Source: an uncultured Alphaproteobacteria bacterium (GTDB lineage Bacteria > Pseudomonadota > Alphaproteobacteria > Rs-D84). From it: a stretch of 35,399 bases of DNA. The position numbers and the translations under genes are program-made. Positions 1 through 35,399 of the stretch are shown here, one piece after another (position 1 is the stretch's first letter; every line of letters starts with the position of its first letter). The stretch spans positions 444,132 to 479,530 of the forward strand of contig CATOOF010000001.1 in NCBI GenBank assembly GCA_951801825.1. Direction: 5' to 3'. Under the pieces are notes generated by a model, which had not been told where the DNA came from, did no database searches, and saw only the letters and a list, made by a program, of their open reading frames with translations.

Positions 1-758
1 TCATATCGAATGCGGGTGACGCGCATGCGAAACAGATTGCAGATTTGGTCGAGCATCCCGGTCTGTGTGCGACGGTTGTTGTTGCGGCGGGCGACCTGCG
101 TGCCGGCGGCGGTTTGCGCTCTTTGTTTGAGGGTGGCGGAAAACTGGCCGCGCTGGCGTGTTATACTGATGATGCGCGTTCGCTGGCCAATCTGATACGC
201 GGTGCGTTGTCTGCTGAAAACGGTATTACCAAGATAAGTCCTGATGCCATGTCTTATATGACAACCCATTTGGGGGGCGACCGCGGGATTACGCGCGGTT
301 TTTTGGCAAAGATTGCATTGTATGTTGATGATAAAAAAACTGTTGAGCTGGAAGATGTAGAAAAATGTCTGCCCGACACCGGCGCTGCGGATATGGATGA
401 CTTTTTGTATTCGCTGACGGCGGGTCATATTCAACAGACGATGACTGCGCTGGACCGGTTGCTGTATGACAACGCACAGCCGAATATGATAATCCGCCTG
501 CTGGATGGCCATTTTAAGAAACTGTTGACCGCGGTTGTCGATGGCCAGTTGCCGCGCTTGTTTTGGAAGGTGGCGGATAAATTCAATCTGGCGATGAAGA
601 TATGGCCGGCATCAGAAATTGCGGCGGTGTTGCGTCGCCTGAACGAGCTAGAGGCGCAATTGCGCACAACCGGCATGCCGGCCGAGGTTTTGTTGCGTGA
701 TTTTTCGTTAAAGCTGGCGGTACGTGCCGCCAAACTGGCTATAAAAAGAAGGAATTAA
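1..758 (+). CDS. holA: DNA polymerase III delta subunit, 5' partial
   Basis: The clamp-loader delta subunit opens the beta clamp and loads it on primed DNA. The frame is already open at base 3, so the N-terminal part lies outside the window; about 252 residues remain. The recognisable stretch is the alphaproteobacterial HolA core reading AGDL, then RSLFE and ACYTDDARSLANLI, followed by the helical C-terminal collar domain ending KLAIKRRN. The stop is one base before the map start region, so holA and map are probably co-transcribed. No P-loop is expected in delta. A different AAA+ clamp-loader relative is possible, but the pattern fits HolA well. Confidence 0.85.
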   Translation, partial: ISNAGDAHAKQIADLVEHPGLCATVVVAAGDLRAGGGLRSLFEGGGKLAALACYTDDARSLANLIRGALSAENGITKISPDAMSYMTTHLGGDRGITRGFLAKIALYVDDKKTVELEDVEKCLPDTGAADMDDFLYSLTAGHIQQTMTALDRLLYDNAQPNMIIRLLDGHFKKLLTAVVDGQLPRLFWKVADKFNLAMKIWPASEIAAVLRRLNELEAQLRTTGMPAEVLLRDFSLKLAVRAAKLAIKRRN

Positions 759-759
759 A

Positions 760-1521
760 ATGTTGGCATCGGTTTACGCCCCAAAGGATTTTAAGCGTCT
801 GCGTGCATCGGGGGATTTGGTCGCGCGTTGTTTTGATTTTATTACCCCGCATATAAAGGCCGGCATATCCACCGGCGAGATAGACCGTCTCGTTGCCCAG
901 TTTCTGAAGGAAAACGGTGCACGTTCGTCTGATTTGGGCTACCAGGGGTATCCCAAAAGCATATGCACATCTGTAAATGATGTAATTGTTCACGGCATCC
1001 CCAGCGATGATGTGATATTAAAAGATGGCGATATTGTAAACGTGGATTTAACGGCCGAGTACAAGGGTTTTCATGGCGACGCATCCAGAATGTTTATGAT
1101 TGGCAATGTTGCCCCACGGGCCCGCGAACTGGTCCAGACATGCCAGGATGCGCTGAATGCGGCGATATCTGTTTGTGCGCCTGGTGTGCCGCTGTCTGAA
1201 ATTGGAAAAACGATAGAGGCGGTTGTCGCACCACACGGATTTTCCATTTCTCGGGATTTTGTGGGCCATGGCATCGGCAAGGTCATGCATGACGAGCCCC
1301 AGATTTATCATTTTTACGACAAACGCTGGGACAAGGTAAAAATGGTGCCCGGTTTGGTGTTTACGATAGAGCCGATGATAAACACCGGTCGCCCAGAATG
1401 CAAAATTGACCCAGACGGATGGACGGCGCGTACCGTTGACGGCGGCTTGTCGGCCCAGTGGGAACATACCCTCGGCATTACCGAAGATGGTGTGATAATA
1501 TTTACGGAAAAAATGATATAA
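760..1521 (+). CDS. map: Type I methionine aminopeptidase
   Basis: Removes the initiator methionine from nascent cytosolic proteins. The 253-residue length is normal for the bacterial enzyme. All five metal ligands are visible: D96 (NVDLT), D107 (FHGDASR), H170 (VGHGIG), E204 (IEPM) and E235 (QWEHT), plus the conserved substrate-site His78 in VHGIP. The start ATG has AGAAGGAA a few bases upstream. It directly follows holA and is followed after three bases by radC, an arrangement common in Alphaproteobacteria, so the three likely form one transcript. Confidence 0.97.
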   Translation: MLASVYAPKDFKRLRASGDLVARCFDFITPHIKAGISTGEIDRLVAQFLKENGARSSDLGYQGYPKSICTSVNDVIVHGIPSDDVILKDGDIVNVDLTAEYKGFHGDASRMFMIGNVAPRARELVQTCQDALNAAISVCAPGVPLSEIGKTIEAVVAPHGFSISRDFVGHGIGKVMHDEPQIYHFYDKRWDKVKMVPGLVFTIEPMINTGRPECKIDPDGWTARTVDGGLSAQWEHTLGITEDGVIIFTEKMI

Positions 1522-1524
1522 GAC

Positions 1525-2220
1525 GTGGCGGGCTGGCCGGTGAAACAAACAGATACATCTTTTCACACCGGACATCGCGAACGTTTGCGTCAAAAATTCC
1601 TTGGCGGCAAATTGGCTGATTATGAATTATTGGAACTGGCGCTAAGTTTTGCGATTCCGCGCCGTGACGTGCGTCCCGTATCGCGTGCATTAATGCGCGA
1701 ATTTGGAACCCTATACCAGGTTTTGACCGCCAGTGTTGATGCGTTGGCCGCGGTTCCTGGCATGGGGCGTAACAGTGCAATCTTTATCAAGACCATGCAC
1801 CAGATGATGACATTGGGCTTTCGTGGATATTTTATAAAAACGCCGCTGTTTCATGATTACGCTCAGTTCGAAAATTATTGTCGCCTGAATGTTGGTGGAA
1901 AAACAGTAGAAGAGGTTCATGTCCTTTATTTGGACGGCCAGCTGTGCCTGCTTTCTGACGAGGTTCACAGCGTCGGCACCGTAAATGAGTCAAGCATCTA
2001 CCCGCGTGAGATTGTGCGCCGTGCGCTGGATTTGAACGCGCGTGGTGTTGCGCTGGTTCATAATCATCCGACACCCTGTACTTCTTTTTCAGAGCAGGAT
2101 AAAAAGGCGACATTGGAATTAATGCTGTTGTTGAATGCGATAAATATCACACTCTATGATCATTTTGTTGTATCAGGCGGCACGGTTTATTCTGCCCGTA
2201 ATATGCATATGTTTGACTAA
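1525..2220 (+). CDS. radC: RadC-family JAB/MPN-domain protein
   Basis: RadC-like (DUF2466) protein of about 231 residues. The N-terminal part carries a helix-hairpin-helix-like region (VDALAAVPGMGRNSA), and the C-terminal MPN/JAB domain has the metal-binding motif HNHPTPCTSFSEQD. The family is usually annotated as a DNA repair protein, but its biochemical role is unsettled. The most upstream start is GTG at 1525, three bases after map; another GTG lies at 1540 and there is no ATG nearby, so the exact start is uncertain. The 3' end overlaps the stop of the convergent gene at 2217 by a few bases. Confidence 0.88.
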   Translation: MAGWPVKQTDTSFHTGHRERLRQKFLGGKLADYELLELALSFAIPRRDVRPVSRALMREFGTLYQVLTASVDALAAVPGMGRNSAIFIKTMHQMMTLGFRGYFIKTPLFHDYAQFENYCRLNVGGKTVEEVHVLYLDGQLCLLSDEVHSVGTVNESSIYPREIVRRALDLNARGVALVHNHPTPCTSFSEQDKKATLELMLLLNAINITLYDHFVVSGGTVYSARNMHMFD

Positions 2221-2858
2221 AATAATTCTGCCACGTCGCATACTGTTGGCATGGCGGCGCTGTCTATGTGATGAATTTGGTTTTGTATGATGCTGAAAGT
2301 GTCCTTTTTTGCCGGGGTCGGGGTGGTCCATGTTTCGTTCCATGGCCGCGATATTTTTATAACCTGAAATGCGGGTGTGAATACAAAGCGCAGTTTTCCC
2401 AGCGCGCATTGTGCCCCCTCCACGGTGTTAAAACCATCAGGGGTAATATCAACAAACTCGTCATCAATATTAAGCTCTATGGTGTATTCGTATGTAAAGT
2501 GTGCGGTTCCGTTTTCAACACGTCGGCGTGTTATGCGGTCAGGGCGCCCATCATTGTTTATATCGCGTCTGAACACATCAGCCTGGGCCAGTCCTGCACC
2601 AAATTCATCCAATGGATATTGTGTTGAAGATTCTGCCTGTCCCAGGCCGTCGTTAAATGTAGTTGTGCTTGGCGCGGGTGCTCGGTTTTGTGGGCGTGCC
2701 GGCGGTGTCTGATGTTCTGTATAGCCGCCTGTTCCGATTGTGCGCCCGATGCGTGTCCGGTCGCCTTTTATAAGCATATATGCCAAAATGCCGATAATTA
2801 TTATCAGCATGGCTAAAAGTATGTTAAAAGTTATTCCGCCGCGTTGATTCGATGTCAT
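2217..2858 (-). CDS. Membrane-anchored protein of unknown function
   Basis: A 213-residue protein with one N-terminal membrane helix (ILLAMLIIIIGILAYMLI, about residues 13-30) preceded by a short basic segment, then a Pro/Thr-rich linker and a soluble domain. Around residue 98 it has an Asp/Asn/Gly-rich loop, DINNDGRPDRI, resembling a calcium-binding FG-GAP or dockerin-like loop; this is suggestive only. The topology puts the soluble part in the periplasm. It is last in a minus-strand set with the genes at 2880 and 3876, 21 bp after the former. No family was recognised. Confidence 0.6.
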   Translation of the reverse strand: MTSNQRGGITFNILLAMLIIIIGILAYMLIKGDRTRIGRTIGTGGYTEHQTPPARPQNRAPAPSTTTFNDGLGQAESSTQYPLDEFGAGLAQADVFRRDINNDGRPDRITRRRVENGTAHFTYEYTIELNIDDEFVDITPDGFNTVEGAQCALGKLRFVFTPAFQVIKISRPWNETWTTPTPAKKDTFSIIQNQIHHIDSAAMPTVCDVAELF

Positions 2859-2879
2859 GGAATTTGCTCTTATGTTGTT

Positions 2880-3872
2880 TTATTCCCGTTTTTCCTTGCC
2901 CTGTATCCAGCCCTCAATCTTGCGTATTATCTGGGCAATTTTTTCCAGCTGGTCGTCGTTAAGTGTGTTCATCGGGGTATTTAACGTAACACCTGTGGCG
3001 CGTTCCACACTGCGCTGATATGAGGATGTGTTGTTGCCATCGGTTGGCGGGGCCCATGCGCTGATTGCACCCCCCAGTGTCTTGCTCTGGTATCGCGAGG
3101 TTTTCAACAGTTTTACTATCGCGTTCATCCCGGTCTGTTCATCGGGGAATGCGGCAAATCCGCCCGCCCGGCCAATTCCGCCGACACTGTCGCTAAAGCG
3201 TCCGGGACGAATATTACCCGGATTATTGTTACGCCATGCTCGCGAGCCGCTGCTGCGTCTTATTTTTGATTCATCGCGATACGTATAAATTACGTCGCGG
3301 CCTGATTCGTGCGCCCGCACAGGACCATTATCACTACCGGTCGGGGCCGGGTTATCTGTCTGGGGTTCTTCGGTTATTGTCTGTGTATCAACATTGTCCA
3401 CATTTTCTTCTTCTGGTGTATTTTGTGTGCCGGCTATTGCGCCACTGTCGTAAATATCTAACTCTTCGTATAAATCGTTTTCATTTCGCCCGGATAGACG
3501 GGTATTACGGGAATCCAGCATTGACTGGATGTCCGCGACAGACATTTCAATTGTTTTGCAGCCGCGCTGGAATAAATCGTCGCCAAATATAACATTTATT
3601 ACCGGTCCTGTGACCGATGCGATTCCTAATACAAGAATCAGGTTGCGCATATTTGTAAAAATATCGTTTTTTGCGCCACGAATCATGGAAATTGCCCATC
3701 CGAACAGTAACAGTCCCGTTACGCAAACCAATGCAATCCATGCATATTCTGCAAAGTTTGCAAATGCTCGTAAAACGCATGAAGGGTCTTCAAATGAAAT
3801 GACCTGACCGCTGGTTCGGATGTTTTGAAATCCGGCGTTTTCCATTAACCGAAGAATTTGATTTAAATCCAT
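2880..3872 (-). CDS. Two-helix membrane protein with C-terminal muramidase-like domain
   Basis: A 330-residue protein in two parts. Residues about 42-105 hold two membrane helices (WIALVCVTGLLLFGWAISMI and NLILVLGIASVTGPVINVIF), a hairpin reminiscent in layout of T4SS pilin-like proteins. A low-complexity acidic linker follows. The C-terminal 120 residues begin SGSRAWRNNNPGNI and include AAFPDEQTG, AISAWAPP and IRKIEGW. This domain is shared with the protein at 5515 and resembles phage/conjugation-associated peptidoglycan-active domains (P5-like). The hydrolase role is inference. It starts three bases after the stop of the gene at 3876, so the two are translationally linked. Confidence 0.6.
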   Translation of the reverse strand: MDLNQILRLMENAGFQNIRTSGQVISFEDPSCVLRAFANFAEYAWIALVCVTGLLLFGWAISMIRGAKNDIFTNMRNLILVLGIASVTGPVINVIFGDDLFQRGCKTIEMSVADIQSMLDSRNTRLSGRNENDLYEELDIYDSGAIAGTQNTPEEENVDNVDTQTITEEPQTDNPAPTGSDNGPVRAHESGRDVIYTYRDESKIRRSSGSRAWRNNNPGNIRPGRFSDSVGGIGRAGGFAAFPDEQTGMNAIVKLLKTSRYQSKTLGGAISAWAPPTDGNNTSSYQRSVERATGVTLNTPMNTLNDDQLEKIAQIIRKIEGWIQGKEKRE

Positions 3873-3875
3873 TTA

Positions 3876-4919
3876 TTATTTTTTAGATGCCGCGGTGGTA
3901 AAGAATCCGGGTATTGCAAAGTCTTCGTCATTTGCGGCGACGCCGGCCCATCCGAATAAATCGCCCATCAGGCCCGTATCTTCGCGACGTGCTTTTTTGA
4001 ACGGCAGAATGTTTTTCAGTTTTCCTATTTTTCCCTGGTTCTGGGCCGGGGAATGCGTGGGCAGTTTGTCTTCGGCATCTGCGAATTCCGCCGCCAGCTG
4101 TTCCAGTGTTGCATCCGCATCATCTGGGCGTACAAAGTCCGTGACGGATATATCCATGGGGGCCATATCATCGTTATTGTCGGCCGCCGTTGCGTCGCCA
4201 TGATCTTCACGCAGTGGTGTCATGCTTTCCAGTAACTGTTCCAGTGTTTTTTCAATCGGTGCCTCGGGGGCGTCATCGGCAATCATATCTTCGATTGTAA
4301 CGCTTTCTGCGATGATTTCCGGCTCTGGTTCTGGCTCCGGCTCTTCGTGTGCTGTTTGTGCCACAGGCTCTTCTTCAATCAACGGTTCCGGCTCAGATAC
4401 TGCTGCCACCTGGGGGATTTCGGCATCAGGTGCCGCATTCGCCGCCAGCACAGATAAAATAGGAATTACTTTTGTTTCGGATGCCGTGCTCTCAGAATCT
4501 GGTTCAATGGCGGCGTCATTGTTTTCTGGTTCAAGAATCGGTGTCTTGCGCGGTCTGCCACGCGTTTTTTTAACGGGCGTGGTTTCTTCTATTATAGTGG
4601 CGGTTGCCGGCATCTCGTCTGGTACGGTGGCCGGGGCCTGTATCGGTTCTTCGGTTTGGGGGGCTGTGGCTAATTGTTCTGTATCGGGTTCTTCTATTAT
4701 ATTTGTAATTTCTTGTGTTTCCGGGGTGTGTGTTGTGGCGTTATCAGTAATCGTGCATGATTTGGGCGCCGCCAATGCGTCATCATTGTCAACCGGAACG
4801 CCAAACAATACCGTATCATCCCCCAGCCCTAATGTTGTGCGTACCTCTTCAAATGCTGCGCGCACATCGGACATTTCAAACACTTCACTGCCGGAAATAT
4901 AGATGATTTTAGTTTTCAT
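3876..4919 (-). CDS. Acidic, Pro/Glu-rich protein with GRPRK motif, unknown function
   Basis: A 347-residue protein dominated by Glu, Asp, Pro, Ala and Thr, including an EP repeat, and so probably largely disordered. The first 50 residues look folded (MKTKIIYISGSEVF onward). A basic TRGRPRK patch near residue 120 matches an AT-hook core. The C-terminus (LKNILPFKK, GDLFGWAG, IPGFFTTAASKK) is hydrophobic and probably a conserved docking segment. GGGGGG about seven bases before the ATG can serve as ribosome-binding site. It heads the three-gene minus-strand operon. Its function is not recognised. Confidence 0.6.
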   Translation of the reverse strand: MKTKIIYISGSEVFEMSDVRAAFEEVRTTLGLGDDTVLFGVPVDNDDALAAPKSCTITDNATTHTPETQEITNIIEEPDTEQLATAPQTEEPIQAPATVPDEMPATATIIEETTPVKKTRGRPRKTPILEPENNDAAIEPDSESTASETKVIPILSVLAANAAPDAEIPQVAAVSEPEPLIEEEPVAQTAHEEPEPEPEPEIIAESVTIEDMIADDAPEAPIEKTLEQLLESMTPLREDHGDATAADNNDDMAPMDISVTDFVRPDDADATLEQLAAEFADAEDKLPTHSPAQNQGKIGKLKNILPFKKARREDTGLMGDLFGWAGVAANDEDFAIPGFFTTAASKK

Positions 4920-4968
4920 AAAAGCAAGCCCCCCGATAATATCGTCAACATTATATCATATTTTAGTG

Positions 4969-4997
4969 TTGAACGCATATAAAAAATATCTTAAACT
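4969..4997 (+). promoter_or_regulatory. Promoter of the coiled-coil/zapA pair (leaderless)
   Basis: TTGAAC (4969-4974), a 17-base spacer and TAAACT (4992-4997), ending six bases before the ATG at 5004. Confidence 0.55.
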
Positions 4998-5003
4998 GAT
5001 TGC

Positions 5004-5213
5004 ATGGCAGATATAAAGCATCAGATTTTTCAAGAACTATCGGCTCTGGAAGAGGCGGCGTCAAAATTACGTGGTGCGGCGGTGATTGCCGGTCGCCAAA
5101 CAGATTTAGAGGTTGCGATTTTATCGCAACAGGTGCGTACACTGCGTGAAAAAAATGCCCGTGCGACCGAAATGATAGATAAATCGATGGATATATTAAA
5201 GACGTTGAAATGA
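5004..5213 (+). CDS. Small coiled-coil protein upstream of zapA (DUF4164-like)
   Basis: A 69-residue, highly helical protein with heptad-like spacing (QIFQELSALEEAASKLR, then VRTLREKNARATEMIDK). Short coiled-coil proteins of the DUF4164 type precede zapA in many Alphaproteobacteria, and this one overlaps zapA by ATGA. A cell-division-associated role follows from that context only. There is no Shine-Dalgarno sequence. The -10 element TAAACT (4992-4997) places the predicted transcription start at or next to the ATG, so the mRNA may be leaderless. Confidence 0.7.
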   Translation: MADIKHQIFQELSALEEAASKLRGAAVIAGRQTDLEVAILSQQVRTLREKNARATEMIDKSMDILKTLK

Positions 5214-5488
5214 GTGTTGTATCAATACCGATTGTAAACAAAAATTATCCCATGGGCTGCGAGGATGGTCAGGAATCGCGCCTGATAGAGCTTGGGAAAA
5301 TGGTTGATGCCCGCGCGCGTGAGATTTTGGATAAAATCGGCCCATTGCCTGAAAGTGCGCTGTTGGCAACGTTGTGCATTGTCCTGGCCGACGAGGTAAA
5401 TAATAGACCGGCGCCATCCGTTTCCGATTCTGATTTACGTGAAATATTGGCCCGAATTCGTGAGATTAAGCATAAGATATCGCAATAA
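5210..5488 (+). CDS. zapA: Cell division protein ZapA
   Basis: ZapA binds and bundles FtsZ at the division site. The 92-residue protein follows the family plan: an N-terminal beta-strand segment (VSIPIVNKNYPMGCEDGQE), the LIELGKMVDARAREI helix, an ALLATLCIVLADEV helix, and a C-terminal coiled coil. The start codon overlaps the stop of the upstream coiled-coil gene (ATGA), implying translational coupling. A bidirectional terminator follows directly. No 6S RNA or formyltetrahydrofolate cyclo-ligase gene follows, unlike many zapA loci. Confidence 0.85.
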   Translation: MSVVSIPIVNKNYPMGCEDGQESRLIELGKMVDARAREILDKIGPLPESALLATLCIVLADEVNNRPAPSVSDSDLREILARIREIKHKISQ

Positions 5489-5516
5489 AAAAATCGCCCG
5501 TTTGGGCGATTTTTTT
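5487..5516. terminator. Bidirectional terminator after zapA
   Basis: Perfect 13-bp stem AAAAAAATCGCCC / GGGCGATTTTTTT with loop GTTT, shared by zapA and the gene at 5515. Confidence 0.9.
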
Positions 5517-6216
5517 ATATCTGGCGCTGCAACGAGTCCGTTATCATCTTGTTTCTTCTTGCGGCCAGCATGCTTTTATGGGATTCGCGGTGTTCGATTT
5601 CACCGGTGCGCCATCCCTCAATAACGCAGATTGCGCTAACTACTTTTTCCATTTCTTCGGAATTCAAATCCCCCAGTCTTTTGTTCAGCGGCAATCCCGT
5701 CATTTTACGCAGGCGCTGTTTATATCTGGCCACGTCATTTTCATAGGGCGGTGCATATTTTATAATCGCGCGCTCTATGCTCAGGTTTTTATAACCATCG
5801 CCACGCAACAAGTCTGCCAGCGCCGCGCGACCGGTCTGTTCGCCTGGGAATACTGCGAATTTGCCGCCTTTGCCTAAGGCGCCTTTTTCGCGTGTAAATT
5901 TGCTGTAAACCAGACAGCCCGGATTGTTATTACGCCATGCGCGCGAACCGCCGCTGCGGCAAATTGTATCGCCCGTGTTCATGATGTACAGAATGTCGCT
6001 CTTTTTATCAATTGTTTCCACAACAATCGGTTCTATTTCGTCCCATTGTGTTTCTGCGGCAACAGAATCGATAGGCTGCTTTACATTGTCGTTGACATTT
6101 ATATTATATTCTTTTTTATCTGTAAGCGGTGACGCGACAGAATTCGATATATAAGAACTACCGAAAAGTGTCGCAGTGCCGGCCAACAGATATTTTACTA
6201 CAGTTTTTTTATTCAT
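5515..6216 (-). CDS. Exported protein with P5-like muramidase domain
   Basis: A 233-residue protein from the ATG at 6216, which is chosen because GGGG lies just upstream and a signal sequence follows (MNKKTVVKYLLAGTATLF...SVAS). After a 70-residue acidic linker, the C-terminal domain SGGSRAWRNNNPG, FAVFPGEQTG, AIIKYAPPYEND, CVIEGW is closely related to the domain at the end of the protein at 2880. By analogy with phage- and conjugation-associated domains it may act on peptidoglycan; no catalytic residue is proven. It is preceded by a structured leader RNA (6217-6411) shared with the gene at 6442, with which it forms an operon. Confidence 0.65.
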   Translation of the reverse strand: MNKKTVVKYLLAGTATLFGSSYISNSVASPLTDKKEYNINVNDNVKQPIDSVAAETQWDEIEPIVVETIDKKSDILYIMNTGDTICRSGGSRAWRNNNPGCLVYSKFTREKGALGKGGKFAVFPGEQTGRAALADLLRGDGYKNLSIERAIIKYAPPYENDVARYKQRLRKMTGLPLNKRLGDLNSEEMEKVVSAICVIEGWRTGEIEHRESHKSMLAARRNKMITDSLQRQI

Positions 6217-6411
6217 TGTTTTCCCCTTTGCAATCAAACAGGGCGTGCCAAATACCGCGCACGGTCCTGATTTTGGTGTTATACGTTTTTTTGATTGGTT
6301 CGACGTGATAGAATGAATGTCACATCGTACATTCGAACAGCACATACATTTGTGCCGCCCCGACTTACCTTTCGGCAGCCCGCCCCGTTTCCAGGGAACC
6401 AAGGTTTTGTG
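6217..6411 (-). promoter_or_regulatory. Leader RNA with alternative helices, copy E
   Basis: Between the genes at 6442 and 5515. On the minus strand a1 TTGGTTC (6402-6396) can pair with the first half of a2 GAACCAATCAAA (6301-6290), whose second half can pair with a3 TTTGATTG (6238-6231), immediately before the ribosome-binding site. Blocks shared with copy F are GGGCGGGCTG (6385-6376), GTAAGTCGGGG (6368-6358) and GAATGTACG (6334-6326). A helix GTTCGA/TCGAAC encloses the middle. This fits control of translation; the signal sensed is unknown. Confidence 0.65.
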
Positions 6412-6441
6412 GTGTTCTGTCATACAGACACCGGCCAGAGG

Positions 6442-7548
6442 TTATCCCCTGGCAATCTGTAGCTGGTGCTCCATCGCGATTAGCTTTGGCGCCGGCTCAG
6501 ACATAATTTGTTTAACATCGTCGCCAAAGTATTTTGCATGCACCAGGCGCAGTAATTCTGTGCGCGGCAACGCCTGCAGACTTTTGGCGGATATTTCCGT
6601 CCCGTTGGTAATGTATTCAATCATCTTTTCACGGGGCATTGATTCCAGCCGCTTTAACTCGCGTTCGTATTCAATCTGCAGAATTTGTTCAATGTCTGCA
6701 CTGAATACGTTCGACATGTCCCATGCCTCGAATACATCGCCAATGCGTTCGCGATTATGTGCCGTGAACATATATTTGCCGGTTTTTCCCGGAACAAATT
6801 CGCCGGCCTGGACCTGTCCCTGGCCCAGGAACATAATCGCGTGGAATTTGGTTTTTGCCCCACGAAAGCGCGGAACAATCCATATACTGCCCGGGCTGAC
6901 GTGTTCGGCTGAAAAATTACGACGTGCGAATTCCGCGGTTGCCGCCGCACGTGCGTTCGGTGCGGATTTGTCGGTAATGCCGTGTTTCGCCAAATATTTT
7001 TTCAGCTCTGCGTTATATGCGGAATCAGATGCAAATACCCGGCCTTCTTTTATTACGCCATCGTATTCTGGTCGTGCATATTTTCTACGCATCTGGTCCT
7101 TGAATGCGACACATGCGCTTTTCCCGTTTTTTGGAATAACGGTCAGTGTGTCGCCATTTTCATTCAATGCACGCATCAGTTGGGTGTACTGGCCGTACAT
7201 GCAGTGCATTCCGACCGGCGCCCCGGGCAGTTCGCGGCGTACCGCGGCGCGATATCCGCGTGTTCCGAGTGCGGGCTTTAGACGTTTTTGTGCGGCCAGC
7301 ATATTTTCGATATACATATCGCACGTATTTTCGGCCCGCGCCAACAGGCGTGATTTCATAATGTCATATTGCTTTTTGTAATCAACAATCATTGCCGCCT
7401 TTGCAACCAGATTGCCGGGCACTTGCAACTCTGTCTTGGGCTTTTGCCCGACTGGCAGGTGCGATTCTTGTGCCATGGTGGAGTTTTTGCTGAATACAAC
7501 CGCGCTTCCTATTAGCAGATAAGGAAACACTTTTTTATAAATATTCAT
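6442..7548 (-). CDS. Exported protein, possible papain-like (CHAP/NlpC-type) fold
   Basis: A 368-residue protein from the ATG at 7548 (AGAGGG upstream), with a signal peptide ending near STMAQ. A cysteine in ENTCDMYIENML followed much later by PGSIWIVPRF and FHAIMFLGQGQ recalls the Cys...His layout of CHAP/NlpC amidases, but the match is weak and the function is inferred. The C-terminal third is helical and charged. It is the first gene behind promoter 7757-7785 and leader RNA 7549-7749. The gene at 5515 follows with its own copy of the leader. Confidence 0.55.
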   Translation of the reverse strand: MNIYKKVFPYLLIGSAVVFSKNSTMAQESHLPVGQKPKTELQVPGNLVAKAAMIVDYKKQYDIMKSRLLARAENTCDMYIENMLAAQKRLKPALGTRGYRAAVRRELPGAPVGMHCMYGQYTQLMRALNENGDTLTVIPKNGKSACVAFKDQMRRKYARPEYDGVIKEGRVFASDSAYNAELKKYLAKHGITDKSAPNARAAATAEFARRNFSAEHVSPGSIWIVPRFRGAKTKFHAIMFLGQGQVQAGEFVPGKTGKYMFTAHNRERIGDVFEAWDMSNVFSADIEQILQIEYERELKRLESMPREKMIEYITNGTEISAKSLQALPRTELLRLVHAKYFGDDVKQIMSEPAPKLIAMEHQLQIARG

Positions 7549-7749
7549 TTTATTCCCTCTTTGCAATCAAACGAATGATATGCGTTTGTGCATTTCATTC
7601 TGTTTTATGTGTTTTTGATTGGTTCGTTGCGATAAAATAATAAACTCGCCACGTACATTCAGATATTCGATTAACCCGAACACCCCGACTTACGGTGCCT
7701 GTATAAAAGCGCACACACAGCCCGCCCTAAAAAGGGAACCAAGGTTTTG
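7549..7749 (-). promoter_or_regulatory. Leader RNA with alternative helices, copy F
   Basis: The 5' leader of the gene at 6442, same plan as copy E: a1 TTGGTTC (7742-7736), a2 GAACCAATCAAA (7625-7614), a3 TTTGATTG (7571-7564), conserved blocks GGGCGGGCTG (7727-7718), GTAAGTCGGGG (7793-7683 region, precisely 7693-7683) and GAATGTACG (7660-7652). A hairpin GAATGA/TCATTC lies between a2 and a3. The a3 helix ends four bases before AGAGGG. The intergenic region of 350 bases holds this leader, its promoter and the terminator at 7863. Confidence 0.65.
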
Positions 7750-7756
7750 TATATAC

Positions 7757-7785
7757 AATATAGACAAAAAAATTTGGTATTTCAA
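7757..7785 (-). promoter_or_regulatory. Promoter of leader F and its operon
   Basis: On the minus strand TTGAAA (7785-7780), a 17-base spacer and TATATT (7762-7757). The predicted start is near 7750, just before the ACAAAACC opening of the leader. Confidence 0.75.
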
Positions 7786-7862
7786 GTAAAAAATTACAGG
7801 AAAAGAAAGAAGGCTGTGGTTGTTTCTTAAAATCAGATAAAGTGGTCCAGATTGGAAAAAAT

Positions 7863-7900
7863 AAAAAAATCCCCCGCCGTTGCGGGGGGGGATTTTTTTT
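7863..7900 (-). terminator. Terminator of the FKBP lipoprotein gene
   Basis: Stem around CCCCCGC/GCGGGGG (7871-7888) with loop CGTT, extended by A- and T-tracts. Confidence 0.8.
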
Positions 7901-8228
7901 ATTCTTTGATAATATCTTGGACGGTAACCTTGAATACAACGTCTTTCCCGGCCAAATCTGGCACATATTGTGTCGGGAATGTGATGTTTATGTCGCGGGT
8001 TTCGCCTTTTTCCATGCCGATAATCTGTTCTTCAAATCCGGGTACGAACTGGCCACTGCCTAATTTTAAAGGGAAACCGGTTGCCGTGCCGCCTTCGAAT
8101 TGTACATCGCCCAGAAAACCTGCGAAATCAATAATAACCGTATCGCCGTTTTGTGCGCCGGCCTTGCTGTCGCATGCCCCCAGTGTAAATGCCCCGCACA
8201 ATGCGGCCGCCGTCATTAATTTCTTCAT
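7899..8228 (-). CDS. FKBP-type peptidyl-prolyl isomerase lipoprotein
   Basis: A 109-residue protein with a lipoprotein signal (AALCGAFTLGAC; Cys19 lipidated) followed by a compact FKBP domain: GDTVIIDFAGFLGD, FPLKLGSGQFVPGFEEQIIGM, KGETRDINITFP and DVVFKVTVQDI. The family catalyses cis-trans isomerisation of prolyl bonds. The LGSGQFVPGFEEQIIGM stretch is the most diagnostic. It would sit in the periplasm, anchored to a membrane. It is bracketed by intrinsic terminators on both sides and so is probably monocistronic. Confidence 0.85.
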   Translation of the reverse strand: MKKLMTAAALCGAFTLGACDSKAGAQNGDTVIIDFAGFLGDVQFEGGTATGFPLKLGSGQFVPGFEEQIIGMEKGETRDINITFPTQYVPDLAGKDVVFKVTVQDIIKE

Positions 8229-8250
8229 ATGTTTCCCCTTTTGTTAAAAT

Positions 8251-8279
8251 AAAAAGCGCTTTTATCATAGCGCTTTTTT
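8251..8279 (-). terminator. Terminator after the gene at 8297
   Basis: Stem AAAAGCGC/GCGCTTTT with a 10-base loop and a U-rich tail on the minus strand. Confidence 0.75.
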
Positions 8280-8296
8280 GTTTCCCCGTCCAATGT

Positions 8297-8518
8297 TTAT
8301 TTTGAGTTGTTTGACCGGTACATCGCCATTTTTACCAGATTATTGTATTGGGCCATAACCTGTGCGTTATGGGCGGATGTCGGCGCCGATAATTTAGAAT
8401 AGCCGCCCAGCACATCCCTGGCATGCTTTAAATTGCGTGCCAATGCATTGTCGCCATCTTCTTCGGCGGTGCGAATCCATTCGTTAATCTGATTCATTGC
8501 CTTTTCGTATTGTGTCAT
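8297..8518 (-). CDS. Small helical protein, unknown function
   Basis: A 73-residue, mostly helical soluble protein (MTQYEKAMNQINEWIRTAEE start, HARDVLGGYSKL middle). No signal peptide or membrane helix is visible and no family was recognised. It starts ten bases after the stop of the lipoprotein gene at 8529, with AAAAGGTAA-like purine-rich sequence upstream of the ATG, and a terminator follows at 8251-8279. The two genes therefore probably share a transcript. Confidence 0.6.
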   Translation of the reverse strand: MTQYEKAMNQINEWIRTAEEDGDNALARNLKHARDVLGGYSKLSAPTSAHNAQVMAQYNNLVKMAMYRSNNSK

Positions 8519-8528
8519 TTTTTACCTT

Positions 8529-9092
8529 TTAGTTGGCATATACGCAACGGAAACCGTATTCGCGCATGGTCGCGCCTTCTGCCTCTATCCGATAGTCAAA
8601 AAATGGGGTGGGGCGCATCGCATCAAATGATGGTCTGTCATAAACCATTACGATACTGTCCGCATTGCGGCCGCATACCCTTTTCATCTCGTAATCGGCG
8701 ACCTTTGCTAAAATAGTACGCGCATCGCCGTCAATATCCATCCCGTCCGCGTTCTGCATCAGGCGCAGGCGCATTTCGCGCATGTCTGTATTTCCCAACA
8801 GTATTTGTACGCGAACCATTGCCCCCTTATATTCCTGCCAGCGTGTTTCCATGCGTGCCGTAGTCCAGCGATTGCTGTTTTGTTCTTTTTCTTCGGCTGT
8901 CTTGGGTTTGTATGAATCGATATTGGCATATTGGTTGTCGGACTGCATAAACTCGCTGCTGCGTTCGTTATACAGTGGCGCATCGGGTCCGCCCTGGGCA
9001 AAGTCAGTTGTATTATACGGTGCGTCCTTGTCTGTGTTACAGCCCGCCAACAGCGCGCCAGACATAATCGCAAAAATCATGAATTTTTTCAT
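8529..9092 (-). CDS. Lipoprotein of unknown function
   Basis: A 187-residue protein from the ATG at 9092, chosen because it opens a clean lipoprotein signal (MKKFMIFAIMSGALLAGC; Cys18). The mature part is charged and rich in Arg, Met and Asn (KMRLRLMQNADG-like helices), with a C-terminal pair of cysteines (KRVCGRN, FRCVYAN) that could form a disulfide. It is divergent from virB11, which starts 75 bp away. Small lipoproteins often accompany type IV secretion genes, but there is no sequence evidence that this is VirB7. Confidence 0.65.
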   Translation of the reverse strand: MKKFMIFAIMSGALLAGCNTDKDAPYNTTDFAQGGPDAPLYNERSSEFMQSDNQYANIDSYKPKTAEEKEQNSNRWTTARMETRWQEYKGAMVRVQILLGNTDMREMRLRLMQNADGMDIDGDARTILAKVADYEMKRVCGRNADSIVMVYDRPSFDAMRPTPFFDYRIEAEGATMREYGFRCVYAN

Positions 9093-9167
9093 ATACGTCT
9101 CTCTTTTTTTTAATTTTATCAAATAAAGCTTTTTGATTCAAGAGAGGATTTATGATAAAATCATAGT

Positions 9168-10127
9168 ATGGCTAATGTTGTGCTGGAATCTTTGTTGCGT
9201 CCCTTGGAAGAGTTTTATAAACCTTCATTTGTTGAAGAAATTGCAATAAACCGCGCGGGCGAGGTTTGGATGCGTCTGCATGGTTCGCGCGTGCCCTGGG
9301 TTGCATACAAGGCTGAAAATTTAAGCAAGCAGTATTTGGTAGATTTGATTCATACGGTCGCAAATATTTACGAGCGGCCATTTAATCCCACGCACGGCGT
9401 GCCTGTTGTATATGCCACATTGCCGGGCAACCACCGTTTTTCGGCGATTGCCGGCCCAAATGTTCAATATGATGAAGATGATGTGACGGGCGGTGTTGCA
9501 ATGAATATACGCGGTGGCAATGCCCCCGAAACCAGTTTCGAGAACTATCACCTAAAGCGTGGCGAAGAGTTGCTTAAGGTAAAGCCGCGTGAAACCGTTC
9601 GCCCCGATGACCCGTACGAGCGTTTAATGACCGCCATAAACGACGGCAGTCCGATTTTAATCAGTGGTGCGACCGCCACCGGTAAGACGACGTTTTTGAA
9701 CCACATGCTGAAACTGATTGACCAAAACAGTCGTGTTATAACGGTCGAAGATGCACGCGAAATCCGGGTGCCCCAGGCTAATCGTGTACATTTTGTTTTG
9801 TCGCGTACCGAACAGAATAATGATTTTAATTATGCGCGCCTGTTGGATTTGGTTGTTCGTATGACGCCTGATGTCATCATTGGCGGGGAAATATCAACGG
9901 ATAATGCATCTGTTTTGTGGGAAATGTTGGGGACAGGGCACGACCACTTTTATACGACCATTCACGCCGAAAGCGCGGATGCCGCATATGCCGCGTTTGC
10001 CGACCGTATTTTGCATACCCAGCCTGCATACAACCGTACAGATTTGATTGCGGAAATGAAAAAGAAAATCCGTGTTGTACAATTGTCTCGTGATGGTGCA
10101 CTGCGTGCCGTGACAGAGGTTGTATAA
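9168..10127 (+). CDS. virB11: VirB11-type secretion ATPase
   Basis: A hexameric ATPase that powers type IV secretion from the cytoplasmic side. The 319 residues hold an N-terminal domain with the NRAGEVWM motif, Walker A GATATGKT (167-174), an Asp box (ITVEDAREI), Walker B DVIIGGEI (235-242) and a His box GTGHDHFYTTIHA. Length and order match VirB11 rather than PilT or GspE. No other vir gene is adjacent, so the machine would be encoded in several loci, as in Rickettsiales. There is no obvious Shine-Dalgarno sequence, and an AT-rich -10-like element lies immediately before the ATG. Confidence 0.93.
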   Translation: MANVVLESLLRPLEEFYKPSFVEEIAINRAGEVWMRLHGSRVPWVAYKAENLSKQYLVDLIHTVANIYERPFNPTHGVPVVYATLPGNHRFSAIAGPNVQYDEDDVTGGVAMNIRGGNAPETSFENYHLKRGEELLKVKPRETVRPDDPYERLMTAINDGSPILISGATATGKTTFLNHMLKLIDQNSRVITVEDAREIRVPQANRVHFVLSRTEQNNDFNYARLLDLVVRMTPDVIIGGEISTDNASVLWEMLGTGHDHFYTTIHAESADAAYAAFADRILHTQPAYNRTDLIAEMKKKIRVVQLSRDGALRAVTEVV

Positions 10128-10160
10128 CATATGGATATATACCCAATTCCAATCGGTGGC

Positions 10161-10188
10161 TTGTGTTTTTGAAGTTTTGTGTTATAAT
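10161..10188 (+). promoter_or_regulatory. Sigma-70-type promoter for the gene at 10235
   Basis: TTGTGT (10161-10166), a 16-base spacer and TATAAT (10183-10188). The predicted start lies about 40 bases before the gene at 10235. Confidence 0.65.
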
Positions 10189-10234
10189 TACTAAGATTTT
10201 AACAGCAAGTTCATTAAACTAAAAAGGAAAACAA

Positions 10235-10486
10235 ATGGCAGAACAGAAATTTGAATGGCTGGATGATGCGCTGGCAAATGCCAAGACGGATAAAGAACGC
10301 GAACAGATTCTGAAAGATTACGAGGCGCAGAAAGTTGCCCGTGCTCAGCGCGTCGAAGAAGAGCGTCTGAATAGTCCAACCATGATTGACAAGTTTATGA
10401 AAGGTATTGCGGCGATTAAAAAGAAAATGTTTAAAAATAATGCCAAGAATAGAAGCATTTCTCAAAATCAACAGCACACACGTTAA
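10235..10486 (+). CDS. Small charged helical protein, unknown function
   Basis: An 83-residue soluble, highly charged protein (MAEQKFEWLDDALANAKTDK onward) with a basic C-terminus (IAAIKKKMFKNNAK). AAAAAGGAAAA sits seven bases before the ATG. It has its own promoter with a consensus TATAAT and a terminator directly after the stop, so it is a monocistronic and probably well expressed unit. The family was not recognised. Confidence 0.6.
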   Translation: MAEQKFEWLDDALANAKTDKEREQILKDYEAQKVARAQRVEEERLNSPTMIDKFMKGIAAIKKKMFKNNAKNRSISQNQQHTR

Positions 10487-10488
10487 TA

Positions 10489-10515
10489 AAAATCCCGCCA
10501 ATTGGCGGGATTTTA
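10489..10515. terminator. Bidirectional intrinsic terminator
   Basis: Perfect stem AAAATCCCGCC / GGCGGGATTTT with loop AATT, serving the convergent genes at 10235 and 10513. Confidence 0.85.
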
Positions 10516-11199
10516 GTTTGTATAAAAACATTTGCCGCCGGTTATTGTCCAGCTGCCCGTGGTATCAGAACCCTTGCTGTCTTCTGGCAGGTAACAGCTG
10601 GTTATCGCCGTGGCACCGGCGCTGGCGGTTGTGCCGTATACGCCGCCCGATGCCGGACAGCGTGTGCAGCCCGACGTTCCGTTCGTGCTGTTTCCATAAT
10701 ATCCCTTGGCGCAACGATAGCTAGTCGATTCTTTACATGTAGGGGTTTCTGAAGTGCATTCACAATGTCTGAGGACCCTTTTTTCATATCCGGTACCCGC
10801 GGCGGTATAATCTGGGTCATTCGAGCAGTTGGAGCAACTGCAGTCGCAAAATGGAAACCCTATTTGCATTACAAAGCCAGTCTGCTTGCATGGATTTATT
10901 CTATAGCTATTAGTTGTGCTGTATCCGCTGCGGCATTTTGTGCAGTATCTAACACCATAGATTTTATTGTTTTGGTCCTTAAAACATTTAAGTTCCCCAT
11001 AGTTCTCGTCCATGGTTTGTTGCTCACAATTTGGGTCGCTAATAGTAGTATAGTCTGTCAAGCCGCTCATACCTGTAGATGGGCAGGTGGTTTCATCGCA
11101 GCTTGGGTTGGCTGTACCGCCGCCGCCCCATGATACGGCCAACGCTGGCGGTGTAATGATGTAAAGTGCCATCGGCAAAATTACTTTTATTTTGTTCAT
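10513..11199 (-). CDS. Secreted cysteine-rich protein
   Basis: A 228-residue protein from the ATG at 11199 (AGGAGA eight bases upstream), with signal sequence MNKIKVILPMALYIITPPAL and a likely cut after AVS or ALA. The mature part has about 26 cysteines in short CxxC-like modules (CTKCRSGYSTT, CDCSCSNC, CAKGYYGN, CTRCPASGGVYGTT, ITSCYLP), so it should be heavily disulfide-bonded outside the cytoplasm. Similar CxxGYY repeats appear in the protein at 20451. Expression is probably controlled by the attenuator-like RNA at 11223-11438. No function was recognised. Confidence 0.7.
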   Translation of the reverse strand: MNKIKVILPMALYIITPPALAVSWGGGGTANPSCDETTCPSTGMSGLTDYTTISDPNCEQQTMDENYGELKCFKDQNNKIYGVRYCTKCRSGYSTTNSYRINPCKQTGFVMQIGFPFCDCSCSNCSNDPDYTAAGTGYEKRVLRHCECTSETPTCKESTSYRCAKGYYGNSTNGTSGCTRCPASGGVYGTTASAGATAITSCYLPEDSKGSDTTGSWTITGGKCFYTN

Positions 11200-11222
11200 T
11201 TGTTCAATCTCCTGTTTTTTTT

Positions 11223-11438
11223 CAAACGAAAAAACCACCAAAAAAGGTGGTCAGGAGGTTGACTACAATCCTAAGAATTGTGTGCTTATTCAATATATTC
11301 GCAACCCTCCTGACCCCGCGGGCTCAGGAGTTTGTTTTACGTCGCAATATTAAAATGGGCGCATTATGCGCGCCTTAGGTTTGTATTCCGACGCTTAGGC
11401 AGAGGTAGTCACACCTCATTACCGGAACGCCCGGTAAC
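11223..11438 (-). ncRNA. Attenuator-like leader RNA, copy D
   Basis: The 5' leader of the Cys-rich gene at 10513. It starts with hairpin TTACCGG/CCGGTAA. The arms read on the minus strand are a1 CTCCTGA (11324-11330), a2 GGTCAGGAGG (11306-11315), core GAATATATTGAATAAGC (11284-11300), a3 CCTCCTGACC (11249-11258) and terminator ACCACC/GGTGGT plus U6 (11229-11251). a3 shares its last three bases with the terminator arm, so a2:a3 pairing and termination exclude each other. Relative to the other copies the arms changed together (GTTGGAG to GTCAGGAG and its complement), which supports the pairing. Confidence 0.75.
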
Positions 11439-11444
11439 ATTAGA

Positions 11445-11473
11445 ATTATATACTGCCGGTCGTTTAAACACAA
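11445..11473 (-). promoter_or_regulatory. Promoter of leader RNA copy D
   Basis: On the minus strand TTGTGT (11473-11468), a 17-base spacer and TATAAT (11450-11445). The predicted start at about 11438 is just before the 5' hairpin of the leader. Confidence 0.75.
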
Positions 11474-11479
11474 GATTAA

Positions 11480-11505
11480 AAAAAGCCCCTATTTCGGGGC
11501 TTTTT
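11480..11505. terminator. Intrinsic terminator after the gene at 11508
   Basis: Stem AAAAAGCCCC / GGGGCTTTTT with loop TATTTC, placed at the 3' end of the minus-strand gene at 11508. Confidence 0.85.
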
Positions 11506-11507
11506 CT

Positions 11508-11840
11508 TTATTTGTCTTTTAACAATTTTGCCTTCATTTTGTCATACTCGGCCTTTGATATAACCTTGGACTTGTATAGTTTGGCCAGTTTTTCCAAATC
11601 GTCCAGACGGTTGCCACAGGAACAGCTGCCGTCGCCATTCCACGCCAGCGCGAGTATCAGTGCCGCAAACCATGTAATGCCGAAAAATATCCCCAGCCAC
11701 GATAAAATCACAATAATTGTTTTCTGTGTTCCGCATATCCCGCGTGCATTTGCAACCATCACCGGAATACAGATAATCGCGCATACAAACGCACACAACA
11801 GCATGAACATAAAGAACAGTGCCAAATATTCTATAAACAT
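11508..11840 (-). CDS. Superinfection-immunity-like membrane protein with SHOCT tail
   Basis: A 110-residue protein with two or three membrane helices (LALFFMFMLLCAFVCAIICI, then IIVILSWLGIFFGITWFAALILALAW) matching the T4 Imm-type superinfection immunity family, in which the membrane part can block phage DNA entry. A SHOCT-type C-terminal helix pair follows (LDDLEKLAKLYKSKVISKAEYDKMKAKLL). In bacteria this fusion is common and a defence role is not proven. It has its own terminator, and GGGG lies upstream of the ATG. Confidence 0.75.
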   Translation of the reverse strand: MFIEYLALFFMFMLLCAFVCAIICIPVMVANARGICGTQKTIIVILSWLGIFFGITWFAALILALAWNGDGSCSCGNRLDDLEKLAKLYKSKVISKAEYDKMKAKLLKDK

Positions 11841-11897
11841 ATTTCCCCTCTTTGTTAATTGATATAATTATAGTGGAAATATTCCTAAATTCAATAT

Positions 11898-14108
11898 TTA
11901 TATGAAATTCTGTGGGCCGACATCAATTTTGACGCGAATATTTACAGGTGGCCTGACCTTTGCAACCCAGTTGGCAACAATCGGTTGCAGATTGGCGCGT
12001 GCATCGCCGGATATTAAAAAGCGCATGCGATACCAATTTCGAATCTGGTAAATCTGGGCGGGTACCGGTCCCATTATTCGCCCTCCCGCCAGCGCCGGTG
12101 CCGCCGCCGCCAGGTCTGCGCAAAAACGCTGCAGTACGGATTCTTTTTGGCCTTCTACAATTACTGCAACCAGCTGTCCGAACGGTGGCATTTTTGCCAT
12201 GCGCCGCGCATCCAAATCGGCGTCCATAAACGCATCGCGGTCGCCTGCACATATGGCCCGTAAAACAGGGTTGTCTGGCTGGTATGTCTGCATCAGTACG
12301 CGTCCCGGGCATTCCCCGCGTCCGGCGCGTCCGGCCACCTGAAACAGCTGTTGGAAAGTATGCTCTGCCGCGCGAAAATCAGTTCCGAACAGGCCCATGT
12401 CCGCATCCACAACCCCAACCAGGGTCAGGTTTGGAAAATGGTGTCCCTTGGCCAGTATTTGGGTTCCTATCACGATGTCGATTTCGCCATCTTCCATTTT
12501 ATGGACCAGACGTTCCAGTGCCGCGCGTGATAGTATTGTGTCACTGGATACGCATGCGGTGCGTGCCCCCGGGAATTTGGCCGCTATTTCTTCTTCTATT
12601 TTTTCCAGGCCGGCCCCGCGTGATGAAATCGGCCCGCCGCAATCGGGGCATGTCGTCGGCATCGGCGCTGTTCGACCGCACATATGGCACAGCAGTTTTC
12701 CCAGCCTTTTATGATATGTCATTGCCACACTGCAATCAGGGCAGGTTGCCACGAAACCGCACTTTTTACATTGTATTATCGGGGCAAATCCGCGTCTGTT
12801 TATAAACAACAGCGCCTGGCGCCCCGCGTCCAATGTTTCGCCAATCGCCCCGCATAATTCCGGACTCAGATTCCCTGGGGTTTCATCTGCATCGGATGCG
12901 GTCTGGGCGCGGTATGGTTCCGGTCGGCTGTTTCGCAAATCAATAGTTGCGATTGAGGGCAGGCGCGCCCCGCCAAATCGTGATGTCAGGCGCAGGTGGT
13001 TGTATCGTCCAGCGGCGGCATTGTTTAATGTTTCCGCGGCCGGGGTTGCGCTGGCCAAAACAATGGGGAAGCCGGAAATTTTTGCACGCAAAACAGCCAT
13101 GTCGCGTGCATGATAGTTTCCCATGTCTTCCTGTTTGTATGATGTGTCATGCTCTTCATCGACAACAATCAGTCCGATTTTTTGCCACGGCAGAAACAGT
13201 GCACTGCGTGTGCCAACAACCATTTTTATATCGCCGCGTGCGACGCCGCGCCAAATTTCGCGCCGCCGGGCCGCGGTCAGATTACTGTGCCATACAACGG
13301 GCGGCGCCCCGAAACGACGTGTAAACCGGTCCATGAATTGGGCGGTCAGGGCAATTTCTGGCATCATTAACAATACAGCGCCCCCGCGGCTGTATGCGCG
13401 CCATGCGGCATCAAAATAAACCTGGGTTTTGCCACTGCCGGTAATGCCGTCCAACAGATGGACCGAGAACCCGCCGCCCGATATTGCGTCGCCGATTTTA
13501 TCGGCGGCCGCCTGCTGTTCGGCATTCAGGGTAACCGTGCCCGTGTCGCGGTATTCGTATTTAAACTCATCCAGTTCAACAGGTCGTGTCTCTGCCGGCA
13601 CCAATGCGCCATTTTTTATCATGGTGTTTATAACAGCGCGGCTTGTATGAGATATGTTTTCTATGTCATTGACAGACATCGGGGCGTAATCATTTGAATC
13701 AAACGCGTCTGCGACGGCCTGGCGCTGTTGTGTAATGCGGATGTTTGTTTGCGGGATGTATGTATACATTTGTTCCGTCCGCGGCGGGGAAAAAGCATCT
13801 GGAACATTTATAATCAGTCGCAATACCGCGCCGGGCGTCATCAGCGTCCATTCTGACATTCGCTGAATCCATTGCAAATCTGTGACGTCCATTTTCAGTG
13901 GGAACACCTTTTGGGTGTTTTTTATTTTTTCCACGGGTACCTTTCCGTCGGCGATGCCGTAAACCACACCGACGTATGGGCGGCCCATGACCGTCACGGA
14001 AACATAAGACCCAAGACCAGCCGGCGCGGATAAACGATAATCGTATCCGGTGTTAACCGCATTTGGAATCAAGATTTTTACAATATCGCCCGCATTGAAC
14101 ATAATCAT
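11898..14108 (-). CDS. priA: Primosomal replication helicase PriA
   Basis: PriA restarts stalled replication forks. The 736-residue protein has the normal domain set: an N-terminal DNA-binding domain, Walker A GITGSGKT (221-228), DEEH box (317-320), and eight zinc-binding cysteines (C447, C450, C456, C459, C474, C477, C487, C490). Helicase motif V/VI regions follow (VIGTQILAKGHHFP, FQVAGRAGRG). ATGs at 14108 and 14102 are both possible starts. It is divergent from the kinase-like gene at 14151, with a 42-bp AT-rich spacer between them. Confidence 0.97.
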   Translation of the reverse strand: MIMFNAGDIVKILIPNAVNTGYDYRLSAPAGLGSYVSVTVMGRPYVGVVYGIADGKVPVEKIKNTQKVFPLKMDVTDLQWIQRMSEWTLMTPGAVLRLIINVPDAFSPPRTEQMYTYIPQTNIRITQQRQAVADAFDSNDYAPMSVNDIENISHTSRAVINTMIKNGALVPAETRPVELDEFKYEYRDTGTVTLNAEQQAAADKIGDAISGGGFSVHLLDGITGSGKTQVYFDAAWRAYSRGGAVLLMMPEIALTAQFMDRFTRRFGAPPVVWHSNLTAARRREIWRGVARGDIKMVVGTRSALFLPWQKIGLIVVDEEHDTSYKQEDMGNYHARDMAVLRAKISGFPIVLASATPAAETLNNAAAGRYNHLRLTSRFGGARLPSIATIDLRNSRPEPYRAQTASDADETPGNLSPELCGAIGETLDAGRQALLFINRRGFAPIIQCKKCGFVATCPDCSVAMTYHKRLGKLLCHMCGRTAPMPTTCPDCGGPISSRGAGLEKIEEEIAAKFPGARTACVSSDTILSRAALERLVHKMEDGEIDIVIGTQILAKGHHFPNLTLVGVVDADMGLFGTDFRAAEHTFQQLFQVAGRAGRGECPGRVLMQTYQPDNPVLRAICAGDRDAFMDADLDARRMAKMPPFGQLVAVIVEGQKESVLQRFCADLAAAAPALAGGRIMGPVPAQIYQIRNWYRMRFLISGDARANLQPIVANWVAKVRPPVNIRVKIDVGPQNFI

Positions 14109-14150
14109 AAAATACTTGTTTTTTATCTTTTTTTCAATACCATTAATTTC

Positions 14151-14873
14151 ATGTGGAAGCAGTTTTTTGAAGTATGTGATTTTTTGTGTAATTTTATCCC
14201 CGGGGGTGCCCGCCGTGCGTCTGTGCGTCGTAAAAGTTTGTACGACTGGCGGAAAAAGTATAATGCATTGCGCGTCGCATACCCAGAGCTAAGCTTTCGC
14301 AATACCAAAATGATAAAGGGTGGCTGGAACATTGGTTTTATAGTTGACCGCAAATATGTTTTTAAAATTCGCAAATTTTATGATGAAAACATCCCCGCGA
14401 AAAAAATCATGCGTGAGGCGCGAATAACATCTGCCCTGGGGCCGGTGTCATCTGTTCGTATTCCGCGGATAGAGGTTGTACGCGCCGGCGGTTATACATT
14501 TTATAAATACGATTTTATTCCGGGGCGTAATATGAATACTTTTTCGCCGCGTACTATTGCATCGCATGCGTCGCGTTGGGGGGCGCAAATTGGTGAATTT
14601 ATACACTCGATACATACGGCGCGTCCTGATAACTTGGATGATTTAAAGGACCGTCCCGGCGATGGCTGGAATCATAACGATATCTGCAACAATGTCATAA
14701 TAGACCCAAAAACAATGAGTGTTGCCGGCGTAATTGATTGGGAATATTCAGGGTGGGGCACATTGGATACCGAATTTATGAACTGTGTCAGATTTTCAAA
14801 GAAAATAAAAGATTCCGGAATTTTAGAGCATATTACGAAAAAATATAATGATTTAGATACAAAATGTTCTTGA
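14151..14873 (+). CDS. APH/choline-kinase-like phosphotransferase
   Basis: A 240-residue kinase-fold protein. The N-terminal segment (NFIPGGARRASVRRK) resembles the linker seen in cell-surface glycan enzymes. It is followed by MIKGGWNIGFIV and the lysine in YVFKIRKF. The catalytic loop is HNDICNNVII, with the metal-binding Asp in VIDWEYSGWG, the standard aminoglycoside phosphotransferase/LPS-core kinase pattern. The substrate is unknown; a sugar or lipid A-core substrate is a reasonable guess, while antibiotic resistance is not indicated. It is shorter than most family members. Confidence 0.75.
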   Translation: MWKQFFEVCDFLCNFIPGGARRASVRRKSLYDWRKKYNALRVAYPELSFRNTKMIKGGWNIGFIVDRKYVFKIRKFYDENIPAKKIMREARITSALGPVSSVRIPRIEVVRAGGYTFYKYDFIPGRNMNTFSPRTIASHASRWGAQIGEFIHSIHTARPDNLDDLKDRPGDGWNHNDICNNVIIDPKTMSVAGVIDWEYSGWGTLDTEFMNCVRFSKKIKDSGILEHITKKYNDLDTKCS

Positions 14874-14898
14874 CAAAATGCATTTTATGTACTATGTT
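14870..14898 (+). promoter_or_regulatory. Promoter for the gene at 14937
   Basis: Consensus TTGACA (14870-14875), a 17-base spacer and TATGTT (14893-14898). It overlaps the stop codon of the preceding kinase-like gene, so the gene at 14937 has its own start. Confidence 0.75.
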
Positions 14899-14936
14899 TC
14901 TTGTAAAGATTAATTCGGAACCAAAGTGGGAAACAA

Positions 14937-15509
14937 ATGACACAAAAACGCAGCGCCTCTGATATTTTATTTTACGAATATCGTGAATATATAATTCGCC
15001 AGTTAATAAAAAACCATTATGCGCCTTCTTATGCGACGGTTGAGACGATGGGCCGCTGGTACAGTGATATTCCGTTTAAAACTCAAACGCTGAATATGTT
15101 GATAGAAAAATCAATATTGTTTATGCGTGTTATTAACGGCGATAACTCTAACACGACACATCCCGATTTCTTGAACGCGCTGACCAACAGAATGGTAAAT
15201 TATTTGGCCAAATACATGGTGCGTTCTAATATATTAGTCGCCAGTGGTGTGGCCAGCCAGGAAAAACGGCGTCTTGAATACGCCCGTGCCGAGGACAGCT
15301 TAAAGAAATCCTTGTATAGCGAATGTGAATATATACAGAAACTGTTTGCCAGTCAAAAGGCCAAGCGTAAATTACGCGCAGCGGGTGCCGCTGCGGTCGC
15401 GCGCGACCGTATTAACATTCAAAAAGATAAAGCCAAAAAGGCTTATCGTATGGCCTGCCAGGTTCACACAGAATTTATGGAAGCGCAAAATATTACCAGA
15501 AAGAAATAA
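14937..15509 (+). CDS. Helical protein of unknown function
   Basis: A 190-residue, mostly alpha-helical soluble protein with a strongly basic C-terminal half (SQKAKRKLRAAG, KDKAKKAYRMAC). No signal peptide, membrane segment or known motif is visible. The basic, coiled-coil-like C-terminus could bind nucleic acid, but this is speculation. It is expressed from a near-consensus promoter that lies inside the end of the previous gene. It is convergent with miaA, with only six bases between them and no clear terminator. Confidence 0.6.
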   Translation: MTQKRSASDILFYEYREYIIRQLIKNHYAPSYATVETMGRWYSDIPFKTQTLNMLIEKSILFMRVINGDNSNTTHPDFLNALTNRMVNYLAKYMVRSNILVASGVASQEKRRLEYARAEDSLKKSLYSECEYIQKLFASQKAKRKLRAAGAAAVARDRINIQKDKAKKAYRMACQVHTEFMEAQNITRKK

Positions 15510-15515
15510 TATTCA

Positions 15516-16403
15516 TTATTGTTTTGCCGCATCAATATCGTTATCGGTTGCGATGCGGCATATTTTTATGTCCGGGTTAAACTGCGTACGAAACCAGGTC
15601 CGCTGGCGCTTGGCATATTGATTTGTTTTTGTAATCCAGTTTTTAATGCATTCTTCGCGTGATATTTGGCCGCGAACATACGCGCACAGCTGGGACGCAC
15701 CTATTGCGCGCCGCGGGTCCCAGTTGCTGTCGATTATGCGATTGGCCTCGGCCTCGGCGCCACCGTCCAGCATTTCAGGAATGCGCCGTGCAATTCTTTC
15801 ATGCAATATATCGGTGGGCGGATTAATTAAAATACGCCGTGCGTTCGGGCATATCGCCCCGCTGCGGGGCATTGATTGAAATTCTGATATTTGACGGCCT
15901 GTTTGAAAAAATACTTCCAGTGCGCGGGCGGTGCGCTGGGGGTCTGTTGGCTTAAAGTCAGGTCCCAATATTTTGCGCGCGCCCGCAATGTCGGTGGCAA
16001 CCATTTCCCGTGCCCGTTGGCGAATGTCAGCATCAATATCGGGCATTGGCGAAATTCCATTAACAATGGCGTTTATATAGTATCCTGTCCCGCCAACAAA
16101 TATCGCGGGCCGCCCGTTTGATATCGCATCCTGGTATTCATTGCGTGCCATTTCCAGATAATCGGCCACTGATATTTGTTCGCTTAAATCCAATACAGAA
16201 AACAGTCTATACGGCACGCCGTCAATATCAGGAGTGATGCTGCGGCCGGCAAATGGACTGGCGGCGATATTTTCAATTCCGCGGTATATCTGAACACTGT
16301 CACAGTTTATTATCACGCCCCCGATGCGCCCGGCCAGGCGGTGCGCAAAGTCCGATTTCCCCGATGCTGTGGGGCCTGTGATAATGTATGCGTTATAAGT
16401 CAT
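15516..16403 (-). CDS. miaA: tRNA dimethylallyltransferase
   Basis: Transfers a dimethylallyl group to A37 of tRNAs that read U-starting codons. From the ATG at 16403 the protein has 295 residues, normal for MiaA. P-loop GPTASGKS (10-17), DSVQIYRG (about 35-42) and GGTGYYINAIVNGI are all present. A TTG two codons upstream is an alternative start. No Shine-Dalgarno sequence is obvious. It is divergent from gap, with about 100 bp of AT-rich promoter DNA between. Confidence 0.95.
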   Translation of the reverse strand: MTYNAYIITGPTASGKSDFAHRLAGRIGGVIINCDSVQIYRGIENIAASPFAGRSITPDIDGVPYRLFSVLDLSEQISVADYLEMARNEYQDAISNGRPAIFVGGTGYYINAIVNGISPMPDIDADIRQRAREMVATDIAGARKILGPDFKPTDPQRTARALEVFFQTGRQISEFQSMPRSGAICPNARRILINPPTDILHERIARRIPEMLDGGAEAEANRIIDSNWDPRRAIGASQLCAYVRGQISREECIKNWITKTNQYAKRQRTWFRTQFNPDIKICRIATDNDIDAAKQ

Positions 16404-16440
16404 TGACAAAAAGTATAAATATCAAAAATGTAAAATTCAA

Positions 16441-16470
16441 TTGTAATATTTAAAATAATGGTGCTAGAAT
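16441..16470 (+). promoter_or_regulatory. Probable gap promoter
   Basis: TTGTAA (16441-16446), an 18-base spacer and TAGAAT (16465-16470), about 35 bases before the gap start codon and its GAAAGGAA ribosome-binding site. Confidence 0.6.
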
Positions 16471-16504
16471 AGGTTTGTCCAATAAAAAAAGAAAGGAAAT
16501 AATT

Positions 16505-17506
16505 ATGGCAAAAGTAAGAGTTGCAATTAACGGTTTCGGCCGCATCGGTCGCTTGGTTTTGCGTGCGGCGCTGGAATCGGGACGTGACGATATTGAATTT
16601 GTTGCAGTTAACGATTTGGCCCCGGCGGAACAGAATGCATATTTGTTGGAATATGATTCCGTTCACGGCAAATTGCCGATGGATGTAAAACTGGAAGGGG
16701 ATACAATCATCGTTGGCAATCAAAAGATTAAATGCATTGCTGAAAAAGACCCGACAAAGTTGCCGTGGGGTGAAATGAATATCGATGTTGTTATGGAATG
16801 CACCGGTATCTTTACCGCCGCAGACAAGGCAAAGGTTCATTTGGAAGCGGGCGCAAAACGCGTTCTGGTATCAGCTCCATCGGCTGGTGCGGATGCGACA
16901 ATAGTTTATGGCGTAAATCAGGACACACTGAAATCGACTGATTTAATTGTATCAAACGCATCATGCACAACAAACTGCCTGGCCCCCGTGGCAAAGGTTT
17001 TGGACGATAACTTCGGTATTATATCGGGTTGGATGACGACTGTTCATGCGTATACCGGCGACCAGCAGTTGCTGGATAAAAACCACAAAGATTTTCGTCG
17101 TGCACGCGCGGCGGCACTGTCCATGATTCCGACCAGCACCGGCGCGGCCAAGGCGATTGGTCTGGTACTGCCGAAATTGGCGGGCAAACTGGACGGTATG
17201 GCAATCCGCGTTCCGACACCGGACGTATCGGTTGTTGAACTGGTTGTAAATCTGGAAAAAGATGCCACTGTTGATGCTGTAAACGCCGCGATGAAGGCCG
17301 CCGCATCACGTACATTCGGCTATAATGATAAACCGTTGGTCTCTATCGACTTTACCGGCGACGCGCACAGCTCTATCTTTGACGCATCCCAGACCAAGGT
17401 CTTGGGCGACCGCCTGGTTCATGTAACCGCATGGTATGACAACGAATGGGGTTTCTCTAACCGCATGGGCGACACGGCCGTTGCGATGGGGAAACTGATT
17501 AAATAA
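16505..17506 (+). CDS. gap: Type I glyceraldehyde-3-phosphate dehydrogenase
   Basis: A glycolytic enzyme that oxidises glyceraldehyde 3-phosphate with NAD and phosphate. The start is the ATG at 16505 because it is preceded by GAAAGGAA and opens the canonical AKVRVAINGFGRIGR. The 333 residues include active-site Cys154 in SNASCTTNC, the catalytic His in VHAYTGDQ and the C-terminal WYDNEWGFSNRM. Asp37 in VNDL favours NAD. A strong bidirectional terminator separates it from the convergent reverse transcriptase gene. Confidence 0.98.
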   Translation: MAKVRVAINGFGRIGRLVLRAALESGRDDIEFVAVNDLAPAEQNAYLLEYDSVHGKLPMDVKLEGDTIIVGNQKIKCIAEKDPTKLPWGEMNIDVVMECTGIFTAADKAKVHLEAGAKRVLVSAPSAGADATIVYGVNQDTLKSTDLIVSNASCTTNCLAPVAKVLDDNFGIISGWMTTVHAYTGDQQLLDKNHKDFRRARAAALSMIPTSTGAAKAIGLVLPKLAGKLDGMAIRVPTPDVSVVELVVNLEKDATVDAVNAAMKAAASRTFGYNDKPLVSIDFTGDAHSSIFDASQTKVLGDRLVHVTAWYDNEWGFSNRMGDTAVAMGKLIK

Positions 17507-17524
17507 TTACCAGTTATCATAGAT

Positions 17525-17552
17525 AAAAAATCCGGCCAACGCCGGATTTTTT
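17525..17552. terminator. Bidirectional terminator between gap and the DGR
   Basis: Perfect 12-bp stem AAAAAATCCGGC / GCCGGATTTTTT with loop CAAC. It ends both gap and the DGR reverse transcriptase transcript. Confidence 0.9.
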
Positions 17553-17553
17553 G

Positions 17554-18579
17554 TTATTGCAGATATTTGTTGTAAAAACGGATAAACGCGTTGTCCCCGG
17601 TCTGTCTGGCGTCGGAACGAAACTTTCGCCGCAGGTTATTACAGCGCGCCCACTTCATCCAACCACTGAACGCGGCCAGCTGGCTGCGGCTATGGGCGGA
17701 AATTTCTCTGTTCTGTATCAGCGTGCGCATATTTTGTTTCATTTTTTTTACGCCGGCCTTGGTTAAAATGACATAATCTTTAAAGTGACGGTATCCGATA
17801 AAGCTTATCCCGGCATCTGTTGGCTTTATAAAAGATTTAGAGAATGTCAGTTGCAGCTCTTTCCCCAGATACTCTTGCAATGTATTGCGCCATTTCCGCA
17901 GTGTTTCAATATCATTGGCAAACAGACAGAAATCATCACAGTATCGTATATAGTCGCGCACATGCAATTTATGCTTTATAAACATGTCTAAATCGTTCAT
18001 ATACAGATTACCCATCCATTGACTGGTTAAATTTCCAATTGGCATACCGCATTCCGTATAGGCCGAGCAGACAATATCCTCTAACACTTTCAGTATTCGC
18101 CGGTCCTGTATTTTCCGTCGCAGTATTTTTATCATGATTTCATGACGTATGCTGGGATAGAATTTGCGTATATCGCATTGCAACACGTATTTGTTGCGCC
18201 GCAGCATTTGCATACACCGATGCGATGCCTCATGCAGGCCGCGCCCCGGTATGCATGCATAAGAATCGCTGATAAACAGTTTCTGCCAAATAGGCCCCAG
18301 TATATTTATAAGCGCATGATGTACGATATGATCCGGATACAGTGGTAACATGAATACTTGTCGTTTCTTGGGCTCGTAAACGAAAAATATGCGGTATTGT
18401 CCTGTTTTATATGTGCCGTTTTTTAAGGATTTGCGCAGTCGCGCCAATTTTTGTTCACGGTGTCGCATAAAGATTTTTGCAGATATTTTGGATTTTTTTC
18501 CGCGCAGGGCATGGTCTGCGGCAATTTCGAAATTTTCCGCGGATATAAAATCGTTCCACAAATGTTTGTGTGTTTTCAT
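17554..18579 (-). CDS. Diversity-generating retroelement reverse transcriptase
   Basis: A 341-residue reverse transcriptase with only the RT palm and fingers plus a short C-terminal thumb. It has no maturase or endonuclease domain, which argues against a group II intron. Motifs in order: VFMLPLYPDHIVHHAL with SDSYACIPGRG (RT2), CDIRKFYPSI with catalytic D136, GMPIGNLTSQ (179-188, the SQ signature of DGR enzymes), YCDD with D215 and D216, LTFSKSF, and ISFIGYRHF. The start overlaps the stop of the accessory gene (ATGA), implying coupling. Together with TR and VR it completes a DGR, where it would copy TR RNA into adenine-mutated cDNA. Confidence 0.95.
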   Translation of the reverse strand: MKTHKHLWNDFISAENFEIAADHALRGKKSKISAKIFMRHREQKLARLRKSLKNGTYKTGQYRIFFVYEPKKRQVFMLPLYPDHIVHHALINILGPIWQKLFISDSYACIPGRGLHEASHRCMQMLRRNKYVLQCDIRKFYPSIRHEIMIKILRRKIQDRRILKVLEDIVCSAYTECGMPIGNLTSQWMGNLYMNDLDMFIKHKLHVRDYIRYCDDFCLFANDIETLRKWRNTLQEYLGKELQLTFSKSFIKPTDAGISFIGYRHFKDYVILTKAGVKKMKQNMRTLIQNREISAHSRSQLAAFSGWMKWARCNNLRRKFRSDARQTGDNAFIRFYNKYLQ

Positions 18580-18902
18580 GAAAAAGAATAATACTTGTCG
18601 ATTTTTACAATTGTTGTACAGAATGGAATGTTTTCTTTTGCAGATTGAATCTGGTCTATTAAAACACTGCTGCCTGTAAATACGACACAGATATTTTCAT
18701 CCAGAATAAATTGAATCTGCAGACAATCTGTTCCGTTTTTCTTTTTACTGCCCGATATTCTGAAATCTGTAATGGTGATTTCACGGTTTAAAATATCATT
18801 CATAAACTTTTTGTCGCCGGGCATTGGCAGTTTGTCGCGTGCAAATATGGAAAATTTAGGACACTTTGATTTATCAAGTTTTTTTATATCTTCGATTGTC
18901 AT
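18576..18902 (-). CDS. Small DGR accessory protein, not Avd-like
   Basis: A 108-residue protein from the ATG at 18902, chosen over one eight codons upstream because AAAGGAA lies directly before it. The sequence alternates short beta-prone segments (EITITDFRIS, DCLQIQFILDE, ICVVFTGSSVLI, TTIVKIDKYYSFS) and looks like a small OB-type or single-strand-binding-like fold rather than the four-helix bundle of Avd. It sits exactly where an accessory factor is expected, between the TR RNA and the RT, and is coupled to the RT by a 4-base overlap. A role in template RNA or cDNA handling is inference. Confidence 0.7.
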   Translation of the reverse strand: MTIEDIKKLDKSKCPKFSIFARDKLPMPGDKKFMNDILNREITITDFRISGSKKKNGTDCLQIQFILDENICVVFTGSSVLIDQIQSAKENIPFCTTIVKIDKYYSFS

Positions 18903-18903
18903 T

Positions 18904-19160
18904 TCATTTCCTTTTGTTAAAGACAATCAAACATTCGGGGGTTCGCCGGGTAAAGTAGCAGTTACTATCCCGAATGTTTCCTGCGTTATTTGTTCGGAGA
19001 ATGTGTCGCCACATTCTGCCGGGATATGTCGCCCCGCCTTTGATAAGGAAGGCATACAAACAGACGTTTTTATCCGTCTGAAAAGTGTTGTTTCGCACTT
19101 TGTCCTGCAGGTTAGCCAAACTTTATTTCCTTGCGTTATAAAGTTACCATTCCCCAAGGA
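18904..19160 (-). ncRNA. Structured DGR RNA spacer downstream of TR
   Basis: The stretch between TR and the accessory gene is packed with stem-loops. They are AAACATTCGGG/CCCGAATGTTT (18929-18939 with 18969-18979), AGAATGTG/CACATTCT with loop TCGC (18998-19017), GCCTT/AAGGC around 19036-19053, CAGACG/CGTCTG around 19060-19080, and AAAGTGT/GCACTTT around 19082-19100. In the Bordetella phage DGR the region just after TR is part of the structured RNA that primes cDNA synthesis, and this spacer is in the matching place. The assignment rests on position and structure. Confidence 0.6.
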
Positions 19161-19293
19161 GCCGACCGACCCGAACACGCCCGCACGGAACCCGGATTCG
19201 GCCCGGACGTTGATACCGCAGTTGTTCGCGCAGTTCGACCTGCAATCGGCAACCGAGGCATAAGTGATCCGGAACACCCAACGCGAGACCGCC
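19161..19293 (-). repeat. DGR template repeat (TR)
   Basis: A 133-bp copy of the 3' end of the target gene (VR at 19479-19611, offset 318). The two differ at nine positions: 19197, 19211, 19214, 19226, 19234, 19246, 19261, 19265 and 19268. Every one is an A in the minus-strand (coding) sense of TR: six A-to-G, two A-to-C and one A-to-T. Sixteen such adenines exist in TR; none of the other 117 positions differ. The adenines lie mainly in first and second codon positions, including four AAC codons, as in other DGRs. The 33 bp nearest the 3' end contain no adenine. Confidence 0.97.
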
Positions 19294-19332
19294 AATCGAA
19301 CCCGAACAGTCATCGTAGCGGCGACACACCCC

Positions 19333-19354
19333 ATTCCCGGATTTGCCCGGGAAT
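19333..19354. other. Hairpin between VR and TR
   Basis: Stem ATTCCCGG/CCGGGAAT, loop ATTTGC. On the plus strand it is followed by TTTT, so it could be a weak terminator there. On the minus strand it lies just upstream of TR and may be a structural part of the DGR RNA. Confidence 0.5.
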
Positions 19355-19391
19355 TTTCAAAAAATTTCGGCCTGCGGCGCTGGTTCCCACC

Positions 19392-19412
19392 GGGGGCGGG
19401 GTCGCCGCCCCC
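19392..19412. other. GC-rich hairpin between VR and TR
   Basis: Stem GGGGGCGG/CCGCCCCC with a 5-base loop. It lies between the post-VR hairpin and TR. Its role is unknown. Confidence 0.5.
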
Positions 19413-19432
19413 GAACCCACACCCAGTAACCG

Positions 19433-19453
19433 GCCTATGCGTTTCGCATAGGC
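19433..19453 (-). other. Post-VR hairpin/cruciform
   Basis: Minus-strand GCCTATGCG AAA CGCATAGGC, a perfect 9-bp stem with a 3-base loop, 25 bp beyond the end of the VR. In the Bordetella phage and other DGRs a short perfect hairpin just downstream of the VR raises target-site use by forming a hairpin or cruciform. Position, stem length and the small loop match. Confidence 0.75.
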
Positions 19454-19472
19454 ATTACCGCATACCGCTTTA

Positions 19473-19925
19473 TCAATTGCCGACCGACCCGAACACGCCC
19501 GCACGGAACCCGGACTCGGCCCGGACGTAGAGACCGCAGTTGTCCGCGCAGCTCGACCTGCAACCGGCAACCGAGGCAGAAGCGACCCGGAACACCCAAC
19601 GCGAGACCGCCGGATGCGTCATTTTGCACCAACAATATTTGCCGGTTCTTTCACCGCCGGTGGCAATTTCACCATTTGAATCACGCAGCTCTTCAACAGA
19701 ACTGTTCATCTGGCCACTGGTATCAACACATGTGGCTATACCCCAGACGGTCCCGTATGAAAATGTTGCCGACCATTCAAACAAATCTGAATTATAAGTG
19801 TTGCTTATCCCCGAAATAACCGGGTCCAGCACGATTGCCAATGTATCGTCCGTTGCGCACATTGTGGTTGCCCCGGCCGATGCGCAAAACATTGCAATTA
19901 GCCCCGCCATCATTATTTTTTTCAT
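19473..19925 (-). CDS. DGR variable target protein, secreted and Cys-rich
   Basis: A 150-residue protein from the ATG at 19925, chosen because a GGGGG tract lies upstream and a signal peptide follows (MKKIMMAGLIAMFCASAGA). The C-terminal 45 residues are encoded by the VR. The residues that differ from the TR-encoded version are I-V, T-A, Y-S, D-G, N-S, N-D, I-L and N-Y, around conserved cysteines and the pattern CWC...SRWVF...C..C...C...GFR. The stop codon directly follows the VR. The protein resembles its neighbour at 19947 and lacks an obvious C-type-lectin core, so the variable scaffold may be a small disulfide fold. It is exported and presumably binds a surface or ligand. Confidence 0.9.
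   Translation of the reverse strand: MKKIMMAGLIAMFCASAGATTMCATDDTLAIVLDPVISGISNTYNSDLFEWSATFSYGTVWGIATCVDTSGQMNSSVEELRDSNGEIATGGERTGKYCWCKMTHPAVSRWVFRVASASVAGCRSSCADNCGLYVRAESGFRAGVFGSVGN
19479..19611 (-). repeat. DGR variable repeat (VR)
   Basis: Target copy of TR, 124 of 133 bases identical, ending two codons before the terminus of the target gene. Its 3' end on the coding strand is GC-rich and free of mismatches, as expected for an initiation-of-mutagenic-homing site. The homology ends abruptly at 19611; beyond it target and TR flanks are unrelated. Confidence 0.97.
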
Positions 19926-19946
19926 ATCCCATACCCCCGTTTTCAA

Positions 19947-20432
19947 TTACCAAATCGCCAGATATATTCCATTTGTGCGAAAATTATTAGTGTTATCCTT
20001 TATCGCGGTCGCGCATGCGCTGGTACAGCCGGCATCGCATGCATCTTCGCTGTCGAATGCGCCGTAATACACCCACCATGAAGTTACCGGGCCGCTCAAA
20101 CTGCACCAGCATTGTGTCCCAATGTCCGCACTGCTGGCGCGCAGATATACGTTTGCATCGCCGGGTGCGGCGGTGATCTCTGCGGTGTTGGTCGTTATTT
20201 CGTTGCATGTGGCGGTTCCGTTCAGCGTTCGCTGGGATGAATTGTTTGGCACCAGATCATATCCAAACCGCAGTGTAAAAGTTTTTTCTGCCGTGTTAGA
20301 AGATACAGATGTTGGATTCTCGCTCTTCTTTATTGTGAATACTGCCGTGCGATTACGAATGCATGTTGTTGCCGCATATGCGCCGGCATAAAACAATGTT
20401 AATAATATTGATAATGATATTGTCTTTTTCAT
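19947..20432 (-). CDS. Secreted Cys-rich paralogue of the DGR target
   Basis: A 161-residue protein from the ATG at 20432 (GGGGGAA upstream), with signal peptide MKKTISLSILLTLFYAGAYA. It shares the target protein's C-terminal plan: CWCSLSGPVTSWWVYYG, then CDAGCTSAC and FRTNGIY, matching CWCKMTHPAVSRWVF, CRSSCADNC and FRAGVFG. Its DNA shows no close match to TR, so it does not appear to be an active VR target. It lies 20 bp from the target start and 18 bp after the gene at 20451, so all three are probably one operon. It may be a fixed partner or the ancestor of the variable gene. Confidence 0.75.
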   Translation of the reverse strand: MKKTISLSILLTLFYAGAYAATTCIRNRTAVFTIKKSENPTSVSSNTAEKTFTLRFGYDLVPNNSSQRTLNGTATCNEITTNTAEITAAPGDANVYLRASSADIGTQCWCSLSGPVTSWWVYYGAFDSEDACDAGCTSACATAIKDNTNNFRTNGIYLAIW

Positions 20433-20450
20433 ATATTCCCCCATATCCCT

Positions 20451-21410
20451 TTAATCTGATATATGATACGTGCCCGTGGCAGATTTTATATTCATAACGC
20501 CACGTGCCGCCCCCGGTAAAAAGTTGATATAGCAAACCCCGTTCGACGTTTTGATGTTCAGTGCCGGCGTGGTCAGCTTTTCTGCATACAACGGCCATGC
20601 ATGGCCGCCGGCGGCATGCATTTCTGTTATCCCATGCGGGCAGGGCGTTGCGCATGTCCCCAGGCCTGTGTATGTCTTGTCGCGCTCGCACAATATGGCG
20701 CATAATCCATTTGATACGGCCCCCGATGCACAGTTCGCATTCAAACCATATGATACGTAATCCGATGCGCATGACATGTTTTCAGGTATGCTAAGCGTTT
20801 CTTCCGCGCCCGTGATGTCGTAAAAGTTTTCAGGGCATTCGCCGCGCTGGTACGCTGTGCATTCGCCATCGGATAAATATTGGCCATTGCCGCACAGTTT
20901 TGCACCGTATGCAACCAAAACGCCATTATATATCGGGGTAAAAAATTCGGGTAACTCGTATTGGCTATAAGAGTTCATACATTCCTCTAGCGTGGCTGAT
21001 GGCACCGAAAATGTTGCCTGGCCGATTTCAGTCTTGTATGAACCGTCTGGGCATTGCCCTTGGTTTTTTTTCTTGCATTCGCCGGCAATCAAGTGTTCGT
21101 CGGCGCCACACAGTTTTGCGCCATATTTTACCAGAACGCCATTATAAATCGCATGAAAAATATCCGGCAACTGTTCCTTGTTGTATGAATTCATACATTG
21201 GAGTTTCAATGTCATTGCCGAATATGTTGACGCATCAATAAGCGTTTCATAGTATCCGGCCGGACAATCATTTTGCATTTTTTCGATGCATGTACCATTG
21301 CTAAGTTGTTGGTCATTTTCGCACAACATAGGCCCATATCGCACGACGGTTGCGGCACTTGACGTGCCGTGAGCCGCTGCAATTGCTAATAAAATAATTA
21401 CGCCCCTCAT
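20451..21410 (-). CDS. Secreted protein with three Cys-rich repeats
   Basis: A 319-residue exported protein (signal MRGVIILLAIAAAHGTSSA). Three repeats of about 70 residues begin YGPMLCENDQQLSNGTC, YGAKLCGADEHLIAGEC and YGAKLCGNGQYLSDGEC, each followed by a C-P-x-G/N-x-Y segment. The first two end CMNSY...PIYNGVLV and HAIYNGVLV; the third diverges. A different C-terminal domain (PCPHGITEMHAAGGHAWP onward) follows. It heads the operon of the DGR target and its paralogue, behind the attenuator-like RNA at 21425-21608. A cell-surface role is likely; the exact function is unknown. Confidence 0.75.
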   Translation of the reverse strand: MRGVIILLAIAAAHGTSSAATVVRYGPMLCENDQQLSNGTCIEKMQNDCPAGYYETLIDASTYSAMTLKLQCMNSYNKEQLPDIFHAIYNGVLVKYGAKLCGADEHLIAGECKKKNQGQCPDGSYKTEIGQATFSVPSATLEECMNSYSQYELPEFFTPIYNGVLVAYGAKLCGNGQYLSDGECTAYQRGECPENFYDITGAEETLSIPENMSCASDYVSYGLNANCASGAVSNGLCAILCERDKTYTGLGTCATPCPHGITEMHAAGGHAWPLYAEKLTTPALNIKTSNGVCYINFLPGAARGVMNIKSATGTYHISD

Positions 21411-21424
21411 ACTTTTCCCGGTAT

Positions 21425-21608
21425 AAAGATAAAATTAAACCACCATAATCAGCTTAGGTGGTTGGAGGTTCGAAACTATATAAGAAGCAATAGCGGGCTT
21501 ATTCAACATATTCACCGCCCTCCAACCCTTGGTTGGAGATATTTTTTGTCCACCACGGACACTTCTTATACAGGTTCCGACGCCTGGTCGTGGCAACTCT
21601 CCACGACT
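21425..21608 (-). ncRNA. Attenuator-like leader RNA, copy C
   Basis: Leader of the operon containing the DGR target. It begins with hairpin GTCGTGG/CCACGAC. The arms on the minus strand are a1 CTCCAACC (21538-21531), a2 GGTTGGAGG (21527-21519), core GAATATGTTGAATAAGC (21513-21497), a3 CCTCCAACC (21468-21460) and terminator AACCACC/GGTGGTT (21463-21457 with 21444-21438) followed by TAATTTT. a3 overlaps the terminator 5' arm by four bases. The loop sequence GCGTCGGAA between the 5' hairpin and a1 is shared with copy D. Confidence 0.75.
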
Positions 21609-21614
21609 GATTTA

Positions 21615-21643
21615 ATCATAGTGCAAATCCAATTTTCTAGCAA
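21615..21643 (-). promoter_or_regulatory. Promoter of leader RNA copy C and the DGR-target operon
   Basis: On the minus strand TTGCTA (21643-21638), a 17-base spacer and TATGAT (21620-21615). The start is predicted near 21608, at the base of the leader's first hairpin. Confidence 0.7.
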
Positions 21644-21689
21644 GCGAATTTATTTCTTAAAAAACTTCTTGCATTTATTCTTTTCGCAG

Positions 21690-21695
21690 TATAAT
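21690..21695 (+). promoter_or_regulatory. tRNA-Asp -10 element
   Basis: TATAAT fifteen bases before the mature tRNA. The -35 is poor; TTCTTG at 21666-21671 gives an 18-base spacer. Confidence 0.55.
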
Positions 21696-21709
21696 ATACG
21701 TATCGCTCT

Positions 21710-21786
21710 GGGGTTGTAGCTCAGCTGGTTAGAGCGTCTGCCTGTCACGCAGAAGGTCGAGGGTTCGAGCCCCTTCAATCCCGCCA
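21710..21786 (+). tRNA. tRNA-Asp (GTC)
   Basis: A 77-base cloverleaf with acceptor GGGGTTG/CAATCCC, anticodon GTC in loop CTGTCAC, T-loop GTTCGAG, discriminator G and encoded CCA. Confidence 0.97.
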
Positions 21787-21878
21787 GAGATTTTATACCA
21801 CCACTATTGGTGGTATTTTTTTGTTTGTTATTTTTAATACTCGCGATATAATTGTTCCGTAACAAAGGGAGAAATAAT

Positions 21879-22283
21879 ATGAATATTAAAACTTTTGCAA
21901 TTGGTGCATGTATGTTGTCATTGGCGGCGTGCGGTGATTCTGCGCCGGATGCGGCTGCATTGCGTGGTGCGAATTTTGTATCCGAGCAGCCTGGTGCGAC
22001 AATCGCACTGTCGTTTGAACCCGAAGAGATGAAAGCATTCGGTCGTGTTGTAAACCTTTATAACGGTCCGTACAGTGTTGACGGCGACAAAATTAAATTT
22101 GGCGAAATGGCATCAACTATGATGATGGGCCCAATGGAGGCCATGGAAACAGAACAGGAATACTTCCGTTTCTTAAGCACTGTTGAAAACTATGAACTGT
22201 CAGATGGTCGCTTGGTATTGAAAGATGCCGCGGGCAAGGAAATGGTCTTCACTCAGGTAGACGAGCTGCCGTCCGAAGAATAA
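21879..22283 (+). CDS. META-domain lipoprotein
   Basis: A 134-residue protein from the ATG at 21879 (GGGAGAAA upstream), with a lipoprotein signal (TFAIGACMLSLAAC; Cys17). The mature part resembles a META/HslJ domain: GPYSVDGDKIKFGEMASTMM, then EQEYFRFLSTVENYELSDGRL and LVLKDAAGKEMVF. META domains are often found in stress-associated lipoproteins of unclear biochemistry. It lies between tRNA-Asp and tRNA-Glu. Confidence 0.8.
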   Translation: MNIKTFAIGACMLSLAACGDSAPDAAALRGANFVSEQPGATIALSFEPEEMKAFGRVVNLYNGPYSVDGDKIKFGEMASTMMMGPMEAMETEQEYFRFLSTVENYELSDGRLVLKDAAGKEMVFTQVDELPSEE

Positions 22284-22287
22284 TTGC

Positions 22288-22316
22288 TTGACAATAATCA
22301 AAATGCCGATTATAAT
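22288..22316 (+). promoter_or_regulatory. Consensus promoter of tRNA-Glu
   Basis: Perfect TTGACA, a 17-base spacer and perfect TATAAT, the strongest promoter visible in the window; it ends 15 bases before the tRNA. Confidence 0.9.
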
Positions 22317-22330
22317 CCGTCGGCAGTTTT

Positions 22331-22406
22331 GGTCCCATCGTCTAGAGGCCTAGGACACCGCCCTTTCAAGGCGAGAACACCGGTTCGACTCCGGTTGGGA
22401 CTGCCA
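22331..22406 (+). tRNA. tRNA-Glu (TTC)
   Basis: A 76-base cloverleaf with acceptor GGTCCCA/TGGGACT, anticodon TTC in loop CTTTCAA, T-loop GTTCGAC, discriminator G and encoded CCA. Confidence 0.96.
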
Positions 22407-22413
22407 AAAATAA

Positions 22414-22437
22414 AAGCCGACTTTTGGTCGGTTTTAA
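22414..22437 (+). terminator. tRNA-Glu terminator
   Basis: Stem AAGCCGAC/GTCGGTTT with loop TTTTG and a following T-rich stretch. Confidence 0.7.
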
Positions 22438-22461
22438 TTTTTATATAATTTTCTTTATTAT

Positions 22462-23385
22462 TTATTTCTCAAATACGCTAAACAGTTCCCAGTGCGTGCT
22501 ACCCACAAACTGGTCAACCGGTACCAGGTGCGTCATTTTATAGCCGCCCGATTCCAATATTTTTGCATCGCGCGTAAATGTCGCGGGATTGCATGATACG
22601 TATATAACTTTTTGTACTTGTGATTTTGCCAATATCTCGCATTGTGCCCGTGCGCCCGCGCGTGGTGGGTCCATTACGACACAATCATATTGTTTCAGCA
22701 TCCCCAGTGTTAGTGGATTTTTAAATAAGTCGCGCTGACAATGTGGGCCTGTGATATCAAAGCCGTCGGCATTCAGTGCATGTGTAAAATTCCCCAATCC
22801 ACAGAATAAATCCGCAATACGTTTCGAACCGCCCGCGGCCCCAACCACCATATCACGGATTGCATCTTCGCCTGGCTTGCCCGGTTGCAGGAATGCGCCG
22901 GCTGGATATTCAACATCAATATCGTCGAATTTTATGATAGGTATTGCTGTTTGCTTAACTATTTTGCCATTCCATGTTACACGAATTGCCGCCAGATTAT
23001 CGGTGGCACGCCGAAATTCCGCGCTGCAATATGGCACATCTGATGTTATTGATATATCTATCCCGTTTTCACATTGCGTTATCAGCGCACTGCCGGCGCC
23101 GGTCCATGGCATGGCGGCGATGTCGGGCAGTATCTTGTTTATCGCCGGTGCTGCATTGGGGCATTCACTAACGGGTATAATATCTTTTGTTCCTGCGACA
23201 TACATGCCGAATCGACCGCCGGCAAAGCAAAAATCAACACGTCGCCGTGTTCCTGCCTCAATCCATATTGGGGGCTCGGTGGGGGCGATGCCGCGCAGGG
23301 CGCCCGCCTTTTGTGAACGATAATCGGCGGATGCAAAATCAAATTTGCACCCGCCGCATTTGCCAAAGAATGGACATGTATTCAT
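22462..23385 (-). CDS. RumA/TrmA-type RNA uracil-C5 methyltransferase, short form
   Basis: A SAM-dependent RNA m5U methyltransferase, rRNA or tRNA. The 307 residues start with three cysteines of an iron-sulfur site (C4, C10, C13 in CPFFGKCGGC), with Cys75 in VSECPNA as a probable fourth. The SAM domain has ADLFCGLGNF, VVMDPPRAG and the catalytic loop VSCNPATFTRD, ending DQFVGSTHWELFSVF. It has no N-terminal TRAM domain, and the segment between motif I and DPPRAG is shorter than usual, so it is a compact relative. The start overlaps the upstream gene's stop by one base (TGATG). Confidence 0.88.
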   Translation of the reverse strand: MNTCPFFGKCGGCKFDFASADYRSQKAGALRGIAPTEPPIWIEAGTRRRVDFCFAGGRFGMYVAGTKDIIPVSECPNAAPAINKILPDIAAMPWTGAGSALITQCENGIDISITSDVPYCSAEFRRATDNLAAIRVTWNGKIVKQTAIPIIKFDDIDVEYPAGAFLQPGKPGEDAIRDMVVGAAGGSKRIADLFCGLGNFTHALNADGFDITGPHCQRDLFKNPLTLGMLKQYDCVVMDPPRAGARAQCEILAKSQVQKVIYVSCNPATFTRDAKILESGGYKMTHLVPVDQFVGSTHWELFSVFEK

Positions 23386-24038
23386 CAGAAATTCACACGC
23401 GCCCCAACTCGGAACTGATGCGCACTGGGCGCCAGGTCGGAAATATTATCAAACTTTGGCGTGAACATATACATATAGCGGTATCCTAAATCAACCGTGA
23501 ATATATCGCCCATTTCAACGCCCAGACCCGCTATTGCGGCAACGGCCGGTGTGATTTTGTTATCAATATGCGCATCGTTCGCCTTGTTCCAGGACAGGCC
23601 CGCCCCGGCCCCCACATATGGGACCAAACGCTGACGATAGAACAGGCGATACAGGTTGTCAATACGCGCATCAATTATTGCATTGATAAAGCCTGTATTC
23701 CCGTCCAGCGAGAATCCATTCCATTTCGCGCGCGTGCGGACATAGTTTGCCTCAACGCGGAACGTGTCATAAATTCGGATACCGGCAACGGCCTCGAACG
23801 AAGATGTGTTTTTCCCGCCGGCATGAATATCATTTTCATCCGTGCGCGATTGCCACATGGAAAAGTCGTACATCCCGCCAACATAAAAGCGCCGATTCCG
23901 GGCAAATGCCTCTGCGTCGCGGCCATCGGGCGCGGTTGGTGCCGGCATACGATTTTGCTGGGCGCGGTATGGAATCGCCGCCGCGGCGATTCCTGGTATT
24001 AAACAAAGGGCGCTTGCTAATAAATATTTAACTTTCAT
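23385..24038 (-). CDS. Outer-membrane beta-barrel protein
   Basis: A 217-residue protein with signal peptide MKVKYLLASALCLIPGIAAA, then alternating polar/apolar strands (FYVGGMYDFSMWQSR, FEAVAGIRIYDTFRVEANYVR, LVPYVGAGAGLSWNK, FTVDLGYRYMYMF) and a C-terminal Phe (FRVGARVNF), the classical barrel-assembly signal. It resembles the opacity/OmpW-like small barrels. It is related to the next gene at 24057, from which it is separated by 18 bp, and it is coupled to the methyltransferase gene downstream. Confidence 0.85.
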   Translation of the reverse strand: MKVKYLLASALCLIPGIAAAAIPYRAQQNRMPAPTAPDGRDAEAFARNRRFYVGGMYDFSMWQSRTDENDIHAGGKNTSSFEAVAGIRIYDTFRVEANYVRTRAKWNGFSLDGNTGFINAIIDARIDNLYRLFYRQRLVPYVGAGAGLSWNKANDAHIDNKITPAVAAIAGLGVEMGDIFTVDLGYRYMYMFTPKFDNISDLAPSAHQFRVGARVNF

Positions 24039-24056
24039 AATTAAAAATCCCCCGGA

Positions 24057-24830
24057 TTAAAAGTTCACTCGGAACGAGGCCATAACATTACTGACGTTAT
24101 CAACGCCGCCGGCGCGCACGTCCCAGCCAAATCCGTTTCCAATCATCATCTGGTACTGGTATGCGATGTCAACGCCAATCAGGTCGGTCAATGCGATATT
24201 AAATCCAACCTGGGCCCGTGGTGCGGCGATAACAAATCCATCGGCGCCGCCGGTTCCTTCAAATTCATAATGGCCAAATCCGGCACCCACACCGATAAAC
24301 GGTACAAAGACGCGTCTGCGGGTAATATCGCCTGTCTGAACATATCTGCGCGCCAAATCGAAATACAGCATGCCGCCGATGGTCTGGTACGTTGCCTGGC
24401 GCTGCTTTAAGTCGGAAAATTCAAATGTGGACGTCTGAAAGTCGATTTCAGTACGCACATACGATGACAGATTCCACCCCAGTCCGATTTGTGTAGTCCA
24501 ACTGCCGCTGGATTCATATTCTTTGCCGCCGAACTTTGCCTTGTCTGTGGCAAATCCCAGATTCAAACCCGCGCCCCCGCGAACATACATAGATGTCGGA
24601 ATAAACAGCTTCACATCGCGCGTATCAACGGCGTTTGTTGTCTGATACACCTCCAGCCCCAGTTCGCCCGGCGCGGCATCTTCGACAATATCGACATTTG
24701 CCTGGGCACTGACGATATCCAGCCCGCGCGAGATTTCAGAACGAAACGCGCGGTCACTATAGGCCGCGTTTGCCGTGGCACCCCAAATTGCGCCACAGAT
24801 TCCAATAATAAATGGTGTCTTTTTCATCAC
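24057..24830 (-). CDS. Outer-membrane beta-barrel protein
   Basis: A 257-residue exported protein (signal MMKKTPFIIGICGAIWGATANA) made of amphipathic strands: YVRGGAGLNLGFAT, WTTQIGLGWNLSSYVRTEIDFQT, FVPFIGVGAGFGHYEFEG and VGVDIAYQYQM-like turns, ending ASFRVNF. It belongs to the same small-barrel family as the gene at 23385 and leads that operon. It probably sits in the outer membrane; whether it is a pore, adhesin or structural protein cannot be told from sequence. Confidence 0.82.
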   Translation of the reverse strand: MMKKTPFIIGICGAIWGATANAAYSDRAFRSEISRGLDIVSAQANVDIVEDAAPGELGLEVYQTTNAVDTRDVKLFIPTSMYVRGGAGLNLGFATDKAKFGGKEYESSGSWTTQIGLGWNLSSYVRTEIDFQTSTFEFSDLKQRQATYQTIGGMLYFDLARRYVQTGDITRRRVFVPFIGVGAGFGHYEFEGTGGADGFVIAAPRAQVGFNIALTDLIGVDIAYQYQMMIGNGFGWDVRAGGVDNVSNVMASFRVNF

Positions 24831-24879
24831 TTTTTCTTCCCAAAATACACTTTAATAAAATTCTAACAAAATTTGAAAC

Positions 24880-24908
24880 TTGATTCCAGCCCTATTTATG
24901 CGTACTAT
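24880..24908 (+). promoter_or_regulatory. Probable lpxI promoter (leaderless)
   Basis: TTGATT (24880-24885), a 17-base spacer and TACTAT (24903-24908). The predicted start is at or within two bases of the ATG at 24916. Confidence 0.5.
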
Positions 24909-24915
24909 TGCCAAT

Positions 24916-25746
24916 ATGAAGAAAAAAGAAATTAACTCTGATAAAAAGATAGCCTTGGTGGCGGGTGCGCTGGATTTACCGTTCTTTACGCGTGATGCAT
25001 TGCGTGCGGCGGGCTGGGATGTTTTTATTGTTGGATTAAAAAATTTTTATGACCCACGGCTGAATCCCGATATGGTTGTGCGTTTGGGTGGGGGCGGCGC
25101 CGCAATACGCGAGTTTCGACGTCGCGGCATACGAAAGCTAACATTTGTCGGTGCAATCGGTCATCCAAAATTATCAGACCTGCGGCCTGATTTTTGGACG
25201 ATTGGCGCACTGATAAGTATTAAAAGACATCAAAAAGGATATGATTCAATGGCGGTTGCATTAAACAAGGTATTGGAAAAACGTGGGTTTGAAATTGTCG
25301 CGGCCCAGGATTTGGCGCCCGACCTGACATTCCAGACGCCGGGCGTTCAAACGCGTGCCCGCCCCGCCGCACGCGACGCGGCGGATATAGAGCGTGCAAT
25401 TGCCGTATCCCATACAATCGGGCGTGAAGATATTGGTGCATCCGTCGTCGTGGACAAACAGGTAATCGGGATAGAGGCGGCCGAGGGCACGGCCAACATG
25501 CTGCGTCGAGTGGTTGATATGCGCCGCGATTTAAATAAAAGCAGTGGTGTATTTGCCAAGATGACCAAGCCCGGCCAGGATTTAAGAATAGATATCCCCG
25601 CAATCGGTGTTGATACCGTCCGTGCGGTTGCGGCGGCCCACCTGCGCGGGATTGTGGTAAATGCGAAAACATGTTTTGTCGTGGACAAGCCGGCCGTGAT
25701 AAAGGCCGCCAACGACGCGAAGATATTTATTGTTGCGATGGAATAA
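24916..25746 (+). CDS. lpxI: UDP-2,3-diacylglucosamine pyrophosphatase LpxI
   Basis: Hydrolyses UDP-2,3-diacylglucosamine in lipid A synthesis; in Alphaproteobacteria LpxI replaces LpxH. From the ATG at 24916 the protein has 276 residues, close to the usual length. Conserved parts are IALVAGALDLP, the VRLGGGGAAIREFRRRGI region, VVVDKQVIGIEAAEGTANML, MTKPGQDLRIDIPAIGVDT and the C-terminal IFIV segment. An ATG at 24898 and a TTG at 24880 are in frame, but the promoter covers them, which favours 24916. Most of the lipid A genes must lie elsewhere. Confidence 0.92.
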   Translation: MKKKEINSDKKIALVAGALDLPFFTRDALRAAGWDVFIVGLKNFYDPRLNPDMVVRLGGGGAAIREFRRRGIRKLTFVGAIGHPKLSDLRPDFWTIGALISIKRHQKGYDSMAVALNKVLEKRGFEIVAAQDLAPDLTFQTPGVQTRARPAARDAADIERAIAVSHTIGREDIGASVVVDKQVIGIEAAEGTANMLRRVVDMRRDLNKSSGVFAKMTKPGQDLRIDIPAIGVDTVRAVAAAHLRGIVVNAKTCFVVDKPAVIKAANDAKIFIVAME

Positions 25747-25763
25747 TGTTTCGTCGATATACA

Positions 25764-25789
25764 AAAAAACGCCCATTTGGGCGTTTTTT
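25764..25789. terminator. Bidirectional terminator lpxI/parC
   Basis: Perfect stem AAAAAACGCCC / GGGCGTTTTTT with loop ATTT between the convergent genes. Confidence 0.9.
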
Positions 25790-28019
25790 ATTTTCCAAAC
25801 TTTCCACTGCGTGGGAATCCAACCGGAACTGTGCGGCCCTGGGATGCACGCTTGCCCGTCCAGGGTTTGACATCATCCAGTTTGGTTGTCCCACGCCCCG
25901 TGGTCCAGCCGAAACCGTCCGCCGCGTTATAGAACATAACGTCTAAAACGTATGTGCGCTCGGCATTGTATTTTTGCAGGATAACCCCCTTGCCGCGTGC
26001 CATGGTCGGTATTTCCGCGGTCTGGAATATCAGCAGTTTGTCATTACTGCCCGACATTGCGATTGTATCACCCGTTACCGGTACGCACATAATCGCGGGG
26101 TTTTTATCATCGGTGTTCATAACCTGTTTGCCCGTACGTGTCTGGGCCAGGCATCCGTCACCCATAACAATAAATCCGTTTCCATGTCGCCCAACCAGCA
26201 GATAGCGCACCGACATATCCAAAACGAATGCACGCACGATATTTTCATCGGCACCGATATCGGCCATCATTCGTACAGATTCACCGAACCCGCGGGCCGA
26301 CGGCAAATCACGCGCCATCAGGGTAAACATCTTGCCCTTGGATGTGAACAGATTGATTTTATCTGTTGACATTGCGTGGAATGCGGTTTGTAGCTCATCG
26401 CCTTCCTTGAACTTTAAATCCAGCGCGTTCAAATCCAAATGTCCCTTGGCCGCGCGTATCCAGCCCATAGTTGACAGAATAATCGTCAGCGGTTCTTTTT
26501 CAATAAATTCGTCTGCGTTTACGACGATATCCTCGGTCGCTTCTGCCCATGTGGTGCGTCGCCGCCCCAATGTGGTCTTTTTATCGTATGTCTTTTTGAT
26601 ATCCGCGAACCATGCCTTTATCTGAGTGTTTTGCAGCTCTTCAGACGCCAACAGCGCCATCAGCTTTTCCTGCTCCTCGCGCAGGGCGGCATCCTCGCGC
26701 CGGATTTCCATTTCTTCCAGCTTTCGCAGCGCGCGCAGGCGGGTGTTCAAAATCGCCTCTACCTGAACATCGGTTAGTTTGAATTCAGCAACCAACGCAG
26801 CCTTGGCGTCATCTTCGGTGCGGATAATTTCAATCACACGGTCCAGGTTAAGATATACAATCAGCAACCCGCCCAGTATTTCCAACCGGCGTGCAATGTT
26901 CCCCAGACGCCATGCCGTACGTCGGCGCAGAACGTTTTTCTGGTGTGCGATAAATTCGCGCAGAACGTCACCAATACCCATAACGCGTGGCGCGCCATTG
27001 GAATCGATAACGTTAAAGTTCATGTTAAAGCGCGATTCCAAATCAGTCATCGCGAACAAGTGCGCCATCATTTTATCCAGCGGCACATTGCGGCTTTTTG
27101 GTGTTATAACGATACGAACGTCCGTCGTGGATTCGTCTGTTATGTCATCGACCAGCGGCAGCTTTTTCGCATCAATCAGTGCGGCAATCTGCTCGACCAG
27201 TTTTGATTTTACAATCCCGTATGGAATCTCTGTTATGACGGCCTGCTGGGCGCCGCGTTCCAACTCCTCTACGTTCCAGCGGGCACGTACGCGAAACGCG
27301 CCGCGGCCTGTTTCGTAGTTTTTAACGATTGTGTCAAAGTTATCGATTAAAATACCGCCCGTGGGAAAATCCGGTCCAATCATTTTCTTCATAATCTGGG
27401 CCGTTGTGGCGTCCGGCTTGTCCACCACCAGATTCAGGGCATCGCAAACCTCCGCCACGTTGTGGGTGGGGATATTTGTCGCCATACCAACCGCGATACC
27501 CATACCGCCATTGGCCAGCAAATTCGGAAACGCGCCCGGCATGACGGATGGCTCAACCGTTGTTCCGTCAAAGTTCGGCATCATATCGACGCTGTCCTCG
27601 TCCAGGCCCTCCATAATCATCATGGCGGCGTCGGTCATTTTTGATTCGGTATAACGGTATGCCGCCTGGGGGTCGCCGTCGATATTGCCAAAGTTTCCCT
27701 GGCCGTCAATCAGCGGATATCGTACCGAGAAATCCTGGGCCAGGCGGACCATTGCGTCGTAAACACTGCTGTCGCCGTGGGGGTGATAGTGACCCAACAC
27801 GTCGCCGACAACGGTTGCGCACTTGCGGAACGCGGCCGCGGGCGACAATTTCTGGCGCAGCATGGAATACAAAATACGGCGATGAACGGGTTTCAGACCA
27901 TCCCGAACATCGGGCAGGGCGCGCGAAACAATTGTTGATACCGCGTATGACAAATACCGCTCCGACAGGGCGTCGGACAGCTGCTGTGAATCAATATTTT
28001 CGATAATTTTAGTGCTCAT
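25788..28019 (-). CDS. parC: DNA topoisomerase IV subunit A
   Basis: Decatenates daughter chromosomes. The 743 residues match ParC: catalytic Tyr123 in [10 protein letters not shown], the winged-helix region VHRRILYSM, and [12 protein letters not shown] where Ser84 matches E. coli Ser80 and Asp88 matches Glu84 (quinolone-pocket positions). The C-terminal domain is shorter and more degenerate than a GyrA pinwheel and lacks a clear GyrA-box (Q-R-R-G-G-K-G), which favours ParC over GyrA. Overlap with the terminator at its 3' end is normal. The start ATG has an AT-rich region upstream and no strong ribosome-binding site. Confidence 0.93.
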
Positions 28020-28104
28020 GATGATAAAAAATTAGAACATTTGAAAAAAAATAACAACAGTTTTTTGCTATATATATTGGAAAAGTACTGATATAATAAC
28101 CTCT

Positions 28105-28176
28105 GGTTGGAGGGTCGTCAAATACGCCAAATAGGCGACACCGTGTTTCGAAAACCATGGTTCTCAACCTCCGACC
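28105..28176 (+). other. Diverged hairpin related to the leader RNA family
   Basis: GGTTGGAGG (28105-28113) pairs with CCTCCGACC (28168-28176), the a2/a3 arms of the four-copy RNA family, but the 17-base core is missing and no good terminator follows. Inner hairpins (GCC/GGC, GTCG/CGAC) fill the interior. It may be a remnant or a separate control element for parC on the other strand. Confidence 0.4.
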
Positions 28177-28201
28177 ATCTGTATTTTCAAATTTTTTATA
28201 T

Positions 28202-28229
28202 TTGCAATTTATACCTGACATGATATTAT
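28202..28229 (+). promoter_or_regulatory. Promoter of RNA copy A
   Basis: TTGCAA (28202-28207), a 16-base spacer and TATTAT (28224-28229); start predicted near 28236. Confidence 0.6.
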
Positions 28230-28235
28230 ATTCTT

Positions 28236-28398
28236 GCAGCGGTGATAAGTCGCTGTTGGGGATTCAGAACCCCACATTACGCGTCCGAGCTGACGAAAAA
28301 GCTCCAACGGTCGGTTGGAGTGTGGTGAATATGCTGAATAAGCCCGCAATTCGTAATGATTGTTCTGAAACTCCAACCATCTTTATTGATGGTTTTTT
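28236..28398 (+). ncRNA. Attenuator-like RNA, copy A (free-standing)
   Basis: 5' hairpin CAGCG/CGCTG, hairpin GGGG/CCCC, a1 CTCCAAC (28302-28308), a2 GGTTGGAG (28313-28320), core GAATATGCTGAATAAGC (28327-28343), a3 CTCCAACC (28371-28378), terminator AACCATC/GATGGTT (28375-28394) and a T tract. No gene follows before copy B starts with its own promoter, so it would yield a discrete small RNA of about 160 bases. Confidence 0.7.
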
Positions 28399-28401
28399 AT
28401 T

Positions 28402-28429
28402 TTGCTATTTTTCTTTTGTGTGTTAAAAT
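28402..28429 (+). promoter_or_regulatory. Promoter of RNA copy B
   Basis: TTGCTA (28402-28407), a 16-base spacer and TAAAAT (28424-28429); same geometry as copy A. Confidence 0.6.
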
Positions 28430-28436
28430 GTTTTCG

Positions 28437-28597
28437 TGCCAGGTGTTCTGGCATGGGGATTCAGAACCCCACATTACGCGTCCGAGCTGACGAAAAAGCT
28501 CCAACGGTCGGTTGGAGTTTGGCTGAATATGTTGAATAAGCCATCAATTCGTAGTGATTGTTCTGAAACTCCAACCATCTTTTTAGGTGGTTTTTTG
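28437..28597 (+). ncRNA. Attenuator-like RNA, copy B
   Basis: Near-duplicate of copy A: 64 bases (28455-28518) are identical to 28258-28321. The 5' hairpin sequence differs but pairs (GCCAG/CTGGC against CAGCG/CGCTG in A). a1 28499-28505, a2 28510-28517, core 28525-28541, a3 28569-28576, terminator AACCATC/GGTGGTT (28573-28592) plus T6. It stands directly before the gene at 28623, so it may control it. Confidence 0.7.
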
Positions 28598-28622
28598 TTT
28601 TTTCAAATCGGGGGACCAGACT

Positions 28623-28877
28623 ATGGTAAAAAACAAAACAACTGATGATAATATTATGTATATGCCGGACATTCCTGGAAATGAATATCCGGCGCCTTTG
28701 ATTCAAAAGCTGTGTACTTTTTATAATAAATACCCGGATTATAAAACCGGTATTGTTGATATCTCTATCCTGGCGCGGATTGTGCATACCGAACTGGATA
28801 AATTCACACGCCGCCCGCACAAGCAGGTAACAGAGGTATTTTTCGACCGCGATGTGCCCGGCGCCTTTGGGGTATAA
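28623..28877 (+). CDS. Small protein of unknown function
   Basis: An 84-residue soluble protein from the ATG at 28623 (GGGGGA upstream). It has a compact, mixed-charge sequence with IQKLCTFYNKYPDYKTG, ISILARIVHTELDKF and TEVFFDRDVPG; no signal peptide, no known family. It follows RNA copy B within 26 bases of the terminator, so it would be read only by read-through of that terminator. A terminator shared with rpsU comes right after. Confidence 0.6.
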   Translation: MVKNKTTDDNIMYMPDIPGNEYPAPLIQKLCTFYNKYPDYKTGIVDISILARIVHTELDKFTRRPHKQVTEVFFDRDVPGAFGV

Positions 28878-28880
28878 AAA

Positions 28881-28908
28881 AATCCCCCAAACGGGGGATT
28901 GGATTTTT
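28881..28908. terminator. Bidirectional terminator before rpsU
   Basis: Stem AATCCCCC/GGGGGATT with loop AAAC, flanked by A and T tracts on both sides. Confidence 0.8.
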
Positions 28909-29115
28909 TTAGAAACCGAAAACCATTCGTTGTTTCGACTGACGCTTCTTTTCGTTGCGTACGGCTTCTTCTTTCAAACGCTTGCGCTTGGTTGTGGGTT
29001 TTTCATAACGCTGGCGTTCTTTCATTTCGCGGTACAGACCTTCTTTCTGAGATTTGCGTTTTGCAACGCGCAGTGCCTGTTCAACGTTGTTGTCGCGAAC
29101 CAGAACTTTTACCAT
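28909..29115 (-). CDS. rpsU: 30S ribosomal protein S21
   Basis: A small basic ribosomal protein, 68 residues from the ATG at 29115. The start is chosen because of the strong GGGGGTGA upstream and the canonical [20 protein letters not shown] opening. [18 protein letters not shown] is the family core. It lies downstream of tRNA-Ala on the same strand and may share its transcript. Confidence 0.95.
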
Positions 29116-29156
29116 AACTAATTCACCCCCTTTGCGGCGTTTGTCTTTTGTTATCT

Positions 29157-29232
29157 TGGTGGAGCCAATCAGACTCGAACTGACGACCCCCTGCTTGCAA
29201 AGCAGGTGCTCTACCAACTGAGCTATGACCCC
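29157..29232 (-). tRNA. tRNA-Ala (TGC)
   Basis: A 76-base cloverleaf with acceptor GGGGTCA/TGGCTCC, anticodon TGC, T-loop GTTCGAG, discriminator A and encoded CCA. It stands alone, not within an rRNA operon here. Confidence 0.96.
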
Positions 29233-29287
29233 AATGCGGAATGCATTCTATATATTTATAAACCAATTGTCAATAAAATCTTTAGAC

Positions 29288-29315
29288 TGGACACTATTTA
29301 ATCTCGCGCTATAAT
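29288..29315 (+). promoter_or_regulatory. Promoter of the ABC exporter (leaderless)
   Basis: TGGACA (29288-29293), a 16-base spacer and perfect TATAAT (29310-29315), only six bases before the ATG at 29322. Confidence 0.6.
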
Positions 29316-29321
29316 CAGGCC

Positions 29322-31166
29322 ATGGCAAAAAAATTATCTGATAAAGTAAAAAAAATAATAAAGGGCGACCCGGATTCGGGGCGTATTAAATGGTCGTTAT
29401 ATGGCCGTGTCTGGCGCGAGATTGGGCGTCCTTATGCAAAATGGCTGGGGCTGGGGATTATTTTCACGCTGTTGGCCGCCGGGGCCGAGGCTTATACAAT
29501 CACCCTGGTTCAGCAGGTCGTGGACAAGGCCTTTATCGGCAAGAGCATGGAGGCAATATATTTCCTCGGTGGGCAAATCGTGCTGGCCTTTGGGATAAAG
29601 GGTGTGTTCACATACGCCAAGGCGCTGGTTATGTCAAAGGGCGGCCTGGTTGCGCATGCGGCGCTCCAGAACAAGATTTTCCGACACATGACGCGGATGA
29701 ATCTGTCGCGGTTTTATGGCGACGGTATCGGGAAAAACTTAAACTATTTCACGGTGCAAAGCGGCGCAGTGCTTAGCCTGGTTACAACAACCGTACTAAA
29801 GCTAATACAAAATGTTGCGACATTGGTGATGACATTGGCGCTGATGTTCTGGTACGCGCCGCAAATGTGCGTGGTGCTGCTGTTCCTGGCGCCGACGATT
29901 ATGATTCCGATGTCGATAATTATGCGCAAGCGTCGGAAACTGTCACGCCAATCGTTCAAGATTGCCAACAACGTGACCCAGCGCCTGAACCAAACACTGC
30001 ATGGAATTAAGACTATCCAGTCTTTTGCCGGCGAATCGCGTGAGCAGACTGAGTTCGCAAATGTCGTAAACACATCGGTCGTGAATTCATACAAAAGCAC
30101 CCAGGCGAATGCGCTGCGCTCGCCGCTGATGGAGTTTATGATTTCAATCGGTCTGTGTATTGCAATGATTATGGGGGCAAGCTTTATCGCATCGGGCCAG
30201 ATTACAACAGGTGACTTTACGGCGTTTTTATTGGCGCTGACGGCGGCGTACAAGCCGGCAAAAAGCATTACCGGTACCGGTGACACGGTTCAGCATGGCC
30301 TGCTGGCGGCAGAGGTGTTGTTTGAATTCCTTGACAGTCGGCCCGACATCGTCGATGCACCCGATGCCACTGAATTAAAAGGCGACCGTATGTCGGTTGC
30401 GTTTGACGATGTGTCATTTGAATATGTCGCCGGCGAGGCGGTTTTGAAAAACATCAGCCTGAGTGTGCCGGCCGGGCGTGTCTGCGCACTGGTTGGGCCG
30501 TCGGGTGGCGGCAAGACCACATTGTTTAATCTGTTACAGCGGTTTTATGAGCCCCAGTTTGGCAAAATAACAATTAACAGAAAAGACATACGTAAATATA
30601 CCCTGCGATCCCTGCGCGAGAATATAGCAGAGGTTTCGCAAAACGTATTCCTGTTTAATATGAGCATTGCGGACAATATAAAATACGGTAATCCCACCGC
30701 CACAGACGCGCAGGTTATCGCCGCCGCGCGCGCCGCAAATGCACATGACTTTATCATGGAATTCCCCGACGGATATGACACCAACGTAGGCGAGGGTGGT
30801 GCATTACTATCCGGCGGCCAGCGCCAGCGTATCGCAATCGCGCGTGCTATTTTAAAAGATGCGCCGATACTGCTGCTGGACGAGGCGACATCCGCCCTTG
30901 ACACCCAGAGCGAGAAGTTAATACAATCCGCACTGCGTGACCTGATGCGTGGGCGTACAACATTCGTAATCGCGCATCGTTTATCGACTATTCTGGATGC
31001 GGACATGATATGTGTTATAAAAGACGGCCGCATAGTAGAGCAGGGTACCGACGAAGAATTACGCAATGCGGGTGGTGATTATCAGCGCCTGCGTGATATT
31101 CAGTTTTCATCAAATTCCGGAGAGAGAGCGACACAAACAAAAGGAAGAAAAGTAAATGATGCATGA
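29322..31166 (+). CDS. MsbA-like lipid/multidrug ABC exporter
   Basis: A half-transporter: an N-terminal membrane domain with six helices (residues about 35-310), then an ATPase domain with Walker A GPSGGGKTT (about 391-399), signature LSGGQRQRIAIARA (about 497), Walker B ILLLDEATSALD (about 515) and the H-loop VIAHRLSTI. The 614-residue length and single-chain layout fit MsbA/MDR-type homodimers; lipid A flipping is plausible given the alphaproteobacterial context, but other exporters cannot be excluded. There is no Shine-Dalgarno sequence, and the -10 sits just before the start. The 3' end overlaps the gene at 31156 by 11 bases. Confidence 0.88.
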   Translation: MAKKLSDKVKKIIKGDPDSGRIKWSLYGRVWREIGRPYAKWLGLGIIFTLLAAGAEAYTITLVQQVVDKAFIGKSMEAIYFLGGQIVLAFGIKGVFTYAKALVMSKGGLVAHAALQNKIFRHMTRMNLSRFYGDGIGKNLNYFTVQSGAVLSLVTTTVLKLIQNVATLVMTLALMFWYAPQMCVVLLFLAPTIMIPMSIIMRKRRKLSRQSFKIANNVTQRLNQTLHGIKTIQSFAGESREQTEFANVVNTSVVNSYKSTQANALRSPLMEFMISIGLCIAMIMGASFIASGQITTGDFTAFLLALTAAYKPAKSITGTGDTVQHGLLAAEVLFEFLDSRPDIVDAPDATELKGDRMSVAFDDVSFEYVAGEAVLKNISLSVPAGRVCALVGPSGGGKTTLFNLLQRFYEPQFGKITINRKDIRKYTLRSLRENIAEVSQNVFLFNMSIADNIKYGNPTATDAQVIAAARAANAHDFIMEFPDGYDTNVGEGGALLSGGQRQRIAIARAILKDAPILLLDEATSALDTQSEKLIQSALRDLMRGRTTFVIAHRLSTILDADMICVIKDGRIVEQGTDEELRNAGGDYQRLRDIQFSSNSGERATQTKGRKVNDA

Positions 31167-32427
31167 TGATAAAGAATTAGAAATATTGACACAAGAGATA
31201 AAGATGTTGCGCCGCAGTATGAAAAAGGCGATTGATTCTGCAATTACCAATATATTGCGCTGTTGTGTTAACCTCAGTCCGGAAATGGTAGAGCAGGTTA
31301 TCGCCAATGTGATAAAATACCCAGTGGCCCCTGTCGCAGAAAAAGCGGCGCCCGCTACAATTGCGCCGGCTGAAAAAGAGCCAACTGTAAAAAAGCGTCG
31401 TGGTCGCAAGGCTGTCTGGGCCAACTCTTCGGACCTGTCATTACGCGGTGCTTACTCCAAACGCATGCGCCAGGGCAAGGAAATAGAGCCCGAACTTCAG
31501 GCGGAGCTATCCCGTCGCTTTCCGACATACGATTGCGCGACAAACATATTTGTCGGCACTGGCAGAGGTGGAAGGGCCGCCGCACCTTCGCCGTATCGTG
31601 ATTTAAGCAACAATGAAGTCGTGCTGAAATATCATGCCGCGCGTATGGCCGGGACCCCAATAGATGATGATTTGCACACAGAGCTTAAGCGTCGCTATCG
31701 CTCGCGCTATGATGCTGTAAACCGTGTATTGCCAGATAAAAAGCAAAAAGGTTCCAAGAAAAAGCCAGTGTCAGAATTGACGGATTCAAGCCTGAAAGCC
31801 GCGTATTATAATGCCGCGGGGAAAATATCAAATGAATTGAATGCGGAACTGGCGCGGCGTTTCCCGGCCTATGACGCCCAGACCCGTAAGTTTATTAGAT
31901 TGGGGCGCGACGAACGCTTTGCCACCCCCGAAGAGATAAAAGAGTTTGAAGCGCGCGAGCGTCGCGTTGCGGCGGCAAAACAGCCAAACTCCGCATCTAA
32001 ACCGGCGACCGAACAAATAACGGTATTAGACGGACAGCTAAATGTTACCATGCGACGCACCAAGATTGGTCTCGATGGCACATTTTATGATGTATATGTT
32101 AATGGCAAACGTATTTTGCATAATCACATCGATACCCAACTGCACACATTTTTAAACGGAACAATTCTGGGCGTGTACGGCACAGCGACGGATATTGCGA
32201 ACCTGCCGACAAAGCAATCTTGGCAGATTTATGACACCAGAATGTCACGCCGCACATTCACCCAAACAAATCCAATAACCAAGAAAAATGTTTATATCAC
32301 CAGCGTTCATACGCTTGGCGATGATAAGCTGGTTCTGGATGTCAGCAACAAGATGCGGGTCCAGTTGGATTACAAGCCATCTGATATCGTATTTAAAATC
32401 TTATCTGAGAATCAGAATCAAAAATAA
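31156..32427 (+). CDS. Repeat-containing protein of unknown function
   Basis: A 423-residue protein starting inside the end of the exporter gene (AAGGAAG upstream; ATGs at 31156 and 31159). An N-terminal helical segment and a basic KKRRGRK patch precede three repeats of about 35 residues: DLSLRGAYSKRM...LSRRFPTYD, DLSNNEVVLKYHAA...LKRRYRSRYD and ELTDSSLKAAYYNA...LARRFPAYD. A beta-rich C-terminal domain follows, with TFYDVYVNGKRI and HTFLNGTILGVYG. The repeats look like a helical protein- or nucleic-acid-binding module. The family was not recognised. Confidence 0.65.
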   Translation: MMHDDKELEILTQEIKMLRRSMKKAIDSAITNILRCCVNLSPEMVEQVIANVIKYPVAPVAEKAAPATIAPAEKEPTVKKRRGRKAVWANSSDLSLRGAYSKRMRQGKEIEPELQAELSRRFPTYDCATNIFVGTGRGGRAAAPSPYRDLSNNEVVLKYHAARMAGTPIDDDLHTELKRRYRSRYDAVNRVLPDKKQKGSKKKPVSELTDSSLKAAYYNAAGKISNELNAELARRFPAYDAQTRKFIRLGRDERFATPEEIKEFEARERRVAAAKQPNSASKPATEQITVLDGQLNVTMRRTKIGLDGTFYDVYVNGKRILHNHIDTQLHTFLNGTILGVYGTATDIANLPTKQSWQIYDTRMSRRTFTQTNPITKKNVYITSVHTLGDDKLVLDVSNKMRVQLDYKPSDIVFKILSENQNQK

Positions 32428-32429
32428 AG

Positions 32430-32448
32430 AACGGGGCAACGCCCCGTT
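32430..32448. terminator. Convergent terminator before clpB
   Basis: Stem AACGGGGC/GCCCCGTT with loop AAC, with A- and T-rich flanks, at the end of both the gene at 31156 and clpB. Confidence 0.75.
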
Positions 32449-32450
32449 TC

Positions 32451-34508
<2,058 letters not shown>

Positions 34509-34538
34509 GTAAATCCTCCTGTGTTTGTTTTGTTAACA

Positions 34539-34569
34539 CATATATAGTGGCAGTTTTTGATTATTCAAG
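34539..34569 (-). promoter_or_regulatory. RpoH-type heat-shock promoter of clpB
   Basis: Minus-strand CTTG, exactly 17 bases, then ACTATATATG, which matches the alphaproteobacterial heat-shock consensus CTTG-N17-CYTATNTNNG at all but one base. It is about 30 bp upstream of the clpB start. Confidence 0.7.
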
Positions 34570-34623
34570 TTACAGGAATCAAAGCCCGCATGTATTGCCA
34601 TAATAAATATATGAAAACATTAC

Positions 34624-34650
34624 TTGACTTTTTACGATTTTTGTTATAAA
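34624..34650 (+). promoter_or_regulatory. Probable rpmB promoter
   Basis: TTGACT (34624-34629) and TATAAA (34645-34650) with a 15-base spacer, slightly short. Confidence 0.5.
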
Positions 34651-34677
34651 TTATGCCGAGTTTAAAAGGATTATATT

Positions 34678-35049
34678 ATGCCACGTGTTTGTAAAGTTAC
34701 TGGTAAGAAAACAGAAGTAGGGATGAACGTATCCCATTCTATGCGCCATACAAAGCGTACATTCTTGCCGAATCTGCAAAAATTAAAGTTCCACAGCGAC
34801 ATCTTGAACCGCGATTTTTCGTTGCGTATTTCTACGGCTGGTCTGCGCACGCTGACCAAGCATGGCGGTCTGGACGGTTATGTAACGGCAAAGCCGGTAT
34901 CCCGTCTGACACCTGAAATGGCCGCGATCAAGAAAGCGATTGAAAAGAAGGTCGGCAAACCTGAAACACCTGCGAAAAAGCCGGCACACAAGCCGACACG
35001 CAGTGCCCGCCTGGTAAAAAAGGTTGAGGCGAAAAAGGCTGTTGCCTAA
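34678..35049 (+). CDS. rpmB: 50S ribosomal protein L28 with C-terminal extension
   Basis: L28 is a large-subunit protein. The first 75 residues are standard (MPRVCKVTGKKTEVGMNVSHS, then KRTFLPNLQKL and LRISTAGLRTLTKHGGLDGYV). The 123-residue total is longer than in most bacteria because of a Lys/Ala/Pro-rich tail (AKKPAHKPTRSARLVKKV), an extension also seen in Alphaproteobacteria. AAAAGGA lies upstream of the ATG. tRNA-Leu follows 18 bp later. Confidence 0.95.
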   Translation: MPRVCKVTGKKTEVGMNVSHSMRHTKRTFLPNLQKLKFHSDILNRDFSLRISTAGLRTLTKHGGLDGYVTAKPVSRLTPEMAAIKKAIEKKVGKPETPAKKPAHKPTRSARLVKKVEAKKAVA

Positions 35050-35067
35050 TACTGCATTTGCAGTTCT

Positions 35068-35152
35068 GGCCCCGTGGCGGAATTGGTAGACGCGCTTGAC
35101 TCAAAATCAAGTTCTGCAAGGAGTGTCGGTTCGAGTCCGACCAGGGCCACCA
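35068..35152 (+). tRNA. tRNA-Leu (CAA)
   Basis: An 85-base tRNA with a long variable arm, anticodon CAA in loop CTCAAAA, T-arm GTCGG/CCGAC and encoded CCA. The acceptor pairs GGCCCCG with CAGGGCC, leaving a C6-A67 mismatch where C6 would be U in a normal stem. Confidence 0.92.
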
Positions 35153-35223
35153 GAAATAAAAACACCCCGTGAATACGGGGTGTTTTTGTTTCGTGCGTGT
35201 CCCCGGACGAGAACCGAGTGAGA
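35146..35223 (+). repeat. Direct repeat unit 1 (tRNA-Leu 3' end plus terminator)
   Basis: Seventy-eight bases identical to 35273-35350. The unit starts in the acceptor end of tRNA-Leu (GCCACCAG) and includes terminator ACACCCCGT/ACGGGGTGT (35162-35183) and a further 40 bases of unknown role. Confidence 0.9.
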
Positions 35224-35272
35224 GTCCGACCAGTAATCGGGCCCCACAAAATGGGAATTTTGTGGGTGATTT

Positions 35273-35350
35273 GCCACCAGAAATAAAAACACCCCGTGAA
35301 TACGGGGTGTTTTTGTTTCGTGCGTGTCCCCGGACGAGAACCGAGTGAGA
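35273..35350 (+). repeat. Direct repeat unit 2
   Basis: Exact copy of unit 1. Before it, GAGTCCGACCAG (35222-35233) repeats the tRNA-Leu T-arm sequence at 35133-35144, followed by a foreign 39-base insert with hairpin CCCACAAAAT/ATTTTGTGGG (35243-35266). It therefore looks like a duplicated tRNA 3' end interrupted by an insert. The last 49 bases of the window hold nothing recognised. Confidence 0.85.
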
Positions 35351-35399
35351 AACAGAGTTAACCTCCTCGACAGGGAAACCAGCATCTAACACGACGAAG

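Follow-up and report, generated by a model that had tools for sequence, protein, structure and literature searches.

The window analyzed here, a stretch of 35,399 nucleotides from an uncultured alphaproteobacterium with a genome of 897 kb, carries on its minus strand two adjacent genes, each of which is preceded by a long leader RNA. Gene A (6442–7548) codes for a protein of 368 amino acids with an NlpC/P60-like cysteine peptidase domain, in which C116, H236 and N265 are invariant within the family. Gene B (5515–6216) codes for a protein of 233 amino acids with a lysozyme-like muramidase domain of the Enc34 endolysin type. Leader F, which reaches to the start codon of gene A, occupies positions 7549–7750 and leader E, the in-operon copy in front of gene B, positions 6217–6410 (covariance-model matches with E values of 4e-35 and 3e-35, respectively). 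A covariance-model search found these two leaders as the only copies in this genome.

Both leaders are built in the same way. Leader F starts with strand a1 (UUGGUU, 7737–7742), which forms the 5′ strand of helix P1 and follows a CCUU that can face the ribosome-binding site. Then come the hairpins P2 (CCCUUUUUAGGG, 7725–7736), P3 (7687–7722) and P4 (7662–7684), the invariant box GAAUGUA (7654–7660), hairpin P5 (7625–7653), the pivot strand a2 (AACCAAUCAAA, 7614–7624), strand a3 (UUUGAUUG, 7564–7571) and the ribosome-binding site (AAAGAGGG, 7555–7562), all on the minus strand. In leader E, on the same strand, the corresponding elements are a1 (UUGGUU, 6397–6402), P2 (6383–6396), P3 (6362–6380), P4 (6336–6359), the box GAAUGUA (6328–6334), P5 (6301–6327), a2 (AACCAAUCAAA, 6290–6300), a3 (UUUGAUUG, 6231–6238) and the ribosome-binding site AAAGGGG (6223–6229). 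The boxes GGGCGGGCTG, GTAAGTCGGGG and GAATGTACG and the arms a1 CCTTGGTTCCC, a2 AACCAATCAAA and a3 GTTTGATTGCAAAG, by which the first-pass annotation had linked the two leaders, are indeed present in both.

Upstream of leader F there is a promoter-like site (TTGAAA-17 nt-TATATT, 7757–7785, minus strand), and the transcript is therefore expected to start near position 7750, at a1. A single match of this kind is within the range of shuffled sequences; the same arrangement recurs across most copies of the leader, and a strict scan found a promoter-like site at the 5′ end of the RNA in 59 of 90 copies. Leader E begins about 40 nt past the stop codon of gene A. The claim that it lies inside an operon and has no terminator holds, since the hairpin that separates gene A from leader E (6411–6432, minus strand) is not followed by a U-run and the interval contains no promoter-like site. 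Most second copies of tandem loci are likewise free of a promoter or terminator in between, the sole locus with a terminator-like hairpin between the gene and the second leader being L083. Other tandem loci also have a hairpin at this place, of varying sequence and with no U-run, which may serve in processing or insulation.

Further copies of the leader, for which the annotation had suggested a search, were found far beyond the window. Among 142 family genomes, 34 contain the pattern of the two arms a2 and a3, CCAATCAAA-N30..60-TTTGATTGCAAA, and none contains its reversed control. All 37 distinct copies that were retrieved by these two arms alone also carry the other boxes, namely TTGGTTCCC, GGGCGGGCTG, AAGTCGG (once AAGCCGG) and GAATGTA. 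We therefore conclude that what leaders E and F share is not due to chance. With the covariance model R1 the leader was detected in 76 of the 156 genomes of Candidatus Enterousia, which has reduced genomes and is placed in the order Rs-D84 (PMC12306168), and outside this genus in only two more genera, both of its family. A core-only model built from 75 varied copies picked up no additional genus within the order and found no copy in 385 genomes sampled across the class Alphaproteobacteria. One class-wide match (L119 in G175, E value 2.3e-4) lacks the boxes and disappeared under the core model, and is regarded as a chance match. When a 26-base pattern was compared with 84,980 species genomes, 72 stretches were returned, every one from uncultured bacteria; by their record titles nearly all belong to an Alphaproteobacteria bacterium or proteobacterium, several of them to Candidatus Enterousia. 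The same pattern had no match in the viral contigs searched and gene A is found in no phage record, so that a phage origin of the leader or of gene A was rejected. In the genome G077 the hairpins P4 and P5 of the two tandem leaders (L072, 3540–3749 and 4895–5105) are near-identical, as if they had undergone concerted evolution.

Rfam 15 gave nothing on the leaders at either gathering or permissive thresholds. At the gathering score the window and 17 loci with a leader yielded only tRNAs, and no T-box, SAM, cobalamin or other such element. Leaders E and F are thus copies of a single structured RNA, about 200 nt long and uncatalogued, and we have practically no doubt that this leader is a real conserved cis-RNA.

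The structure of the leader was examined in alignments of the copies. In a nested structure of 37 sequences 96.2% of the cells are paired, and two-sided changes occur at 19 of 39 pairs. The number of cells with two-sided changes is 149 as compared to 42 in shuffled alignments, none of 500 shuffles reaching 149. When the partners are shifted by one to three columns the covariation score drops from 0.333 to below 0.1. With 75 core sequences the score is 0.423 versus 0.207 in shuffled alignments, again with none of 500 as high. In short, a conserved structured 5′ leader with covariation was found (0 of 500 shuffles), as is looked for in a riboswitch. The signal is carried by P3, P4 and P5, which, judged from their covariation, are real helices. 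P1 (UUGGUU/AACCAA) is paired nearly throughout and varies solely by G-U wobbles, P2 is constant except for its last pair, and the boxes between the hairpins are near-invariant, which lets the junction look like a pocket that could bind a ligand or a protein. As to the arms a1, a2 and a3, for which the annotation had asked for covariation, P1 and the common type of P6, the helix between a2 and a3, hardly vary and so have no covariation of their own.

In the 3′ part of the leader the ribosome-binding site lies within or next to an alternative pairing. In the common type a2 (AACCAAUCAAA) stands opposite a3 (UUUGAUUG) and the CUUU at a1 opposite the AAAG of the ribosome-binding site (helix P0). 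That a2 can pair with a1 or with a3 had been noted before, and both pairings are present; in most copies, however, they overlap by only 2–3 nt of a2, and competition between the two helices would accordingly proceed by branch migration at a three-way junction instead of involving all of a2. For the loss of a3 pairing in relatives, which the annotation had named as a refutation, the outcome is mixed. Of 90 copies 54 have the a3 sequence unaltered, and in several divergent ones it is unrecognisable. The helix between a2 and a3 is retained with different bases in L104 and L109 (AAUACAAA/UUUGUAUU). In L112, from another genus, a2 is placed directly on the ribosome-binding site (CAAUCCUU with AAGGAUUG), and in L113, from another genus as well, a comparable helix with one bulge can be formed. 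The first pair of P0 is U-A instead of C-G in L008 and L013 and the second is C-A in nine common-type copies; taken by itself, P0, the 4–5 pairs between a1 and the ribosome-binding site, is not significant when compared to shuffled sequences. The alternative pairing is thus present and remade in relatives, while the individual arms are weak by shuffling and fail a clean test in some copies. We consider P1, P6 and P0 to be supported, not proven. Going by the aligned copies, the constant theme seems to be that a2 serves as a pivot between closure of the sensor and hiding of the ribosome-binding site, with an output helix that appears to have been remade more than once.

Because there is pairing beside the ribosome-binding site and neither leader of the window has a terminator, control would be at the level of translation rather than of RNA stability, which we regard as quite probable. 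The view of the first-pass annotation that this is a structured leader controlling translation has largely stood up: the covariation, the fixed site at the start codon, the absence of a terminator and the natural loss of the leader in some genomes agree with it, although a3 is less universal than had been thought.

By comparison of the copies, the leader is tied to two gene families. Among 91 distinct matches 87 lie directly upstream of the start codon of an A- or B-family gene, 38 before gene A and 49 before gene B. The remaining four are a copy at a contig end, L112 in front of a gene for a 63-amino-acid membrane protein, L113 in front of a gene for another exported protein, and the chance match L119. 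Conversely, the leader is present in all 39 genomes with a strong match to protein A.

Both products are predicted to be exported, as had been proposed. The structure model of protein A is confident (pLDDT 86.4). With Foldseek alone no clear relative was found; a second aligner gave NlpC/P60 proteins, CHAP domains and T6SS amidases as the best fold matches (Z up to 9.0, 123 residues, 3.4 Å), with Z 9.0 for NlpC2; the identity is about 10%. The model is consistent with a papain-like fold carrying Cys and His. No member of the protein A family passes the cut-off of the Pfam family NLPC_P60, with one match among 31 proteins at an E value of 0.032, and we therefore call protein A NlpC/P60-like and do not file it as a member. 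It resembles the NlpC/P60, CHAP and papain-like peptidoglycan peptidases in its fold and in its invariant Cys, His and Asn, and differs from NlpC/P60-type peptidases in additional helices not covered by the match, in the low identity and in the sub-threshold Pfam score. The muramidase-like domain that had been assigned to one of the two proteins was confirmed for the product of gene B, which is closest to the Enc34 endolysin (7q47) by profile (E value 5.7e-8) and by fold (Foldseek E value 7.2e-6; Z 10.1 over 115 residues) and also matches PHROG endolysin and transglycosylase families. The likeness concerns the lysozyme-like catalytic domain; unlike in the Enc34 endolysin this domain, whose activity is predicted, is part of an exported bacterial protein encoded at a conserved chromosomal locus. 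From the fold and the invariant residues of protein A and from the profile and fold of protein B we take both to be predicted peptidoglycan hydrolases.

By BLAST, proteins A and B are alike almost only in the N-terminal export segment, and promoter, leader and export signal therefore look like one movable module. A similar segment of the type K-x-x-x-P-Y-x-L is found right behind the leader at both N-termini (from 7548 and 6216, minus strand) in these otherwise unrelated families. Genomes that have only gene A (G043, G056, G140, G145) or only gene B (G036, G107, G111) retain the same core of the leader, and autoregulation by A or B was therefore rejected. There are also cases of natural loss: in G080 gene B and its promoter are retained and the leader is lost, in G046 the leader has decayed next to a retained gene and promoter, and in G067 and G198 a leaderless B-type gene lies behind a promoter-like sequence.

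We propose that leaders E and F are one cis-acting RNA which probably works as a riboswitch-like translational switch. The sensor would be formed by the first 100–130 nt, in which P1 (UUGGUU with AACCAA) closes the junction of the four hairpins P2–P5. Without the signal a2 would lie on a3 (P6, CAAUCAAA/UUUGAUUG) and a1 on the AAAG (P0), and translation would be low. With the signal at the junction P1 would close to six pairs, P0 would be lost and P6 shortened, and ribosomes could enter, the output being the co-ordinated synthesis of both exported peptidoglycan hydrolases. The signal is probably a diffusible ligand. In rough energies the state in which the ribosome-binding site is hidden lies 4.3 ± 1.9 kcal/mol below the state with P1 closed and the site free in 45 of 46 common-type copies. 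Since the energy model is rough, we regard it as evenly balanced whether the ligand turns translation on.

The direction could also be the opposite one, with the signal stabilizing a compact fold in which P0, P1 and P6 are formed together and hide the ribosome-binding site. In the common type these helices are compatible with one another and can make up a three-way junction that is nearly perfect, and the c-di-AMP riboswitches known so far are OFF switches (PMC9960051). On the other hand the compact fold is 5.7 kcal/mol above the fold with P0 and P6 in all 46 copies, in a model that leaves ligand and tertiary contacts aside, and in L112 and L113 a2 is unable to close P1 fully while covering the ribosome-binding site. 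We judge such an OFF switch to be rather unlikely. Somewhat less likely still is that the junction binds not a small molecule but a protein, a general RNA-binding regulator that represses or activates translation. The conserved junction is large, and the leader is found at one locus per genome and with few gene types, as autoregulatory leaders are; for the same reason a metabolite riboswitch would be unusual here. Nevertheless no candidate protein emerged, and the product of A or B is not the general signal as the core is retained in the A-only and B-only genomes. It is improbable that the leader acts on the processing, stability or localisation of the message or in trans, and is no switch at all. 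Such a role would fit the joint travelling of the leader and the export-signal segment in two unrelated families and the hairpin ahead of the in-operon copies, yet the copies are cis-located, with a constant spacing to the start codon, and the alternative pairing at or beside the ribosome-binding site persists in remade forms. An RNA thermometer or simple occlusion hairpin that melts with temperature or salt, with a core that only stabilises the message, has in its favour that the helix between a2 and a3 is AU-rich and adjoins the ribosome-binding site, and is nonetheless very improbable as it does not need a core of four hairpins with near-invariant junctions and as many of the hosts given in the record titles are birds and mammals, whose body temperature is constant.

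For the proposed ligand-responsive switch we looked at cyclic dinucleotides as the signal. Proteins with a GGDEF domain are absent from 115 genomes, which makes c-di-GMP unlikely as the ligand. Enterousia has a gene for a CdaA-type cyclase, flanked by an AsmA-like gene on one side and dnaN on the other. Counting genomes of known state only, the cyclase is present in 51 of 55 leader-bearing and in 18 of 34 leaderless genomes (Fisher p 3e-5), and four leader-bearing genomes have no cyclase match. A test corrected for kinship had six usable pairs; the informative ones are in the expected direction, and the result is not significant. In G080, which has lost the leader, the AsmA-like gene directly adjoins dnaN and no cyclase was found there or in the 529 kb read. 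A clean loss of cdaA is visible when this genome (L297, 11440–11660) is compared with G000 (L262, 6551–7309). On this circumstantial support it is possible, but a long shot, that an alphaproteobacterial genus has in this leader a second class of c-di-AMP riboswitches with an unrelated structure.

Translational riboswitches have a conserved junction core, a closing stem P1 that competes with a strand pairing at the ribosome-binding site, and no terminator. The E/F leader is like them in its core and in the lack of a terminator and, in the proposed model, would also be like them in the competition with P1; unlike translational riboswitches generally, it occurs at one locus per genome and in one bacterial family, and its output helix has apparently been remade several times. 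The closest parallel as to the target genes is the ydaO/kimA RNA (RF00379), likewise a leader ahead of exported peptidoglycan hydrolases with an NlpC/P60 gene among them. In Actinobacteria, ydaO c-di-AMP riboswitches precede wall genes such as nlpC of C. glutamicum and rpfA of Streptomyces, and the one at nlpC of C. glutamicum has no terminator and probably acts on translation (PMC9960051). The leaders described here differ from RF00379 in their boxes, in the four-hairpin junction closed by UUGGUU/AACCAA and in their alphaproteobacterial hosts, and the RF00379 model found no match on them at gathering or permissive thresholds; with no Rfam match the leader does not belong to the ydaO RNAs. It forms a clear-cut family of structured RNAs, with sharp alignments, that is absent from Rfam 15, and the output would be a pair of predicted peptidoglycan hydrolases, in bacteria whose genomes measure about 0.9 Mb. 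Should it sense a metabolite, it would constitute a new riboswitch class, and if this metabolite were c-di-AMP, wall enzymes would have come under RNA control by this messenger on two occasions, with targets of one kind here and in Actinobacteria. The leader sequences permit an in vitro binding test without culture of the host.

Some other features of the neighbourhood were recorded. A gene at 2880–3872 of the window (minus strand) codes for a membrane-anchored protein of 330 amino acids with a muramidase-like domain of the gene B type; it has no leader, and many genomes retain it close to the leader locus. A gene for a type II/IV secretion ATPase lies nearby (9168–10127, plus strand). A different long structured leader at 11220–11460 (minus strand) has a terminator-like hairpin (ACCACC..GGTGG with a T-run); it precedes the gene of a Cys-rich exported protein (10513–11199) and could be an attenuator. 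Finally, a reverse transcriptase gene (Pfam RVT_1, E value 1e-16) is located at 17554–18579 on the minus strand.

Follow-up and report, generated by a model that had tools for sequence, protein, structure and literature searches.

Avd, a four-helix accessory protein (PF22296/PF05635), is usually counted as an essential component of diversity-generating retroelements (DGRs). In a closely comparable system, the DGR of Bordetella phage BPP-1, Avd and the reverse transcriptase (RT) bRT are encoded on either side of a template repeat (TR), in the order avd-TR-brt, and the target gene mtd, which carries the variable repeat (VR), encodes a phage tail fibre (PMC3240598, PMC12875486). In BPP-1, the complex of bRT and Avd is recruited by the spacer RNA, which also primes cDNA synthesis (PMC12875486), and the post-VR element consists of stems of 7-10 bp at 4-34 bp from VR (PMC3240598). 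Among DGR RTs from complete genomes, no more than about 62% are reported to have an Avd-like neighbour (PMC8934634). For the DGR of the archaeal virus ANMV-1, a figure legend names one ORF Avd, without the text telling which (PMC4372165).

The window analysed here, a stretch of 35,399 nucleotides from an uncultured Alphaproteobacteria bacterium, contained a complete DGR (17554-19925, minus strand) consisting of a target gene with VR, a TR, a spacer, an accessory gene, and an RT gene. Its parts and the adjoining members of the target gene cluster were:

17554..18579, minus strand: DGR reverse transcriptase, 341 aa, with D136, YCDD (213-216) and a GMPIGNLTSQ motif (assigned by Pfam, PHROG, PDB and tree)
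18576..18902, minus strand: accessory protein, 108 aa, predicted OB-fold
18903..19160, minus strand: spacer RNA between TR and accessory gene, with conserved structure (fold z, covariation)
19161..19293, minus strand: template repeat TR, 133 nt, 16 adenines
19433..19453, no strand assigned: post-VR inverted repeat GCCTATGCG-AAA-CGCATAGGC
19473..19925, minus strand: target gene, 150 aa, with signal peptide (recognized by eye) and predicted Cys-patterned VR helix
19479..19611, minus strand: variable repeat VR, 133 nt, in frame at the 3' end of the target gene
19947..20432, minus strand: target paralogue without VR, 161 aa, in the same gene cluster
20451..21410, minus strand: Cys-containing protein, 319 aa, with N-terminal signal-like stretch, a conserved upstream member of the cluster

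The first-pass annotation had placed such a one-strand set of parts in this interval, and both its coordinates and its parts agreed with the present analysis. As it had claimed, the catalytic residues D136, D215, and D216 (the latter two within YCDD) were present, the RT and accessory frames were uninterrupted, and adjacent genes were coupled, with the accessory stop overlapping the RT start as ATGA. Its accessory gene also stood, with one correction: the most likely start is the ATG at 18902, not the upstream TTG, yielding 108 aa, because nearly all relatives begin at the equivalent MT(I/L).

With BPP-1 (PMC3240598, PMC12875486), the locus has in common a DGR-clade RT, adenine-specific TR/VR differences, a spacer RNA after TR, and an inverted repeat after VR. 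It differs in that an unrelated 108-aa predicted OB-fold protein is found instead of Avd, in its gene order (VR-TR-accessory-RT), and in its target, a short, predicted secreted, Cys-rich protein encoded on the chromosome. The cassette is of an already known kind, and is a variant through its accessory family, the predicted fold of that family and its mutual exclusion with Avd. The most complete explanation, a chromosomal DGR kept vertically in the genus, in which an OB-fold accessory replaces Avd and a secreted protein is diversified, is considered highly probable. The parts themselves, the kinship of the RT, its linkage to the accessory, the adenine specificity, the covariation of the spacer RNA, and the hairpin can all be read from sequence, whereas co-transcription, present-day retrohoming, a binding role of the accessory, and export or surface display of the target are inferred.

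TR and VR differed at nine positions, and at all nine the TR base was adenine (hypergeometric P = 4.2e-10 for 16 adenines among 133 positions). The same bias was observed throughout the genus, where 371 of 394 mismatches in 29 aligned TR/VR pairs fell on TR adenines, corresponding to a change at 52.5% of adenine sites as compared to 0.73% of other sites. Between close species, adenines were involved in few of the TR differences (0/14, 1/21, 1/20, and 0/8), unlike differences in the RT gene, of which about half to 65% involved adenine. This difference indicated selection for the retention of TR adenines. Within a genome, TR and VR were identical at non-adenine sites while TRs differed between species, which argues for repeated TR-to-VR copying (concerted evolution). 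No second or remote VR was found in the genome (897 kb, 95.7% complete). Elsewhere in the genus, two loci (L088, L105) carried one TR and two VR-like copies each, so that a single template may serve several targets. At a further locus (L119:895-1560), the target ORF did not stop at its VR, which was TR-like and rich in AAC, but continued into sequence resembling the spacer; this represents either a fusion of TR and target or a collapse in the assembly (L119 and L100 are from the same genome).

With 16 adenines among 133 positions, the TR was adenine-poor, the lowest of the 29 genus TRs save one locus with a shortened TR. Comparison with the TRs of three relatives (L076, L113, L080) showed loss of 7 of 21 ancestral adenines, while 5 of the 92 remaining sites had changed (Fisher p 0.001). 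In the TR of L077, 3 of 21 adenines were lost, all by A to G changes, and 0 of 86 other sites had changed (p 0.007); both p-values concern a handful of sites that were picked after inspection. The TRs of L113 and L076 had lost no adenines. The VR at 19479-19611 carried the same derived states as the eroded TR, while the VR of L077 retained the ancestral adenines. These observations suggest that the TR itself is occasionally rewritten. The loss would be explained if mutated cDNA were written now and then into TR, or if a diversified copy had converted it; for the 5' part of TR, where L079 is similar, recombination with another TR version is possible. Loss of 7 of 21 adenines reduces the diversity that can be reached, and the locus thus offers a natural case of template adenines in the course of being lost.

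Such erosion could also be expected of an inactive relic, a once-active DGR that is now frozen. Besides the low adenine content of the TR, the presence of a single VR fits this explanation. It is nevertheless unlikely in view of the intact frames and catalytic residues described above, and of the 85-90% identity that RT and accessory still share with those of the nearest species. Moreover, the VR combined the derived TR states with nine further adenine-specific changes, which indicates that homing took place after the TR had changed.

A hairpin after VR, proposed in the first-pass annotation, was recovered as an inverted repeat lying 25 nt downstream of VR, which can form a 9-bp stem with an AAA loop or an 8-bp stem with GAAAC, and which fits the BPP-1 element (PMC3240598). 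Of the 29 genus loci, 12 had a stem of at least 8 bp after VR, where shuffled sequences predicted 0.07, and one had such a stem after TR; relatives retained the post-VR stem with altered sequence. The structured spacer that had likewise been proposed was supported by a folding energy of -78.2 kcal/mol for 18900-19160 (z = -4.0 versus shuffles) and by compensatory changes among relatives. In an alignment of 20 relatives, 97.6% of cells were paired and compensatory double changes occurred in 15 of 32 pairs. The number of double-change cells (58, versus 17.7 in shuffled alignments) and the covariation score (0.355, versus 0.213 in shuffled and 0.07-0.12 in slid alignments) both exceeded their controls. 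No Rfam family was matched at gathering score. By analogy with BPP-1, the spacer probably has the same role.

In the mechanism proposed for this locus, the region from target through TR and accessory to RT would be co-transcribed. The structured spacer RNA that follows TR would then recruit the RT together with the OB-fold accessory, in place of Avd, and start cDNA synthesis across TR. The RT would misincorporate opposite TR adenines, and the mutated cDNA would be copied into VR with the aid of the hairpin just downstream of it. As an outcome, about ten codons on the Cys-patterned helix of the secreted protein would be diversified.

Eight of the nine VR changes altered the encoded amino acid. 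Across the genus, the VR pattern was W-x-F-N-N-x-N-S-S...C-A-N-N-C-A-N-N-C-A-N-N-V-R-N-N, with a Cys at every fourth residue and the changes located in paired AAC codons between them. A structural model of the target with moderate confidence (pLDDT 70.6) showed strands followed by C-terminal helices holding the VR. A fold search with this moderate model gave no C-type lectin match, and its best match of any kind had a Z of 3.8. VR is thus predicted, though not firmly, to form a Cys-patterned helix rather than a C-type lectin. The target is probably exported or surface-displayed. The trio of target, VR-less paralogue, and 319-aa protein recurred in other species; the 319-aa protein had no Pfam match. 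Two more paralogues of the target family without VR match (L135, L137) were observed elsewhere in the genome (G000:C1:3841-4549).

Sequence comparisons of the accessory protein with Pfam, NCBIfam, PADLOC, and PDB yielded only matches at chance level, and its best PHROG match was PHROG 19665 (0.003), a family without known function. Neither a PF05635 match in the genome nor, with an Avd model, an Avd near the RT was found; this model was derived from loci of which five out of six were confirmed as PF22296. Pfam confirmed bAvd in seven out of seven cases tested. By sequence, the protein encoded at 18576-18902 is therefore not an Avd. Among 177 RT-bearing loci, the accessory occurred in 125 (119 without six genomes that were present twice), Avd in 40, neither in 12, and both in none; because accessory loci were partly collected by searching with the accessory, these counts do not estimate its frequency, and absence of Avd was not a criterion for their collection. 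A search of IMG/VR with the accessory alignment alone retrieved 80 loci, 76 of which had an adjacent DGR RT; in 61 of these 76, an adenine-biased TR/VR pair was detectable. Within the genus, the accessory was found in 38 of 39 RT genomes and the RT in 38 of 40 accessory genomes (156 genomes). In one of the two accessory genomes without RT (G147), an RT fragment adjoined the accessory. All accessory-bearing RTs, including those of many virus DGRs, formed one clade (support 100), with a single change between accessory and Avd on the tree.

OB-folds are five-stranded barrels in which a helix separates the third strand from the fourth. An AlphaFold2 model of the accessory (pLDDT 89.8) showed an OB-like barrel with the strand order b-b-b-a-b-b. 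Its structural matches were mostly OB domains (SSB, PriB, RPA, LEF-3, RuvBL) with Z of 4.6-7.5, where a Z of 8 is firm, and Foldseek E-values were weak (0.03 or weaker). The accessory most likely replaces Avd, and the simplest reading of these results would be that of an Avd-replacing, nucleic-acid-binding partner. The accessory could instead be a hitchhiking neighbour outside the DGR chemistry, since it has no known function and its position varies, between TR and RT in the genus and after the RT in most viral loci. This explanation is very improbable in the light of its adjacency to DGR RTs in the 76 viral loci and 38 genus genomes mentioned above, its failure to co-occur with Avd, and the restriction of accessory RTs to one fully supported clade. 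Interpreted as a DGR component, the accessory provides a clear, testable partner with a predicted fold for one clade of DGR RTs without Avd.

Two archaeal viruses, one of them ANMV-1, also carried the accessory family. In the ANMV-1 DGR (PMC4372165), which is viral and has a different target, the homologue AJP62065.1 is annotated only as a hypothetical protein and is encoded directly 3' of the RT (L221, 4001-4297); its identity to viral accessory-family members was 41-42%. Among the papers listed in a literature search, none tied a DGR to an OB-fold. According to PMC10053308, Wu et al. (2018) described one DGR-associated protein without Pfam or CDD entry; by this description, that protein resembles the accessory family in being DGR-linked and lacking a Pfam family, and the two may be the same. 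A broader generalization is tentative and somewhat more doubtful than not. It holds that a large DGR lineage, spread over bacterial chromosomes, phages, and archaeal viruses, carries out mutagenic reverse transcription with a nucleic-acid-binding OB-fold partner instead of Avd and diversifies, in this genus, a Cys-patterned helix instead of a C-type lectin, with a template that is sometimes self-rewritten at the expense of its adenines.

The RT matched RVT_1 in Pfam (1e-16) and PHROG 1423 (5e-103). Its best relative in PDB was 8ub7 (E 1e-44), which we take to be BPP-1 bRT, followed by group II RTs with E-values of 3e-22 or weaker. NCBIfam models for group II, retron, and DRT enzymes also matched, all far below their curated cut-offs. 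In a tree of 128 rows, built with a short search and with SH-aLRT as the only support measure, the RT grouped with DGR RTs including BPP-1 bRT, separate from group II RTs (SH-aLRT 100). The check by tree suggested in the first-pass annotation thus bore out its designation of the RT as DGR-type. Matches to group II and DRT profiles might suggest that the RT instead comes from a retron, group II intron, or defence system with a chance repeat nearby; this is extremely improbable on the basis of the adenine-specific TR/VR differences, the tree, and the best PHROG and PDB matches.

Near-complete RT matches occurred in about 39 of the 156 genomes of the genus, each representing one species. The DGR was flanked by genes for GAPDH, tRNA isopentenyltransferase, and PriA on one side and by other chromosomal genes on the other, and its synteny was kept in six relatives (L076-L080, L113). 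These housekeeping flanks and the conserved synteny indicated that the locus is chromosomal and not a prophage; a phage origin was rejected on the same grounds, with a gyrase/topoisomerase subunit as a further flanking gene. DGR-driven protein diversification thus appears as a stable chromosomal trait of about a quarter of the species, in genomes of ~0.9 Mb. Among 385 Alphaproteobacteria, a sample poor in genomes of the genus, the accessory was found in one genome besides that of the window. This near-absence makes it probable that the element entered the genus by horizontal transfer and was retained thereafter.

A second, distant DGR in the genus was observed in L115 (G144; 5918-7696, RT orientation). 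Its RT was 31% identical and 13 of its 14 mismatches were A-biased; neither the accessory family nor Avd was detected nearby. In L113 (G012; 3086-4106), the RT was encoded in two overlapping frames in an otherwise complete DGR, reflecting a frameshift or a sequencing error. A GC-rich inverted repeat with a T-run, recognized by eye at 17528-17552 of the window where the GAPDH and RT genes converge, is likely a terminator shared by both genes.
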